Shown here piece after piece: positions 1 through 64,000 of a stretch of DNA of 64,000 nt. Made by a program: the position numbers and the translations under genes. The DNA is from Bacteroidota bacterium (lineage in GTDB: Bacteria; Bacteroidota; Bacteroidia; UKL13-3), in the NCBI GenBank assembly GCA_040388375.1, contig JAZKBU010000005.1, positions 478,395 through 542,394 of the forward strand, given 5' to 3'. Below the pieces are notes generated by a model. That model was not told the DNA's origin, ran no database searches, and saw nothing but the letters and a program-made list of their open reading frames with translations. Each line of letters starts with the position of its first letter. Within the stretch, counting starts at the first letter, position 1.

Positions 1-3000
1 TTTTAAATCGGGTTAAGTCCAATAAACCTTCATCAACAATGGCTAAAGTATAGGTCATTGCCCTGCCATTGGCTTCGCTTACCTCTACACTTTGTACCTC
101 ATCAGGTCGTAATACATCAGGTGTTTTTATAACGGGTTTTAAAACAGTTTCCGCATCGCTTACATTAATAGGTTTAATACCATATAAACGTATTGGTAAA
201 TCGTTTTTAACCTGCTCATGCGGTTGTAAGACGCTTATGTGTACAAATGCATTAGGTAGCATTTCTTTGGTAGCCTTAAATGAAAATTCAGTCTCTCCAT
301 TTTTTAAATTGGCCCAATATGTTTTTACTACTTCGGTTCCGTTCTCCACACTTATTAAAGCCCTGCCACCTGAAGTTGATGGGAAATTAATTACTACATT
401 TTCGCCTACTTTATAATCGTTTTTGTTGGTACTAAACGATAACATAGTTGCTTCTGAAGCATTGCCTCTGTTGGAACGACTGTATGTGTTTGGCCAGTCT
501 AAATAAAAAGCCTTACTGCAACTTTGGTTGTTTTTTAAATTGGTTGCTATAATTACATAACGCCCCCATTGCGGATAATCTACTTTAAAGCGGTAAGTAC
601 CTTTTCCATTTTGTATGCTGATGTTATCATTTTTGATGAGTTGGTTATACTCATTGGTAGCATAATCGCTCAGGTCTTCATCTGATTGGTCCCACCACCA
701 TCTGTATTCTATTTTATATATTTTTATATTTACATTATTGGAACCACTTACCGGTATGCCCATTTTGCTTAAATAGGCTAAATCAACTTGTATATCACTA
801 TTGGTTTCATAGTAGTCGTATTCATTTTCTAAGCCCGGCATTTTTAGTCCTACGTATTCCTGGTATGGATAATAGTTTTCGTTAAATCGGTCAGTACTAA
901 AGCCACCGCCCGGTTCAAATACTTTGGTTAAAAAATTAACATTTAAAATACCCGGTGCATTTTCACCTGCTTGTAATGTTCCGTTTATATTGGCTAATCC
1001 TTCACTGTTTAAAGTGCCGTCAAAAATACGTTCTGTTTCAGCTTGTAGTTTTCTGGTATTGTCAATAAAAGAATAACTTTCATAACCTTTAAATTGAGCA
1101 TCGCTTAAGCTGTAAGTAGCATCAATAGTTGCTTTGAAATTACTAGCTATAGCACCGTGTAACCATGTACTTGTTAAAACACCACCCAGGTTTTGCCCCT
1201 TACTTAAAAACTTGTTGTTAAAGGCTAAATTTATTTTAAGTCTGTTTGGTACAACGGTTTCAATACGTACATTTTTTTCAAACGATACATTACCAATTTT
1301 TACTTTGGCTAACCAATTTCCCGTAGGCGCGTTGTCGTCAGTGGTAGTGGTAAAATTGTAAAATCCATTTAATCCGTTGTTGCTTATTAAACGCCTGTGA
1401 ATTTGCCCCTGTGGGTTATACAATTCAAAAACAATGGGCACATCGCTTGGTAAGGTTTTGCCTTTATCGTTCAGTATAAAATTAAAGTAAATACTATCTC
1501 CAGGACGCCATACACCGCGTTCTGCATAAAGAAAGCCCTTGATTCCTTTCATTAAAGGTTTACCACCAATATCAAAACGGCTTAAGTTAAGGGCTGTATT
1601 TTCATCCAATCGTAAATAAGCTTTTTGTCCGTTATAATTGGCTATTAATAAATAAGGCTTTTGGTTTAGTTTAACGGTTGCCCAACCTTGTGCATCGGTT
1701 TTTGCATTAGTTAGCTCTATTTGTTGGTAGTTTAAAATACTTAATTTAGCGCCACCAATGGGTTGGGTTGTTTTAATATCGTTTACCGAAATAAACATAA
1801 TGCCATTGCTTCCTCGTTTGGCAATTAAACCAATATTACTTGATAGCAGGTTTCGTTTTATCCAGCGTTGGCTATTGTAATAACTGTTGTGGCAAGGATT
1901 GTCTCTTTCCTGCCAGTCGTAATCTTCAGGCCAGTAATAATCGCTGTATTCCTCTTCGTTATTGTTATCATTATCCCACTCTGCCATTGTTTCCAAATCA
2001 TCATTGTGGTTGTATGATGTTGTAGCCAGCTGATTGGTATCTTTTTCGCAGCTATATAAGCTATACTCTTTTTTGAAGCTTAACTCAATATGGTAAATAG
2101 CACCCGGCTCGGTTTTCATTACCTGCGCCAAGTCAATAGCAAATTGGTTGGAGTGGTTTAAGTCTGTTAATTTGTTTTTACCTAATAGTACTTTTCGTTT
2201 CAACATAGGTTGGCCAACACGTCTTAATTCATTGGTTCCGTCTAAATTATTTACCTGTAAAAACTGAGGTATGTTTTGTTCAAAAATTTTAATAACGGTT
2301 ACATCAACAGCACTTAAATTAACAGCTTTAAAAGGGAATAAACATTTGTTGCCATCAGGCATTATCACCCCATTACCAACTATGGAAACAGATGGCAGTT
2401 CATTGTTGAAAACCACGTTAAATGTAGCACCAATAAATAATTTATTACCCAGTGTATTTAAAATACCTTCACTTACTTTAACCGTTTTTATGCCTATAAA
2501 TTTACTATCAGAGTAAATTCTGATTTGGTTACTAAATACCGTAAAGCGTAAATCACTTATATCGTCTACCGTTATTAATCCTGCTAAATCTTGGTTAGGT
2601 TGAATAGGGTCAGAAAAAAACAGACCAATGTATTGTTCTTCTTTGTTTTCGGCATCAGCCTGGATGGCCTTAAAATCGCCAATAGCAGGTATACCAATTT
2701 TAAGCGTACCTTCTTGCTTTGCTTCAATTGCTTTGCCATTATAGCCAATAGTCACACTGTAAGCTTGGTTTAACCGTTCTAAACTATCTATAAAAAACTC
2801 ATGTGTTACACCATCTTCCTTGTGTTGCCATTTTATTTTATAGGCACTTTGATTGACACCTGCGCTTAATACTTCTTCCATTAAGGCAGCTTCTTCATAA
2901 TCAGCTGTATAAACAGTACCTCGTATGCTCACATATTTGTAATTATTGGGGTCTGCAGCAAATAAATGGGTACTTTTAATTTCAAAAGCTTGTTGAATGG

Positions 3001-3415
3001 TTTGGGTGTAAAACTCAAAAACAGCCAAGTCAGGGGCTATCTCTTTAACAACCGTACTTAATTTAAATTTTACGGTAAACTCCGTATTTCTTGGTAATAT
3101 TTTATCGGGTTTAAATGCAATAGTATAAGCATCGGTTAACACAACTGTGCCTTTTACTGATGGGCTGATGTCAAATAAATCGCTTCCATTTTGTATGATG
3201 CTGCTATCGGTAACAGGTTTATTAAGCTTAACAATAAAAGCATCGTTACGCATAATAACACTTGGGCTAAATGCTGAAATATAGGCGCCAAATGCGGGGT
3301 TGGTGTTTTTTCGTTTTGATTCAGGTTTGGCTTTAACAATCCAGATAATTCCTATGAATAAGGCAATTAAAAAAGCTACGGCTAGCTTGGGTGCGTTTGA
3401 AAGTACTTTTTGCAT
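1..3415 (-). CDS. Alpha-2-macroglobulin family protein, partial (C-terminus beyond the left edge)
   Basis: The reading frame is open from the ATG at 3415 to the left edge, giving about 1,138 residues with no stop. Bacterial alpha-2-macroglobulins are usually 1,500-1,900 residues, so the C-terminal third is missing, including any thioester (CxEQ) and the receptor-like domain. The N-terminus has one hydrophobic helix at about residues 10-27 and no lipobox cysteine, so it is probably a signal anchor. The diagnostic MG-domain motif ERGVWRPGDS lies near residue 630, and the visible end reads VDEGLLDLTRFK, typical of the A2M central domain. Members trap or inhibit proteases in the periplasm. It is divergent from the methyltransferase at 3541. 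An Asp/Glu/Asn-rich insert occurs near residues 480-500. The family call is firm; whether it is a thioester-type inhibitor cannot be seen here. Confidence 0.85.
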   Translation of the reverse strand, partial: MQKVLSNAPKLAVAFLIALFIGIIWIVKAKPESKRKNTNPAFGAYISAFSPSVIMRNDAFIVKLNKPVTDSSIIQNGSDLFDISPSVKGTVVLTDAYTIAFKPDKILPRNTEFTVKFKLSTVVKEIAPDLAVFEFYTQTIQQAFEIKSTHLFAADPNNYKYVSIRGTVYTADYEEAALMEEVLSAGVNQSAYKIKWQHKEDGVTHEFFIDSLERLNQAYSVTIGYNGKAIEAKQEGTLKIGIPAIGDFKAIQADAENKEEQYIGLFFSDPIQPNQDLAGLITVDDISDLRFTVFSNQIRIYSDSKFIGIKTVKVSEGILNTLGNKLFIGATFNVVFNNELPSVSIVGNGVIMPDGNKCLFPFKAVNLSAVDVTVIKIFEQNIPQFLQVNNLDGTNELRRVGQPMLKRKVLLGKNKLTDLNHSNQFAIDLAQVMKTEPGAIYHIELSFKKEYSLYSCEKDTNQLATTSYNHNDDLETMAEWDNDNNNEEEYSDYYWPEDYDWQERDNPCHNSYYNSQRWIKRNLLSSNIGLIAKRGSNGIMFISVNDIKTTQPIGGAKLSILNYQQIELTNAKTDAQGWATVKLNQKPYLLIANYNGQKAYLRLDENTALNLSRFDIGGKPLMKGIKGFLYAERGVWRPGDSIYFNFILNDKGKTLPSDVPIVFELYNPQGQIHRRLISNNGLNGFYNFTTTTDDNAPTGNWLAKVKIGNVSFEKNVRIETVVPNRLKINLAFNNKFLSKGQNLGGVLTSTWLHGAIASNFKATIDATYSLSDAQFKGYESYSFIDNTRKLQAETERIFDGTLNSEGLANINGTLQAGENAPGILNVNFLTKVFEPGGGFSTDRFNENYYPYQEYVGLKMPGLENEYDYYETNSDIQVDLAYLSKMGIPVSGSNNVNIKIYKIEYRWWWDQSDEDLSDYATNEYNQLIKNDNISIQNGKGTYRFKVDYPQWGRYVIIATNLKNNQSCSKAFYLDWPNTYSRSNRGNASEATMLSFSTNKNDYKVGENVVINFPSTSGGRALISVENGTEVVKTYWANLKNGETEFSFKATKEMLPNAFVHISVLQPHEQVKNDLPIRLYGIKPINVSDAETVLKPVIKTPDVLRPDEVQSVEVSEANGRAMTYTLAIVDEGLLDLTRFK

Positions 3416-3488
3416 ACTTTTAATATTAAATTTATTGATGTAAAATAAAATTATAATTTGTTGATTTACTAGTAATGTTGATTGAATG

Positions 3489-3537
3489 TTTGAATGATTT
3501 TTTAAGTTAATTTTACCTTTGGTTAAAAATAAAAGGA
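3489..3537 (+). promoter_or_regulatory. Bacteroidota-type promoter and RBS for the methyltransferase gene
   Basis: TTTG (3489-3492), a 21-base spacer and TACCTTTG (3514-3521) match the Bacteroidota -33/-7 consensus TTTG / TAnnTTTG. An AAGGA (3533-3537) sits just before the TTG start at 3541, which supports that start. The predicted leader is only about a dozen bases. Confidence 0.6.
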
Positions 3538-3540
3538 AAA

Positions 3541-4350
3541 TTGAAATTTTACTACATCAATAAATTAATTCATCATTATTTAACGTCAACGTTTATTGAT
3601 GTTTTGCACTCACCTTTTGTTTTTGATTTGTATCAAACAGCTATTCGTAGTCAGAAGGATGAAGCTAAGTTTGTGGCTATTGAAAAATGTAGAAACAGCC
3701 TTTTGACAAACAATCAAATTATCAATTATACCGATTTAGGTGCTGGTAGTAATATGCTTTCCAATGCTACACAAAAAGTAGTGAAGCAAATAGCTAAAAC
3801 CCATTTAAAACCAGCAAAAATTGCCGCTATTATTCACCGTATTGTTTTAAAATATAAATATAAAAATGTGGTTGAGTTAGGAACTTCGCTTGGTATTACT
3901 ACCAGTTATATAGCAAGTGCATTGGCTGCAAATTACAATAGCTCAGTAGTTAAATTTACTACGCTAGAAGGAGTAGCTGATGTAAAACAAATCGCTAATG
4001 AACAGTTTAAAAAGCTTAAACTAGACAATTACATTCATTCCATAGAAGGTAATTTTAATACAAAACTAGATGAAGTTTTAAAGCAGTATAATGAGTTAGA
4101 TGTTTTTTTTGTAGATGGCAATCATACCTATGAAGCTACTATGGAATATTTTAAAAAAGCATTGCCATTGGCAAACAATAATTCTGTTTTTATTTTTGAC
4201 GATATATATTGGAGTGAGGGAATGACAAAGGCATGGGAAGAAATAAAAGCCAGTGAAAAGGTGAAACAAACAGTAGATTTATTTTTTATAGGTTTGGTTT
4301 TTTTTAGAGCCGAACAAACAGAACAACATTTTAAATTACGTATTTTTTAA
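3541..4350 (+). CDS. Class I SAM-dependent methyltransferase (Methyltransf_24-like)
   Basis: This 269-residue protein has a Rossmann methyltransferase core. Motif I is VVELGTSLGITTSY at about residues 113-126. An acidic post-motif is followed by VFFVDGNHTYEAT near 195-207 and IFDDIYW near 222-228, typical of the O-methyltransferase-like family with a DGxH loop. The substrate cannot be deduced. The start codon is TTG, supported by a good RBS and promoter immediately upstream. The first 100 residues are helical and specific to the Bacteroidota version of the family. It is followed 18 bases downstream by the DUF3078 gene, so the two are probably cotranscribed. A T8 run lies at 4107-4114. Confidence 0.75.
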   Translation: MKFYYINKLIHHYLTSTFIDVLHSPFVFDLYQTAIRSQKDEAKFVAIEKCRNSLLTNNQIINYTDLGAGSNMLSNATQKVVKQIAKTHLKPAKIAAIIHRIVLKYKYKNVVELGTSLGITTSYIASALAANYNSSVVKFTTLEGVADVKQIANEQFKKLKLDNYIHSIEGNFNTKLDEVLKQYNELDVFFVDGNHTYEATMEYFKKALPLANNNSVFIFDDIYWSEGMTKAWEEIKASEKVKQTVDLFFIGLVFFRAEQTEQHFKLRIF

Positions 4351-4368
4351 ATTTTAATATTATTACTT

Positions 4369-5253
4369 ATGAAAGTTTTCTTTACTACCTGTTGCTTATT
4401 TTTAGCAAACTTTTTATTGGCTCAAAATGCTGATTCTGTAAAAGTACAAGGTCCGATTAAGTGGAAACACAATGTACAAACAGGGTTAAATTTAACTCAA
4501 TCTTCATTTTCTTCTAATTGGCAAGGTGGGGGAGTAAATTCATTGGCAATAGGAGGATTTTTAAATGCCTTAAGCACTTATGAAGGACTAAAATGGAACA
4601 TGAATAGCGATTTACAATTACAATTGGGTTTTGTAAACAATGGCGAAAGCACCACTAAAAACGCAGATAGAATTTTTTATGATTTGAAAGCAGGTAGAAA
4701 AATAGCCAAGTATTGGGATTTGTTTGTTTCCACCAATTTTCAATCACAGTTTCAGGATGGTTTTTTGTATGGTAAAAGAAGTGATGGTGGCGATTCATTG
4801 GTTTCAACCTTTATGGCACCGGCTTACCTTACTTCATCAATAGGTGTGGAATACAAACCTGTAACCTATTTCTGGGCACGTTTAGGTGTGGGTACATTAC
4901 GCCAAACATTTGTTTTAAATGAAACATTGTCTGATCGCCAGGCTTTTGGATTAGATAAAGCAGGTGACAAAGTGAGAAATCAGGCAGTATTACAAGCGGT
5001 TTTAAATTTCGACAAAGATTTACTGAAAAATATAAACTTAAAATTACGCTCATCTACTTTTTGGGATTATGTAAAATATGATAAAGCAGGTTCCGTTGTT
5101 CAGCGTTTAGATTTAAATTTAACCATGAAGGTGAACAGGTTTATCAATACCAATATACAAGCCGTTATACTGTACGATTATTTTCAATCGAAAGATTGGC
5201 AACGTTCTCAAGTGCTTTCATTAGGCATTTTGTATAATTGGACCAGACAGTAA
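4369..5253 (+). CDS. DUF3078 family exported protein, probable outer-membrane barrel
   Basis: This 294-residue protein has a cleavable signal peptide (about residues 1-18, ending LLAQ). It is followed by the WKHNVQTGLNLTQSSFSSNWQGGG block that defines DUF3078 proteins of Bacteroidota. The rest alternates hydrophobic and polar residues with many aromatic residues, as in an outer-membrane beta-barrel. Function is unknown in the family. It lies 18 bases after the methyltransferase and likely shares its transcript. Confidence 0.75.
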   Translation: MKVFFTTCCLFLANFLLAQNADSVKVQGPIKWKHNVQTGLNLTQSSFSSNWQGGGVNSLAIGGFLNALSTYEGLKWNMNSDLQLQLGFVNNGESTTKNADRIFYDLKAGRKIAKYWDLFVSTNFQSQFQDGFLYGKRSDGGDSLVSTFMAPAYLTSSIGVEYKPVTYFWARLGVGTLRQTFVLNETLSDRQAFGLDKAGDKVRNQAVLQAVLNFDKDLLKNINLKLRSSTFWDYVKYDKAGSVVQRLDLNLTMKVNRFINTNIQAVILYDYFQSKDWQRSQVLSLGILYNWTRQ

Positions 5254-5392
5254 TTTTTAGCGCTTACGATTAGGGAGTATGGTTGATAACTTTTAAGTAC
5301 AATCAATAAAATCAATCGATTTCTTTTTCTTTTTCAACATTCTGTTTTCATCTAAATTGTTAGTTTAAATTAGCAAACTATTTAAAGGAAAA

Positions 5393-8300
5393 ATGCAGTT
5401 TTCACACTTACATGTTCATACCCAGTTTTCGTTGCTTGATGGAGCTGCGGATATTGGTAATTTATACAAAAAGGCATTGGCGGATAATATGCCTGCTATT
5501 GCTATTACTGACCATGGTAATATGTTTGGTGCCTTTCAATTTGTAGCCGAAGCCTATAAACACAAAAACGATGACGGTACTTTAAAAGTAAAACCAATAG
5601 TTGGTTGCGAGTTTTATGTGGTGCCCGATAGAACTAAAAAAGCATTTACAAAGGAAGATAAAGACAAAAGAAACCATCAGTTACTTTTGGCAAAAAATGC
5701 CGAAGGTTATAAAAACTTAATTAAGCTCTGCTCCCTTGGCTATATGGAGGGAATGTATGGTAAATACCCCCGAATAGATAAAGAACTTATTTTAAAATAC
5801 CACAAGGGTTTAATTGCTACTACTTGTTGTTTAGGCGCTTTGGTACCACAAACTATTTTAAAAAAAGGAGAACAGGAAGGCGAAAAAGAATTTAAATGGT
5901 GGCTCGATTTGTTTGGCGAAGATTATTATGTAGAAATGCAACGCCACGATATTAAAGAGCAAAATGAGGTGAATGAAGTGTTGATGAAGTTTGCAGCCAA
6001 GTATAATGTAAAAGTTATAGCCTCAAATGATTCGCATTATGTTGACCAGCAAGATGCCAATGCACATGATATTTTGCTTTGTATCAATACCGGTTCATTA
6101 CAGAGCACGCCTACTTTAAAAGAGTTTTCTGACGATGATGTAACTGCCAAAGGAAGACGCTTTGCTTTTGCCAACGACCAGTTTTATTTTAAAACAACGG
6201 AAGAAATGAGTACGCTTTTTAGCGATATTCCTCAAGCCATTGATAATACAAACGAAATAGTTGGAAAAATTGAAACACTTGATTTAAAGCGGGATGTTTT
6301 ATTACCCAATTTTGAAATACCAAAAGAGTTTCAAACCCAGGATCAATACCTAAGGCATTTAACTTATGAAGGTGCCCGTAAACGTTATAGTGAGCTGACA
6401 CCAAATATAGAAGAAAGAATCAATTTTGAATTACATACCATTGAAACAATGGGTTTTGTTGGCTATTTCTTAATTGTAATGGATTTTATAAAAGCAGGTC
6501 GCGATTTAGGGGTATTTATTGGCCCTGGTCGTGGTTCGGCAGCCGGCAGTGTTGTTGCTTTTTGTATAGGCATTACTAATATTGATCCTATAAAGTACGA
6601 GTTGCTTTTTGAGCGTTTTTTAAATCCGGATAGAAAGTCGTTACCCGATATAGATACCGATTTTGATGATGTTGGAAGACAAAAAGTAATTGACTACGTA
6701 ATCCAAAAATATGGAAGAAATCAGGTAGCTCAAATTGTTACCTATGGTACCATGGCTGCTAAGTCAAGTATTAAAGATGTTTCACGTGTAATGGATTTAC
6801 CATTGGCCGATGCAAATACCTTGGCTAAACTGGTTCCATCAAAACCGGGTATTAACCTGGGTCGTTTATTACATGCACCATTAGAAGGCGAAAAGAGTTT
6901 AAGAGAAAAAGAAGGATTGGAGGGTGAGGATTTAGACAATGTAAAAAAACTTCGATTAATATACGAAGGCACTGATTTACAAAGTAGGGTTTTAAAAGAA
7001 GCCGAAAAACTGGAAGGTTCAGTAAGAGGAACAGGTGTGCATGCTGCTGGATTGATCATTGCTCCGCAAGATTTAACCGATTTAATTCCCGTAGCTGTAG
7101 CCAAAGATTCAGATTTATTGGTTACCCAATTTGAAGGTAAAGTAATTGAAGATGCCGGGGTAATTAAAATGGATTTTTTAGGGTTAAAGAATTTAACTAT
7201 TTTAAAAAATGCCCTACGTTTTATAAAGGATAATCATGGAGTAGAAATTGTACTTGACAATATTCCATTGGATGACCAAAAAACCTATGAAACAATTTTT
7301 CAAAAAGGAGATACCAATGGTATTTTCCAGTTTGAAAGTGCCGGGATGCAAAAACATTTAAAGGATTTAAAGCCGGATAAGTTTGATGACTTAGTGGCGA
7401 TGAATGCACTTTACCGTCCAGGGCCTATTGCTTATATTCCAACCTATATTAATAGAAAGCACGGAACTGAAAAGATTGAATTTGATTTACCCGAAATGCA
7501 GGAATATTTGGAACCAACTTATGGGGTTACCGTATTTCAGGAGCAGGTGATGTTGCTGTCACAAAAAATAGGCAATTTTACGAAAGGCGATGCCGATACT
7601 TTACGTAAAGCAATGGGTAAAAAAGACAGAAAAACCCTTGATAAAATGAAGGGTAAGTTTGTCGAAGGTGCTACTGCAAACGGACATCCTAAAGACGTTT
7701 TAGAAAAAATTTGGAAAGATTGGGAAGCATTTGCACAATATGCTTTCAATAAATCGCATTCGGTTTGTTATGCTTATGTAGCATTTCATACCGCTTACCT
7801 AAAAACACATTACCCTGCTGAATTTATGGCAGCTACTTTAGATAATGCTTCAGGCGATATTGATCAAATATCGTTTTTTATGGAAGAATGTAGAAGAATG
7901 GGTTTGAATATTTTTGGGCCGGATGTAAATAAATCAGAGGTAAAGTTTTCAGTTAATAAAGAAGGTGAGTTACGTTTTGGTTTAGGTGCAATAAAAGGTG
8001 TGGGAGAAGCAGCCGTTGAAGAAATAATTGCAGAAAGAAAGAAGAGTGGTCTTTACAAAAGTATTTTTGATTTAACCAAGAGAGCCAACTTAAGGGCAGT
8101 AAATAAAAAAACATTAGAAGGTTTGGCTTTTGGTGGTGCTTTTGATTGTTTTGAAGGAACGCATAGAGCCCAATACTTTTCATTAGTTGATGATTCAAAC
8201 ATTATAGAGAAAGCAATCAGGTTTGGGAATGCTGCTCAAATGAATGAAAATGCTAACCAACAAAGTTTGTTTGGAGGAGGCGTTTCTATGAGCTTACCGG

Positions 8301-8974
8301 AACCAAGCATACCACCGGTTGAAACCTGGAGTTTAATGGAACAGTTGAAAAAAGAAAAAGATGTTATTGGTATTTACTTATCAGGTCATCCTCTTGATCC
8401 ATTTAAAATAGAAATAGATAAATTAGCATCACATCCTTTAACAGAGCTAAAAGAATTAAAGCCTTTAAAAGGGGTTGAGCTGAAAATTATTGGTGTTGTA
8501 GCTTCTGTTAACCATAGAATAAGTAAAGCAGGTAAGCCTTTTGGTAGTTTTATAATTGAAGATTTTAATGGAACATTAGATATTCCATTATTTGGAGAGA
8601 ATTATTTGAACTATAAAAAATACATGGAAGTTGGTTATTATTTATACATAAAGGGGCGAGTAGATAATAGATGGGGCAAGGAAGATGATTTTGAGTTTAA
8701 GATAGGCTCCATAGAAATGTTACCGGAAATAAGAGAGAAGTATATTAAAACTATCAGTATTGAAATAGATATAGAGTCGTTAGATGACAAGTTGGTTTCC
8801 TTTATACATGACACCGTGAAAGAAAATAACGGCTCAGCACTATTGAACTTAATAGTGATAAATAAAAATGAACAAATGAAAATAAGTATGCGGTCAAGTA
8901 AATATCAAGTTTCATTGACTAATGAATTACTTAAAAGTTTTGACGATATTGGACTTAACTACAGACTCAATTAA
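5393..8974 (+). CDS. dnaE: DNA polymerase III subunit alpha
   Basis: This is the replicative polymerase catalytic subunit, 1,193 residues, a normal DnaE length. The PHP domain starts with HLHVHTQFSLLDG at residues 5-17 and carries DHGN, GCEFYV and NDSHY, so its metal-binding residues look intact. The C-family palm has the catalytic PDIDTDFDD near residues 417-425 and FIGPGRGSAAGS before it. A helix-hairpin-helix stretch (GLGAIKGVGEAAVE) lies near 863 and an OB-fold near 1030-1110. An AAAGGA (5384-5389) precedes the ATG. It appears to be transcribed alone, with trxA having its own promoter-like sequence downstream. Confidence 0.97.
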   Translation: MQFSHLHVHTQFSLLDGAADIGNLYKKALADNMPAIAITDHGNMFGAFQFVAEAYKHKNDDGTLKVKPIVGCEFYVVPDRTKKAFTKEDKDKRNHQLLLAKNAEGYKNLIKLCSLGYMEGMYGKYPRIDKELILKYHKGLIATTCCLGALVPQTILKKGEQEGEKEFKWWLDLFGEDYYVEMQRHDIKEQNEVNEVLMKFAAKYNVKVIASNDSHYVDQQDANAHDILLCINTGSLQSTPTLKEFSDDDVTAKGRRFAFANDQFYFKTTEEMSTLFSDIPQAIDNTNEIVGKIETLDLKRDVLLPNFEIPKEFQTQDQYLRHLTYEGARKRYSELTPNIEERINFELHTIETMGFVGYFLIVMDFIKAGRDLGVFIGPGRGSAAGSVVAFCIGITNIDPIKYELLFERFLNPDRKSLPDIDTDFDDVGRQKVIDYVIQKYGRNQVAQIVTYGTMAAKSSIKDVSRVMDLPLADANTLAKLVPSKPGINLGRLLHAPLEGEKSLREKEGLEGEDLDNVKKLRLIYEGTDLQSRVLKEAEKLEGSVRGTGVHAAGLIIAPQDLTDLIPVAVAKDSDLLVTQFEGKVIEDAGVIKMDFLGLKNLTILKNALRFIKDNHGVEIVLDNIPLDDQKTYETIFQKGDTNGIFQFESAGMQKHLKDLKPDKFDDLVAMNALYRPGPIAYIPTYINRKHGTEKIEFDLPEMQEYLEPTYGVTVFQEQVMLLSQKIGNFTKGDADTLRKAMGKKDRKTLDKMKGKFVEGATANGHPKDVLEKIWKDWEAFAQYAFNKSHSVCYAYVAFHTAYLKTHYPAEFMAATLDNASGDIDQISFFMEECRRMGLNIFGPDVNKSEVKFSVNKEGELRFGLGAIKGVGEAAVEEIIAERKKSGLYKSIFDLTKRANLRAVNKKTLEGLAFGGAFDCFEGTHRAQYFSLVDDSNIIEKAIRFGNAAQMNENANQQSLFGGGVSMSLPEPSIPPVETWSLMEQLKKEKDVIGIYLSGHPLDPFKIEIDKLASHPLTELKELKPLKGVELKIIGVVASVNHRISKAGKPFGSFIIEDFNGTLDIPLFGENYLNYKKYMEVGYYLYIKGRVDNRWGKEDDFEFKIGSIEMLPEIREKYIKTISIEIDIESLDDKLVSFIHDTVKENNGSALLNLIVINKNEQMKISMRSSKYQVSLTNELLKSFDDIGLNYRLN

Positions 8975-9013
8975 AAGTTAATGGCTTAAGAATTAAATTG
9001 AACTGACATTTTG

Positions 9014-9043
9014 TTTGTATTTTATAAATTGGGTTTTAAATTG
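9014..9043 (+). promoter_or_regulatory. Probable trxA promoter
   Basis: TTTG (9014-9017), a 19-base spacer and TAAATTG (9037-9043) resemble the Bacteroidota -33/-7 elements, although the -7 box lacks one T of TAnnTTTG. It lies in the dnaE-trxA gap, upstream of the ATG at 9085. Confidence 0.4.
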
Positions 9044-9084
9044 CATACGTAATCACGATAATTAAATATTAAAATAAATAAATT

Positions 9085-9405
9085 ATGGCATTAGAAATAA
9101 ATGATGGCAACTTTGAGGAAGTTGTTTTAAAATCGAAAGTCCCTGTATTAGTTGATTTTTGGGCAGAATGGTGTGGTCCTTGCCGTATGGTAGGTCCGTT
9201 AGTTGATGAGCTTTCAAAAGAGTATGATGGCAAAGCGGTTATAGGAAAAGTAAATGTTGATTTTAACCCTAAAATAGCTACTGACTACGGTATTATGAGT
9301 ATTCCAGCTTTATTGTTTTTTAAAGATGGGCAGTTGGTTGACAAACAAGTTGGCGCTGTTCCAAAACATATTTTGGCAGGTAAACTTGATGCTCAATTGG
9401 CATAA
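9085..9405 (+). CDS. trxA: Thioredoxin
   Basis: This 106-residue cytoplasmic thioredoxin has the active site WAEWCGPCR at about residues 27-35 and the cis-proline segment MSIPALLFF near 72-80. There is no signal peptide, so it acts as the general cytosolic disulfide reductant. It stands alone, with a promoter-like sequence before it and a strong terminator after it. Confidence 0.95.
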   Translation: MALEINDGNFEEVVLKSKVPVLVDFWAEWCGPCRMVGPLVDELSKEYDGKAVIGKVNVDFNPKIATDYGIMSIPALLFFKDGQLVDKQVGAVPKHILAGKLDAQLA

Positions 9406-9430
9406 AATTAAATATTCATACAATAATTAA

Positions 9431-9465
9431 AATCCCTTTAAAAACTAAAGGGATTTTTTATTTTT
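9431..9465 (+). terminator. Rho-independent terminator after trxA
   Basis: A perfect 10-bp stem (AATCCCTTTA / TAAAGGGATT, 9431-9440 and 9446-9455) with a 5-base loop is followed by a T-rich run to 9465. Confidence 0.85.
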
Positions 9466-9472
9466 ACGCACT

Positions 9473-10381
9473 TTGGAAAATAATATAACAGAATATAATT
9501 TACTTCAAACCGGGAATTTAGAATTACTCGCAAAACAAGTTGTAGAGGGCTTTATTACAGGCTTGCATAAAAGTCCGTTTCATGGTTTTAGTGTTGAATT
9601 TGCAGAACACAGACAATATAACGCAGGCGAAAGTATAAAGCATATTGATTGGAAGCTATATGGAAGAACAGAAAAACTTTATACCAAACGTTATGAAGAA
9701 GAAACCAATTTACGCTGTTATATAGTTATTGATAATTCGGCTTCCATGTATTTTCCAACGGATGGCGTAAGTAAAATTCAGTTTGCTACTTATGCTTCGG
9801 CCTGTTTAACTTATATGCTTAAAAAGCAACGCGATGCTGTTGGGCTAAGCATATTAAACGATGATATTGTTTTTCAGTCACAAGCAAAGTCCGGTTCAGT
9901 TCATGTTAAAATGATTTTTAATGAGTTGAATAAATTAAATGACATGAAGCAAGCAAGTGCCGGAAGTAATCTTTCTCAAGGATTGCATCATATTGCAGAA
10001 ACAGTTCATAAACGCTCATTGGTAGTTATTTTTACCGATATGTTTAGCAATGATAATTTAGAAAAAATGTTTGAAGCTTTTCAGCATTTAAAATATTGTA
10101 AACATGAGGTTATTTTATTTCATGTGGCCGATAAAAAACTGGAACTTGACTTTGATTTTGCTAAAAGACCCTATCTTTTTATTGATAGTGAAACCAAAGA
10201 AAAATTAAAACTGCATTCTAATTTGGTGGCAGATGATTATAAAAAAATGTTTATGGCTTTTAAAGAAGAGATAAAATTGAAGTGTGCTCAACTGAAAGTA
10301 GATTTAGTTGAATCCTACATTCAAGATAATTTTGATCAAATACTTTTAAGTTTTCTACAGAAACGAGAAAAAATAAAATAA
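9473..10381 (+). CDS. DUF58 domain protein (von Willebrand A-like)
   Basis: This 302-residue protein belongs to the DUF58 family, usually found with MoxR AAA ATPases. The signature FAEHRQYNAGESIKHIDW lies near residues 43-60, followed by a vWA-like fold with a MIDAS-like IDNSASM near 87-93 and FTDMFSND near 181-188. The only possible start is TTG at 9473, because a stop lies in frame at 9446 and no other start codon lies between. It begins only eight bases after the terminator and has no RBS. No moxR gene is adjacent, which is unusual for the family. There are no membrane segments. Confidence 0.8.
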   Translation: MENNITEYNLLQTGNLELLAKQVVEGFITGLHKSPFHGFSVEFAEHRQYNAGESIKHIDWKLYGRTEKLYTKRYEEETNLRCYIVIDNSASMYFPTDGVSKIQFATYASACLTYMLKKQRDAVGLSILNDDIVFQSQAKSGSVHVKMIFNELNKLNDMKQASAGSNLSQGLHHIAETVHKRSLVVIFTDMFSNDNLEKMFEAFQHLKYCKHEVILFHVADKKLELDFDFAKRPYLFIDSETKEKLKLHSNLVADDYKKMFMAFKEEIKLKCAQLKVDLVESYIQDNFDQILLSFLQKREKIK

Positions 10382-10414
10382 CGACAAAAATATTTTATTT
10401 GTAATAATTTGACG

Positions 10415-10422
10415 TACATTTG
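10415..10422 (+). promoter_or_regulatory. -7 promoter element before the toxin-antitoxin pair
   Basis: TACATTTG matches TAnnTTTG exactly and lies 18 bases before the antitoxin ATG at 10441. No well-spaced TTTG -33 element is visible, so confidence is moderate. Confidence 0.45.
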
Positions 10423-10440
10423 TGGGGTAATATTTATAGT

Positions 10441-10959
10441 ATGGCAAAAACATATAAATCAACCCGAGTGGTTAAGCCTAGTAAAATAGCCAATGCAAAC
10501 CCCGCTAATATAGTAGAAGAGTCAGCAGCTATTTATCATACAACAATAAATCCTATTCAATCTATTTTAAATATTACCACTAATTTTCAGAATGAAATGG
10601 ATTTGGTTCTATTAAGTAGAAACGGTGTACTTAAGCAAGCTGTTAACAATATGGCTGCTAAGTTTGGTATTACCCAGGAAAAAATTTGCGAACTCTTACA
10701 TATGAGTGCCCGTAACTTTCAGCGAATCAAAGATAACTCACATTTAGATATATACACATCAGAGCAAACCATTGAGATGGCTACTGTTTATGCCAAAGCA
10801 TATACTGTTTTTTCAACTGAAGATGCCATTAAACATTGGTTTCAAGCACCCAATTATGCTTTGGGAAATCAAAAACCAATAGATTTACTAGATACCAGTT
10901 TTGGTGTAAAAATGGTTACAGATGTTTTAGGCCGTATTGAACACGGTATTTATTCTTAA
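10441..10959 (+). CDS. Xre/MbcA/ParS-type antitoxin of a RES-Xre module
   Basis: This 172-residue protein (from the ATG at 10441) has a helix-turn-helix region around residues 65-100, with KFGITQEKICELLHMSARNFQRI. It is followed by the DUF2384-type toxin-binding domain (YAKAYTVFSTEDAIKHWFQAPN, then KPIDLLDTSFGVKMVTDVLGRIEHGIYS). That arrangement defines the antitoxins paired with RES toxins. A longer reading from a TTG at 10420 would begin inside the -7 element, so I reject it. The gene probably neutralises the toxin at 10967 by direct binding and represses the shared promoter. It is seven bases from the toxin start. Confidence 0.85.
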   Translation: MAKTYKSTRVVKPSKIANANPANIVEESAAIYHTTINPIQSILNITTNFQNEMDLVLLSRNGVLKQAVNNMAAKFGITQEKICELLHMSARNFQRIKDNSHLDIYTSEQTIEMATVYAKAYTVFSTEDAIKHWFQAPNYALGNQKPIDLLDTSFGVKMVTDVLGRIEHGIYS

Positions 10960-10966
10960 GTAAATT

Positions 10967-11431
10967 ATGCAGTTGTATAGATTTGCTTTACAAAAATTTG
11001 TAAAAAATTTAAGTGGTGAAGGTGCCAAACTTTATGGTGGTAGATGGAACAGTAAGGACAATGCAATGCTTTATACTGCCTCTAGCCCTTCTTTAGCTAT
11101 GTTAGAATTTGTATGTAATGCAGGTAGTTTGGCCAGAACTAAGCAAACAGCACTCTTAACTTTACAACTAACTACTAAAGTAAAAATAGAGACGTTATCG
11201 GTTAATGATTTACCTGGTGATTGGCAAAATGTACCATCGCCAGATGCCCTTAAGCGGCTTGGCGATAATTGGCTGAATAGCGGAAGTACATTAGTATTAA
11301 AAGTACCTTCAGCTATTATTCCTGTTGAGTATAATTGTTTAATCAATCCGCTACATAAAGATTTTTCAAAACTAATTATAGAAGATGTAATTGCTTTGGA
11401 TATTGATAACAGAATATTAAAATTAGTATAG
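10967..11431 (+). CDS. RES domain toxin (NAD+-consuming family)
   Basis: This 154-residue RES-fold protein has the residues that name the family: the Arg in GGRWNS (about 26), the Glu in MLEFV (about 47) and the Ser in KVPSAI (about 113). All are present, so it looks active. Characterised RES toxins degrade or phosphorolyse NAD+ and stop growth until the partner antitoxin binds. The gene sits directly after its antitoxin. Its TAG stop is immediately followed by the ATG of ispE, with no spacer, which suggests cotranscription with an essential gene and perhaps translational coupling. Confidence 0.85.
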   Translation: MQLYRFALQKFVKNLSGEGAKLYGGRWNSKDNAMLYTASSPSLAMLEFVCNAGSLARTKQTALLTLQLTTKVKIETLSVNDLPGDWQNVPSPDALKRLGDNWLNSGSTLVLKVPSAIIPVEYNCLINPLHKDFSKLIIEDVIALDIDNRILKLV

Positions 11432-12256
11432 ATGATTGCATTTTCAAATGGTAAGATAAACTTAGGTTTACATGTAATTAATAAGCGTGATGATGGTTTT
11501 CATAATTTAGAAACGGTTTTTTATCCTATTCCATTAAGTGATTCTTTAGAGCTTATTGTAAGCAGTAATGATATGAATAAAGAAATTGGTTTTCATTCAT
11601 ACGGATTACAAATAAATGGGAGTATTGATGATAATTTGATTGTAAAAGCTTATCATTTATTAGCCAACGATTTTTGTTTGAAAAAAGTCGATTTTTATTT
11701 GTTGAAAAATATACCAATGGGTGCTGGGCTTGGCGGTGGAAGCAGTAATGCTGCCTTTGCTTTAAAAATGCTCAATGAGTATTTTTCATTGAATTTAACA
11801 AATGCCCAACTTGAAAAATATGCTGCTATACTAGGAAGTGATTGCGCTTTCTTTATTGAAAATAAACCAAGTTTTGCAAAAGGACGAGGTGAGGTATTGG
11901 AGTCAATCGCAATTGATTTAAAAGGATATTATTTGGTATTGGTTAAACCCAATATTCATGTTAGCACTGCCCAGGCTTTTGCCAATGTTTTTAAGAGAGG
12001 CGAAAGTGAAGTATCTTTAAAAGAGTTAATAAAACAACCAGTTGAAAATTGGAAAGGTTTAATAGAAAACGATTTTGAGAAAACTGTTTTTATACATCAT
12101 CCAGCCATAGCTTTAATTAAAGAACAACTTTATGTAAAGGGTGCTGTTTATGCGAGTATGAGTGGGAGTGGGGCTAGTGTATTTGGTTTATTTAAAAGTG
12201 AAATAAATTTAAAGCAGCAATTTGAAAATAACTTTTACTTTAGTTGCCAGCTTTAA
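11432..12256 (+). CDS. ispE: 4-diphosphocytidyl-2-C-methyl-D-erythritol kinase
   Basis: This 274-residue GHMP kinase of the MEP isoprenoid pathway phosphorylates CDP-methylerythritol with ATP. The ATP loop [14 protein letters not shown] lies near residues 95-108. The N-terminus ([10 protein letters not shown]) and the C-terminal glycine motif [10 protein letters not shown] near 245-254 are typical. It abuts the RES toxin stop codon with no spacer and no visible promoter, so it likely depends at least partly on the toxin-antitoxin transcript. It overlaps the convergent ABC gene by four bases. Confidence 0.95.
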
Positions 12257-12939
12257 CTTAATGTGTCGCTTTCAATAACACCATCTCGTAAGCGTACAAT
12301 ACGTTTGGCGCGTTTGGCTATATCTTCTTCGTGGGTTACTATAATTACGGTATTTCCTTTTTGGTGAATTTCTTCTAACAAATCCATAATTTCATGACTT
12401 GTTTTGGTATCTAAATTCCCGGTTGGTTCGTCAGCTAAAATAATAGCCGGGGTATTTACTAAAGCACGAGCTATGGCTACACGCTGGCGTTGCCCTCCAC
12501 TTAATTCGTTTGGTTTATGTTCAACTCTTTCACCTAAACCTACACTTTCTAAAGCTTGTTTTGCTTTGGCTAATCTTTCGGTTTTTGCTATACCTGCATA
12601 AACTAAAGGTAATGCTACGTTTTCTAATGATGAATTACGTGCTAATAAGTTAAATGTTTGAAATATAAATCCAATTTCTTTATTCCTGATTTCAGCCAAT
12701 TCATTATCTGTCATATGGCTTACGTTGGTTCCATTTAATTTATAACTTCCGCGGCTTGGTGTATCGAGGCAACCTAAAATATTCATTAAAGTAGATTTGC
12801 CCGAACCAGATGGACCCATTAAAGCAACATATTCTCCTTTTTCTATTTTTAAATCAACGCTTACTAAAGCATTTACAACAACCTCACCAATTTTATAGGT
12901 TTTACCTATGTTGTTTATATCAATTACTAAGTTAGCCAT
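12253..12939 (-). CDS. ABC transporter ATP-binding protein, MacB/LolD type
   Basis: This 228-residue nucleotide-binding subunit has all motifs: Walker [10 protein letters not shown] (about 42-50), Q-loop FQTFNLL, signature LSGGQRQR, Walker B ILADEPT and the H-loop VTHEED. The sequence type matches the LolD/MacB/FtsE group, which work with FtsX-like permeases in lipoprotein or efflux transport. No permease lies next to it, so its partner is unknown. Confidence 0.85.
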
Positions 12940-13047
12940 TCGTTTACGTTGTTTGTTGCAATAAAATTCTTTTCTTGATAATAGTTTGATGTTTTTTGAT
13001 GGAAGGAAAAATTCGATTGATTTAAACTTAGAAAAATACTTAAAGAA

Positions 13048-13338
13048 TTATTTTTCTAAAAACTTAGGTACTCTAAAGTAGTCAGAGTCTTTGTTTGGAG
13101 CGTTTAACAATGCTTCCTGATGTGTTATTTCATGTTTTGGTTCATCATTACGTAACACATTTTCTTGCTCGGTCATAAATATTAAAGGTTCTATATTGTC
13201 AGTATTTACTTCATTCATTTTTTCAAAGAATGAAATAATTTGAGTCATGTCCTTTTGTAGTTCCACTTTTTCAGTATCAGTAAAATCAAGTTTAGCTAAA
13301 TCTGCTAGCTTATTTATTATATCGTTATTAATTTCCAT
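13048..13338 (-). CDS. gatC: Asp-tRNA(Asn)/Glu-tRNA(Gln) amidotransferase subunit C
   Basis: This 96-residue GatC has the family pattern: INKLADLAKLDFTDTE at the N-terminus, an MTQIISFFEKMNEVNTDNIEP core and a C-terminal DYFRVPKFLE. GatC stabilises the GatA-GatB complex that amidates mischarged tRNA. gatA and gatB are not in the window. It overlaps the end of the acyltransferase gene by 11 bases, which points to translational coupling. Confidence 0.93.
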   Translation of the reverse strand: MEINNDIINKLADLAKLDFTDTEKVELQKDMTQIISFFEKMNEVNTDNIEPLIFMTEQENVLRNDEPKHEITHQEALLNAPNKDSDYFRVPKFLEK

Positions 13339-14077
13339 AATTGTACTCTGCTAATTTGTTGTTAATTATTTCACATACTCTGTTTTTCAATTCATCCACA
13401 TTGTCTAATGTCATACCTTGTGTTGAAATTGGCTTATGGATAATTTGATATCCATGTCCAGGCTTGCCTTCAAAAACTCCCTGATCAGGTAATATGTTCC
13501 AATTGCCTATAATGGTAACAGGAAGAATGTCTACTTGTTTTTCAATAGCTAATCTAAAAGGGCCATCTTTAAATTTTATAAGTTTAGGAACCTGGTTTGA
13601 AATGGTGCCCTCCGGGAAAATAACTAAGCTGCGCCCACTTTCAAAAAAGCGAGTTGCTTTCATATAGGCTTCGGCTGCTTTACGTGCATTTTTTCTATCT
13701 ACTGCAATATCAATGGTTCTAAACCAAATGCCAAAAACGGGTATTTCTTCCAATTCTTTTTTTGCCATAAAACTAAAGTCCAATTGATTTAGCTTTACGG
13801 TCAAGGTAACTATATCTAGTTGTGAAGTATGGTTTGGACAAATAATATATGGTTTTGATGTATCAAAAGGTTCTTCTATAATTTGAGTAATTCTTACAAA
13901 GCCGGTTGTTAATAATATGCAACCCCAAAAACGTCTTATTTTATGCCCTAAAGGATAGCGTTTTGGATTGCTTAATGCATATAGAATAAATGGATATAAC
14001 AGGGTAAATGAAACAACTGTCCATAAGCCAAACCAAACGGCATAAGTTGTTTTTAAAGGATTTTTTGAAAATTTCAC
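13328..14077 (-). CDS. plsC: 1-acyl-sn-glycerol-3-phosphate acyltransferase (PlsC family)
   Basis: This 249-residue membrane enzyme of phospholipid synthesis has a hydrophobic N-terminal segment (about residues 10-35). The acyltransferase box NHTSQLD (HX4D) lies near 82-88 and FPEGTIS near 154-160. The start codon is GTG. It lies 14 bases after pyrE and overlaps gatC, forming a pyrE-plsC-gatC transcript. The gene symbol is by family; acyl acceptor specificity is inferred. Confidence 0.85.
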   Translation of the reverse strand: MKFSKNPLKTTYAVWFGLWTVVSFTLLYPFILYALSNPKRYPLGHKIRRFWGCILLTTGFVRITQIIEEPFDTSKPYIICPNHTSQLDIVTLTVKLNQLDFSFMAKKELEEIPVFGIWFRTIDIAVDRKNARKAAEAYMKATRFFESGRSLVIFPEGTISNQVPKLIKFKDGPFRLAIEKQVDILPVTIIGNWNILPDQGVFEGKPGHGYQIIHKPISTQGMTLDNVDELKNRVCEIINNKLAEYNYGN

Positions 14078-14090
14078 AAGCTAAATAAGT

Positions 14091-14732
14091 TTATTGATTC
14101 CAGGTTGACGGATTTTTACGCCAATCGTTTAGTTGAGCCAATTGTTCAGGTAAAACTATGTTTTTTTCAATAGCAATTTGAATTAATGTTTCGTAATTAC
14201 TTAACGATACATACTTGCAATCTGCTTTATCAAAGGCTCGTTGTGCTTCATCAAATCCGTAGGTGAAAATGCTTGCCATTCCCAATACTTCGCAGCCATA
14301 GTTTTTTAATGTTTCTACTACTTGTAAACTACTTTTGCCTGTACTTACCAAATCTTCAATTACAACCACTTTGGTATTGGGTGCTATATCTCCTTCTATT
14401 TGCTTACCCATACCATGTTTTTTAGCTTCGGAACGTACGTAACCAAATGGTAAGTTTAATTCATCTGCCACTAAAGCACCCGGTGCAATACCTGCGGTTG
14501 CTACTCCAATAATAGCTTCTACAGTTGGAAACTGAGATTTAATTAATTGGCCTAGTGCTGCTTTTATAAAGTTTCTGGCTTCAGGGTATGAAAGTGAAAC
14601 TCTGTTATCGCAATAAATAGGGCTTTTCCAGCCACTAGCCCAGGTAAAAGGCTCGTTTGGTTTTAATTTAATTGCATTTATTTGTAACAGATATTCCGCT
14701 ACTTTTGCGGCAGTATTTTCACTTGTATTCAT
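14091..14732 (-). CDS. pyrE: Orotate phosphoribosyltransferase
   Basis: This 213-residue enzyme makes OMP from orotate and PRPP in pyrimidine synthesis. It shows FTWASGWKSPIYCDNR near the start, GVATAGIAPGALVADEL in the middle, and the PRPP loop VVVIEDLVSTGKSS near residues 120-133. I use the ATG at 14732; homologues start at this distance from the conserved KVAEYLLQ. A longer reading to 14792 would run into the divergent Nudix gene. The two ATGs are nine bases apart. Confidence 0.95.
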   Translation of the reverse strand: MNTSENTAAKVAEYLLQINAIKLKPNEPFTWASGWKSPIYCDNRVSLSYPEARNFIKAALGQLIKSQFPTVEAIIGVATAGIAPGALVADELNLPFGYVRSEAKKHGMGKQIEGDIAPNTKVVVIEDLVSTGKSSLQVVETLKNYGCEVLGMASIFTYGFDEAQRAFDKADCKYVSLSNYETLIQIAIEKNIVLPEQLAQLNDWRKNPSTWNQ

Positions 14733-14741
14733 ATTGGGCAA

Positions 14742-15341
14742 ATGTATAAAATTTTTATAGACGATAAACCATTCATTATAGCAAATTCTCATTTTAGTGA
14801 TAATTCTTTTGCTTCATTTGATTTTGAAGAAAAATTATTTGAAAGCAAAGTAAATGAGACTTTTACTGCAAAATTTGAAGGTGTTATTTTTAGATGCTTA
14901 GATGTGGAGCACGTTTTTAAAAAATTTGCCAGTTATTTTAAAATTATAGAAGCTGCAGGTGGATTGGTTTTTAATGCTAAAAACGAATTGCTTTTAATTG
15001 AAAGATTAGGTGTTTGGGATTTACCTAAAGGGAAAATTGATGCAGGCGAAACACCGGAAATAGCTGCTATTAGAGAGGTGGAAGAAGAGTGTGCTGTAAC
15101 TGGGTTAACTATTGAAAACTTAGTTTGCCAAAGTTATCATACGTATTTTTTTAAAGAGAAACACATTTTAAAACGCACTTATTGGTATAAAATGAATACT
15201 ACATTTAGTAGCGATTTAGTGCCTCAAACCGAAGAAAATATAACAAAAGTGGAGTGGCAATATTTTACTGAAAATGACATTGAAACCTTAAACACTTACG
15301 AAAGCATAAAAGATGTTTTAAGGGCTCATTTTTGTAAATGA
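14742..15341 (+). CDS. Nudix hydrolase
   Basis: This 199-residue protein has a complete Nudix box near residues 98-120: G-K-I-D-A-G-E-T, then REVEEEC (the pattern GX5EX7REUXEEXGU). The first 65 residues (MYKIFIDDKPF onward) form a small N-terminal extension characteristic of a Bacteroidota subgroup. The substrate is a nucleoside-diphosphate-linked compound of unknown identity. It is divergent from pyrE with only nine bases between start codons, so each promoter must lie inside the other gene or the mRNAs are leaderless. Confidence 0.85.
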   Translation: MYKIFIDDKPFIIANSHFSDNSFASFDFEEKLFESKVNETFTAKFEGVIFRCLDVEHVFKKFASYFKIIEAAGGLVFNAKNELLLIERLGVWDLPKGKIDAGETPEIAAIREVEEECAVTGLTIENLVCQSYHTYFFKEKHILKRTYWYKMNTTFSSDLVPQTEENITKVEWQYFTENDIETLNTYESIKDVLRAHFCK

Positions 15342-15357
15342 TTTTCAATTACTAATA

Positions 15358-16860
15358 TTATGCTGCAGGTATTATAGGAAATGAAATTAGAAAACTGGTA
15401 CCCTGATTTTCAATACTATTAACGGTTACTTTTCCATTATTTTTATCAAGGTATTCTTTTACCAATATCAACCCAAGACCTGAACTTTTTTCGCTTTCGG
15501 TTCCATTTCTGTTTATTTTCCTTGATAAGGAAAATAAATTATCAACCATATGCTGAGGCATACCGATGCCTGTATCTTTTATCTCTATTTCTGCATTATT
15601 TCCATTATTAACTGTTATATTAATTCCAATAGAACCACCTCTGGGGGTAAATTTAAAGGCATTTGAAATCAGGTTCCTAAAAATGGCATTAATCATATTC
15701 TTATCTGCCAAAATTATAGAGTTGGTTTCAAAATTTTTAATAATTGTTATTTCTTTGGTTTTAAAAGTCTCTTCCATTGTATCAATTACATTTTCAATTT
15801 GCTCATTTAAATTGAAAGCGCTGGGTTGAAATTGGTAAATGCCACTTTGCATGCAAGACCAGTCTAATAAGTTTTCTAGCAATTCAAAAAGGTGTTTTGC
15901 CGATTTATTCATATTAGAGGCAATAAACTGAAGGTCTTCTTTTTCAAGACTTGACAGGTCATTTAAGAGTACATCTGTCATACCCATAAAACCAATAAAA
16001 GGATTACGCAAATCGTGGGAAATAATGGAGAAAAATTTGTCTTTTTCTTCGTTTAGTGATTTTAGTTTTACTTCACTTTCTTCCAGTTTTTGTTGCGCTT
16101 TCATGATATTTGTAATATCACGAGAGTAACTTAACACTGAAACTACCTTGCCTTCATTGTTCAATTCAGGAATTAAGCTCCAGTCGTTGTATAATTTACC
16201 ATTTTCAATGGCTACAACTTCTCTGCTGGGTTTTCCTGTAATAAAAACATCTTCAATTTTCGAATCCCAATAAGTATAATCAGCTTCGACAAAACCCAGT
16301 TCCTGATGGTCTTTGCCAATAAAGTCTTCTTTTTTAATACCAAAAAGTTTTTCAGCAGCAGAGTTTACAAATAAGTGTTTGTAATTTCTGTCAAAACGCA
16401 TTATTAAATCATCAGTGCTTTCGGTTAAAATACGGTATTTTAATTCGCCTAAATAAAGCTCTTCTTCTAGTTTTTTTTGTGCACTAATATCACGGGCAAT
16501 GGCGTAAATTTTATTATCTGTTTTATTGATTTTTCCTTTCCAGTCAAACCAAACATAATTACCATTGGCATCTCTATAACGATTTATAAAATTAACTATT
16601 TCGTCTCCTTCAAGTTGCTTTTTAAATTCTAAAATGGATGTTTCTTTATCATCAGGGTGAACAAATTGAATAAAAGATTTACCAACTAAATCATTGCTTG
16701 AATAACCTAAACTATTTTTCCAAGCAGGATTTAACTCAATGAAATTTCCATCTATCGAAACTATACAAAACAAATCGGCACTATCATAAAAAAAAGTGCT
16801 CATCATATCATTATTTAATGAAGGTGAGGTGGTTGTTTTTTCGTGCAGTTTTGAACTCAT
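15358..16860 (-). CDS. Soluble PAS-PAS sensor histidine kinase
   Basis: This 500-residue kinase has two PAS domains (about 20-135 and 140-258), each followed by a PAC-like stretch (VWFDWKGKINKTDNKIYAIARDI; VVSVLSYSRDI). A short coiled coil leads to HisKA with the phospho-acceptor His in IISHDLRNPF near 281. A full HATPase_c domain follows, with N-box NLISNAFKFT near 400, DTGIGM and GLGLILVK. No membrane segment or signal peptide is visible, so it senses a cytoplasmic signal. No response regulator lies nearby. Confidence 0.9.
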   Translation of the reverse strand: MSSKLHEKTTTSPSLNNDMMSTFFYDSADLFCIVSIDGNFIELNPAWKNSLGYSSNDLVGKSFIQFVHPDDKETSILEFKKQLEGDEIVNFINRYRDANGNYVWFDWKGKINKTDNKIYAIARDISAQKKLEEELYLGELKYRILTESTDDLIMRFDRNYKHLFVNSAAEKLFGIKKEDFIGKDHQELGFVEADYTYWDSKIEDVFITGKPSREVVAIENGKLYNDWSLIPELNNEGKVVSVLSYSRDITNIMKAQQKLEESEVKLKSLNEEKDKFFSIISHDLRNPFIGFMGMTDVLLNDLSSLEKEDLQFIASNMNKSAKHLFELLENLLDWSCMQSGIYQFQPSAFNLNEQIENVIDTMEETFKTKEITIIKNFETNSIILADKNMINAIFRNLISNAFKFTPRGGSIGINITVNNGNNAEIEIKDTGIGMPQHMVDNLFSLSRKINRNGTESEKSSGLGLILVKEYLDKNNGKVTVNSIENQGTSFLISFPIIPAA

Positions 16861-17033
16861 AATGGCAATGATTGCAAGTGTTTTCTAAAATAATAATGAA
16901 TTGGGCCCGAATATATAAAATTAAAATTTGAACAAACACATGAGGGTTTATTTAAACAGACTTATTACTTATGTAAGTGGGTTTTAATATGCAAAAAGCT
17001 GTAATAGTTGTAGTTTAGCCATAACCCCAAAAT

Positions 17034-17732
17034 TTAAATTAATTCCATTTCAAACTGTCTGGCTATTTCTTGTTTTAGAATAGTTGTTAGCTCGTTAAAA
17101 TCTACTTCATGGCCTAGTTCCTGGGCTATGCTTGTTACATCTTTATCGTCAATACCGCAAGGGATTATATTTTTAAAATAAGCCAGATTGGTATTTACAT
17201 TTAATGCAATTCCGTGCATGGTTATCCAACGACTACAACGTACGCCCATAGCGCATATTTTGCGTGCAGTTGGTTTATCTGCATCTATCCAAACGCCTGT
17301 ATAACCTTCATATCGGCCACCAACTATTCCATAATGTGCAATAGTTTTAATTACAGCCTCTTCTAAAAAACGAAGGTATTTATGTATGTCGGTAAAAAAC
17401 TGTTCTAAATCTATAATAGGGTAAGCTACTAATTGGCCCGGGCCATGGTAAGTAATATCGCCACCACGGTTTATTTTATAAAAAGTGGCTTCTGCTTTTT
17501 TTAAACCTTGTTCATCTAGCAATAAATTATCTAACGAGCCACTTTTACCTAAAGTATAAACATGTGGATGCTGGCAAAAAATAAGTTCATTACTGATAAT
17601 AGTTTTTTCATTATCGGGTAATTCACGTTCGGCTAATTTATAGTCTACTTTTTGTTTTAGTATGGCTTCTTGCTGATCCCAAGCTTGTTGGTAATCAATA
17701 AGTCCCCAGTCAATAAAATTGGTTTTTACCAT
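17034..17732 (-). CDS. lipB: Octanoyl-[acyl carrier protein]:protein N-octanoyltransferase
   Basis: This 232-residue LipB transfers octanoyl groups from ACP to lipoate-dependent enzymes. RGGDITYHGPGQLVAYP lies near residues 89-105. The catalytic Lys/Cys pair is in ARKICAMGVR (about 152-161) and NIIPCGI (about 189-195). Upstream, towards lepA, lies the heptamer-repeat cluster. lipA is not in the window. Confidence 0.95.
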   Translation of the reverse strand: MVKTNFIDWGLIDYQQAWDQQEAILKQKVDYKLAERELPDNEKTIISNELIFCQHPHVYTLGKSGSLDNLLLDEQGLKKAEATFYKINRGGDITYHGPGQLVAYPIIDLEQFFTDIHKYLRFLEEAVIKTIAHYGIVGGRYEGYTGVWIDADKPTARKICAMGVRCSRWITMHGIALNVNTNLAYFKNIIPCGIDDKDVTSIAQELGHEVDFNELTTILKQEIARQFEMELI

Positions 17733-17744
17733 GTTGGTTTGCCC

Positions 17745-17834
17745 GTTGATAGTTGTTAGTTATTAGAAAAAGACAAATTTAATTAAGCTGTGTAAATCAT
17801 CTATCAACTAACAACAGCCAACTATTAACTATAG
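17745..17834. repeat. Heptamer repeat arrays in opposite orientations
   Basis: The left array reads GTTGATA-GTTGTTA-GTTATTA (17745-17765). The right array, in the opposite sense, reads TATCAAC-TAACAAC-AGCCAAC-TATTAAC (17802-17829). All units have the form GTTnnnn or its complement. The arms are 36 bases apart and lie between the lepA stop and the lipB start. Parts of the arms can pair, giving a possible mRNA hairpin. Confidence 0.6.
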
Positions 17835-17836
17835 TT

Positions 17837-19624
17837 TTAGTCAAGTTTTAAAACGGCCATAAATGCTGATTGTGGAATTTCAACATTACCTACCTGGCGC
17901 ATACGTTTTTTACCTTCTTTTTGTTTTTCGAGTAATTTACGTTTACGTGAAATATCGCCACCATAGCATTTTGCTGTTACGTCTTTACGTAAAGCCTTAA
18001 TGGTTTCGCGTGCTATTACTTTAGCTCCAATACTTGCCTGTATCGGAATTTCGAACTGATGGCGTGGAATTAATTCTTTTAGTTTTTCGCAAATCTTTTT
18101 ACCCCAATCATAAGCTCTGTCGCGGTGAATAATGGCTGAAAGTGCATCAACATTATCTTTGGCTAATAAAATATCCAGTTTTACTAAATCACTTTGTACG
18201 TAACCTATCGGATGATAATCAAAAGAAGCATAACCTTTTGAAATGGTTTTCAGTTTATCGAAGAAATCGAATACTACTTCTGCCAAAGGCATATCAAATT
18301 TCATTTCAACCCTATCCATGGTTAAGTAAACCTGGCTTTTTAACGTACCACGTTTTCCTAAACATAAGCCCATAATGGGTCCTACAAATTCTGAACTGCT
18401 AATGATAGTTGCGGCAATAAATGGTTCCTCTACATATTCAATATGGTTTGGCTCAGGTAAATCGCTAGGGTTATTTACCACAATTAAATCGCCTTTTTTT
18501 GTGTAAGCATGGTAACTTACGTTGGGTACGGTAGTAATTACGGTCATTTTGAACTCACGTTCTAAACGCTCCTGAATAATTTCCATGTGCAGCATTCCTA
18601 AAAAACCACAACGGAAACCAAAACCTAAGGCTGCTGAACTTTCCGGTTCAAAAGTTAACGAAGCATCATTTAATTGAAGCTTGTACATGCTTTCCCGCAA
18701 TTCTTCAAAATCTTCTGTATCAACAGGGTAAATACCTGCAAAAACCATTGGTTTTACATCTTCAAATCCATGAATAATTTCGGCTGTTGGGTTGGCTACG
18801 GTTGTTAAAGTATCGCCCACTTTTACTTCACGGGCTTCTTTAATACCTGAAATAATATAACCTACATCACCGGCTTTTACTTCGCTTCTGGGCTCCATAT
18901 CCAGACCTAAAATACCTACTTCATCAGCAAAATATTCTTTACCTGTGGCCATAAATTTTACTCTATCGCCTTTTTTTATTACTCCGTCTATAATTCTAAA
19001 ATAGGCTATAATTCCCCGGAACGAGTTATATACTGAATCAAAAATAAGTGCTTTTAGAGGTGCTTTTTCATCGCCTTTTGGAGCTGGAACACGACTTACA
19101 ACGGCTTTTAAAATATCGTGTACACCTTGGCCTGTTTTTCCGCTTGCTCTTAAAATATCTTCGTATTTACAACCAATTAAGTCAATAATTTGGTCACTTA
19201 CCTCTTCGGGCATTGAACTAGGTAAATCTATTTTATTTAAAATTGGAATAATTTCCAATCCTTGCTCAATGGCTAAATATAGGTTTGAGATGGTTTGTGC
19301 CTGAATGCCCTGACTTGAATCTACAATTAACAAAGCTCCATCGCAAGCAGCGATAGAACGAGAAACTTCGTAGCTAAAATCTACGTGTCCCGGGGTGTCA
19401 ATCAGGTTTAAAATATATTTTTTACCATCTAATTCATACTTCATTTGAATAGCGTGACTTTTAATAGTAATACCTCTTTCACGCTCTAAATCCATATTAT
19501 CTAACAACTGAGCCTGCATTTCTCTTTGGCTGGTTGTTTTTGTGTATTCTAAAAGTCTATCTGCTAATGTGCTCTTACCGTGGTCAATATGAGCTATAAT
19601 ACAAAAATTACGTATGTTTTCCAT
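17837..19624 (-). CDS. lepA: Elongation factor 4 (back-translocating GTPase)
   Basis: This 595-residue LepA has the standard length and domain order: G domain with AHIDHGKST (about 11-19), the switch [10 protein letters not shown] (about 77-84) and NKIDLP (about 131-136). The EF-G-like domains II, III and V follow, and the LepA-specific C-terminal domain ends with [23 protein letters not shown]. It acts on stalled or mistranslocated ribosomes. Confidence 0.97.
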
Positions 19625-19726
19625 TCAGCGCGAAAGTAATGTTTTTGTATTTGATTTTTAAAGGGAAAAGTGTTTGCCTTTAAATTACTTATTTTTTTGC
19701 TGTATTAGGTTTTAGATAAGCCTAAT

Positions 19727-20737
19727 TTATAAGGAGATAGTATTGATTTGATTTTTGGGAATACCGAGTGATATGAGCATGGCTTGCCAATCGTTAAGGG
19801 CTGAATAATTTTCGCCCAATACCCAAATGATATTGGTTTTTTGAATGGCCTCTTTATTGAGTTTACCAAATTGTTTATTGTTTAATAACTCGTAGAATGT
19901 TGTTGGGCTTATAATACCTTCATCCATTTTTAAACTGGGGTTTATATCGTCTATAATTAAATAGTCAGTATTTCGCCAATTCCATAAATTGGTAATGTGT
20001 ATTTGTTCATTGCTTAACTCAGGTTCAAAAAACAGGTTGTATAGTTTTGTTGCTGAAGTATAAAGGGCTTTTTTATGTTTAATGGATTGCTCATTTGCAA
20101 TGGCAACACTTAAACTTGTTTTACCACTTTTATAAGCACCAAAAAGCAATAAGTGATTACCTTTTTGTGTATTATTTACAAAATCGCTAATGATATATTT
20201 TGTGTTATCGTCCAATTTGTTTTTCCATTGGCTTAACCGGAATTGAAAAGGGAATTTTGCTTCTTGCTGATACATTTTGGTGGTGTACCAATAGTAAGAT
20301 GGATAAGTTAAGGTGAAAAATATTGTTCCGATAATAATAAGCAATGTTTGGCTAAACTGAATGGTAATACCAGCAATAAATGCACCCATCATAAAAAAAC
20401 AAACATCGGTAGCGGTATCAAAAGCTACATTGGCTAAGTCGGGTTTAAAAATATATTCATTGGCATTTTTTAATAAAGGAGCTAGAAAATTATATGATTC
20501 GAAAGTGAGCCAAAGGAAACTCACTCCAATGGCTGAAAACAGGTTTAATTGACTGAATGTAAAATAATTTTTTAATATTTGATAGGCTAGGATGGTAGGA
20601 ATAAAACCCAGGGCTAAATGACCAAATTGGTTGGCTAGCCACGTATAGGTTAGTGTGATACCGCGGTAAGAGTCTTTACCAATTAAATCAAATTGTAACT
20701 GTTGCAATATGTATTTTGCCTGAATTAGTATCATCAT
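19727..20737 (-). CDS. Membrane-anchored P-loop NTPase of unknown function
   Basis: I do not recognise this 336-residue protein. Residues 40-150 contain about four predicted membrane helices (near 40-57, 65-82, 111-130 and 131-150). The soluble half carries a Walker A (GAYKSGKTS, 200-208), a Walker B (YLIIDDINP, 259-267) and a sensor-1-like strand (IIWVLGEN, 303-310), resembling DnaA/DnaC/IstB-type AAA+ ATPases. The AAA+ part is short (about 150 residues), with no obvious arginine finger. It lies about 100 bases upstream of the lepA start on the same strand and is divergent from the VOC gene. It could be a membrane-tethered helicase loader-like or regulatory ATPase, but this is inference. Confidence 0.6.
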   Translation of the reverse strand: MMILIQAKYILQQLQFDLIGKDSYRGITLTYTWLANQFGHLALGFIPTILAYQILKNYFTFSQLNLFSAIGVSFLWLTFESYNFLAPLLKNANEYIFKPDLANVAFDTATDVCFFMMGAFIAGITIQFSQTLLIIIGTIFFTLTYPSYYWYTTKMYQQEAKFPFQFRLSQWKNKLDDNTKYIISDFVNNTQKGNHLLLFGAYKSGKTSLSVAIANEQSIKHKKALYTSATKLYNLFFEPELSNEQIHITNLWNWRNTDYLIIDDINPSLKMDEGIISPTTFYELLNNKQFGKLNKEAIQKTNIIWVLGENYSALNDWQAMLISLGIPKNQINTISL

Positions 20738-20869
20738 TAGTAGCGCAATGATTATTTGTTTTTCAGGGCAATATAGCAGATAATTAATAATGTAATTAGT
20801 AAGCTATTAAATGCAAATATGAATAGCTTGTTTGGTTGTTTAATTTTTTTTATAGAGTGTTGTAGCATT

Positions 20870-21253
20870 ATGCTTAATAAAGTTCACCATACGGCTATTA
20901 TTTGTTCGGATTATGAAGTTTCTAAGCATTTTTATATTACTGTTTTGGGCTTAACTGTTTTAAGAGAAGTTTATAGAAAAGAAAGGCAATCTTTTAAGCT
21001 TGATCTGGCTTTAAATGGAAATTATATTATTGAATTGTTTTCGTTTCCTAATCCGCCTAAACGACCTTCAAGACCTGAGGCTGCCGGTTTGCGACACCTG
21101 GCCTTTGAGGTTGATAAAATAGAAGATATAATAGCACATTTGCAATTGCATAAAATAGAGGTGGAGCCTATCAGAGTTGACGAGTACACCAACAAAAAAT
21201 TTACTTTTATTGCTGACCCTGACGGGTTACCAATAGAGTTTTACGAAAAATAA
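20870..21253 (+). CDS. VOC-family protein, YaeR/GloA2 type
   Basis: This 127-residue glyoxalase-fold protein closely resembles E. coli YaeR in layout: VHHTAIICSDY at the start, ELFSFPNPPKRPSRPEAAGLRHLAFEV in the middle and FIADPDGLPIEFYE at the end. Metal ligands His (VHHT), Glu (ELFSF), His (LRHLA) and Glu (PIEFYE) are present. The substrate is unknown. I chose the ATG at 20870 because homologues start just before VHH; a longer start at 20819 adds a poorly conserved hydrophobic stretch. It is followed six bases later by the flavin reductase. Confidence 0.85.
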   Translation: MLNKVHHTAIICSDYEVSKHFYITVLGLTVLREVYRKERQSFKLDLALNGNYIIELFSFPNPPKRPSRPEAAGLRHLAFEVDKIEDIIAHLQLHKIEVEPIRVDEYTNKKFTFIADPDGLPIEFYEK

Positions 21254-21259
21254 TTATAA

Positions 21260-21793
21260 ATGAATAAACCCAATATATTAGCTATTGTGGGTAGCATAAA
21301 TGCCAGTTCTATCAATGCCAAAATTATACATAAACTAAAAACTTCTTATAGCCATTTAATCAATATTGATGTGTATGAAGACATTGCTTCATTACCCCAT
21401 TTTAGTCCGCATTTAGACACTGATAATGCTCCTGAAAGCGTGGTTCATTTACGTGAATTGCTTACAAGGGCAGATGGTGTTTTATTTTGTACACCTGAGT
21501 ATATTTTTAGTTTACCAAGTATTGTTAAAAATATTTTTGAATGGATGGTGTCTACCGTTATTTTTACCGATAAACCGAGCGCTTTTATTATAGCAGCCAG
21601 CTCGGGCGATAAGGCTTTTGAGCAGATGCAATTAATGCTAACTACAGTTGGTGCTAAAATGAGTTTGGATAGTAATGTTTTAATTAAGGGTGTGAAAAGT
21701 AAAACAACTATTGATGGTGATATTACAGATATTGAAACAAAAACGGCTATTGATAAACTAATAGCCGCTCTGGTTCAAAATATAAATAAATAA
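21260..21793 (+). CDS. NADPH-dependent FMN reductase family protein
   Basis: This 177-residue flavodoxin-fold protein has the N-terminal phosphate loop GSINASSINAK (about 11-21) and the family motif TPEYIFSLPSIVKNIFEWM near residues 74-92. Relatives reduce FMN, quinones or chromate with NAD(P)H. It is six bases after the VOC gene, suggesting a two-gene stress or detoxification unit. Confidence 0.85.
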   Translation: MNKPNILAIVGSINASSINAKIIHKLKTSYSHLINIDVYEDIASLPHFSPHLDTDNAPESVVHLRELLTRADGVLFCTPEYIFSLPSIVKNIFEWMVSTVIFTDKPSAFIIAASSGDKAFEQMQLMLTTVGAKMSLDSNVLIKGVKSKTTIDGDITDIETKTAIDKLIAALVQNINK

Positions 21794-21803
21794 AAGTTAT
21801 TCG

Positions 21804-22910
21804 TTAGTAGGCAAAAGCAAAAACAGCTTCTACATCTTTCAATTCAATATTGTTTACACCATCAGTAAGTCTGCATGTAAACTTAATTTTCATTTTAACT
21901 GTTTTTTGCCCGGTAGCATTGTTTTTGTAGTTGCTAATTTCATCTATAAAAAAGCCGGTAAATTGTTCTGTGTATTTAGATGAATAAGTAACACCATTTT
22001 TATCAGTATATTCTACCAGAACTTTGTCTAACTGCAGGGTATCGCGTACGGGAACTATATTGTACGAAAAGTTTGCACTACATTTGTTGGTAGCAGCAGT
22101 GGCTATGTTTTTACTTACTACAGTCGTATCGTTGGTGGCTTTATTAATGGCCAACAAATTGACTTGGTATACTCCTTCGGCTGCAAAAGCAGGCAATTCA
22201 AATATTTTTCCTTTAGGCTCTGAATTAATTTCGTTTAGGTATTTCCATATAAATTTATGGGTTGATGAATCCGCATTTAAAACTTCGCATTTGAACTTGT
22301 TACTACCCGTATTGGTATAGGTGTAATCAATATAATTATTCAGGTTGTTTCCGTTAATATAAATTGGATTGTCAATATCCGTAACACAACCTGTATAATC
22401 TACCTTTAACGAAATATTTTGTTTGCCTTCAGCGTTAAATATAAAATTAGGGCTTTCCTGTTTTGAACCAAAACCACCACCAAAATCCCAGGTATAATCG
22501 GGTGTTCCATCGCCTCTGCTTTGGTTGTTAAATATAACCCTGTAGCTCATAGGAGGTAATTTTTCATTGTAAAAAAGAAATGCTTTTCCTATTTTGTATA
22601 ATGAGTCGATAGACCAATTGCTATTGTTTCCTACCTGGTAATTTCTAAAAGTTATACTTAGTTTTTCGGTACAATTAGTGCAAGTTTTTGCAATGGTTCC
22701 TTTAAACTGTTTGATGTTTAAACTATCAACGGTGTTTTCGGTTTTCATCACCATATTATCATTACCGGCTTCAAACAATAAAGGTGAATTATTGGCACTT
22801 GCACTTACATAAAACTCGGCTTTTCCAATATAGTTTACAGGCTCTTCTACTGTTTTACAAGCGCTTGTAAGTATAGCAATACTGGCTATTATATATATTA
22901 TTTTTCGCAT
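21804..22910 (-). CDS. Lipoprotein with PKD-like domain
   Basis: This 368-residue protein starts with a lipoprotein signal (lipobox TSAC, Cys at about 18). A PKD-type block YTWDFGGGFG lies near residues 138-147, followed by NFIFNAEGKQNISLKV. The C-terminal half holds further beta-sandwich-like sequence. It is the third gene of the sigma-factor operon, five bases after the TM-barrel protein, so it is probably the surface or periplasmic partner of that system. I cannot assign a ligand. Confidence 0.7.
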   Translation of the reverse strand: MRKIIYIIASIAILTSACKTVEEPVNYIGKAEFYVSASANNSPLLFEAGNDNMVMKTENTVDSLNIKQFKGTIAKTCTNCTEKLSITFRNYQVGNNSNWSIDSLYKIGKAFLFYNEKLPPMSYRVIFNNQSRGDGTPDYTWDFGGGFGSKQESPNFIFNAEGKQNISLKVDYTGCVTDIDNPIYINGNNLNNYIDYTYTNTGSNKFKCEVLNADSSTHKFIWKYLNEINSEPKGKIFELPAFAAEGVYQVNLLAINKATNDTTVVSKNIATAATNKCSANFSYNIVPVRDTLQLDKVLVEYTDKNGVTYSSKYTEQFTGFFIDEISNYKNNATGQKTVKMKIKFTCRLTDGVNNIELKDVEAVFAFAY

Positions 22911-22915
22911 TGTTT

Positions 22916-24145
22916 TTATTTTAAAATATATTGAATTCCTAATTTCAATCCTTTGTTATAATCTGCTTTATTAGTATTAAAAGCTTCGTTTTTACTGATG
23001 TCGTTTAATCCATAAATATAACTTACTCCTAAAGCTATATTTTTAGTAAAGCGGTATTGATAATTTAAGCTAAGCTGCCAGTCAGTTTTATTTAATACAC
23101 TGCTATATCCACTTGCATTAACAGCGTTGGTAGTATTGTTTTCCAAGTTAACAGTTGTTATTTTATCGTTCGATTGAAGTAATTGTGCCATTTGAATACC
23201 TAAACCTAAACTGTGGTTTTTGTAAACGGGATACATGGCGTTTAAACCAATAATAGCATATTGAATAGATTGGTTGGTAATATTGGTTTGCTTAGTCTCT
23301 GAACTAAAATCGTATTGTTTGTTTATATACTCTCTGCTATCGGTATTTTGATTGATTTGCTCAAAATGCAGATTGGTATTGAACGATAGTTTACCAAAGT
23401 CTAAATACAAACGACCTCCAACAAAATAGCCAAGTGAGTTGCTTGCAAATGTATTATTGAAGCTATTTAAACCCACTTCAGCACTGGCATTGAATTGAGA
23501 AATGATACTGCTTCTTTTTATAGTTGGCTCCGGTTTGGCTAAGAAAGTATAGTTTTTGTTTTCAAAAGTTAAATCGGTAGGGGTAACTTGCAAGGTATTT
23601 ACTGCTTTTTGTGTTAAGTAGTTTTCTTCTTGCTCCGGTGCTGTTATTACTGATTCTTCTGTTAAAATATTATTGTTTTCAATAGTTGTATTAGCAGTTT
23701 GGGTAGCAATAGGACTTGGTTTTAATATATTGTTTTCTGCCAGTACATCATTGTTATTGTGCGTATTGGCGGCTATTACTGGTTGATTGGCTTCTTGCTG
23801 TTCGTTACCGTTATTTGTTGATGGATTAGCAGGATTGGTATTGCTTATTGCGGCTTGCGTATTTGTTTCAGGCACTATAACTGTATTGGGCAGTGTAGCT
23901 TCTTGTAAAGCAAGAGTAGCAGGTGTTGTTGTTTTGGTTTTATTGCTAACTAAGAACCATGACAGTAATCCAAGTAATGCAATTGTTGAAGCATAAAATA
24001 TTTGCTTGTTCCAAAAGGCACTTTTTTGAACTCTGCGTTGGGCTATCAACAAAGCTTCGGCATGCTCCCAATAAGCATCCTCGTAAGCAAATTCTTTGCT
24101 ATCAAGCTTGTTTTTAATTAAATTGTCTAAATCTTTATCCGTCAT
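22916..24145 (-). CDS. Presumed anti-sigma protein with TM helix, long linker and C-terminal barrel-like domain
   Basis: This 409-residue protein has a cytoplasmic N-terminus (1-48: MTDKDLDNLIKNKL, AYWEHAEALL) resembling Bacteroidota anti-sigma domains. One membrane helix (about 49-66) follows. Next comes a roughly 150-residue linker rich in Asn, Thr, Ala and Glu. The C-terminal region (about 217-409) has alternating aromatic and hydrophobic strands (FVGGRLYLDFGKLSFNTNL; YQYRFTKNIALGVSYIYGL) ending in a hydrophobic strand, as in outer-membrane barrels. It overlaps the sigma gene by four bases. That order matches sigma/anti-sigma pairs. The barrel and envelope-spanning arrangement is inferred. 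Confidence 0.65.
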   Translation of the reverse strand: MTDKDLDNLIKNKLDSKEFAYEDAYWEHAEALLIAQRRVQKSAFWNKQIFYASTIALLGLLSWFLVSNKTKTTTPATLALQEATLPNTVIVPETNTQAAISNTNPANPSTNNGNEQQEANQPVIAANTHNNNDVLAENNILKPSPIATQTANTTIENNNILTEESVITAPEQEENYLTQKAVNTLQVTPTDLTFENKNYTFLAKPEPTIKRSSIISQFNASAEVGLNSFNNTFASNSLGYFVGGRLYLDFGKLSFNTNLHFEQINQNTDSREYINKQYDFSSETKQTNITNQSIQYAIIGLNAMYPVYKNHSLGLGIQMAQLLQSNDKITTVNLENNTTNAVNASGYSSVLNKTDWQLSLNYQYRFTKNIALGVSYIYGLNDISKNEAFNTNKADYNKGLKLGIQYILK

Positions 24146-24720
24146 GCTAGTTTTTCCCTTTGTTTTAGTTGAGGAAATATTTCAACCAGTTTTCTTTTTA
24201 AAATTGTTCGTGCATTGTTTACATGCCATTTACTAGTACCTTCACTAATGCCTAATTTTTCTGCAATTTCTTTATGGTTATAACCTTCTATTGCAAATAA
24301 ATTAAATACCAATTTGCTCGATTCAGGCAACTGCTGTATATGAATATTTATATCATCGGCAGTTAACTTGGCTTCGGCTTCATTTAAATCAAACGGATGA
24401 AAATGCATATCTACATCTTCCGATGATTTGTCAATGAACAAAGCATTTTTTTTATTATTTACCCTAAACTCATCAATAATGGTATTAACCATAATTGTTT
24501 TTATCCAGGCCTCAAATGATTTGTTGACATCAAAGTGTTGCAGGTTGTTTAAAATTTTAAAGAACGCTTTATTTACTTGCTCAACAATATCATCCTTATT
24601 CTGGTAGTACTTGTAGCATACAGGCATTAATTTAGTAAAACAGAATTTATATAAAGCACTCTCGGCCTTACGATCCTGTTTAATACATAAATTAATAAGC
24701 TTTTGTAGCTCTTTGTCCAT
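24142..24720 (-). CDS. ECF-type RNA polymerase sigma factor
   Basis: This 192-residue sigma-70-family protein has region 2 at residues 20-90 (KAFFKILNNLQHFDVNKSFEAWI) and region 4 at about 125-180 (LPESSKLVFNLFAIEGYNHKEIAEKLGISEGTSKWHV). Between the two lies an Asp/His/Glu-containing linker (SEDVDMHFHPFDLNEAEAK). It is the first gene of a three-gene operon with the TM-barrel protein and the PKD lipoprotein, which presumably control its activity. Confidence 0.9.
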   Translation of the reverse strand: MDKELQKLINLCIKQDRKAESALYKFCFTKLMPVCYKYYQNKDDIVEQVNKAFFKILNNLQHFDVNKSFEAWIKTIMVNTIIDEFRVNNKKNALFIDKSSEDVDMHFHPFDLNEAEAKLTADDINIHIQQLPESSKLVFNLFAIEGYNHKEIAEKLGISEGTSKWHVNNARTILKRKLVEIFPQLKQREKLA

Positions 24721-24868
24721 TTAGGGGAAAATTTTATTCAATAATCGGTTAAATTTTGTATTTCAACCTACTTTACGATGCTATTTATGAATAGGTTGGG
24801 TGCTCATCTCAAATATTTTTATTGGTGTTCATCTATTTATTTTGATTATTGCAATAGCAAAAATACAA

Positions 24869-25660
24869 ATGAAAACGAAAGAAGAAATAGTAAACGATTG
24901 GTTACCACGTTACACAGGGGTGGAGTTGAAGAAGTTTGGTGAGTATATTTTATTAACCAATTTTATGAATTATGTAGAGTTTTTTGCAGAAAAATTCAAT
25001 GTACCTATTGATGGTAAGGATAAGCCTATGCAATCGGCTACGGCTGAAAATATTACCATTATAAACTTTGGAATGGGAAGCGCCATGGCAGCTACCGTTA
25101 TGGATTTATTAGGGGCTATACACCCAAAGGCATTATTGTTTTTAGGTAAGTGTGGCGGATTGAAAAAAGTAACTAAGTTGGGCGATTTAATTTTACCCAT
25201 TGCGGCCATAAGAGGCGAGGGTACCAGTAACGATTATATTATGCCTGAAATACCGGCCTTGCCTTCGTTCAGAATGCAAATGGCGGTTGCATCCAGCATT
25301 GTTAAACACAAGGTTGATTACTGGACTGGAACCGTTTATACAACTAACCGCAGGGTGTGGGAACACGATGAAGAATTTAAAGAAAAATTGCGCAAAACCC
25401 GTGCAATGGCTATAGATATGGAAACGGCTACCATTTTTGTGGTGGGTTTTGTAAACAGTATTCCAAAAGGAGCTTTGTTATTGGTAAGCGATAATCCAAT
25501 GACGCCTGACGGTGTTAAAACATCAAAAAGTGACACTGCTGTAACGGCTAAATATGTTAAAAAACATATAGAAATTGGTATTGATGCTTTGATTGAGTTA
25601 CGCGATTCAGGTGAATCGGTTAAGCATTTACGTTTTGAAGAGAAAAAAAAGCCCAATTAA
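24869..25660 (+). CDS. amn: AMP nucleosidase
   Basis: This 263-residue phosphorylase-superfamily enzyme corresponds to the short AMP nucleosidase of Bacteroidota, which splits AMP into adenine and ribose 5-phosphate. Signatures are INFGMGSAMAAT (about 68-79), LFLGKCGGLKK, and the catalytic/base region AMAIDMETATIF near 181-192 with LLVSDNPM downstream. I use the ATG at 24869 (MKTKEEIV), since the upstream extension to 24800 is hydrophobic and not part of the family. The C-terminal codons lie inside the terminator hairpin. Confidence 0.85.
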   Translation: MKTKEEIVNDWLPRYTGVELKKFGEYILLTNFMNYVEFFAEKFNVPIDGKDKPMQSATAENITIINFGMGSAMAATVMDLLGAIHPKALLFLGKCGGLKKVTKLGDLILPIAAIRGEGTSNDYIMPEIPALPSFRMQMAVASSIVKHKVDYWTGTVYTTNRRVWEHDEEFKEKLRKTRAMAIDMETATIFVVGFVNSIPKGALLLVSDNPMTPDGVKTSKSDTAVTAKYVKKHIEIGIDALIELRDSGESVKHLRFEEKKKPN

Positions 25661-25671
25661 TTGGGCTTTTT
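25643..25671. terminator. Bidirectional terminator between amn and the beta-CASP gene
   Basis: The perfect palindrome GCCCAATTAATTGGGC (25651-25666) is flanked by an A run and a T run, so it works in both directions between convergent genes. The amn stop codon (25658-25660) is within the hairpin. Confidence 0.85.
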
Positions 25672-25673
25672 CA

Positions 25674-27077
25674 TTATAAAATAAATTCTTGTCCTTGTTC
25701 CGGCATGGTTACATTTTCAATGCCATTGGCTTTCAATCTATCATACATAGCGGTCATTTGAGTTTCGTCTCCATGTACTAAAAATACCTGTTTGCTTCCG
25801 CCATCATGTGTTTGTTTAATGTAATTGAATATTTCATCACAATCAGGATGCGAGCTGAATATATCTGTTGAGGCTATTTTGGCAAAAACGCGTTTGTCTT
25901 TATTTTTAATTCTAATGTTTGGTTGTCCCTGTAAAAGCCTGTGTCCTAGTGTGCCTTCAGCACAGAAACCGGCAATTAAAATGGTTGAAAACGGATTTTC
26001 AATATTGTTCATTACGTGTTCCTGAATACGACCACCCTCTACCATACCTGCGGCTGAAATAATTACACAAGGGTCAGGGTAATACAATAACTCTTCGTGG
26101 TGGTTATAATCTTCTAAAAACTTTACATCTTCAAACTCAAATAGCGAGCCTACTTCTTTTTGAAATTGTGCAGCTTCGGGGTTTAATAAGTCAATATTTT
26201 TTTCGTACACGCGGGTACTGCGTATAGCCAAAGGACTATCAACAAATATTTTTACATGGGGGATTAACCCGGCATGTTTTAGCTGGTGAATAGTGAAAAC
26301 AATAGATTGTGTTCTGCCCACACTAAAGGCCGGAATAACCAAGCGCCCCCTGATATTGATACAAGTGGAAGTAATGTAATGCAACATTTCCTCTTCCGCA
26401 CTTTGGGTAATTTTATGTTTACGCCCGCCATAGGTACATTCGCTCACTAAACAATCAATGCCATTAAGTACTTTGGCATTGTTTACCAATTTTGAATCGC
26501 TGCGGCCTAAATCACCGGTAAAACCAATGGTTTTGGTTTTGCCATTTTCGTTTACACTTAATTTAACCGAGGCTGCGCCCAATAAATGCCCTGCTTCTAT
26601 TAATGTTACTTCTGCTTCCTGATTTAAGGTAAATGGGGTATCAAAAGGAACGGTGTAAAATTGAGCAACCGTATCTTTAACCTGACTGGCTAAATACAAA
26701 GGTTTGGCTACCATATTGCGTTTGGTTTTCTTGGCATTACCTAAACCCTTGCGGTATTCCATTAATTGTATATTGGCGCTATCGTACAGCAAGTATTCTA
26801 CCAATTCAGCGGTAGCTGAAGTACAAATTATTTTACCTCTAAAACCTTGCAACACTAAACTAGGCAAGTTGCCAGAATGGTCAATATGGGCGTGGGTTAA
26901 TATAACAGCATCTATATCGGCAGCGTTGAAAGGAAATATATCTTCTTTAAAAACAGGATTACGTTTTAATTCGTAATCCATGCCACAGTCAATTAGTATT
27001 TTATATCCGCTTTGTAACGTAACAAGGTGCATACTACCAGTAACCTGACGTGCTGCGCCTAAAAAAGTAATTTTCAT
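25674..27077 (-). CDS. Metallo-beta-lactamase/beta-CASP RNase (CPSF73-like)
   Basis: This 467-residue protein has the MBL metal motif THAHIDHSGNLP (about 60-71), the second MBL segment GHLLGAAS, GFTGDLGRSD, and a beta-CASP domain with SECTYGGRKH, RLVIPAFSVGRTQ and SSHPDCDEI, ending with a conserved VHGDE. Relatives are RNA-processing nucleases. It sits between two nucleoside-degrading enzymes, consistent with nucleic acid turnover. No KH domain is seen, so it is the short CPSF-like form. Confidence 0.88.
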   Translation of the reverse strand: MKITFLGAARQVTGSMHLVTLQSGYKILIDCGMDYELKRNPVFKEDIFPFNAADIDAVILTHAHIDHSGNLPSLVLQGFRGKIICTSATAELVEYLLYDSANIQLMEYRKGLGNAKKTKRNMVAKPLYLASQVKDTVAQFYTVPFDTPFTLNQEAEVTLIEAGHLLGAASVKLSVNENGKTKTIGFTGDLGRSDSKLVNNAKVLNGIDCLVSECTYGGRKHKITQSAEEEMLHYITSTCINIRGRLVIPAFSVGRTQSIVFTIHQLKHAGLIPHVKIFVDSPLAIRSTRVYEKNIDLLNPEAAQFQKEVGSLFEFEDVKFLEDYNHHEELLYYPDPCVIISAAGMVEGGRIQEHVMNNIENPFSTILIAGFCAEGTLGHRLLQGQPNIRIKNKDKRVFAKIASTDIFSSHPDCDEIFNYIKQTHDGGSKQVFLVHGDETQMTAMYDRLKANGIENVTMPEQGQEFIL

Positions 27078-27207
27078 TAATACTATAAATAGTTAAAGTC
27101 AAAAATTGTTTAAGCGTCAAATAAACTTAAATACCTTTATACAAAAAAAAATACTTAACAACATAATCAGGCATTGTTAAATATTTAGTTATTTGCCGTT
27201 TATTATT

Positions 27208-28065
27208 ATGCAAAACCAAATACCTGCAAGCGAATTAATTTTAAATGATGATAACTCCATTTATCATTTACATTTATTACCTACCGACATAGCTGAAACC
27301 ATTGTTTTTGTGGGCGATCAGGAACGTGTACCGGAGGTGAGCAAATATTTTGACCGTATTGAAATACAAAAAGCCAAACGCGAATTTGTAACACATACCG
27401 GTTTTATTGGTACTAAACGTATTTCAGTAATCAGCACGGGTATTGGTACTGATAATATTGATATTGTAATGAATGAGCTGGATGCTTTGGTGAATATTGA
27501 TTTACAAACCAGAACTATTAAACCCAATCATACCGCTTTAAAAATTATTCGCATTGGTACTTCCGGAGCATTACAGGCCAGCATTCCTATCGATTCTGTT
27601 TTGGTCAGCGAACAAGCCATTGGATTGGATAGTTTGCTGCATTTTTATGAAAGGGAAACTAACCTTGAAATGGAAGCGTCTATTAAACAACAGTTGGGTT
27701 TTGAGTTTGTGAATCCTTACCTCGTTAATGGAGATACGGATTTAATCAATCAGGTAGGTGCTGATTATTTAAAAGGAATTACAGCCACCTGTTGCGGGTT
27801 TTATGCGCCTCAGGGTCGGTTTTTAAAAGCCAAAGGAGTTAGCAATGCATTAATCAATAAATTAAGTACCATCAAAGTAGGTAACAATGCTGTTACTAAT
27901 TTTGAAATGGAAACGGCCGGTATTTATGGTATGGCGCAGGTATTGGGCCACCTGGCAGTTTCTGTTAATTGTATTTTAGCCAATAGAATTACCAACGAGT
28001 TCAGTACCAATCCGGCTAAAATAGTGGATGATACTATTCAGGCAATTTTAGAAAAGCTGGCCTAA
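27208..28065 (+). CDS. Nucleoside phosphorylase, uridine phosphorylase-like
   Basis: This 285-residue PNP/UDP-family protein shows IVFVGDQERVPEV near residue 32, SVISTGIGTDNIDIVMNEL near 76 and the catalytic NFEMETAGIYGMA near 231. Substrate preference (uridine or another nucleoside) is by resemblance only. I start at ATG 27208, because the upstream TTG at 27193 adds only five residues. It begins a plus-strand run of small genes up to the GNAT acetyltransferase. Confidence 0.85.
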   Translation: MQNQIPASELILNDDNSIYHLHLLPTDIAETIVFVGDQERVPEVSKYFDRIEIQKAKREFVTHTGFIGTKRISVISTGIGTDNIDIVMNELDALVNIDLQTRTIKPNHTALKIIRIGTSGALQASIPIDSVLVSEQAIGLDSLLHFYERETNLEMEASIKQQLGFEFVNPYLVNGDTDLINQVGADYLKGITATCCGFYAPQGRFLKAKGVSNALINKLSTIKVGNNAVTNFEMETAGIYGMAQVLGHLAVSVNCILANRITNEFSTNPAKIVDDTIQAILEKLA

Positions 28066-28067
28066 AT

Positions 28068-28463
28068 ATGCGTTTGTATTTTGGTATTGGGTTATTGGTA
28101 GTATACCTGATGAATAAGGTGAATGCGCAAACCATTGTATGGAACAATGTTTCTATACAATGTACCGATGTAAACATTTATTCAAAATACCCGGCTTTGT
28201 TTACCTGGGATAGCCTGGCGTTTACACGTTATGAGCCTAAATCGAACAGCATTATTACCTTTAAGTACTGTAACCAGACCAAGCACGATTCGTGCAAATG
28301 GATAGGCAGGAGAAAGGATTTATATATTGAGGCTAATTATGTGACCGATTTTGATTGTGTATTGATTGACCCGGTAATTGACAATACAGAAATCATAAAT
28401 TCGATGCTGATGTATATGGAGTTAAAAAATTACCTTGCCCAGCAAAAATTAAAGAAGAAATGA
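28068..28463 (+). CDS. Small exported protein of unknown function
   Basis: I do not recognise this 131-residue protein. It has a signal peptide (about 1-20, ending VNAQ) and a mature part with five cysteines (CTDV, YCNQTKHDSC, DFDCV), consistent with disulfides in the periplasm. Its C-terminus is basic (LAQQKLKKK). The last four bases overlap the next gene (ATGA), so the two are probably translated together. Confidence 0.6.
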   Translation: MRLYFGIGLLVVYLMNKVNAQTIVWNNVSIQCTDVNIYSKYPALFTWDSLAFTRYEPKSNSIITFKYCNQTKHDSCKWIGRRKDLYIEANYVTDFDCVLIDPVIDNTEIINSMLMYMELKNYLAQQKLKKK

Positions 28464-28864
28464 AAGTAATAAGCTTATTTATTTTGTTTGGTTTAATGGC
28501 TTGTTCAAATAACAACGATGAACAAATAAAAAAGGAACTGGCTATAAAATTAAAAGATTGTAATAAGGTAATTATTCAGGCTTTTCAAAACAGGGACACT
28601 TTTAACACTTTTACACAAGATAAATCAACCATTATTACATTTAAAGAGTTAATGAATGGCAGGCAGGATAAAAAATTAGGATGTACCCCTAAAGGGCAAC
28701 TTATTTTTATGCAAAATGATTCTATTTTACTTGCAGCTACTACCAGTTCTAACTGTACACAGTATCATTTAAATGGCCAAACCTACCAAACACGTATGAC
28801 TTTACGTGCGGGTTTGTTAATAGAAGAAGTGACAGAACGATTAATTAAAGAAAGAAAAAAGTAA
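28460..28864 (+). CDS. Small lipoprotein of unknown function
   Basis: This 134-residue protein has a lipoprotein signal with lipobox MACSNN (Cys near 15). No further domain is recognisable. It contains three more cysteines (DCNK, GCTP, NCTQ). It overlaps the preceding small exported gene by four bases and lies one base before the ArsC-like gene, so it is in an operon with both. Confidence 0.6.
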   Translation: MKVISLFILFGLMACSNNNDEQIKKELAIKLKDCNKVIIQAFQNRDTFNTFTQDKSTIITFKELMNGRQDKKLGCTPKGQLIFMQNDSILLAATTSSNCTQYHLNGQTYQTRMTLRAGLLIEEVTERLIKERKK

Positions 28865-28865
28865 G

Positions 28866-29210
28866 ATGATAATATACGGTATAAAAAATTGCGATACGAT
28901 GAAAAAAGCCTTTACCTGGTTAAACGATAAAGGTATTGCGTACGATTTTTTCGATTATAAAAAGCAGCAAATAACAAAAGCCGATTTTGACACCTGGTTA
29001 AAAGCCTATCCGATAGAAACGATTGTGAATACTAAAGGTACAACGTATAAAAATTTAAGCGATACCGATAAAAGCAAAGCGTTAAATCCAGCAACTGCTT
29101 TTGACATAATAAGCCAAAATCAATCAATTATAAAACGACCTGTTATCAATAACCATAACCAAATAACAGTGGGTTTTGATAATAGTAAATGGGAACAATT
29201 ATTTAAGTAA
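28866..29210 (+). CDS. ArsC/Spx/YffB family thioredoxin-fold protein
   Basis: This 114-residue protein has the family start IYGIKNCDTMKKAFTWL with the conserved Cys at about residue 8 (NCDTM). Further family features are IVNTKGTTYKNL and a C-terminal KRPVI followed by VGF. Relatives are glutathione-dependent arsenate reductases or Spx-like regulators; no ars operon is present, so YffB-like redox activity is more likely. The murF-alr ATG follows almost immediately (29212). Confidence 0.8.
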   Translation: MIIYGIKNCDTMKKAFTWLNDKGIAYDFFDYKKQQITKADFDTWLKAYPIETIVNTKGTTYKNLSDTDKSKALNPATAFDIISQNQSIIKRPVINNHNQITVGFDNSKWEQLFK

Positions 29211-29211
29211 T

Positions 29212-31692
29212 ATGGATACCTATCATATTAATAATATTGCTTCGGCCTGTAATGGGGAGTGGTTGCAAATGGTTAATAACATTGCACCTATTGAGCATTT
29301 GGTTATTGATACCCGTAAAATAGTATTTGCCAATACCAGTTTGTTTTTTGCTTTGCATACCAATAAAAATGACGGACACAATTATATAAAGACAGCGTAC
29401 GAAGCTGGTATCAGGAATTTTGTGGTAAGCACTGCTATTGATGTTAAACCATTGGTACATGCCAATATTATTAAAGTAGCAGATACCTTAAAAGCATTGC
29501 AACAATTGGCTACTTTACACAGAAGTCAGTTTGTATTACCGGTAACAGCTATTACAGGTAGCAATGGAAAAACCATTATAAAAGACTGGTTGTTTCAGTT
29601 ACTCAGGCTTCAGTTAACTATATGCAAAAGCCCTAAAAGTTATAACTCGCAGGTAGGAGTGCCATTGAGTGTATGGCAATTGAATGCGCAACATGAATTG
29701 GCTTTGTTTGAGGCCGGTATTTCGGAGCGTAATGAAATGCAATTGTTAGCCAATATTATTCATCCTACACTGGGTATATTTAACAATTTAGGTAATGCAC
29801 ATAGCGAAGGATTTTCGGATGAAACCGAAAAACTAAAAGAGAAATTATTGTTGTTTCAGCATGTAAAAAACCTTGTTTTTTCATGTAATCAAACAGCTAT
29901 TAACAGCCATTTATTTGATTTTGTAAAGCAGCATCATATCAAGGCTTTCTCTTGGTCGAGTAACAAACAAGCTGAAGCCTATTACCAATTTACTACTGAT
30001 ACTGTTGGTAAGCACACACAAATAGTTTGCGAAGCAAAAAACATAACAGTACAAATACCTTTTACTGATGAAGCCAGTATTTGGAATGCCTGTACCTGCC
30101 TGGCCTATTTACTCATGTTGGATGAGTTAAAATTATTTACACTCGATTTACCGTCAGTGCTCAATAAATTTAGTGAATTGCAAGCGGTTGAAATGCGTTT
30201 GCAATTGAAGGAAGCCAATAACAATTGTATAGTTATTAACGATAGTTATAACAACGATTTAGATTCGCTTAAAATTGCGCTGCACTTTTTACAGTATCAA
30301 GGCAATGGCTTGCAAAAAACACTTATACTATCAGATATATACCAAAGTGGTTTTGCCAATGAAACTTTGTGCAAATTAGTTGCAGAGTTAATTGAAGCCA
30401 ATGGTATTAGTAAGTTTATAGCCATTGGTGATGTGTTTTATCAATACCAGCATTTGTTTCCAAACCAATCCTTGTTTTATGTTACTACGCAGCAGTTCAT
30501 GGAGTCGTTTAGTACACTGAATTTTGAAAACGAAATTATTTTGCTAAAAGGAGCAAGGCAGTTTGAGTTTGAAAAAATAAATGCTTTGTTGGAAAAACGG
30601 GTACATGAAACTGTTTTTGAAATAAACTTGAATGCACTCACCAATAACTTTAATGCTTATAGAAAGTTGTTGGGTAATAAAGTAAAAATAATGGCTATGG
30701 TTAAAGCCTTTAGTTATGGAACAGGTAGTTACGAAATAGCCAAAACATTGGTGTTTAATCAAGTTGATTATTTGGCAGTAGCCTATGCCGATGAAGGTGT
30801 AGTATTACGCAAGGCAGGCATACACACACCTATTATGGTTATGAATCCGGAAAAATCGAGTATGGATTTATTACTAAAATATAATTTGGAACCGGCCATT
30901 TATAATATAGCTATTTTACAAGAACTAATAAATGCTGCCAACGGGCAGGAGGTGGGTATACACATAGAGTTAGACAGTGGCATGAAACGTTTGGGTTTTG
31001 ATGCCAATCAAATAGCCGGATTATTACTCATTTTAAGCAACAATAAAAACATACAGGTAAAAAGTGTAATGTCTCATTTGGCAGCCAGTGAAGCTGTGGA
31101 GCACGATACTTTCACCTTACAGCAAATTGATAAGTTTGATACATTATCAAAGCAAATAGTTGATCATTTTCCTTATGCTATTTTACGCCATTGTTTAAAC
31201 AGTGCGGGCATTGTACGTTTCAAAAAAGCACAGTTTGATATGGTGCGTTTGGGTGTTGGGTTGTATGGTATTGATCCTGCTTTGGAAATACAAAATCAAC
31301 TGCAGCAAATAGGCACTTTAAAAACAGTTATATCGCAAATTCGCCACATTGAGCCAAGCGAAAGCATTGGTTATGGTAGGAAAGGAGTAGTTACCAAACC
31401 ATCGCGTATTGCTATTGTTGCTATTGGTTATGCCGATGGTTTGGACAGGAAGCTAAGCAATGGGGTTGGTTACATGCTAGTAAATAATAAACAGGCTCCT
31501 ATTATTGGAAATATATGTATGGATATGACCATGATTGATGTAACTGAAATTGACTGTCAGGAAGGTGATGAAGCTATTGTTTTTGGAGCTAATCCTACCA
31601 TTACGCAAGTGGCAGAAAAGCTGCAAACCATTCCTTACGAAATATTAACTTCCATTTCGCAACGTGTTAAACGTGTGTATTATGCTGAATAA
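29212..31692 (+). CDS. murF-alr: Bifunctional MurF ligase / alanine racemase
   Basis: This 826-residue fusion is characteristic of Bacteroidota. The N-terminal half is MurF: AITGSNGKTIIKDWL (about 115-129), the ATP loop, then GNAHSEGFSDETE and INDSYNNDLDSL. It adds D-Ala-D-Ala to UDP-MurNAc-tripeptide. The C-terminal half (from about 460) is PLP alanine racemase: AMVKAFSYGTGSYE carries the Schiff-base Lys, and GVGLYGIDP and GNICMDMTMID are also present. Together they supply D-alanine and attach its dipeptide. I reject the longer start at 29176, which lies inside the ArsC-like gene. The reading frame is intact across the junction. Confidence 0.95.
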   Translation: MDTYHINNIASACNGEWLQMVNNIAPIEHLVIDTRKIVFANTSLFFALHTNKNDGHNYIKTAYEAGIRNFVVSTAIDVKPLVHANIIKVADTLKALQQLATLHRSQFVLPVTAITGSNGKTIIKDWLFQLLRLQLTICKSPKSYNSQVGVPLSVWQLNAQHELALFEAGISERNEMQLLANIIHPTLGIFNNLGNAHSEGFSDETEKLKEKLLLFQHVKNLVFSCNQTAINSHLFDFVKQHHIKAFSWSSNKQAEAYYQFTTDTVGKHTQIVCEAKNITVQIPFTDEASIWNACTCLAYLLMLDELKLFTLDLPSVLNKFSELQAVEMRLQLKEANNNCIVINDSYNNDLDSLKIALHFLQYQGNGLQKTLILSDIYQSGFANETLCKLVAELIEANGISKFIAIGDVFYQYQHLFPNQSLFYVTTQQFMESFSTLNFENEIILLKGARQFEFEKINALLEKRVHETVFEINLNALTNNFNAYRKLLGNKVKIMAMVKAFSYGTGSYEIAKTLVFNQVDYLAVAYADEGVVLRKAGIHTPIMVMNPEKSSMDLLLKYNLEPAIYNIAILQELINAANGQEVGIHIELDSGMKRLGFDANQIAGLLLILSNNKNIQVKSVMSHLAASEAVEHDTFTLQQIDKFDTLSKQIVDHFPYAILRHCLNSAGIVRFKKAQFDMVRLGVGLYGIDPALEIQNQLQQIGTLKTVISQIRHIEPSESIGYGRKGVVTKPSRIAIVAIGYADGLDRKLSNGVGYMLVNNKQAPIIGNICMDMTMIDVTEIDCQEGDEAIVFGANPTITQVAEKLQTIPYEILTSISQRVKRVYYAE

Positions 31693-31701
31693 ATAAAGCG
31701 T

Positions 31702-32073
31702 ATGAATTTACCTGTAATTACTACCCATAATATTGCCGAACTTTTTAATAAGGAGGAAATAGTATTGGATACGATTAAGCAAATTCAAAAAGATTTTGAT
31801 ATGCATGGCATTGAATTACATTTTACGGGTGAGGTAGCCGATGCATACAGGCAAATGATGGAACAGTTAACGCCTCAGTTAACACGCTTGCTTGCATCAG
31901 AAAGAAGCAAGTTGCAATCGGTTTTATACCGGGTTGATTTATCGGAAAGAAGTTTGCAAAAAGCCATTCAAAATACACCCGATAAAACATTACCCGAGGT
32001 AATGGCACACGAAATTATAGTGCGCGAACTGAAAAAAGTTTTAACCCGACATTATTTTAAAAGTCTGGAATAA
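31702..32073 (+). CDS. Conserved hypothetical protein
   Basis: I do not recognise this 123-residue protein. It is soluble and predicted to be mostly helical, with basic heptad-like stretches (LLASERSKLQSVLYRVDL; HEIIVRELKKVLTRHYF). The start region is MNLPVITTHNIAEL. It follows murF-alr by nine bases and precedes the GNAT gene, so it may be translated with them. No domain can be named. Confidence 0.5.
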   Translation: MNLPVITTHNIAELFNKEEIVLDTIKQIQKDFDMHGIELHFTGEVADAYRQMMEQLTPQLTRLLASERSKLQSVLYRVDLSERSLQKAIQNTPDKTLPEVMAHEIIVRELKKVLTRHYFKSLE

Positions 32074-32102
32074 GATTTATTTTGTTTAAATAATACTTTA
32101 CA

Positions 32103-32510
32103 ATGGATAGCATTACAATAACTACTGATACCGAAAAGCTTGACATAACCTTTATCCATCATTTTATCTCCAATACGTATTGGGCTAAAGGCCGAACGGT
32201 AGCCGAAGTGAAAACGTGTATAGAAAACTCCTTTAACTTTGGTATTTATCTAAACAATCAACAAATTGGTTATGCCCGTGTGGTTACCGATTATGTGGCT
32301 TTTGCGTATTTGATGGATGTATTTATAACAGAAGAGCACAGAAACAAAGGTTATTCAAGCCGTTTAATGGATTTTATACTCCAGCATGAAGCACTTGAAA
32401 AAGTAAAAGTATGGCGCTTAGCTACCACCGATGCTCATTTTCTGTACGAAAAATTTGGTTTTAAACCATTAAAAAGCCCAGAGAAAATGATGGAGCGGAT
32501 TAATTCATAA
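32103..32510 (+). CDS. GNAT family N-acetyltransferase
   Basis: This 135-residue acetyltransferase has the acetyl-CoA motif A as EEHRNKGYSSRLM near residues 79-91 and motif B as ATTDAHFLYEKFGFKPL near 102-118. The substrate is unknown. It is 29 bases after the small hypothetical gene. A short non-coding gap (about 87 bases) separates it from the M13 peptidase. Confidence 0.85.
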   Translation: MDSITITTDTEKLDITFIHHFISNTYWAKGRTVAEVKTCIENSFNFGIYLNNQQIGYARVVTDYVAFAYLMDVFITEEHRNKGYSSRLMDFILQHEALEKVKVWRLATTDAHFLYEKFGFKPLKSPEKMMERINS

Positions 32511-32596
32511 ACATATATTTCCACTTAAAATATTTATGGTACTTAATTAGGCGTAAGTTTTTATTTTCGCCCTAGTTAACCATTTAAACAAACGCA

Positions 32597-34630
32597 ATGA
32601 AACTTAAACATTACTTACTATTGACTACGTCAGTATGTGCTTTTGGTGCACATGCACAACATAAAAACTCCAAGTCCGTTATTGATAAAAAATCGATGGA
32701 TTTAAATACTAAACCAAACGATAATTTTTACCAATATGCCAATGGTGCCTGGTTAAAAAACAACCCGGTTCCAAGTACGGAAAGTCGTTGGGGAAACTTT
32801 AACATAGTGGCCGAAAGAAACAACGAGGTATTGCGTAATATTTTGGAAGGCTTGGCTAAAACAAACCAGAAGCCGGGCTCTATTGAAGATAAAATAGCCA
32901 CCTTTTATAAACTGTATGTTGATACCAATAAACGCAAACAAGATGGAGCAAAACCTGTAGATAGTTATTTTGAACAAATCAACAATATTAAAAACAGCAA
33001 CGATTTATTTAAAGTATTGGCTTCTTTTCACCGCAAAGGTATTTCTGGATTTTTTAGGTTTGGTGTTGGACAAGATGCTAAAAATAGCCAAGTATATATT
33101 CCTTATTTATCGCAAGGTGGATTAGGTTTACCTGATAAAGATTTTTACTTTAAAACGGATGAAAAATCGGTAAAAATACGGGAGGAGTACAAAACATATA
33201 TCAGCAAAATGTTTGGCATTTATGGGTACAGTAGCTTAATACAAAGAAACAATGCGGAGTTAATTCTTAAAATGGAAACAGACTTAGCACAAGGTGCTAT
33301 GAGTCGTTTGGAAAGACGCGACCCTGATAAGCAATACAATAAATATACTGTTGGCGATTTTTTTAGTAAGCTTAATAATTTGCCTATTAAAAACTATATA
33401 GCCAATACAGGTGTTGGCGAATTTGAAGAATTTATAGTAGGCCAGCCCGCTTATTTTATCAACTGGAATAAGTTAATGGATACTTACTCTATTGAGAACT
33501 GGAAAACATTATTAACATGGTCGTTAATTAACAATACCAGTAGTTTGTTAAGCCCTGAATTAGAGCAAGCCCAGTTTGGCTTTTATGCAACCGTGTTAAA
33601 CGGAACCAAAGAACAAAAACCATTATGGAAAAAAGCCATTGCTGCCTGTAATGGTGGCGTAGGCGAAATGTTAGGCCAGCTGTTTGTAAAAGAAACATTT
33701 AGTAGTAATGCCAAAGTACAGGTAAACACAATGGTTTCTAATATTTCAGATGCCTTTAAAGAACGCGTTAAAAATTTAGCATGGATGAGTGCGCCAACCA
33801 AAGATAAAGCTTACGAAAAGTTAGCCAGCATTTCACGTAAATTCGGATACCCTGATAAATGGACTGATTACAAAGATTTAAAAATAACCAATAGCAGCTA
33901 TTTTGAAAATGTATTGGCATCAAACGAGTTTGATTACAATGATATGATTACTAAATTAGGTAAACCTGTTGATAGAAATGAGTGGGGCATGTTACCACAA
34001 ACAGTAAATGCTTATTACAATCCAATAAACAATGAAATAGTTTTTCCTGCTGCTATATTACAAGCTCCTTTCTTTGATGAGCATGCTGATGCTGCTTTAA
34101 ATTACGGTGCTATTGGTGCAGTAATCGGTCATGAAATAACACATGGTTTTGACGACCAGGGAAGCAAGTACGATGCAAAAGGAAACTTAAACAGTTGGTG
34201 GACTGCAGAGGATAGAACCAAGTTTGAGGAAAGAACCAATGTATTGGTTGAGCAATTCAATAAATTTAAAATGGGCGATAGCTTATATGTAAACGGTAAA
34301 CTAACTTTAGGCGAAAACATTGCCGATTTAGGTGGTTTAAGCATAGCCTACGATGCCTTTAAATTGTTTTTAAAACAGAATCCAAAAGAAAACGTAGTTA
34401 AGGATGGTTATACACCAGAGCAACGTTTCTTTATTGGCTTTGCCCAATTATGGAAAAACAATGCACGCCCTGAGGCTATCCGCCAGTTAATATTGACCGA
34501 TACACATTCACCGGGAGAGTACAGAGTAAAGGGTCCGTTGAGCAATATGCCAAGTTTTTACGAAGCATTTGATGTACATGAGAACAACGGCATGTTCATT
34601 AATAAACCGGAAAGAGCAGATATCTGGTAA
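32597..34630 (+). CDS. pepO: M13 (neprilysin/PepO) family zinc metallopeptidase
   Basis: This 677-residue exported endopeptidase has a signal peptide (about 1-21, ending AHAQ). N-terminal M13 sequence DNFYQYANGAWLKNNPVP starts near residue 41. The zinc site is HEITHGFDDQGSKYD near 512-526, with the third ligand in GENIADLGGLSIAYD near 573-587. The C-terminus ends RADIW, close to the conserved family ending. No lipobox is visible. It degrades peptides in the periplasm or outside; the gene symbol is by family. Confidence 0.93.
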   Translation: MKLKHYLLLTTSVCAFGAHAQHKNSKSVIDKKSMDLNTKPNDNFYQYANGAWLKNNPVPSTESRWGNFNIVAERNNEVLRNILEGLAKTNQKPGSIEDKIATFYKLYVDTNKRKQDGAKPVDSYFEQINNIKNSNDLFKVLASFHRKGISGFFRFGVGQDAKNSQVYIPYLSQGGLGLPDKDFYFKTDEKSVKIREEYKTYISKMFGIYGYSSLIQRNNAELILKMETDLAQGAMSRLERRDPDKQYNKYTVGDFFSKLNNLPIKNYIANTGVGEFEEFIVGQPAYFINWNKLMDTYSIENWKTLLTWSLINNTSSLLSPELEQAQFGFYATVLNGTKEQKPLWKKAIAACNGGVGEMLGQLFVKETFSSNAKVQVNTMVSNISDAFKERVKNLAWMSAPTKDKAYEKLASISRKFGYPDKWTDYKDLKITNSSYFENVLASNEFDYNDMITKLGKPVDRNEWGMLPQTVNAYYNPINNEIVFPAAILQAPFFDEHADAALNYGAIGAVIGHEITHGFDDQGSKYDAKGNLNSWWTAEDRTKFEERTNVLVEQFNKFKMGDSLYVNGKLTLGENIADLGGLSIAYDAFKLFLKQNPKENVVKDGYTPEQRFFIGFAQLWKNNARPEAIRQLILTDTHSPGEYRVKGPLSNMPSFYEAFDVHENNGMFINKPERADIW

Positions 34631-34675
34631 ATAAAATATTGAGTATTAGCAGGGAAACATTAAATTGTTTTCCTG

Positions 34676-35437
34676 CTAATCTTCATAATCGCTGGCATTA
34701 AATGCAGCATCGGTTTTGCTTGAGGTAGCTACCAGTTGTAAAATGTCGTTTAATTCCTTCTCCGTAAAATCCCTCCACTCACCAACGCTTAAATTTTTCA
34801 GGCTAATATTCATAATACGTACCCGTTTCAGCTTTTTTACTTCGTAGCCTAAATAACTGCACATACGCCTTATTTGTCTGTTAAGTCCTTGTGTCAATAT
34901 TATTTTAAAAACATAATTACTTATAATTTCAACCGTACATTTTTTAGTAATAGTACCCAGCATAGGTATACCATTACTCATTTTCTCTACAAAGTTTTTA
35001 GTAAGCGGTTTATCAACGGTAACTATGTATTCCTTTTCATGGTTATTACCCGCCCTTAGTATTTTATTTACAATATTGCCATCGTTGGTTAAAAAAATCA
35101 ACCCTTCGCTTTCCTTGTCAAGTCTGCCAATAGGGAACATACGTTTAGGATGATTGATATATTTAATAATATTGTTTTTAACATTTAACTCTGTTGTACA
35201 TATAATGCCAACAGGCTTGTTAAAGGCAATGTAAATATCGTTGTTAATGGTTTTTATTTTTTCACCATCCACTTTAACTATATCGCCATCGTTTACCCTG
35301 TTTCCTAACTTGGCTACTTTGTTATTAATAGTAACACGTCCATCCACTATAAATTTCTCCGCTTCGCGCCTTGAACACATGCCGCTGTCGCTGATAAATT
35401 TATTTACGTTTATACCACTTTGGTTTTTACTATCCAT
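34676..35437 (-). CDS. Pseudouridine synthase, RluF/RsuA type
   Basis: This 253-residue RNA-modifying enzyme has an N-terminal S4 domain ([25 protein letters not shown]) and the catalytic motif [18 protein letters not shown] (about 96-113) with the nucleophilic Asp. It also has [17 protein letters not shown] near 180-196. It resembles 23S rRNA pseudouridine 2604 synthase (RluF); the target is not certain. It is divergent from the DUF4476 gene. Confidence 0.9.
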
Positions 35438-35557
35438 ATTGTTTCAAAGTGCCAAAACTACCAAATATTAACAAAAAAGTAATCTTTTAAAAAGTATTTT
35501 TTAAAATGCTTTTGATTGGTTTATTTGCATACCAGTAACTCAAATAACAATACTAGT

Positions 35558-36550
35558 ATGAAAAAATTACTATTCGCTTTAACATTATTACTGTCTGGTC
35601 AAATCTGGGCACAATCAAACCTGACCGTATTTGCCGAAGAAGGAGAAAAATTCATTATTTTTTTAAATGGCGTACAACAAAATAAATCAGCACAAGCCAA
35701 CGTACACGTAGAAAATATAAACGACAATGTACAAAAACTACGTTTGGTTTTTGAAGATAAAAGTCTTGCACCTATAACCCAAAATTTATATTACGAACCC
35801 CATAAAGAATATACCTGTGTAGTGGTTCAGAAAAAGAAAAATCAGGTAAAAAGAATTGATGGGAAAAATACACCAGCAGTATATGTTATCCGTTTGCAGG
35901 ATGTAAAAGACATAGACCCTAATGCAGTTAAGAAAACGGATAAAATAGTTTTACCTGATAATATAAATAGCAATGATATAAACACCAACGAAATGGTAAC
36001 AGATAAGACAACCATTACCACTACAACTATTACTCCGGCTAACAAAGGAGAAAACGTGAATGTAAATGTAGGTGCAAATGGTGTTGGCATTAATATGAAC
36101 ATTACAGGTACAGAAGGTGAAAGAGTAAGCAATACATCAACTACTACCACAACCACTACTACACGTAGTACAAGTAACAACCAGGTGGCTCACGTAGATC
36201 ACCAAAAACATAAAGCGAAACCGGCAACTCCTGTATGTGCACCCATGAGCCCAACTACAATGGGAAGTGTGTTAGACCAAATAAAAAAACAAAGTTTTGA
36301 AGACAATAAGCTAAACGTTATAAAACAGGTTTTAGCCAGTAACTGTATAAGTGCTGCACAAGTAAAACAGTTAATGGGAGAATTTAAGTTTGATGAAAAT
36401 AAATTGAAAGTAGCTAAAATGTGTTATGAAAAAACGACTGATAAAAACAATTACTTTACTTTAAACGATGCCTTTTCATTTAGTTCAACAGCAGATGAAT
36501 TAAACACATTTTTACAAAGCAAAGGTGCCGTAATAGATAGCGGAGAATAA
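35558..36550 (+). CDS. DUF4476 domain protein with low-complexity linker
   Basis: This 330-residue exported protein (ATG at 35558) has a signal peptide (about 1-19, ending IWAQ). The N-terminal domain (20-135) is beta-rich. The middle (about 150-225) is a Thr/Asn/Val-rich repeat region with runs such as TTTTTTTT. The C-terminal domain (from about 235: TMGSVLDQIKKQSFEDNKL) is DUF4476, found in Bacteroidota surface proteins. It is followed 33 bases later by the CsgG-like lipoprotein. A longer start at 35516 adds 14 unconserved residues. Confidence 0.75.
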   Translation: MKKLLFALTLLLSGQIWAQSNLTVFAEEGEKFIIFLNGVQQNKSAQANVHVENINDNVQKLRLVFEDKSLAPITQNLYYEPHKEYTCVVVQKKKNQVKRIDGKNTPAVYVIRLQDVKDIDPNAVKKTDKIVLPDNINSNDINTNEMVTDKTTITTTTITPANKGENVNVNVGANGVGINMNITGTEGERVSNTSTTTTTTTTRSTSNNQVAHVDHQKHKAKPATPVCAPMSPTTMGSVLDQIKKQSFEDNKLNVIKQVLASNCISAAQVKQLMGEFKFDENKLKVAKMCYEKTTDKNNYFTLNDAFSFSSTADELNTFLQSKGAVIDSGE

Positions 36551-36583
36551 TACTTACGCTCTTTAATTATTTACAAATACGGG

Positions 36584-37942
36584 ATGAAAAAAATAATAAT
36601 TTTAATGTTTGTTGCCTGCTTTTTTATAAGCTGCGATAGTTCATTAAAGTATGTAAAGGCTGCTGATAAAATGGCTACGCAAGGCAATTACAGTGATGCA
36701 GCCGATAATTACTATACAGCCTTACTAACCAACCCTTCAAATGCAAAAGCCAAACAAGGCCTGCAAAAAAATGCACAATTGGTTTTAGATGCTAAGTTTA
36801 GCAGCTTTGCTAAACTGGTGGTGGAAGGAAGTAACGAAGAAGCTTTAAGGCAATACAATTATTGCAACGATTATTTTCAGAACGTAAAAAATGTAGGTAT
36901 AGAGTTAAACTGGCCAACTATGTACAACCAATTGTATACAGAAACCAAACAAGAGTTTATTTCAAAGCAATACGATATAGGTTTAGGCTTAATGAAAGAA
37001 AATAAATTTGATAAGGCAGAGTTTGCTTTCAATAAAATTTTAGAGTTTGACAGCAGTTACAAAAATGTTTCTGTATTGCGTGTGCAAACCATTATAGAGC
37101 CTTTGTATGAGCAAGGCTTAAAGTATATTGAAGCACAAAATTACAAAGCGGCCTATAAAAGTTTCGGGCAAGTAGCCCAGTTTGATGCCTCTTATAAAAG
37201 TACCTTGCAGCTTATTGACATCTCGTTGAAGCAAGCCAGTTTACCCATAGCGGTTGTTTTATCGAGTAAAGCAACATACGATAATTACCAGGATGTTTCC
37301 TTTTATCAGCAACTGGTAGCTAGGATAAGTAAAAGTACAAACCCGTTTTTAAAAGTAATTGACAGAAACAATATAGACAAACTTTTAAAAGAACAGGAAT
37401 TGGGTATGACCGGTATAATTGATGCCGAAGCAGCCAGCAAAGCGGGTAAATTAATAGGCGCAAAGTACTTTTTACTGGTAGATGTAAGTCAGGTAAATTT
37501 TGATGAATTAGTACCCACCACCAGCAACGAAATTGCTTACGAATCATACAGCGAAAGAGTATATGACCATGCAACGGGACTAACACAATCCGTTATAAAA
37601 TTTAAAAAAGTAAATTACAAAGAAACCAAACAGTACCGTAAGGTAGATGCAAGAGTAGCTTATCAGCTGGTATCAGTACAAAGCGGGCAGGTAGTATCGG
37701 CTGAAGTATTCTCATCAGAGCAAGCCGATGCACATGCTTATGCCCGCTTTAATGGCAATACCGATAATTTATATCCTAGTTTACCGGCCGGTAATTATTT
37801 ACCAAGCGCACCAACGGAGTGGAAAGAAAAATTCAGCGAATTAAATCGACCTTTGGAAAGCAAACAAAATTTGGCTGATAAAGCTTTTCAGGATATAAGC
37901 ACTAAAATTGTAAACGATATTAATTTGTACATTGAGCAATAA
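36584..37942 (+). CDS. TPR lipoprotein with CsgG-like C-terminal domain
   Basis: This 452-residue protein has a lipoprotein signal with lipobox FISCD (Cys near 17). Residues about 20-210 hold tetratricopeptide-type helices (AADKMATQGNYSDAADNYYTALLTNP; GLKYIEAQNYKAAYKSFGQV). From about 215 the sequence resembles CsgG/curli-assembly lipoproteins, notably LLKEQELGMTGIIDAEAASKAGKLIGAKYFLLVDVSQV. CsgG forms an outer-membrane secretion pore, but the rest of a curli system is absent. Secretion or scaffold function is inferred. Confidence 0.7.
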   Translation: MKKIIILMFVACFFISCDSSLKYVKAADKMATQGNYSDAADNYYTALLTNPSNAKAKQGLQKNAQLVLDAKFSSFAKLVVEGSNEEALRQYNYCNDYFQNVKNVGIELNWPTMYNQLYTETKQEFISKQYDIGLGLMKENKFDKAEFAFNKILEFDSSYKNVSVLRVQTIIEPLYEQGLKYIEAQNYKAAYKSFGQVAQFDASYKSTLQLIDISLKQASLPIAVVLSSKATYDNYQDVSFYQQLVARISKSTNPFLKVIDRNNIDKLLKEQELGMTGIIDAEAASKAGKLIGAKYFLLVDVSQVNFDELVPTTSNEIAYESYSERVYDHATGLTQSVIKFKKVNYKETKQYRKVDARVAYQLVSVQSGQVVSAEVFSSEQADAHAYARFNGNTDNLYPSLPAGNYLPSAPTEWKEKFSELNRPLESKQNLADKAFQDISTKIVNDINLYIEQ

Positions 37943-37998
37943 ATAAAGCCTCACGTATATTTTAAGTAACAGATAAATAATAACGAGCGTAATCAAAC

Positions 37999-38928
37999 AT
38001 GAAAAATACAATCATTTTAGCCAGCCTGATAATAACCTTATTGGCGTGTGGCAATAGTAACGAAAATAAAAAACCGGTAGAAGCACCTAACAGAATAAAA
38101 ATAGCTGTTGACGAAAGTTTAAGACCCGTTATAGAAGCAGAAGAAATGGTTTTTGAAGCACTGAACGATAATAAGTTTATTGATTTTGTGTATACCAGCC
38201 CGGGCGAGGCCATGCAATTAATGTTATTGGATAGCGTAAAGCTGGCTATTGTTCCGCGCAAAGCCACCAAAGCCGAACAAGCAGCAATGGATAAAGAGCA
38301 GTTTAAATTTACCCAACAAAGAATTGCTGTTGATGCATTGGCATTAATCATTAACAAAACAAACCACGATACCGTTTATACAGTACCACAGGTAAAACAA
38401 TTGTTAGATGGTTCGGTGAGCGACTGGAAACAAATATTTGCTAAAAATACTTTAGGCAAAATCCAGGTAGTGTTTGATAATCCTAGCTCAGGGGCTATGC
38501 AATATTTTAAAGATTCATTACTAAACGGAGCCGATTTAGCCAAACATTGTTTTGCTGTAAAAACCAACGAAGAGGTAATAGATTATGTAGAAAAAAATAG
38601 CAGTGCTGTAGGTGTAATAGGTTTAAACTGGATTAGTGACCAAGATGATAGTAAAATGAAAGGCTTTTTAAACAGAATAACCGTAGCCGATATTATACCA
38701 CGTAAAATTTCGTACGAGTCATTAACCTATAAACCCATTCAAGCCAATGTTGCCATCAGACAATATCCGTTTTGCAGAGATATATACATTTTGGGCAGAC
38801 AAGAAAGAATTAGCATAGCCAGCGATTTTGTTAATTTTATTAATGGCGATCAGGGACAACGTATTATTTTAAAAGCAGGCTTGGTTCCGGCCAAAGCTCC
38901 TATTCGTATTTTACAAGTAACCAAATAG
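37999..38928 (+). CDS. PstS-like substrate-binding lipoprotein
   Basis: This 309-residue protein has a lipobox (LLACG, Cys near 17). It shows the PBP-like fold of phosphate-binding proteins: IKIAVDESLRPVIEAEE, VKQLLDGSVSDWKQIF, VVFDNPSSGAMQYFKDSLL and VGVIGLNWISDQDD. The substrate is not proven and no Pst transporter lies nearby. It follows the CsgG-like lipoprotein and precedes the FAD oxidase by six bases. Confidence 0.75.
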   Translation: MKNTIILASLIITLLACGNSNENKKPVEAPNRIKIAVDESLRPVIEAEEMVFEALNDNKFIDFVYTSPGEAMQLMLLDSVKLAIVPRKATKAEQAAMDKEQFKFTQQRIAVDALALIINKTNHDTVYTVPQVKQLLDGSVSDWKQIFAKNTLGKIQVVFDNPSSGAMQYFKDSLLNGADLAKHCFAVKTNEEVIDYVEKNSSAVGVIGLNWISDQDDSKMKGFLNRITVADIIPRKISYESLTYKPIQANVAIRQYPFCRDIYILGRQERISIASDFVNFINGDQGQRIILKAGLVPAKAPIRILQVTK

Positions 38929-38934
38929 TTTTTC

Positions 38935-40344
38935 ATGCAGCAAGGCAATTCCTATAAAAAAATAAACAGTGACGATATTGCTTTTTTTGAAAGCATAGTG
39001 GGTGCACAATATGTATTGGTTCAAATAGCCGATAAAGAAAACTACACCCACGACTATACGGAAGATTTGGTTTTTATACCCGATGCAGTGGTAAAACCTT
39101 CCAATGAAAACGAAGTAGCAGCTATTTTAAAATATTGCAATGAACATAAAATAATAGTAACAGCACGTGGCGCAGGAACAGGTTTAAGCGGTGGCGCTTT
39201 AGCTGTATTTGGTGGTGTAATACTGGCTATGGAGCGTTTCAATAAAATACTCAATATTGATGAGCGTAACTTTCAGGCAACTGTTGAGCCCGGTGTAATT
39301 AATGAAGCCTTTCAACAAGCAGTAAAAGAAAAAGGATTGTTTTATCCGCCAGACCCTGCCAGTAAAGGAAGTTGTTTTTTAGGAGGCAATTTAGCACACA
39401 GCAGTGGAGGTCCGCGTGCTTTAAAATACGGCACCACGCGCGATTATGTATTAAACATACAATTGGTTTTAGCCAATGGTGATATTATATGGACAGGTGC
39501 CAATACCTTGAAATACTCAACAGGTTATAACCTTACCCATTTAATAGTAGGTAGCGAAGGTACATTAGGCATTATTACAAAAATGGTTTTAAAGCTTATT
39601 CCGTTTCCACAGCAAACACTTTTAATGTTAGCACCTTTTGCATCGCCTGAAAAAGCATGCGAAGCAGTAGGAGCCATTTTCCGTGCAGGTTGTAATCCAT
39701 CAGTATGTGAGTTTGTAGAGCCCGATGGTTTTAAACTTTCAGCGGCCTTGCTCAATATTAAATTTGATATACCGGCACACATTGGTGCTTATTTGCTCAT
39801 AGAAGTAGATGGCAATAATTTAGACAGCATGATGGTGGAGTGCGAAGCCATTAGCGAAGTGTTATACAAACATGAATGCGATGAAGTATTGTTTGCCGAA
39901 AGTGCAGAGCAGAAAGAATATTTTTGGAAACTACGCAGAAGCATAGGCGAAGCCACCAAGCATAACAATACTTATAAAGAGGAAGATACCGTAGTACCCC
40001 GTGCTGAATTACCTCTTTTATTTAAAGGTGTAAAAGAAATAGGGGCGAGGTATAATTTCAGAACCGTTTGTTATGGACATGCAGGCGATGGGAATTTGCA
40101 TGTAAACATTTTAAAAGACGATTTAAGCGATGATTACTGGCAAAACAATATTACACCCGGCATTATTGAAATATTTGAATTGTGCAAGAAACTGGGAGGT
40201 ACTATAAGTGGTGAGCATGGAATAGGTTATGTACAAAAACAATTTATGCCCATTATGTTTAGCCCAAACCACCTGCATTTAATGCACCAGATTAAGCTGG
40301 CTTTTGACCCTAACTTAATTTTAAATCCGGGTAAAATATATTAA
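38935..40344 (+). CDS. FAD-linked oxidase (glycolate oxidase GlcD / D-lactate dehydrogenase-like)
   Basis: This 469-residue flavoprotein has an N-terminal FAD_binding_4 domain with GAGTGLSGGALAVFGGVIL near 80-98 and PPDPASKGSCFLGGNLAHSSGG near 139-160. The C-terminal FAD-oxidase domain has CYGHAGDGNLHVNIL near 379-393 and GTISGEHGIGYVQKQFM near 422-438. Relatives oxidise 2-hydroxy acids. It is likely cytoplasmic or membrane-associated. The substrate cannot be read from sequence. Confidence 0.88.
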   Translation: MQQGNSYKKINSDDIAFFESIVGAQYVLVQIADKENYTHDYTEDLVFIPDAVVKPSNENEVAAILKYCNEHKIIVTARGAGTGLSGGALAVFGGVILAMERFNKILNIDERNFQATVEPGVINEAFQQAVKEKGLFYPPDPASKGSCFLGGNLAHSSGGPRALKYGTTRDYVLNIQLVLANGDIIWTGANTLKYSTGYNLTHLIVGSEGTLGIITKMVLKLIPFPQQTLLMLAPFASPEKACEAVGAIFRAGCNPSVCEFVEPDGFKLSAALLNIKFDIPAHIGAYLLIEVDGNNLDSMMVECEAISEVLYKHECDEVLFAESAEQKEYFWKLRRSIGEATKHNNTYKEEDTVVPRAELPLLFKGVKEIGARYNFRTVCYGHAGDGNLHVNILKDDLSDDYWQNNITPGIIEIFELCKKLGGTISGEHGIGYVQKQFMPIMFSPNHLHLMHQIKLAFDPNLILNPGKIY

Positions 40345-40370
40345 TAACAGTGTTTACATAATTGCTATAA

Positions 40371-40407
40371 ACAAAAAAGCGAATCTCATATGAAGTTCGC
40401 TTTTTTG
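40371..40407. terminator. Bidirectional terminator between the oxidase and obg
   Basis: Stem arms AAAAAAGCGAA (40373-40383) and TTCGCTTTTTT (40396-40406) form an 11-bp stem with a 12-base loop. A and T runs on opposite strands serve both convergent genes. Confidence 0.75.
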
Positions 40408-40430
40408 TTTGAATAAGTTATTAAAACCTT

Positions 40431-41420
40431 TTATTCATTAATCATTTCCCAAAGCTTATCCTTTAACTTATCAATATGTAAGTTAGCTGCAGCGCTTATA
40501 AAAATATGAGGTACGCGAGGCAGCTCTTTTTTTATTTCTTTCAATTGTGCTTCGTCCACTAAGTCACATTTAGTAATAGCTAACAGGCGTTTTTTTACAC
40601 CTAACTCTTTGTTATACGATTTAAGCTCTTTTAGCAGTATTTTATATTCTTCTTTAATATTAGGGCTGGTAACGGGTACCATAAACAGGAGCGTAGCATT
40701 ACGCTCAATATGGCGTAAAAAGCGTGTGCCTAAACCTTTACCTTGGCTTGCACCTTCTATAATTCCGGGTATATCAGCCATTACAAAACTTTTGTAATCG
40801 CGGTATTCTACTATACCTAAATTTGGCACCAATGTAGTAAACGGATAATCGGCTATTTCAGGCTTAGCAGCTGAAACAACGGAAAGCAAGGTTGATTTAC
40901 CGGCATTAGGCATACCTACCAAACCAATATCAGCTAAAACTTTCAGCTCTAAAATTTTCCATTCCTCTTTTCCATCTTCGCCCGGTTGCGAGTAACGTGG
41001 GTTTTGGTTTACTGCATTTCTAAAATGGTAATTACCCAAGCCTCCGCGTCCGCCTTTTAGTATAATGGCTTCCTGGCCATTTTCTGTTATTTCAAATAAA
41101 ACTTCGTTGGTTTCCGCATCGCGGGCAACAGTGCCTAATGGAACTTCAATGTATTCATCTTTACCATCTGAACCGTGGCGTAAACCAGCATCGCCATTAC
41201 CACCTGGTTGGGCTATAACATGCTTGCGGTATTTTAAGTGAATCAGTGTCCAAATATTGTTATTGCCACGTAAAATAATATTGCCACCACGCCCCCCATC
41301 TCCACCATCGGGTCCACCTTTTGCAGTTCTTTTATCGCGCAAAAAGTGCATGGCTCCTTTACCACCTTTTCCTGTTCGGCAGCATATTTTAACGTAATCT
41401 ACAAAGTTTGAATCTGACAT
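40431..41420 (-). CDS. obg: Obg family GTPase
   Basis: This 329-residue ribosome-associated GTPase has the glycine-rich OBG domain ([14 protein letters not shown] near residues 34-47) and the G domain: [10 protein letters not shown] (G1, about 166-175), DIPGIIEGA (G3) and TKCD (G4). No C-terminal OCT extension is present, as in most Bacteroidota. It lies downstream of adk on the same strand. Confidence 0.97.
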
Positions 41421-41462
41421 TGTTCTTTTATTAAAAATTAAAATTTAAATAGGAACAAACTA

Positions 41463-42038
41463 TTAGACCGCTTGTTCGATTTCTTTGCACAATAAATTAA
41501 ATATGGCGTCAATTTCGCCAATTCCGTAAATGCCTTTGTATTTGTTTTGTGCACTGTAAAAGTCTTTTACAGGGGCTGTTTTACTATTATACTCGTCTAT
41601 TCTTTTTTGAATAATGCTTTCGTCCTGATCATCAGGTCTGCCACTGGCTTTACCTCTAAGCAGCAAACGTTGTTTTAACTCTTCTTCTTCCACCTCTAAA
41701 GCCAGCATTAAAGTAATACCTGAGTTTTTGCTTTCCAATAAACCATCTAAAGCGGCTGCTTGTGCTTGTGTACGTGGAAATCCGTCAAAAATAAATCCTT
41801 TGGCATCAGGTGTTTTTTCTAACTCGGCTGCTAACATGTTAATGGTTACTTCATCAGGTACCAGTTTACCATCGTTCATAAAACTTTGGGCTAATTTACC
41901 TAATTCGGTTTCTCCTTTAATATTGGCTCTGAAAATATCGCCAGTTGATAAATGTACTAAGTTGTATTTAGCAATTAATTTCTCACTTTGGGTGCCTTTG
42001 CCTGCTCCCGGAGGTCCAAAAAGTACAATGTTTAGCAT
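41463..42038 (-). CDS. adk: Adenylate kinase
   Basis: This 191-residue kinase interconverts AMP, ADP and ATP. It has the P-loop GPPGAGKGTQ (about 8-17), FIFDGFPRTQAQ near 79-90 and GKASGRPDD near 129-137, without the extended zinc LID. It is 42 bases upstream of obg on the same strand and is divergent from tsaE. Confidence 0.97.
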   Translation of the reverse strand: MLNIVLFGPPGAGKGTQSEKLIAKYNLVHLSTGDIFRANIKGETELGKLAQSFMNDGKLVPDEVTINMLAAELEKTPDAKGFIFDGFPRTQAQAAALDGLLESKNSGITLMLALEVEEEELKQRLLLRGKASGRPDDQDESIIQKRIDEYNSKTAPVKDFYSAQNKYKGIYGIGEIDAIFNLLCKEIEQAV

Positions 42039-42125
42039 GTGTGTTTAAAAATTATTGCTGGCGAATTTCAATAAAAGGAAGCAATGAAACCAATAATATT
42101 TATTTTTGATGATAAATATTTTATA

Positions 42126-42542
42126 ATGATTGTATTTGAAAACTACGGAATAGCCGATTTGGAGCAGGTTTCAACCGAAATAATCCGCTTGGCTAAAGGT
42201 AAAAAAATCTGGACTTTTAATGGAGAGATGGGAGCGGGGAAAACAACATTAATAAAATCTGTTTGTAAGCAACTAGGTGTTACAGATGAGGTAAGCAGCC
42301 CTACTTTTTCTTTGGTAAATGAGTATAAAACTACCAATGGCAGTAAGGTTTTTCATTTCGATTTTTACAGGATTAAAAATATAGAAGAAGCCTTTGATAT
42401 AGGCTACGAAGATTATTTTGACAGTGGTTCCGTGTGTTTAATAGAATGGCCGGAAAAAATTGAATCCTTGTTATTGCAAGAAGATCCTTTTGTTATAGAT
42501 ATTGCTGTAATCGAAAATAAACGACAAATAAGCGTTAACTAA
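42126..42542 (+). CDS. tsaE: tRNA threonylcarbamoyladenosine biosynthesis protein TsaE
   Basis: This 138-residue ATPase of the t6A pathway has the P-loop GEMGAGKTT near residues 34-42, VSSPTFSLVNEY near 58-69 and CLIEWPEKI near 101-109. I start at ATG 42126 (MIVFENYG); the earlier start at 42084 adds 14 hydrophobic residues not usual in TsaE. It works with TsaB, TsaC and TsaD, none of which is in this window. Confidence 0.93.
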   Translation: MIVFENYGIADLEQVSTEIIRLAKGKKIWTFNGEMGAGKTTLIKSVCKQLGVTDEVSSPTFSLVNEYKTTNGSKVFHFDFYRIKNIEEAFDIGYEDYFDSGSVCLIEWPEKIESLLLQEDPFVIDIAVIENKRQISVN

Positions 42543-42568
42543 ATAGTGTTGTTAAGCGTTTACCACAC

Positions 42569-43309
42569 ATGAATAAAACTTACTGGATACTTATTGTTTT
42601 ATTTTTTGCTTGTACCAAGGAGGAGAAAAATAATACCGCTGTTTTGCCAGATATAGTAACGGGTAAAGTAATTGATATTGCTTTGGATGGCTCTGTTCCT
42701 ATAGATGCAATTTCCAATAAAGCTGGTATTCCTTATAATACAATTCCTGCCACTAACAGACACAACGAAGCCAATAAAGCCATGTTGTTTAATGCAGCCG
42801 ATTCTGCTTTGGTTGATTTTGGTGATTTGGAAGCGGCATCCTTTACCAGTCATCAGTTTACCATTAGTTGTTGGGCTTATTTAACAGATACTGCCAAACC
42901 TTGTGCTATACTCAGTAAAAGAAGTGCTTTTGGCGGATTTGAATACAGTATCGATAATCATTTTAAAGCCAAAAAATATTTTAGTTTTGATAATTGGATA
43001 GAGAGTGGAACCAATACGGTGTATGGCATTGACCCTTTTAATGCTTCAGCTCCTGTAATATTGAACAGTTGGCAACACATTGCTTATGTTGGCACAGAAA
43101 GCCAGTTACAGGTGTATGTAAACGGAGTATTACAAAACGGAACAGACCAAAGGCAAGCTTTTTCTTTTTCAAATACCGATAAGCACTTTGTAATAGGCAA
43201 TGGTGGCGGGTATGGAAAAAACTACTTTTTTAATGGAGCCATTGACGATATAAAAATTTACAACAAAGTACTCGACCTTTCAGCCATTCAAGTATTGGCT
43301 GCTCAATAG
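42569..43309 (+). CDS. LamG/concanavalin-like lipoprotein
   Basis: This 246-residue protein has a lipoprotein signal (lipobox FFACT, Cys near 15). A laminin-G-like jelly roll from about residue 65 shows FTISCWAYLTD, SWQHIAYVGTESQLQVYVNG and FNGAIDDIKIYNKVL. These usually bind carbohydrate or mediate adhesion. It stands alone after tsaE and probably sits on the cell surface. Confidence 0.8.
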   Translation: MNKTYWILIVLFFACTKEEKNNTAVLPDIVTGKVIDIALDGSVPIDAISNKAGIPYNTIPATNRHNEANKAMLFNAADSALVDFGDLEAASFTSHQFTISCWAYLTDTAKPCAILSKRSAFGGFEYSIDNHFKAKKYFSFDNWIESGTNTVYGIDPFNASAPVILNSWQHIAYVGTESQLQVYVNGVLQNGTDQRQAFSFSNTDKHFVIGNGGGYGKNYFFNGAIDDIKIYNKVLDLSAIQVLAAQ

Positions 43310-43320
43310 ATATAATATTT

Positions 43321-43803
43321 TTAAGGGTGTAAGCTGGTCACGGTGGGCATTTCTGCTAACTTAAAAAGCTTCCAGGTATCTATTGATAAGTTAAATGCTG
43401 CTACAGCCCCGGGTTTAAAATTCAGAATTTTGCTTCCGCTTAATATGCTGCTCATGGCTCCAATAGTTGGGTTATGGCCTACTATTATCACAGTATTTTT
43501 ACTGTCGTCAATATTTCTGATTACCTTTAAATACTCATCAACAGCCGCTTCGTAAAGTTCACTTAAAGGAACAATGTCGGCTTTGTCGTAGGCATAATTT
43601 TCAGCTACAATTTTAGCCGTTTTGTAAGTACGTTTTGCTAAGCTTGTTATTACTAAATCAATAGCAGGTATTTTCTTTTTTAACAATTTAGCTATTGCAT
43701 CCGCATCCACTTTCCCTTTTTCTGCTAATTTTCTATCAAAGTCACGCATGCCTAACTCTATGGTTTCAGCTTTAGCATGGCGCATTAAAATAAGAGTTTT
43801 CAT
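43321..43803 (-). CDS. SixA-like histidine phosphatase
   Basis: This 160-residue phosphohistidine-phosphatase-type enzyme has the catalytic RHAKAE motif (LMRHAKAE, about 6-13) and the second His in VGHNPTIG near 107-114. The short length and the DFDRKLAEKGKVDADAIA region fit SixA, which dephosphorylates phospho-histidine domains. It is convergent with the LamG gene and 17 bases upstream of the DUF423 gene end. Confidence 0.85.
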   Translation of the reverse strand: MKTLILMRHAKAETIELGMRDFDRKLAEKGKVDADAIAKLLKKKIPAIDLVITSLAKRTYKTAKIVAENYAYDKADIVPLSELYEAAVDEYLKVIRNIDDSKNTVIIVGHNPTIGAMSSILSGSKILNFKPGAVAAFNLSIDTWKLFKLAEMPTVTSLHP

Positions 43804-43819
43804 TATGGCAAAATAAGTT

Positions 43820-44299
43820 TTATGGTATAATTGGATCGTCCTTTAATCTTTGTGGGCGGCCTGATTTTCTGCCTTTACGAGCATCTCTCATTTTCATTGG
43901 GTCTTCTTCTTTTAATCCGCGGGTTAATAATATAACCCAACCTAAAATTAACATAATACCACCAATGGGAGTTATACCACCAATAAATGTTAAGCTTTCA
44001 CCTCCCCACAAACTTTGGGTTGATAAAGCATATAAACTACCGGTAAATAAAAATATACCAACAATAAATAAAGAGATAGCTAACTCAAAAGGTTCTTGTT
44101 TAAATTTTCTGAATGATAACGACAAAAACGAAATAGCTAAAGCGTGGTAAAACATATATTTAGTACCGGTATCAAAAACGTAGATATTTTCGTGGGTAAT
44201 TTCATCTTTAAGTAAGTGAGCAGCAAAGGCCCCCATTATAACACTAAAGGCACATAAGCCCAGACCAAATCGAAGTAGCATTCGGTTATTAATATCCAT
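43820..44299 (-). CDS. DUF423 membrane protein
   Basis: This 159-residue inner-membrane protein (ATG at 44299) has about four helices. The family signature is GLGLCAFSVIMGAFAAHLLKDEI near the N-terminus, then YMFYHALAIS and GGITPIGGIMLILGW. The cytoplasmic tail is basic (RDARKGRKSGRPQRLKDD). Function is unknown in the family. I reject the longer start at 44359, which adds 20 unconserved residues. Confidence 0.85.
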   Translation of the reverse strand: MDINNRMLLRFGLGLCAFSVIMGAFAAHLLKDEITHENIYVFDTGTKYMFYHALAISFLSLSFRKFKQEPFELAISLFIVGIFLFTGSLYALSTQSLWGGESLTFIGGITPIGGIMLILGWVILLTRGLKEEDPMKMRDARKGRKSGRPQRLKDDPIIP

Positions 44300-44387
44300 T
44301 TTTTGTTCTATTAAGTTTTTTGTGTTAACAAATAACAACTTTTGTGAACGAATAAGCAATTATTTTTGAACGTATTTTTATTTACCC

Positions 44388-47108
44388 ATGAACAGGAATA
44401 TTTTAACAGGCATAGTTATAACCTCCATACTGACTATTTTTTTTCTATTGGTCTTTTATTTTTTTAAGATTAATACAAAAACATTGCATGCTATCAATGT
44501 ATTACCTCGTAATACGGTATTTGCCATAGAGGTTAAAAATGTTTCGTTACAATACAAATTGTTAAATCAACAATTGTTTTGGCAACAATTATGTAACAAC
44601 CCAACTATTTCACAAGCCAATAATAATGTTAAGTTTCTTGATAGCTTGTTAAACGAGCAAAACGATTTTGAAGACTGGAAAGAAAGTGAGAACATAGTTA
44701 TATCATTTCATGCCTATAAAAACAATACAGTTGATGAATTAATAATGGTTGAAACCATTAAAAAAATTGATATGGATGATGCTGTAAACTGGATTTACGA
44801 TAACCATAAAGACAGGTTTAACAAGAGCAAGCGTAACTTTTTGGGCAATACCATTTACGACTTTGTTGATTTTAAAACACAAAAAGCATTTAGTATAGCT
44901 TATAAAAACAAATTATTTATTGTTTCTACCAACGGACAATTGGTTGAAGAGGCGCTGATAAATACCAATGGTAAAAAAGCTTTTGAAACATCGAAACTCG
45001 ATAAACTAAGTTATGTAAAAAGTTTAGGTAACTATAACTTATATGTGAACTATAAAAACTTACCGCTTTTTGTAGGCAGTTATATTGATTTAAGTAAAAT
45101 GCCAAACCTAATGCCTGTCGAAACTATGTCAGAGTGGGCCGCTTTGGGTGTAAACGTAAATAAAAACAATATTCATTTAAAGGGTGTAAGTGTTACTGAC
45201 GACTCCCTTTTTCAATACTTTGATTGTTTTAATAACTTACAATCATCAGAGCAAAGCATTAAAAAATTAATTCCTGCCAATGCTACCTATTACATGGGTA
45301 TAAACTTTAACGATGAAAAAGTATTTGAACAAAATTTAATAGAATACTACAAAGTAAACAATATCAATACCACCAATATGGTACGTGACAGTATTGATAA
45401 TGTACCAAACTATTTAAACCTAAAGAAGAATTTAAAATTAAGCTTAGGAAACGAGATAGCACAAATTGGATTGCACAATCCACAGTTGAGTATAGATAGT
45501 TGCCAACTGTTAATTGTTAAACTTAAAAATAAGGATTTATTGTTACATGAGTTTAAACAAATAACACAAACCGATAGTACTCAAAATAGTACCGATACTT
45601 TGTTAGCCAATATTCCCAATGTATTTAAAGTTAACTTAAGTACTTATTTCGATTACAGATGGGGCAATATTTTTACTAAACATCAAGCTACGTTTGCTTT
45701 TATGTATAACGATTATATGGTTTTGGCTAATAATTTAATAACCATTAATGAGTTTTACCAACAACAATTAAAGTCAGCGTTATTATCAAACAATGCTGAT
45801 TTTATTAACCACGAATCAGAGTTAAATCAAAACAATAATATTGAGCTGATAGTAAACAATGATTTTATGTCGCAACAGATTGAACAGGTATTGCAGCCTG
45901 AATTTGCTACTACTTATTTAAGTAACAAAGGCTATTTTAAAAAAGCTAAACTATTTAGTTTTCAAATGGCCGCTACTACCGACAAAAATTATGTAACTAA
46001 CGTGCACATAAGCTTTAATGTAAACGAAAGCAATAAAACACAACTGATGTGGGATTTGGATTTAGACACCAACATTGTAATGGAGCCACAGGTCGTTTTT
46101 CATTCGCCTACCAACCAGAATGTAGTGTTTGTACAAGATGCCAAAAACCAAGTGTATATAATTAATAACGAAAGCAAAATATTGTTTAAAGTACCTGTAG
46201 TTGGCCGTATTTTAGGTAAAGTAAACCAGGTTGATGCTTTCAATAATGGAAAAGTTCAATACTTGTTTAATACAGGTTCGCAGGTTTATTTGTTAGATGA
46301 AAACGGCAAAAATTTACAAGGTTATCCGTTTTGGATACCAACAGGAACTAACTACCCAATAGTAGTGGCTGATTATTATAAAGACAAAAGTTACCAGATA
46401 TTTGCCATTGGTAAGTTTTATAAAATATGGGCTTATAATATTCAGTCAAAATTATTACCGGGCTGGAATCCTAAAAATGCATGGCCTAATCCGGTTCAAA
46501 ATATTCAGAACTTTTCTTTTAGAAACGAACTCATTTCTTATGTGATAGATGAAAAAGGAAAACTTAACTTTTACCAGTTGAATGGCAAAACCCATAACGT
46601 GTTTGGCTTTGATAGTTTAAATAACTACAAATACATGACACACGAAGCTATTGACTCAACCCATATTAAGTTTTATTACATGGATTCAACCAATTTATTT
46701 AAGGTAAAATATTTTGATGCCACTGGAATAAGTAAAGTAAATATTATAAAAACCATTACATCAAAACCGATTAATAGTTATTTTATTAATAACGAACTTC
46801 ATTTCTTAAATAAGGAAAATATTACTTACACCATTACCAATAACCAAGGCCGTATTCTATACACTAAAATGTTACCTGATAGTTTTAATTATCAAATGCA
46901 GTTAATGTATAATAGTACAGGCTATCATGTTTCGTATTTAGATAGTTTAGTAGGAAAAGTATATTTTGAAAGTACTACCAATAAACCCGTAACGGAGTTT
47001 CCGTTAAAAGCTAACCTGTACTATAAATTTGGTAATTTAATGAACGATGAACGTAATTATTTAATTACATCGATGGATCGTAAATTATTAGTGTATCAGG
47101 TAAAATAA
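44388..47108 (+). CDS. Large DUF3352-like membrane-anchored protein with beta-propeller-like C-terminus
   Basis: This 906-residue protein has one N-terminal membrane helix (about 7-27), so it is anchored with most of the chain outside the cytoplasm. Residues about 40-570 (VLPRNTVFAIEV onward) resemble DUF3352 proteins of Bacteroidota. From about 590, WD/PQQ-like repeats (DAKNQVYIINNESKI, GSQVYLLDENGKNLQGYPF, EKGKLNFYQLNGKT) suggest a propeller. Function is unknown. It is followed five bases later by a flippase-like gene. Confidence 0.65.
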   Translation: MNRNILTGIVITSILTIFFLLVFYFFKINTKTLHAINVLPRNTVFAIEVKNVSLQYKLLNQQLFWQQLCNNPTISQANNNVKFLDSLLNEQNDFEDWKESENIVISFHAYKNNTVDELIMVETIKKIDMDDAVNWIYDNHKDRFNKSKRNFLGNTIYDFVDFKTQKAFSIAYKNKLFIVSTNGQLVEEALINTNGKKAFETSKLDKLSYVKSLGNYNLYVNYKNLPLFVGSYIDLSKMPNLMPVETMSEWAALGVNVNKNNIHLKGVSVTDDSLFQYFDCFNNLQSSEQSIKKLIPANATYYMGINFNDEKVFEQNLIEYYKVNNINTTNMVRDSIDNVPNYLNLKKNLKLSLGNEIAQIGLHNPQLSIDSCQLLIVKLKNKDLLLHEFKQITQTDSTQNSTDTLLANIPNVFKVNLSTYFDYRWGNIFTKHQATFAFMYNDYMVLANNLITINEFYQQQLKSALLSNNADFINHESELNQNNNIELIVNNDFMSQQIEQVLQPEFATTYLSNKGYFKKAKLFSFQMAATTDKNYVTNVHISFNVNESNKTQLMWDLDLDTNIVMEPQVVFHSPTNQNVVFVQDAKNQVYIINNESKILFKVPVVGRILGKVNQVDAFNNGKVQYLFNTGSQVYLLDENGKNLQGYPFWIPTGTNYPIVVADYYKDKSYQIFAIGKFYKIWAYNIQSKLLPGWNPKNAWPNPVQNIQNFSFRNELISYVIDEKGKLNFYQLNGKTHNVFGFDSLNNYKYMTHEAIDSTHIKFYYMDSTNLFKVKYFDATGISKVNIIKTITSKPINSYFINNELHFLNKENITYTITNNQGRILYTKMLPDSFNYQMQLMYNSTGYHVSYLDSLVGKVYFESTTNKPVTEFPLKANLYYKFGNLMNDERNYLITSMDRKLLVYQVK

Positions 47109-47113
47109 TTACT

Positions 47114-48088
47114 ATGTTTAAGTCCAAAACCATTTTAATTATTCAGTACCTTGCTTTTGCAATCATTAGTGTTGGCTTGGTATATTATTGTTTTGGTAAA
47201 ATTGATTTAAGTACCTTTTACAATACCTTACTCAAAGGCAATTATTCTATTCTGTTTTTGGTAACCATAGTTTCCCTTGTGGTTTATTATATCCGTATAA
47301 AACGATGGCAGTATTTATTAAAATCGCTGCATTATAAGCTGGCTTTTAATACCGGCTTTGCTTCATTGGCTTCGTGTTATCTGGTTAGTTTTGTAGTGCC
47401 TAGGGCAGGGGAGATAGTACGTTGTGCAATTACCAAACAAACCGATAAAATTGATTTAACTGCCAATGCTACCAGTATTATATTTGAGCGTTTAGTCGAT
47501 ATATTATGCTTGTTTATATTACTGGTATCTCTACTCGGTATAGAGCTATTTATTGATACCAAAATTTTGTTGAACTGGATTGATTTTAACAGTTACGTTT
47601 TACTCATAAAAAAGTATGCTGTTTTAGGAATTATTGGAGTTGTAGCTGTTGGCATATTTTTATATCTGAATAAAATTCAAAAAATAAACCAGTTTCTTAT
47701 TAAACTTTGGCTTGATATAAAAATACTACTTCAGTATGCTACCAATATTGGTTTTTTAGCACAAACCTTAGCTATTTGGTGTTGCTATTTTTTAATGACT
47801 TACTTATGGTTTTTTGTGTTTGAATCAACTAGCCAGTTAAGTTTATTGCAGGCATTACAAATTACTTTAGTGGGTTCTTTGGCACGCTCTTTACCATTAC
47901 CGGGGGGGGCAATGGGTGCTTATCATTTGGCAGTAGCCTTGGCTTTAAACAAAATGCATATCGACAATGAAACAGCTTTAAGCCTGGCTTTTATTATACA
48001 TGGTTTTCAAACCGTATATACCTTTTTTGTGGGTAGCACTTCTTTAACATGGTTATTGCTAACCAATAAAATTTACCGCATTAAATAA
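47114..48088 (+). CDS. UPF0104/AglD2-like multi-pass membrane protein
   Basis: This 324-residue protein has about eight membrane helices and the LPG-synthase membrane-domain family features: LVSFVVPRAGEIVRC (about 94-108), FERLVDILCLF (about 123-133) and LPGGAMGAYH near 263-272. Relatives move or modify lipid-linked substrates. A G8 tract (47902-47909) lies within it. It is five bases after the DUF3352-like gene and overlaps the convergent sortase by 16 bases. Confidence 0.8.
   Translation: MFKSKTILIIQYLAFAIISVGLVYYCFGKIDLSTFYNTLLKGNYSILFLVTIVSLVVYYIRIKRWQYLLKSLHYKLAFNTGFASLASCYLVSFVVPRAGEIVRCAITKQTDKIDLTANATSIIFERLVDILCLFILLVSLLGIELFIDTKILLNWIDFNSYVLLIKKYAVLGIIGVVAVGIFLYLNKIQKINQFLIKLWLDIKILLQYATNIGFLAQTLAIWCCYFLMTYLWFFVFESTSQLSLLQALQITLVGSLARSLPLPGGAMGAYHLAVALALNKMHIDNETALSLAFIIHGFQTVYTFFVGSTSLTWLLLTNKIYRIK
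47902..47909 (+). repeat. G8 homopolymer inside the flippase-like gene
   Basis: Eight consecutive G residues encode Pro-Gly-Gly-Ala (ccg ggg ggg gca) in an otherwise AT-rich gene. A gain or loss of one base would shift the frame near residue 264 of 324. Confidence 0.9.
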
Positions 48089-51000
48089 ATTTTTCCTACC
48101 CCTTCCGTAAAGTATTTATCAGTAGCGTTTGATTTACTGGTTTCAATACTCCTTTCATTTATACGGGTAATTACCTGGTATAAATACACTCCGTTTGCTA
48201 ATCGGTCACCATACATATCGTTTCCATCCCAAGCATATTCGCTTATGTTATTACCTATTTTAATAGCACCAAACTCTTGCCGGGTTATTTCCTTTACTAC
48301 TTTACCGGTAATGGTCATAATACGTATCAATAAATCATCGGGCGTTTTGCTACCGGTTAATGTAAATATAAACCTGATATTGGTAGTACCCGGATTTGGA
48401 TAGGGGAAAAAGTTAGTGATGGTTGATTTGTTAATTACTTTAAAGTTTACCTCATAATCGTTAGAGCCAGATTTATTGCCTACCGCATCTGCTGTTTGTA
48501 CCTTTAAAGTATAAGTATCGTCTGCTAAGTTTTTAGGTTTATATATTAAAGTAGCTTTGTTGTTTTTATCCGATGCAGGAATAAACTGCACATCGCTGTT
48601 GTTGATATAAATTTTTTCAAAGTCAAAATTACTTTGTTTCTTTATCCATAAGCTAAACTTACTCGTATCGTTTTGGAGTATAAATTTATTGTTATCAGTC
48701 GAGGTAATTTGTATAGTTGGCTGTGGCGAAACAATATCACCACTCATAATTTTTACCCCGTCAAAAGTTACACTTATGTACGGGTTACTGTTATCATTAG
48801 TAACCGTTAAATTAGTGCTTATATAATTGTTTATATACGTTAACTCCTGTACAGTTTTCTCATTATTAAGCGTAAACTGAACCTGGTTGTTTTGGCTTAA
48901 TCCCAAGGTAGGAAGCTTTTTGCTAAATGTATAATTGCTGTTTATAGCCAAAGGTAAAATAGTGTCATTGGACTGGTACTTGGTAACACGCGATTCATCT
49001 ACTATTTTTATGTTCAGGTTAGCGGTATCGAAAGTAATTTTACCAATATTTTCAATACCAATTTCTACCAATAAACTATCGCCTTCTTCAATAGGATTGT
49101 TTTTTACGGTAAACACTAAATTAGGTGATAACTTAGCTTCGGCAGCAGGCGTAGCTTCAATTTGCCAGTAACCAAATTGTTGTGGAGTACGTTTGGTACT
49201 GTCTTCCATATCAATTTTAAGTTTCAAGTAAGGTATCAACTTGGCATCTATTAAACTCAGGTCTACATTTGATGATGTAATGTTTGTATAAATTAAAGTA
49301 TCAGCTCCTTGTTTATTTACACCAATAATATCAATATGGTATTTGCTGTTAGGGGAAACATCCGTTTCATCAAAAGAGTATAATAATTTGCTCCAGCTAT
49401 TTACCGGCCCGAATGGTTTTGATACAATACTACCTCTGTACCATTTGGTAACCAAAGGTTTTATTATTTTAATGAAACGGGTATCCTGAGGTTGATTGGC
49501 TGCAGGTGGTAAGCTTACCATTCCCTGGTCAACTAAGGCTCCCAGCGAGTCATTATTCACCGTATCTTCAGCAGCAAAATTAATAGGTGCATCTTTCATA
49601 CTTATAATAGCCCAGGCTGTATTTTTACTTTTTATTTGAGATATTTTAGTAGCACCAATTTTTGATAAACTATTTAAAGTAGCAGTATCCCAATGGTCTA
49701 TCCCACTATCATACCTTGAAAAGATAGCCACATAATAACCCGAAGGAATACTGTCTATAAATGTTCTAAATTCTTCTCTACCACCAACGGTTCTTGTATC
49801 AAATGGATAATAACGGTAACTTCTATTGGTTTTATTACTTTGAACAAATGCACAATTAAAAGGGTAATTAGGTAGTTCATAAGGGATTTCAGCTTGGTAA
49901 GGTTCAAAAACAAGAGCAACTGTTCCTTGTGATATACAAGAACCAACGCCAGCATTTAATTGATATGGTATTATAACTCCCATATTTCTATGGTCAAAAC
50001 GTTTATTTTGCATTCCAAGGTTTAATTCATTGTCAGCAAATTCAAGTCGTTTTTTTACACTGTTAAACATCGTTTCTTCATTGAAGCTAGTATTGGAGTA
50101 TTGGTCAAATGCACTTTGCCTGAATCCGAAAGTACTGTTTTGTATTTTTGTGAATGAAGCACTTACCCATGCTCCTCCCTGGTTTGCGGGTAAGTTAAAC
50201 CGGGCTCTCCAATAATAAACTATTGAGTCATTAGCGGCTAGTTTTATTTTCCATTTGGCTAAATCGTTAAACTTGATAATACCCGATGTTTGGTAAAAAG
50301 TAGAGCTTGTATTAAAGTTTAAAGAGCTGTCAATTTCAAAAATATATTCTTTATCTTTAGCTAATAAATCATTGTTCTGAGCAATTAATTCAACCGAATC
50401 AGAATTATGTAAAGCATAGTTAAGTGGACTTAATATATTTAAACCACTACCCGGAATAAACACAGTAGTGCTTTCACTGTTGTTTTGTTTATTAGCCTCC
50501 GTCTTACTGTTACGTTTATCAACTATTACTTTAAATGTATTGTTACCAACCATGCTGCTACCAAAACTTTTTAAGTTTAAGCTTAAAGTATCCATATAGT
50601 AAGGAGCAATAAGTGAAATACTATCGTAGGTAATTAAGTTGTTGTTGGGCAAATAATGCTCCACTGTAACAAGCAAAGTATCATCAATGGCTTTACCCAT
50701 GTTTTTAATAATGGCATTCAATTGAAATGAATCAACCTGTGCATTGATATCTTTATTGCTTAAGAAAATATTTTGCTGTGTAATTGCATAATCAGGTAAA
50801 GTAGGACTTGCCAAACGCAATGCTGGGTCACCCTGGTAAACCAACTGGTACGAGTGCGATATTTCAAATACGCCTCCCGAAGTAGTTGTTTCCGATAACG
50901 ATTGTGCTATAATCTGGCCAATGCTTTTACCATACATGTTTTTACTTAAGTTGCCATACATGGTATTCATCTGGCTAAATAAGCTTCCTGTTAAGGTTAA

Positions 51001-53106
51001 GTTAGAATGTGCCAGCCAGCCAATAGCGCCTTTGTTATTGGCTACTAAAAAATCTTTTCCATAAATGTTACCTGTGCCGTTAGGGTCTGCATCGCTTGCG
51101 TTACCTATATTACATCCGTTAAAGTAAAAGAAAGTGTATTTGTTTTGGTTCTGAATATTGTTGATACCTCCAAAGTCTACATCCAATACCGTTAAAGAAC
51201 CGTGGCCCAAAAAAGTCATTAAACCTTTTCCTTTGTTTAACTCACCAATTAATATTTCGCGTATACCAGTTTCAACAGGTTCTGAAGAGGTTTTATTGAA
51301 CGAAGTAACATTACCTCCAAAAAAAGTAGTGCTTATCTGGCTTTTGTTTCCATTTATTTGGTTAGTATATGTTATTTGTTCTGATTCACTTCCCCCACTT
51401 AAATGCAAAACCTGCTTGCGCCAATCGGCTAAGCTATCAGGATTGGTTTCGTAGTAAATAAGCTTATCCAAATAGTTTTGTACTTCCTGGTTGGTGGCTG
51501 CCGGAATACGTCCGGTTGCAATACCCGGTGCATAAGGTTTGCTTACATCTAAACCAAAGGTAAACATATTATCGCTGGCAGGTTCTCCTATGGCAGGAAC
51601 TAAATTTTTATTGTAAGCATCCTGAAAATTATTTCTTACCAAATTGTTTTGATAGCCTCTTCCCAATAAAAGAAGATACTCAGGTTTTTGACTTTGGTTA
51701 GTGTATAAATATTTAAGAAAATGTTTAACAGCCAATGGATGTTCATAGCCATAAGAAAATTGATTATATAAATCTTCACTAAACGTAAGTAAAGTATTGT
51801 ACGATTGCGCTCTGTAGTTTTTGTAATTAGCAGCAGCAGCACTTAACTTTTTATTGGATATAATAATAAAATTGTAGTTCAGTGTAGAGCTTACATAGTT
51901 CATATCAACAGGCTCTAACGAGCTGATATTTTTTATATCCGTATCGTCATAAACAAAGAACTTTTGTTCCTGGTTAAAGTTTTCAGCCAGCGCTTTTAAA
52001 TCTGTTCCCGTTAAACTACAGGTAATTTTCCTGTTGCTAGTTAAGTCCAATATATTAGGACTGCTTTTGGTATAGTTGGCAAATTGAAAGTAAATACGGC
52101 TGCTGCTTTGTTGTGCTATATGGCTAAAGTTTAAAGTGCTTGTGCCACTTAAAGTAAAGTTACTGGCGTATGAAAGCGTTAAATACGATAAAGCACTAAA
52201 ATCGCTGGTAATACCTAAATCAGCCAGAGTTTCAAATTTAAATTGTGTGGTAGCAGAGCCAATATTGGAAGCACTCAATGGTATAAAATAGCTTGTTTCA
52301 ATATAGCCTAAGTAAGTAGTATCTTTTATGGTAGTAAAGCCTCCGCCATTTGCAGCCACACCAATTTGTAAATGATGGTTGTTACCGGAAGTAGCAGCAT
52401 TACTTACTCCAAATACCTTTGATTCAAGAACAGGGCTAGGTCCCACATTGCTTATGTTTGGGGTATTGAGCCAATAAATCCTGCTGTCAGTTAATCCAAA
52501 CTTACTGCCCATCCAGCTTTCGCCATCCACGTATTCCGAGAGGTAATAAGCTTCCCTGTCTACACTGTAAAAAGTACCCCTGTAATATTCATCAAGCGGG
52601 GCAATGGTTGTTTTTTTTATAAAATAACTTTCAGGTGTATAAGCTGCGTAATTCGATTCATTAAAAGTGCTGAACCTTTTTGTTTGTATAGGACTTGAGA
52701 CAGGTAATATGGTTAAAAAATAAACGGCTGTATCTGTAAACAAACTATTAAACTGATGCGGTTGTTCTTTTGCCGTTCTGTATAGCTCAGCATCCAATTT
52801 GCCATCGTTTTTACCGGCATAAAATAATATATAATCACCAGTGTTAAATGCTCCATCGCCTTCGTTAGGTATAAAACAATATTGTTCAATGCCGTTTTTA
52901 AATAATTGAAAACGTTTAGGATGTAAACCGTTTAAATTAATTCCCAGTTGAGCCAAGGTAGTGGAGTCTATTTTATAAACACCCTCTTCCGAAATCTTAA
53001 TTTTATAGTAGGCCTGATTATTTTGTATCCATTCATTACCCAAAGACTGACCAAATAGGCCTAAGTTAATAAACAGGATACTGACAAGTAAAATTAATTT
53101 CTTCAT
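48073..53106 (-). CDS. porU2: Type IX secretion sortase, long PorU (PorU2-like), C25 peptidase
   Basis: This 1,677-residue protein is longer than ordinary PorU (about 1,100-1,300). It has a signal peptide (about 1-20, ending LFGQS). The gingipain-fold C25 peptidase region has a catalytic His in LMTFLGHGSLTVLD near residue 636 and Cys in FFYFNGCNIGN near 664. The C-terminal half holds CARDB/Ig-like repeats, and the end has a T9SS sorting/FlgD-like domain (FFPYPNPGTTNIRF; LANGVYLYQV). PorU cleaves and attaches type IX cargo at the cell surface. porV, its usual neighbour, is absent. The PorU2 label is by resemblance. Confidence 0.82.
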   Translation of the reverse strand: MKKLILLVSILFINLGLFGQSLGNEWIQNNQAYYKIKISEEGVYKIDSTTLAQLGINLNGLHPKRFQLFKNGIEQYCFIPNEGDGAFNTGDYILFYAGKNDGKLDAELYRTAKEQPHQFNSLFTDTAVYFLTILPVSSPIQTKRFSTFNESNYAAYTPESYFIKKTTIAPLDEYYRGTFYSVDREAYYLSEYVDGESWMGSKFGLTDSRIYWLNTPNISNVGPSPVLESKVFGVSNAATSGNNHHLQIGVAANGGGFTTIKDTTYLGYIETSYFIPLSASNIGSATTQFKFETLADLGITSDFSALSYLTLSYASNFTLSGTSTLNFSHIAQQSSSRIYFQFANYTKSSPNILDLTSNRKITCSLTGTDLKALAENFNQEQKFFVYDDTDIKNISSLEPVDMNYVSSTLNYNFIIISNKKLSAAAANYKNYRAQSYNTLLTFSEDLYNQFSYGYEHPLAVKHFLKYLYTNQSQKPEYLLLLGRGYQNNLVRNNFQDAYNKNLVPAIGEPASDNMFTFGLDVSKPYAPGIATGRIPAATNQEVQNYLDKLIYYETNPDSLADWRKQVLHLSGGSESEQITYTNQINGNKSQISTTFFGGNVTSFNKTSSEPVETGIREILIGELNKGKGLMTFLGHGSLTVLDVDFGGINNIQNQNKYTFFYFNGCNIGNASDADPNGTGNIYGKDFLVANNKGAIGWLAHSNLTLTGSLFSQMNTMYGNLSKNMYGKSIGQIIAQSLSETTTSGGVFEISHSYQLVYQGDPALRLASPTLPDYAITQQNIFLSNKDINAQVDSFQLNAIIKNMGKAIDDTLLVTVEHYLPNNNLITYDSISLIAPYYMDTLSLNLKSFGSSMVGNNTFKVIVDKRNSKTEANKQNNSESTTVFIPGSGLNILSPLNYALHNSDSVELIAQNNDLLAKDKEYIFEIDSSLNFNTSSTFYQTSGIIKFNDLAKWKIKLAANDSIVYYWRARFNLPANQGGAWVSASFTKIQNSTFGFRQSAFDQYSNTSFNEETMFNSVKKRLEFADNELNLGMQNKRFDHRNMGVIIPYQLNAGVGSCISQGTVALVFEPYQAEIPYELPNYPFNCAFVQSNKTNRSYRYYPFDTRTVGGREEFRTFIDSIPSGYYVAIFSRYDSGIDHWDTATLNSLSKIGATKISQIKSKNTAWAIISMKDAPINFAAEDTVNNDSLGALVDQGMVSLPPAANQPQDTRFIKIIKPLVTKWYRGSIVSKPFGPVNSWSKLLYSFDETDVSPNSKYHIDIIGVNKQGADTLIYTNITSSNVDLSLIDAKLIPYLKLKIDMEDSTKRTPQQFGYWQIEATPAAEAKLSPNLVFTVKNNPIEEGDSLLVEIGIENIGKITFDTANLNIKIVDESRVTKYQSNDTILPLAINSNYTFSKKLPTLGLSQNNQVQFTLNNEKTVQELTYINNYISTNLTVTNDNSNPYISVTFDGVKIMSGDIVSPQPTIQITSTDNNKFILQNDTSKFSLWIKKQSNFDFEKIYINNSDVQFIPASDKNNKATLIYKPKNLADDTYTLKVQTADAVGNKSGSNDYEVNFKVINKSTITNFFPYPNPGTTNIRFIFTLTGSKTPDDLLIRIMTITGKVVKEITRQEFGAIKIGNNISEYAWDGNDMYGDRLANGVYLYQVITRINERSIETSKSNATDKYFTEGVGKIYLMR

Positions 53107-53218
53107 TGATTAAGTTCAATTAACAAATATAACCGCAATTGCTTAAAAATGGAGGCGTAATTATTTTTTTACATTTTAATAAAATACCCATTTATATTGC
53201 GATTTTAAACCATATAAT

Positions 53219-54199
53219 TTGTCAAAAACAATTAAATATATATCGTTTGGTAAATACGAAACAGGGGGCTTTAAACACGAACTTTTTTTCGCCCAAAGTT
53301 TAGTAAACCTCTTAAACGAACAAGGTTTAAATTTAGTGTTACAACGGATACGGAAAAATAAATTTTATACGAACCTGTTCGGTTATATAAACCTACTGCT
53401 GATTGGTTTTACTGCCAATGCCAGTTACAATATAGTGGTTGCCCGCATTGCATTTACGGCTGTGCTTCGTAATTTGTTTAACAACAACAGGGTTTATATT
53501 GTACTGCATAATTACGATGAACAGGATGGAAAATCAGTTTGGCTAAAGCTGTATTTTAAAATGTTATTTGCCTTGCTATGGTATGTTCCGTTAAAAAGAG
53601 TAAGCATTATTACCGTGGCACCTTATTGGGTTCATTACTTTGAAACCATTACCCGTAATAATATTAAAGTACATTTGTTCCCCAACTTTTTTGACAATAG
53701 CTACTACACAAAGTTTGTAACCGGAAATAAGAAAAAACAAATACATCTGGGGCAGTGGAGCTTTAAAAACCATCCCGATGTTTTTACGTTAGCCGAACAG
53801 CTTCATAAAAAAGGCTATTACTGCTATATGAGCACTAACTATAAAAACTTTGCGGCACAACACAGTTATTTTGATGTATTGTATTTTGAGGAGTTTGATA
53901 ACTATTTAAAGTACATGGCTGAGAGCCAATTTACCATTGCTTTCACTGCCATTAACGAAGGATGGAACAGGGTAGCCCATGAAAGCATTTTGGTACATAC
54001 ACCTGTAATAGCTTATGCAAAAGCAGGCTTGAAAGATTTGGTTGATGAAAGCCATAGCTATGCCGTAAATAATATAGCGGAAGCCATAGCCATTATTGAA
54101 AATAAAAATGAGCCGGTAAATAGTCATTTACTGGCTCATTATGATAGGAGTTATTGTAATAATTATTTAAAGCCGATTACGGCAGAATTACTTAGTTAA
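53219..54199 (+). CDS. Glycosyltransferase (GT4-like)
   Basis: This 326-residue protein has a hydrophobic central stretch (FYTNLFGYINLLLIGFTANASYN), VYIVLHNYDEQDGKS near 101-115, and a C-terminal GT4-type nucleotide-sugar motif INEGWNRVAHESILVHTPVIAY near 244-265, including the EX7E pattern. Donor and acceptor are unknown. The start codon is TTG. It follows the sortase divergently and overlaps dnaJ convergently by eight bases. Confidence 0.75.
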   Translation: MSKTIKYISFGKYETGGFKHELFFAQSLVNLLNEQGLNLVLQRIRKNKFYTNLFGYINLLLIGFTANASYNIVVARIAFTAVLRNLFNNNRVYIVLHNYDEQDGKSVWLKLYFKMLFALLWYVPLKRVSIITVAPYWVHYFETITRNNIKVHLFPNFFDNSYYTKFVTGNKKKQIHLGQWSFKNHPDVFTLAEQLHKKGYYCYMSTNYKNFAAQHSYFDVLYFEEFDNYLKYMAESQFTIAFTAINEGWNRVAHESILVHTPVIAYAKAGLKDLVDESHSYAVNNIAEAIAIIENKNEPVNSHLLAHYDRSYCNNYLKPITAELLS

Positions 54200-55322
54200 A
54201 AAACTCTCTCATTCTATCAAAGAAACCTTTGTCATTTGCATTAGGCTTAGGTTTAAAGTTTTCTGAGTTGCGTATTCTCTCTAATATTTCACGCTCTTCG
54301 CTATTCAGTTTTTGAGGTGTCCAAACATTTACATGAATCAATTGATCACCTTTGTAATTGGTATTTAACTCAGGTAAGCCTTTGCCACGTAAACGAAGTA
54401 TTTTACCTGCTTGTGTGCCGCTTTCAATTTTCAATTTAACCTTGCCATCTACCGTTGGTACTTCTACTTGAGTACCCAAAGCTACATCAGCAAAATTGAT
54501 GTATAAATCGTAAACAATATTGTTACCGTCACGTTTTAAAATAGGGTCTTCCGCCTCTTCAATTAAAATAATTAAATCACCGGCAGGGCCACCCATTGGA
54601 CCTGCATTTCCTTTTCCGCTTAAGCTTAGTTGCATTCCATTGGCAACACCTGCAGGAATATTAACCGAAACTACATCTTCTTTATTTATTAACCCGTCAG
54701 CATTTGAACCTGCTGGGCGTTTACCCATAATTCTTCCTGTTCCCTGGCAAGTAGGACATGCACTGGTAGTAGCCATTTGCCCTAAAAAAGTATTGGTTAC
54801 CCTGCGTACCTGACCAGAGCCTTTACAAGTAGTACAGGTATCAAAACTTAAACCTTCGGCCATTACCAAACGGCCGTATTTTAGTTTTTTCTCTACACCG
54901 GAAGCTATTTCCTGTAAAGTAAGTTTTACTTTTAACCTGATATTACTTCCCCTGATTCCTCTGGCACCACTACGGCTTCTTCCGCCTCCGCCTCCAAAAA
55001 ACGATTCAAACGGGCTTCCATCGTTACCAAAAACATCACCAAACTGGCTAAATATGTCGTCCATATTCATACCGCCTCCGCCATAGCCCCCCTGACTTCC
55101 GGTTCCGGCATGTCCATATTGGTCGTAACGGGCCTTTTTATTGGAGTCGCTTAACATTTCGTAAGCTTCGGCAGCTTCTTTAAATTTATCCTCAGCAGTT
55201 TTATCGCCCGGGTTTTTATCAGGGTGAAACTTAATAGCCATTTGTCTATAAGCCTTTTTTATATCAGCCTCGTTAGCGCCTTTGCTTAGTCCTAATACTT
55301 CGTAGTAATCTCTTTTTGCCAT
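54192..55322 (-). CDS. dnaJ: Chaperone protein DnaJ lacking zinc site I
   Basis: This 376-residue Hsp40 has a J domain (1-70, with FHPDKN), a Gly/Phe region (70-125) and C-terminal substrate-binding domains. Only two of the four CXXCXGXG motifs remain: CTTCKGSG (163-170) and CPTCQGTG (189-196). Where motifs 1 and 4 belong, the sequence reads GRLVMAEGLS and KRPAGSNADGLI, so the first zinc site is lost and the second (motifs 2 and 3) kept. It follows grpE on the same strand. Confidence 0.95.
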   Translation of the reverse strand: MAKRDYYEVLGLSKGANEADIKKAYRQMAIKFHPDKNPGDKTAEDKFKEAAEAYEMLSDSNKKARYDQYGHAGTGSQGGYGGGGMNMDDIFSQFGDVFGNDGSPFESFFGGGGGRSRSGARGIRGSNIRLKVKLTLQEIASGVEKKLKYGRLVMAEGLSFDTCTTCKGSGQVRRVTNTFLGQMATTSACPTCQGTGRIMGKRPAGSNADGLINKEDVVSVNIPAGVANGMQLSLSGKGNAGPMGGPAGDLIILIEEAEDPILKRDGNNIVYDLYINFADVALGTQVEVPTVDGKVKLKIESGTQAGKILRLRGKGLPELNTNYKGDQLIHVNVWTPQKLNSEEREILERIRNSENFKPKPNANDKGFFDRMREFFN

Positions 55323-55390
55323 TTTTTATTTTAGTATTTTGAAAACCGTATCAGCTTAAATGCTCTAATTTTCAAACCTTGTAATTAATT

Positions 55391-55960
55391 TTATTCTCCT
55401 ACTACCACTTTGGCAAAACGAATTACCCTGTCGTTAAGCAAATAACCTTTTTCGATGGTATCAACCACTTTACCTTTTAACTCCTCGGTAGGAGCAGGAA
55501 TATTGGTAATGGCTTCATGAAATTCACTGTCAAAAGGTTTATTGGTGCTTTCCATTTCTTTTAATCCTTTGTTGATTAAAATGTTTTTTAGCTTGTGGCT
55601 AACCAATTCAACTCCTTCTTTTACTGCACTTACTTCAGTAGCCTTTTCCATGGCTTTTGATGCACGTTCGAAATCGTCTAAAACAGGAATAAGTGAAACC
55701 AATACTTCTTTATTGGCAGTCATCATTAATTCCATTCTTTCTTTGGCTGTTCTGCGTTTGTAGTTTTCAAAATCGCTGTATAAGCGTAAATATTTATCTT
55801 TTGCCTCAGCCAGTTCTTGTTCTATAGTTATTGGTTCTTCTGCCTTTTGTTCTTCATTAATGACAGTATTGTCAGTTTGCTCACTTTCATTAACTGGATT
55901 TTCAGCAGTGTTTTCTGTTGTCGAATCGTTTGTTAATTCGTTGTCTTGCTCGTTATTCAT
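55391..55960 (-). CDS. grpE: Nucleotide exchange factor GrpE
   Basis: This 189-residue GrpE has a Glu/Asn/Thr-rich N-terminus (1-45), the long coiled coil (DKYLRLYSDFENYKRRTAKERMEL near 53-76) and the C-terminal beta-wing (GYLLNDRVIRFAKVVVG). It releases ADP from DnaK. It is 68 bases upstream of dnaJ on the same strand; dnaK is elsewhere. Confidence 0.95.
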   Translation of the reverse strand: MNNEQDNELTNDSTTENTAENPVNESEQTDNTVINEEQKAEEPITIEQELAEAKDKYLRLYSDFENYKRRTAKERMELMMTANKEVLVSLIPVLDDFERASKAMEKATEVSAVKEGVELVSHKLKNILINKGLKEMESTNKPFDSEFHEAITNIPAPTEELKGKVVDTIEKGYLLNDRVIRFAKVVVGE

Positions 55961-56096
55961 TGTAAATAGCTATTTTGTACTAAATGTTTATAATTTCTAA
56001 AAGCCTACTACATCAAAAGTTTTGCCATTGGAAATTTTGGCTGATTTTATTAGGTAAACCTGATGATAAGAAAAATAGTTTAGATGAGTAACGCAC

Positions 56097-56750
56097 TTAC
56101 TCATTCCCTAAATAATTTTTACTTTGTGGCCCTTGATTCATCAATAAATCAATAATAGATAAGTTGTTTTGAAAAGGATATTTTTCAGTAAAAACCTGTA
56201 AATATTTTTTTAACTGTAAAGCTTCTTCATTTTCTTGCCGGCTACGTTTTTTAGCATCAAAATAATGCCTTAAATCGTTTACTTCCGTATACTCCAATTC
56301 AAAACTTTGCGTATAGGTAATGGTTTTGTTTACCTTTAGCAGTTGTAGAATAAGTTTCAATAACACGTTGTTAAATTCAAACAAATAGCTGTGTTTTTGT
56401 TGAAGATAAAATGCTTCAAAATAATCTTTATAGTAAAACCAAAAAGCCGATTTACCGTAAGCTGATTGAAAAGCCAGCCAATGTTGTTTTTGCCAGTCTT
56501 CTTCGTAATTAATCTGCACCTGATTAATAGCCTGTTTCGTATGGTGTATTTTAACAACAGGAATACTTAAAACCTGTAAGCCATTGGCGCCTAAAATATG
56601 GCAACGATTACTATAGGTTTGTTTTATATAATTCTGGTGTTGTTCTATAATAATATGCTCAGCATTTAATAAATGAGTACAGTATACCAAGTTAGGTAAA
56701 TAAGCACTCGGCAGTATAATGGTTGATGAGATAATTTGATTTGTAGGCAC
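56097..56750 (-). CDS. WbqC family protein
   Basis: This 217-residue WbqC-like protein has the family start IILPSAYLPNLVYCTHLL and an EQHQNYIKQTYSNRCHI segment near 37-53, with WLAFQSAYGKSAFWFYYKDYFE near 91-112. The family is associated with polysaccharide and O-antigen loci, but its activity is not known. The start codon is GTG. It lies alone between grpE and the superoxide dismutase. Confidence 0.8.
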   Translation of the reverse strand: MPTNQIISSTIILPSAYLPNLVYCTHLLNAEHIIIEQHQNYIKQTYSNRCHILGANGLQVLSIPVVKIHHTKQAINQVQINYEEDWQKQHWLAFQSAYGKSAFWFYYKDYFEAFYLQQKHSYLFEFNNVLLKLILQLLKVNKTITYTQSFELEYTEVNDLRHYFDAKKRSRQENEEALQLKKYLQVFTEKYPFQNNLSIIDLLMNQGPQSKNYLGNE

Positions 56751-56800
56751 AGTGCTTACCGCAGTTAAATTTAGGAGTTCAATAATGTTATTTGTTTAGT

Positions 56801-57526
56801 TTATGAGAAAGCCAGTTCTTCTACTTTATCCCAGTTTAACACACTCCAGAAAGCAGTTATATAATCAGCACGTTTGTTTTGGTATTTTAAATAGTAAGCA
56901 TGTTCCCAAACATCTAAAGCAATAATGGGAGTACCTAAATCTTTTACTATTCCATTCATCAATGGGTTGTCCTGATTAGGGGTTGATATAATTTTATACT
57001 TACCATCCTGTCTTATTAACCAAGCCCAGCCACTGCCAAATGTACCAAGGGCTGCTTTGGTAAATAGTTGTTTGAAATTATCAAGGCTTTCAAAATTTTC
57101 ATTAATCATGTTCAATACCTTTTCGCCAGGCTTGGTATTGGTTTTTAATAAACTCCAAAATAAGCTATGGTTATAATGTCCGCCAGCATTGTTTCGTATG
57201 GCTGTTTGTAAATCTTTAGGGAAATTATTGATGTTGGCCAATACCTCGTTAAGCGAACCGTAATTCCAGGAAGGTGCTTTTGCTTTCGCTTCATTTAATT
57301 TTGTTACATAAGCTTGGTGGTGTTTGGTGTAATGAATTTCCATTGTTTGTTTATCAATAAATGGTTCCAAAGCATCATAACCATAGGGTAGTGGTGGTAA
57401 AGCAAAATCCTTATCCATTTTAGCCAAAATAGAATTGATTTTTGCTTCTGTTTTTTCTGAATTTAATATAGTAGCACCAGCAAGCAAAGCAGCTGATTTT
57501 ACAAACGATTTACGTGTTAGTTTCAT
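56801..57526 (-). CDS. sod: Superoxide dismutase (Fe/Mn family), probably exported
   Basis: This 241-residue enzyme has the family motifs IHYTKHHQAYV, NNAGGHYNHSLFW, GSGWAWL and DVWEHAYYLKY, with His, His, Asp, His ligands. The N-terminal 40 residues are an extension: TRKSFVKSAALLAGATI resembles a Tat-type signal (T-R-K in place of R-R), which suggests export to the periplasm. Which metal it uses is not decided by inspection. Confidence 0.9.
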   Translation of the reverse strand: MKLTRKSFVKSAALLAGATILNSEKTEAKINSILAKMDKDFALPPLPYGYDALEPFIDKQTMEIHYTKHHQAYVTKLNEAKAKAPSWNYGSLNEVLANINNFPKDLQTAIRNNAGGHYNHSLFWSLLKTNTKPGEKVLNMINENFESLDNFKQLFTKAALGTFGSGWAWLIRQDGKYKIISTPNQDNPLMNGIVKDLGTPIIALDVWEHAYYLKYQNKRADYITAFWSVLNWDKVEELAFS

Positions 57527-57665
57527 GTTTTATATTGAAAGTTCGAATGTATTATTATTTATTAATTATTGCTACACTTGCCAGTAAATGTTAACAACGC
57601 TGAGTTTTAATCGTGTAAAATTTGGGGAATCCAATAATTAAAAAATCAGTACTATTGAAAAAATT

Positions 57666-58406
57666 ATGATAGTAGGAATTATACCAGCCCGTTATGCCAG
57701 TACGCGTTTTCCTGGCAAGCCATTGATAGATATTGATGGTAAAACCATGATACAACGTGTATATGAACAAGCCAGTTCAGCAAAATCATTAGCACACGTA
57801 ATAGTAGCCACCGATGATGAACGTATATACAAACATGTAGAAAGTTTTGGTGGCAAGGCAGTATATACCAATGAGAACCACCCAAGCGGTACAGACAGAT
57901 GCATGGAAGCGTTGGTGAATGCAGGTTTACAAGCCGATTATATTATCAATATACAAGGTGACGAACCTTTTATTGACCCAAGCCAAATAGAGTTGTTAGC
58001 TGCTTTATGCAATGGACAAACGGAGTTAGCTACTTTAATGATAAAAGTAGATGGACACGAGGTATTGTTTGACAAAGGCGAAGTGAAAATAACGCTGAAT
58101 ACAGACATGGAAGCACTTTATTTTAGCAGAATGGTTATTCCGTATATAAAAGGAGTAGCAGAAACAGAGTGGCATTTACACCACAATTATTACCGCCACG
58201 TAGGCATGTATGCTTATAGAAAAGATATTTTAGAGGCAGTATGTAAGTTATCACCTTCCTCGTTAGAGAAAGCAGAATCGTTAGAGCAATTGAGGTGGTT
58301 AGAGAATGGTTATAAAATTAAATGCGCCATTACCGAGCATGATAGCCATTGTATAGATACGCCCGAAGATGTAGAAAAAGTTTTAAAGCTATTGAAGCAT
58401 AAATAA
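57666..58406 (+). CDS. kdsB: 3-deoxy-manno-octulosonate cytidylyltransferase
   Basis: This 246-residue enzyme activates KDO as CMP-KDO for lipopolysaccharide core synthesis. The signature RYASTRFPGKPL lies near 8-19, and HPSGTDRCMEAL and INIQGDEPFI follow. A perfect bidirectional terminator follows it. The aldolase-CBS gene is convergent and may share a pathway. Confidence 0.97.
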   Translation: MIVGIIPARYASTRFPGKPLIDIDGKTMIQRVYEQASSAKSLAHVIVATDDERIYKHVESFGGKAVYTNENHPSGTDRCMEALVNAGLQADYIINIQGDEPFIDPSQIELLAALCNGQTELATLMIKVDGHEVLFDKGEVKITLNTDMEALYFSRMVIPYIKGVAETEWHLHHNYYRHVGMYAYRKDILEAVCKLSPSSLEKAESLEQLRWLENGYKIKCAITEHDSHCIDTPEDVEKVLKLLKHK

Positions 58407-58423
58407 TACTTCATCGTATAGCA

Positions 58424-58460
58424 ACAAAAAAGACCTTGAGATTCTCAAGGTCTTTTTTGT
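58424..58460. terminator. Bidirectional terminator between kdsB and the aldolase-CBS gene
   Basis: A perfect 17-bp inverted repeat (58424-58440 and 58444-58460: ACAAAAAAGACCTTGAG and its complement) has a 3-base loop (ATT), with A and T runs on both sides. Confidence 0.95.
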
Positions 58461-58478
58461 TATTGGAAAGGGATTAAA

Positions 58479-59489
58479 TTATCCTTCTAAATCTTGTATA
58501 TCTAACATACCAATTGGTTTACCATTATCAGTAACCAATATAGTATCTACTTTAGTTGATTTAAATAAACCGGCAGCTTCGTTTAATAAAGCACCACCTT
58601 CAATAGAGATAGGTTGGTTGTAAGTAAAATCACCAATTGATTTACCCAATACATCTCTTCCGTCAGTAGTTAGTTTTCTACGTAAATCGCCATCAGTAAA
58701 TACACCTTTTAAGCTACCATCAGCATTTACAACTGTAATGGCACCAAAGCCATACTCAGTCATTTTTACAATGGCTTCCGCTAAATTGGTATTTGCATCA
58801 ACTATTGGGTTTACACTATTCAAAGCTTCTTTTACTCTTACCGTCATTAAACGGGTATCTTGAATAAACTGATCAGTTCCAACAGTAGTAAAATGATTTT
58901 CTGTTAACTGTTTCATTATTTTTAACGGAACAGTAATGGTATGAACGCCTAAGTTTAAAGCATTACGAATGTGCTCCATAGTACGAACTGATGAGAACAT
59001 TACTTTAGTATCGTAACCATAGTGGTCAACAGCATCAACAATTTGAGCTACTAAATCCAATGCGTCATGTCCTTGGTCTTGTAAACGACCAACCAACGGG
59101 CAAACGTAAGTAGCACCTGCTTGCATAGCCATATAAGCTTGTTGCAAAGTGTAAACCAAATGTACGTTAACCATCATTCCATGGTTGCGTAATAATTTAC
59201 AAGCACGTACACCTTCTAAAGAAACAGGTATTTTAAATACCGTTTTTTTAATATCTAATCCTAAGTCTAATTGACGTTGAGCTTCTTTTAAAATATCTTC
59301 GGCAGTATCGCCAAGAGCTTCAATTTGTAAGATAGGCACTATTTTCGATAGCTTTACAATCATACCGTCAATATCAGTTATGCCTTCTCTTTGCATAAAA
59401 GTAGGGGTAGTTGTTAAACCATTTAAAAAGCCTAATTTAAAGCCTTCTTCAATCTCTTTTAGATTGGCTGAGTCTAAATATAATTCCAT
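58479..59489 (-). CDS. Transaldolase/fructose-6-phosphate aldolase-like domain fused to tandem CBS domains
   Basis: This 336-residue protein has an aldolase domain (1-220), longer overall than the roughly 220-residue FSA/TalC family. It has MELYLDSANLKEI, GLTTTPT (24-30), the Schiff-base Lys in VFKIPVS (Lys 86) and the MFSSVRT loop (164-170). Two CBS motifs follow (about 225-275, containing GVFTDGDLRR at 262-271, and 285-336). That GVFTDGDLRR is the hallmark of the arabinose-5-phosphate isomerase KdsD C-terminus. It converges on kdsB. A role in sugar phosphate metabolism feeding KDO is inferred, not shown. Confidence 0.8.
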   Translation of the reverse strand: MELYLDSANLKEIEEGFKLGFLNGLTTTPTFMQREGITDIDGMIVKLSKIVPILQIEALGDTAEDILKEAQRQLDLGLDIKKTVFKIPVSLEGVRACKLLRNHGMMVNVHLVYTLQQAYMAMQAGATYVCPLVGRLQDQGHDALDLVAQIVDAVDHYGYDTKVMFSSVRTMEHIRNALNLGVHTITVPLKIMKQLTENHFTTVGTDQFIQDTRLMTVRVKEALNSVNPIVDANTNLAEAIVKMTEYGFGAITVVNADGSLKGVFTDGDLRRKLTTDGRDVLGKSIGDFTYNQPISIEGGALLNEAAGLFKSTKVDTILVTDNGKPIGMLDIQDLEG

Positions 59490-59595
59490 TAAATAAGTAT
59501 TTTTTTGTTTAAAATTTACTAGTCGGCAATATTAAAAATTAATTCAGATAAATGAATTTTTTATTTTACCCAATTTATGAATAACAAGCGCCTTG

Positions 59596-60129
59596 TTAAA
59601 ACATGATGTCGAATTCCTTTTTTATAAAGACCAAAGCTTTATGTGTAGGCGTATCGTTCATTTTAATAATTTCTTCGAAAATAGCTTTGCTTAAGTCCAA
59701 ACCTACAGAGTTGGGTCCTAAGTTAGAGTAGGAAGTATTGATTAAATTAACCATTTCCTCTTTCACTACGCGAATCATTTGCCAGCACTGAGCCGAAACA
59801 TATAATTGCTGCGAAATATTGTGGTTATATTCCTGGTTAATGTTGGCTATTAAATCTATTTTTAGTTGCGATGCGGCAATACCGGGTTGGTGAATACGCA
59901 ATACCAAGCTTTCAGGGCTAATGCGTTCAATTAATAAAATTAAGCGTTCGTAAGCTTGTAATTTAAGCGGAAGCAAAGTTTTATCTTGGTCCTTACGTAA
60001 GTCTAATAAACGTTTTTGGTATTTGTCGTCAAAAAATGCTTTTTGTTGAAAATAAACAACTAAAAAAATAACCAATGAGGGTATTGCATATTTTAGTAAT
60101 TCAAGAAAAAAAGAAAAGCCTTCATTCAT
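59596..60129 (-). CDS. Conserved single-pass membrane protein
   Basis: This 177-residue protein has one N-terminal membrane helix (about 12-27) and a soluble helical part. I recall only similar hypothetical proteins in Bacteroidota. It lies between rnc (17 bases away) and the aldolase gene on the same strand. The segment LKLQAYERLILLIERISPESL looks like a dimerising helix. I cannot assign a function. Confidence 0.6.
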   Translation of the reverse strand: MNEGFSFFLELLKYAIPSLVIFLVVYFQQKAFFDDKYQKRLLDLRKDQDKTLLPLKLQAYERLILLIERISPESLVLRIHQPGIAASQLKIDLIANINQEYNHNISQQLYVSAQCWQMIRVVKEEMVNLINTSYSNLGPNSVGLDLSKAIFEEIIKMNDTPTHKALVFIKKEFDIMF

Positions 60130-60146
60130 AAGCAGTATTTTTTGAT

Positions 60147-60944
60147 TTAAGTATTGGGTTCGTTATTTACCTCTTCTTCTTCTGGTTCGCTAATAGCTAA
60201 AGAAGGTGTATTCAGATTATTTAAGTTAGCAATGGCTTTTTGCGAAGCCATTTGTTCAGCTTGTTTTTTATTGGTATGCTCTGCATCGCCAATCATTTGA
60301 CCTTCAATTACTACATTTACCTTATAAATTTTTTGTTTGCCATGGGTTAATTCCTCTACGATAAACTCTAAATTTATATTTGATTTTTGGCAGTGTTCTA
60401 TTAAACGACCTTTGAAATTGCTTTCTGTTTGTTGTAGTTTATCTACATCAATATGGTAACGGAGTAATTTTTCAATGATAAAGTATTTACATTTTTTAAA
60501 TCCTTTATCTAAAAAAACAGCACCAATAAAAGCTTCTAATGCATTACCAAAAATACTGTTACGTAAATTGATGTTTTGCATGCTTTTTTTATCATACTCT
60601 ACTAATTTACTTAAGCCAATTTTCAGCGCTAGGTCATTTAAACTTACCCTGCTTACAATTTTGGAGCGTAATTCAGTTAAAAAACCTTCGTCTTTGTAAG
60701 GGTATTTTTTAAATAAGTATTCTGCAATAACAGCGTTTAAAACAGCATCACCCAGGTATTCTAATCTTTCATTACTATCCTTACTGCCACTATTGTGAAT
60801 TTTTGTGGATATAGAATGGTGGCGCAAAGCCTGTTGGTAACAACTCAAATTAATGGGTCGTAAACCAGTAATTTGCACTATTCTGACGTACAAAAATTTA
60901 TTGGCAGAAAAATAATATTTAATAGAAGATAAAAGGGCTATCAA
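60147..60944 (-). CDS. rnc: Ribonuclease III
   Basis: This 265-residue dsRNA endonuclease has the catalytic signature NERLEYLGDAVLNAV near residues 58-72, EAFIGAVFLDKGF near 136-148, and a C-terminal dsRNA-binding domain (FKGRLIEHCQKSNINLEF; ANKKQ-type lysines at HTNKKQAEQMASQKA). The start codon is TTG. It lies two bases after fabF on the same strand, the usual fabF-rnc arrangement. The acidic C-terminal tail EEEEVNNEPNT is an extension. Confidence 0.95.
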   Translation of the reverse strand: MIALLSSIKYYFSANKFLYVRIVQITGLRPINLSCYQQALRHHSISTKIHNSGSKDSNERLEYLGDAVLNAVIAEYLFKKYPYKDEGFLTELRSKIVSRVSLNDLALKIGLSKLVEYDKKSMQNINLRNSIFGNALEAFIGAVFLDKGFKKCKYFIIEKLLRYHIDVDKLQQTESNFKGRLIEHCQKSNINLEFIVEELTHGKQKIYKVNVVIEGQMIGDAEHTNKKQAEQMASQKAIANLNNLNTPSLAISEPEEEEVNNEPNT

Positions 60945-60946
60945 AC

Positions 60947-62200
60947 TTATTCTTCGAATTTTTTAATAATGATAGATGCATTGTGTCCACCAAAACCAAA
61001 CGTATTGCTTAATACAGCTTTTACCTCGCGGTGTTGCGCTTTATTAAAAGTTAAGTTTAGTCGGGTATCAAATGCCGGATCATCAGTAAAATGATTGATA
61101 GTTGGCGGAATAATACCTTTGTTAATAGCCAATAAACTGGCTATAGCTTCAATAGCACCTGCTCCGCCTAATAAGTGACCGGTCATTGATTTGGTAGAAC
61201 TTATATTGATGTTATAAGCATGCTCACCAAATACTTTTTGAATGGCTTTTATTTCCTGTGGGTCGCCAAGTGGAGTAGATGTACCATGTACGTTTACATA
61301 GTCAATTTCACTTGGTTGCATACCGGCATCAGCCAAAGCGGCAATCATTACATTGGCTGCACCAATTCCTTCCGGATGCGGAGCTGTCATATGGTAAGCA
61401 TCGGCAGTGGCACCGTACCCTACAATTTCGCCATAAATTTTAGCACCACGTGCTTTGGCGTGTTCCAATTCTTCTAACATTAAAGCTCCCGCGCCTTCAC
61501 CTAACACAAAACCATCCCTGTCCAAATCAAATGGACGCGATGCTGTTTCGGGGCTATCGTTGCGTTCAGAAAGTGCTTTCATGGAGTTAAACCCACCCAT
61601 AGCTGCTTCGTTTACTACTGCTTCTGATCCACCCGTTAAAACCATATCGGCTCTATTTGACTGGATGTACATAAAAGCATCGCCTATGGCGTTTGTGCTG
61701 GAAGCACAAGCAGAAACTACTGCAAAGTTAGGGCCTCTGAATCCGTATTTTATTGATATTAACCCTGCGGCTATATCAGCAATCATCATCGGAATAAAGA
61801 AAGGGCTGAAACGAGGAGTACCATCGCCTTTGGCAAATGCGCTCACTTCGTCTAAAAAGGTTTTTAAACCACCTATACCTGAAGCCCAAATGACTCCTAT
61901 ACGGTCTTTGTTTATTTTTTCTAAATCAATTCCGCTGTCTACAACGGCTTCATCAGATGTTATCATGGCAAATTGCGTGAACCTGTCCATGCGTCTTGCT
62001 TCTTTGCGGTCAATGAATTGAGTGGGGTCAAAATTTTTGACTTCGCAAGCAAATTTGGTTTTGAATTTGGAAGTATCAAATTGGGTAATAGGCGCGCAGC
62101 CACTTACCCCATTTGACAATCCATTCCAATACTCCTGCAAACTGTTACCAATTGGAGTTATGGCTCCAAGGCCAGTAATTACTACTCTGCGTGATGGCAT
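60947..62200 (-). CDS. fabF: 3-oxoacyl-[acyl carrier protein] synthase II
   Basis: This 417-residue condensing enzyme has the active-site Cys in VVSACASSTNAI near 162-173, the two His residues in VHGTSTPLGD and SMTGHLLGGAGAIE, and the start MPSRRVVITGLGAITPIG. It elongates fatty acyl-ACP. It lies 58 bases after acpP, forming acpP-fabF-rnc. Confidence 0.97.
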   Translation of the reverse strand: MPSRRVVITGLGAITPIGNSLQEYWNGLSNGVSGCAPITQFDTSKFKTKFACEVKNFDPTQFIDRKEARRMDRFTQFAMITSDEAVVDSGIDLEKINKDRIGVIWASGIGGLKTFLDEVSAFAKGDGTPRFSPFFIPMMIADIAAGLISIKYGFRGPNFAVVSACASSTNAIGDAFMYIQSNRADMVLTGGSEAVVNEAAMGGFNSMKALSERNDSPETASRPFDLDRDGFVLGEGAGALMLEELEHAKARGAKIYGEIVGYGATADAYHMTAPHPEGIGAANVMIAALADAGMQPSEIDYVNVHGTSTPLGDPQEIKAIQKVFGEHAYNINISSTKSMTGHLLGGAGAIEAIASLLAINKGIIPPTINHFTDDPAFDTRLNLTFNKAQHREVKAVLSNTFGFGGHNASIIIKKFEE

Positions 62201-62258
62201 GTAAAAATTAGTTTTGGGAGATTAAGTGTTTTAATTTTTTGTAAAAGAATTAAGCAAA

Positions 62259-62498
62259 TTATGGTTTTACATTTTGCTCAATGTAGCTGATAGCTTGACC
62301 AACAGTGCCAATTTTTTCAGCTTGATCATCTGGAATAGCAATGTTAAACTCTTTTTCGAATTCCATGATTAACTCAACAGTATCTAATGAATCTGCTCCA
62401 AGATCGTTAGTGAAGCTAGCCTCATTAGTAATTTCTGATTCTTCAACACCAAGTTTATCAACTATGATGTTTTTTACTTTTTCTTCAACGTTTGACAT
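62259..62498 (-). CDS. acpP: Acyl carrier protein
   Basis: This 79-residue ACP has the 4-phosphopantetheine site Ser in [13 protein letters not shown] near 33-45. The remaining acidic helices are as usual. It is the head of the acpP-fabF-rnc series. Confidence 0.97.
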
Positions 62499-62632
62499 TA
62501 TTGTAATTTTATTAAATGTTTAATTGTGGGTGCAAATAAAGCGGTTTTTACTAAAAAAATAAACATTTTAAATTATGTTGATAATCAATGTTTAAAATGA
62601 TTGTAAAGTATTTGTAATCAGTTTTTTGAGTT

Positions 62633-63439
62633 TTAAACACCACCCATTACATAAAGGTTTGAAAGTGTAGGTTGGGCACTGCCTCCTTCATTTTCGAGCG
62701 TAATAGCAAAGGCTTGCGCTGCTCCGAAGTCTTTCATTTTGTATAATACGGTATCGTTATTTAAATTTATAACCCCTGCATCAACAGGTTTTCCATCAAC
62801 AATAGCCCAAAGTTGGTATTGTTTTCCTGCGGCCGGGCTTGGTAATTGTTTTATTTGTAAAAACACCTCACGCGTATCCTTTTTCCAGTAAATCATAGCC
62901 ATTTGGTTACGGGTTTTATCAACCGATGGCATGACTATTTTCTGAACCTGCGGGTCGCTCATTATTTCCATTTCGGCCTTGTACTCGTTTAGCTTTACTT
63001 TGGTGCTTTTTTCACTATTGGCCAATACACTTTTTTCTGAGTTTAACGCTAAGACCAATTCATTGGCGCTTTGCCATTTGGTATATAAAACCACATTACC
63101 TATTAAGCTTACTATAATAACAGCCGCAGCAGCCATCCAGTAATTGTTGTTGGTTTTAGTAATTGGAATTACTTCGGCTTGTTCAACTTTACTGATATGT
63201 ATGGTTGGTTTCTCCAACTCATCTATTTCGGCAAATATATTTTCTTTTATAAATGAAGGAGGGGTTTTGGCATTGGCTTGGGCATAGTTGTGCATAGCCT
63301 GAGTTGTTTTCTCCAATTCAGCCTGCAGCTCAGGGTACAAAGCACAAAGACGCTCAAAGTCTAGCGCTTCTGCTTCATTGCAAAGTCCGTAAACGTAACT
63401 CTCCACAATTCCTGATTCTATGTATGCCTCTATATTCAA
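62633..63439 (-). CDS. Anti-sigma factor, RskA type
   Basis: This 268-residue protein has a cytoplasmic zinc-less anti-sigma N-terminus (1-80: YVYGLCNEAEALDFERLCALYPEL), one membrane helix near 102-120, a short coiled coil, and a C-terminal RskA domain (IYWKKDTREVFLQIKQLPSPAAGKQYQLWAIVDGKPVDAG). It follows the sigma factor by five bases. Confidence 0.9.
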   Translation of the reverse strand: MNIEAYIESGIVESYVYGLCNEAEALDFERLCALYPELQAELEKTTQAMHNYAQANAKTPPSFIKENIFAEIDELEKPTIHISKVEQAEVIPITKTNNNYWMAAAAVIIVSLIGNVVLYTKWQSANELVLALNSEKSVLANSEKSTKVKLNEYKAEMEIMSDPQVQKIVMPSVDKTRNQMAMIYWKKDTREVFLQIKQLPSPAAGKQYQLWAIVDGKPVDAGVINLNNDTVLYKMKDFGAAQAFAITLENEGGSAQPTLSNLYVMGGV

Positions 63440-63444
63440 TTTAC

Positions 63445-64000
63445 TTAATTAATATCAAAAACTTTTCTTAACTCAATCATAGCATTCCGTATTCGCGACT
63501 TAACTGTACCCAATGGCATATTCAATTCTTTTGAAATTTCATCGTGGGTATAGCCTTCAAAATATACTTTATCTATCAATTGTCTGTGTTCCGGTCGCAG
63601 GTTCGAAACTATTTTTTTTAATCCAATCTGGTCAACCTTTGCCTGTACCTGGTATGAAGCATCAATGTTTACCAAGTTGTCATCAATACTTTGGTTTTGT
63701 GCTTGCTTATTGTATTGTTTCGAGCGTACTTCATCAATAGCTGAATTTCTGCAAACATTGAGCATCCACGTATATATTGAACCTTTTTCCCTACTATAAT
63801 TGTCTATGTTTTTCCAAATCTTTACAAAAGCTTCCTGTAAAACATCGTTGGCTATTTCTTCATTTTGCGTAATCCTGTTTATTACACCATAAAGTGCAGC
63901 CGAATAGTTATCGTATAAATAACTAAACGCTTCCCTGTTTTTTTCTTTCAGGGCACTAACAAGCAATTGCTCGTTTTTATATGGTTGATTATCTTTGATA
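63445..64000 (-). CDS. ECF sigma factor, 5' end beyond the window
   Basis: The frame runs off the right edge. The visible 185 residues show region 2 (EAFSYLYDNYSAALYGVINRITQ; DVLQEAFVKIWKNIDNYS) and region 4 (LRPEHRQLIDKVYFEGYTHDEISKELNMPLGTVKSRI). The apparent TTG start at 63966 is not needed: eleven further codons upstream continue the usual family N-terminus, so the true start lies outside. It forms a pair with the RskA-type anti-sigma factor. Confidence 0.9.
   Translation of the reverse strand, partial: IKDNQPYKNEQLLVSALKEKNREAFSYLYDNYSAALYGVINRITQNEEIANDVLQEAFVKIWKNIDNYSREKGSIYTWMLNVCRNSAIDEVRSKQYNKQAQNQSIDDNLVNIDASYQVQAKVDQIGLKKIVSNLRPEHRQLIDKVYFEGYTHDEISKELNMPLGTVKSRIRNAMIELRKVFDIN

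Follow-up and report, generated by a model that had tools for sequence, protein, structure and literature searches.

A probable Dma-type sigma factor operon of environmental Bacteroidota with an almost obligate PKD lipoprotein partner

Three minus-strand genes of the window (the whole 64,000-nucleotide stretch analysed here), overlapping or nearly abutting, encode an ECF sigma factor, a 409-residue protein and a PKD lipoprotein. In our judgement they probably constitute a cell-surface signalling operon of the Dma/Reo type, in which the 409-residue chain would serve as an envelope-spanning anti-sigma factor and the lipoprotein as a dedicated component of the module. The architecture itself is of a known kind, and the novelty of the operon lies in its lipoprotein partner and in an association with the type IX secretion system (T9SS); our partial coverage of the open-access literature gave no description of either a PKD lipoprotein partner or a T9SS-sorted neighbour of this sort.

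Results and Discussion

Operon layout, sigma factor and promoter candidate

The sigma factor gene (24142–24720, 192 aa) is followed on the same minus strand by the gene of the Dma-type (dual membrane-spanning) presumed anti-sigma factor (22916–24145, 409 aa; transmembrane helix, linker and barrel) and by that of the PKD-containing lipoprotein (21804–22910, 368 aa, with a lipobox cysteine at position 18 and a CxxC at 77–80), at exactly the coordinates of a preliminary description of this DNA. The 409-aa gene begins within the last 4 nt of the sigma gene (24142–24145), an overlap which suggests that the operon genes may be translationally coupled, and 5 nt separate the stop of the latter from the start of the lipoprotein. 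The initial ECF call was borne out by Sigma70_r2 and Sigma70_r4_2, both well above their Pfam cut-offs, as well as by Sigma70_ECF (Pfam) and TIGR02937 (NCBIfam), also above theirs. Orthologues of the sigma factor in the genus are 73–77% identical to it. Its score against TIGR02985 was 81, below the cut-off of 126.4, which gives no support for placing it in that expansion family of Bacteroides.

An ECF-type promoter candidate (CCAACC-N15-TCGTA) is found at 24774–24799 on the minus strand, with 53 nt between it and the start codon of the sigma gene. Each of the nine upstream regions compared within the genus retains both the AACC and the CGTA block, and a related motif, AACC-N15-17-CGTA/C, precedes 14 of 58 sigma genes of the class, versus 2% of random 400-nt pieces. 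This conservation suggests that the operon may be autoregulated from 24774–24799. The full pattern was of no use to delineate a genome-wide regulon, with 6 matches in the 4-Mb genome versus 5 for a backwards control; of the six, only the site of the operon itself lies clear of any ORF and a short distance ahead of a gene, and we therefore claim no wider regulon. Scans for sigma-70 promoters and terminators gave no more than the shuffle background. The divergent gene next to the operon (24800–25660, phosphorylase superfamily) has a listed GTG start that is probably wrong, given that its relatives start at the ATG at 24869 (MKTK...); with that start the intergenic region holding the sigma promoter candidate remains.

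Two other loci of the window deserve mention in their own right. At its end (63463–63966) there is a second ECF sigma gene followed by a 220-aa transmembrane protein, a presumed anti-sigma of another type that shows no sign of a barrel. At 19727–20737 a 336-aa protein combines N-terminal membrane helices with a C-terminal DnaA-like ATPase domain (PF00308, 25.2 bits versus a cut-off of 23), which makes it an unusual membrane-bound DnaA/DnaC-like ATPase.

Architecture of the presumed anti-sigma factor

The N-terminal part of the 409-residue protein (residues 1–44, 24014–24145, minus strand) is the presumed sigma-binding cytoplasmic domain. It aligns without gaps to the genus relatives, at 51% identity, and carries a D7/K13/W26 motif of which D7 and W26 are invariant and K13 nearly so among 12 diverse homologues. 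Residues 1–48 matched no named anti-sigma family in Pfam or NCBIfam; by analogy with characterized proteins of the same design they would be the part that keeps the ECF sigma factor of the operon in check. An inner-membrane helix is predicted next, at residues 49–66 (23948–24001, minus strand), the best hydropathy window of the protein (2.03), 46% identical to the genus relatives and preceded by a positively charged stretch (4 K/R versus 1 D/E in residues 29–50). A similarly placed hydrophobic segment is present in nearly all of 59 homologues.

Residues 67–214 (23504–23947, minus strand) would form a periplasmic tether of low complexity, 148 residues long and composed to 71% of N, T, P, S, Q, E and A, with a predicted confidence (pLDDT) below 50 throughout and an identity to the genus relatives of 20%. 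Across 58 homologues of the class the linker measures 143–361 aa (median 195), and by simple arithmetic (0.36 nm per residue) even the shortest would reach about 50 nm when fully extended, which exceeds the usual periplasm. The small cytoplasmic domain, the single helix at about 49–66 and the roughly 150-residue low-complexity linker of the preliminary description were thus recovered by hydropathy, by composition and by the AlphaFold model, in which a helix covers residues 23–69.

The remainder of the chain (residues 218–409, 22919–23494, minus strand) is a predicted C-terminal outer-membrane beta-barrel. The AlphaFold model, computed from a 10-row alignment of the window protein and nine relatives, has helices at 3–15 and 23–69, disorder at 67–214 and eight strands between 218 and 408. 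The barrel is for the most part modelled with good confidence (block pLDDT 62–90, mostly 73–90), the low whole-chain mean of 57.7 being due to the disordered third of the chain. Residues 215–409 match OmpA, OprF, OmpW, NspA and OmpX in Foldseek and VIA-align comparisons, with VIA-align Z scores against solved eight-stranded outer-membrane barrels of 16.5 for OprF, 16.4 for OmpA and about 15.6 for OmpW, and PF13568 scores 31.7 bits against a cut-off of 27. By sequence, we found no solved relatives of the 409-aa protein. Short turns at 251–252, 309–310 and 366–369 alternate with longer loops, and as we read the model both barrel ends are on the same side, so that entry of the tether from the periplasm fits.

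A barrel had been proposed earlier from the sequence pattern, with structure prediction suggested as a check; this has now returned the standard eight-stranded outer-membrane type, and a soluble C-terminal beta-sandwich is rejected. Neither is the overall pattern due to chance, since identity to the genus relatives is 51% for the N-terminus and 60% for the barrel, but falls to 20% over the linker between them.

Distribution of the architecture

The 409-aa architecture is kept in all ten genomes of the genus, and the protein was found in 18 of 64 genomes of the family, genus members included. A single-sequence scan of public contigs yielded no relative; a profile scan then gave nine, all in metagenome-assembled Bacteroidota genomes. 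At the level of the class, Dma-type proteins were detected in 203 of 395 genomes at E ≤ 0.001, a figure that includes partial and barrel-only matches. The search for the same fused architecture in other Bacteroidota that had been proposed at the outset succeeded, with presence across the genus and the complete triad of genes in 16 families. The genome of the window itself has a paralogous triad on contig 3 (L002, L173).

Some relatives depart from the basic plan. A paralogous Dma-type clade (L002, L012, L014) has a CxxC (CDTC) at the junction of linker and barrel, which neither the window protein nor L015 (WDTS) has; together with C77–C80 of the lipoprotein it suggests that part of the family may sense metals or redox state. 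On contig C6 of the same genome (L051:463–2145, G000), a sigma-linked protein of 560 aa displays a doubled N-terminal segment with two W motifs and a transmembrane helix at 80–98. Neither this protein (PF13568 at 23.3 bits, below the cut-off) nor a further candidate of the same genome, of 460 aa (no PF13568 match), was counted as an established barrel protein.

Relationship to known systems

In classical FecIR-type signalling an ECF sigma factor, a FecR-like anti-sigma and a TonB receptor form a three-protein relay. There too a signal at the outer membrane reaches an ECF sigma factor across two membranes, but here one chain would carry both the cytoplasmic and the outer-membrane parts, and the operon has no TonB receptor. 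Much closer is an anti-sigma factor reported from Phocaeicola vulgatus in 2022, with a predicted course across the periplasm and a barrel in the outer membrane at its C-terminal end. When it is lost, a protective sigma factor is set free, which is itself 33-fold upregulated on exposure to toxin (PMC9308784, PMC13114119). The EcfO–Reo system of Bacteroides fragilis and P. vulgatus, described in 2026, likewise has an anti-sigma with a C-terminal barrel that is predicted to cross periplasm and outer membrane; it is said to span all five compartments and to be linked to NigD surface lipoproteins, with Reo as the proposed sensor of outer-membrane stress (PMC9308784, PMC13114119). In Bacteroides thetaiotaomicron, Dma1 and Dma2 act as repressors of their ECF sigma factors (Pardue et al. 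2024 PNAS, as summarized in a citing paper). Compared by described architecture, they share with the window protein the N-terminal cytoplasmic domain, the one transmembrane helix, the long disordered tether, the barrel and the adjacent ECF sigma, and Dma2 also belongs to a three-gene operon.

Given these precedents, a barrel-bearing anti-sigma is rejected as something wholly new. The preliminary idea of one chain connecting the outer membrane to the sigma factor gains support from the predicted helix, tether and barrel; the design has precedents, having already been reported in P. vulgatus and in Dma1/Dma2. The differences lie elsewhere. The third gene here codes for a PKD lipoprotein that has no match to DUF4943 or NigD, several related operons adjoin a T9SS-sorted secreted protein, and the lineage consists of environmental Bacteroidota genomes from metagenomes, not gut Bacteroidales. 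In EcfO–Reo, again compared by description, surface lipoproteins are also tied to the system, but the NigD genes are members of the regulon, whereas the lipoprotein gene here is an almost invariant third gene.

Might this simply be an ordinary operon of unrelated membrane proteins, with the 409-residue protein an outer-membrane barrel that retains an uncleaved N-terminal anchor and does not bind the sigma factor? The N-terminus, with no curated family match, would fit such a view. Yet a sigma gene is directly upstream of the Dma-type gene throughout the genus and the class loci examined, D7, K13 and W26 are conserved, and anti-sigma function is proven for proteins of the same architecture (P. 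vulgatus, Dma). We regard this explanation as highly improbable.

An almost obligate lipoprotein partner

The 368-aa product of the third gene carries a lipobox cysteine, C18, for lipidation. Its PKD_4 score is 26.6 bits, just below the cut-off of 27, and the same model matched all 11 family members scanned (best E 9.5e-18). C77 and C80 are kept in nearly all of 11 diverse aligned lipoproteins, and no Pfam match to DUF4943 or NigD was found. The AlphaFold model (mean pLDDT 56) was too poor for its fold to be searched.

A profile search of the 395 class genomes located full-length members of the lipoprotein family in about 75 places. Profiles of the sigma, Dma and lipoprotein families were run over every ORF in 60 regions. 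A full-size lipoprotein gene was present in 57 loci; in 56 of these a Dma-type gene is directly upstream, and in 55 there is a recognised sigma gene too, the exceptions being L171 (neither Dma nor sigma) and L156 (no called sigma). The 57 loci span 16 family-level groups of the class and are not independent, several groups contributing many genomes each. As the regions were picked by lipoprotein match, the count shows that the lipoproteins adjoin Dma genes, not that every Dma gene has one, and Dma genes devoid of a lipoprotein do occur (L019, L180). The PKD lipoprotein is an almost obligate partner of the Dma-type gene.

What this partnership means can be read in more than one way. Assembly of the barrel might itself be the signal: damage to BAM or the outer membrane would leave the barrel uninserted, the tether would be degraded, the transmembrane helix cleaved and the sigma factor freed, with the lipoprotein not a sensor but only a product of the regulon that repairs or coats the surface. 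In P. vulgatus a pair of the same type is induced by a toxin directed at the outer membrane, the response overlaps that to a BamA inhibitor, envelope stress is proposed as the signal, and the NigD lipoproteins are regulon products (PMC9308784, PMC13114119), all of which agrees with this scenario, as do the Dma genes that have no lipoprotein. But a mere output would not be expected to follow a Dma-type gene so regularly, in 56 of 57 loci spread over 16 families, and we give this scenario somewhat less than an even chance.

The location of the lipoprotein bears on the same question. The surface-export signal of Bacteroidota lipoproteins (LES) is K-(D/E)2 or Q-A-(D/E)2 just past the lipidated cysteine (Lauber et al.). 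In seven of nine genus relatives the sequence after this cysteine (CNTKEEP, CKTKEDP or CKVKEDP) fits K-(D/E)2, while CKTNEDP and CKVKQDP in the remaining ones do not; the window lipoprotein (CKTVEEP) is a partial fit, without the lysine. From these motifs the lipoprotein would probably be exposed at the surface. Its earlier proposed role as the outer-surface sensor is plausible, because it is almost obligate and most genus relatives have a surface-export-like signal.

T9SS-sorted proteins beside the triads

Large genes on the strand of the triad and no more than 700 nt away from it were listed, and their C-terminal 110 residues scanned. The T9SS type-A sorting domain TIGR04183 was present in 33 of 47 such neighbours, which places a large T9SS-sorted secreted protein beside the triad in about 33 of the 57 loci, versus 7 of 50 other large genes of the same regions, a control set that includes opposite-strand genes (Fisher p = 1.3e-8, a value that overstates independence, as loci within a family are related). 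Neither the window's own operon nor those of its genus have a T9SS neighbour, so the link rests on relatives, although the paralogous triad on contig 3 of the same genome does have one.

A surface protein and an ECF sigma factor are coupled elsewhere through T9SS: in Porphyromonas gingivalis the T9SS-CTD protein PorA feeds the ECF sigma pathway PorXY–SigP (PMC7712824). The likeness lies in the coupling of an ECF sigma to a T9SS-sorted surface protein, and the difference in that a two-component system is used there, versus a tethered anti-sigma here. With this precedent one may suppose that ligand and client of the system are the lipoprotein and, in loci that have one, the T9SS-sorted neighbour, so that the barrel would read the delivery of surface proteins and the sigma factor adjust their supply. 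The almost obligate lipoprotein, the neighbour enrichment and the T9SS sorting domain that ends a companion class of presumed anti-sigma factors (see below) all speak for this. Against it, the genus of the window has no T9SS neighbour, gene order is no proof of physical contact, and T9SS cargo is abundant in the genome (144 TIGR04183 matches). We consider it a minority possibility. In a similar vein, we suggest only tentatively that the PKD lipoprotein and, in most lineages, the T9SS-sorted protein are dedicated outer-surface signal partners which would define a distinct, surface-protein-surveillance branch of the Dma systems.

A companion class with a T9SS type-B sorting domain

The genome of the window also has, on its contig 19 (L217:1866–9392, G000:C19), an ECF sigma gene with a presumed anti-sigma factor of 296 aa encoded after it. 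This protein has a short N-terminus, a transmembrane helix and a linker of about 150 residues, and it ends in CHU_C, a T9SS type-B sorting domain (52.7 bits, cut-off 27). Further loci of this class are L187–L215 and L234–L247. CHU_C was found in all 18 full-length homologues scanned, and 45 of 57 loci, a set in which some genomes are represented by duplicates, have a sigma gene directly upstream, the rest being mostly large CHU_C proteins or truncated ORFs. Downstream there is a very large CHU_C protein, 1992 aa in this genome. The class is conserved family-wide, with full-length members in several other families of the class, and we found no report of it in the open-access literature, which was partially covered. 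Such a protein could tie anti-sigma control to the type IX secretion system. A shared N-terminal domain of Dma-type and CHU_C proteins was considered and not retained: the hhalign probability was 17%, with the D and W positions aligned, and on this weakly positive profile match we make no claim that the sigma-binding parts share an ancestor.

A model of signalling and its implications

For the Dma/Reo-type operon that we favour, we propose the following course of events. Residues 49–66 would anchor the 409-aa protein in the inner membrane, the disordered tether would cross the periplasm and the predicted eight-stranded barrel would sit in the outer membrane, while cytoplasmic residues 1–48 would keep the ECF sigma inactive, as in the Dma/Reo systems. 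The trigger would come at the outer membrane, either as damage to the barrel or the envelope or as a change in the PKD lipoprotein or its ligand, the lipoprotein most likely being the barrel's partner on the surface side. The sigma factor would then be released, probably via cleavage of the tether or of the transmembrane helix, and, judging from the conservation of 24774–24799, would transcribe its own operon from there to yield more anti-sigma and lipoprotein. In most lineages outside the genus, the T9SS-sorted protein beside the triad would be a likely client or output.

The partner lipoprotein, by its presence next to a Dma-type gene in nearly every locus where it is found, is a specific candidate for the surface-side component of Dma/Reo-type sensing. 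Through the T9SS-sorted neighbours and the companion class with its T9SS domain, sigma control across the envelope is connected with type IX secretion. If the tentative reading of a surface-protein-surveillance branch is true, then, taken together with the CHU_C class, single tethered chains would be the means by which Bacteroidota couple sigma factors both to the outer membrane and to type IX secretion.
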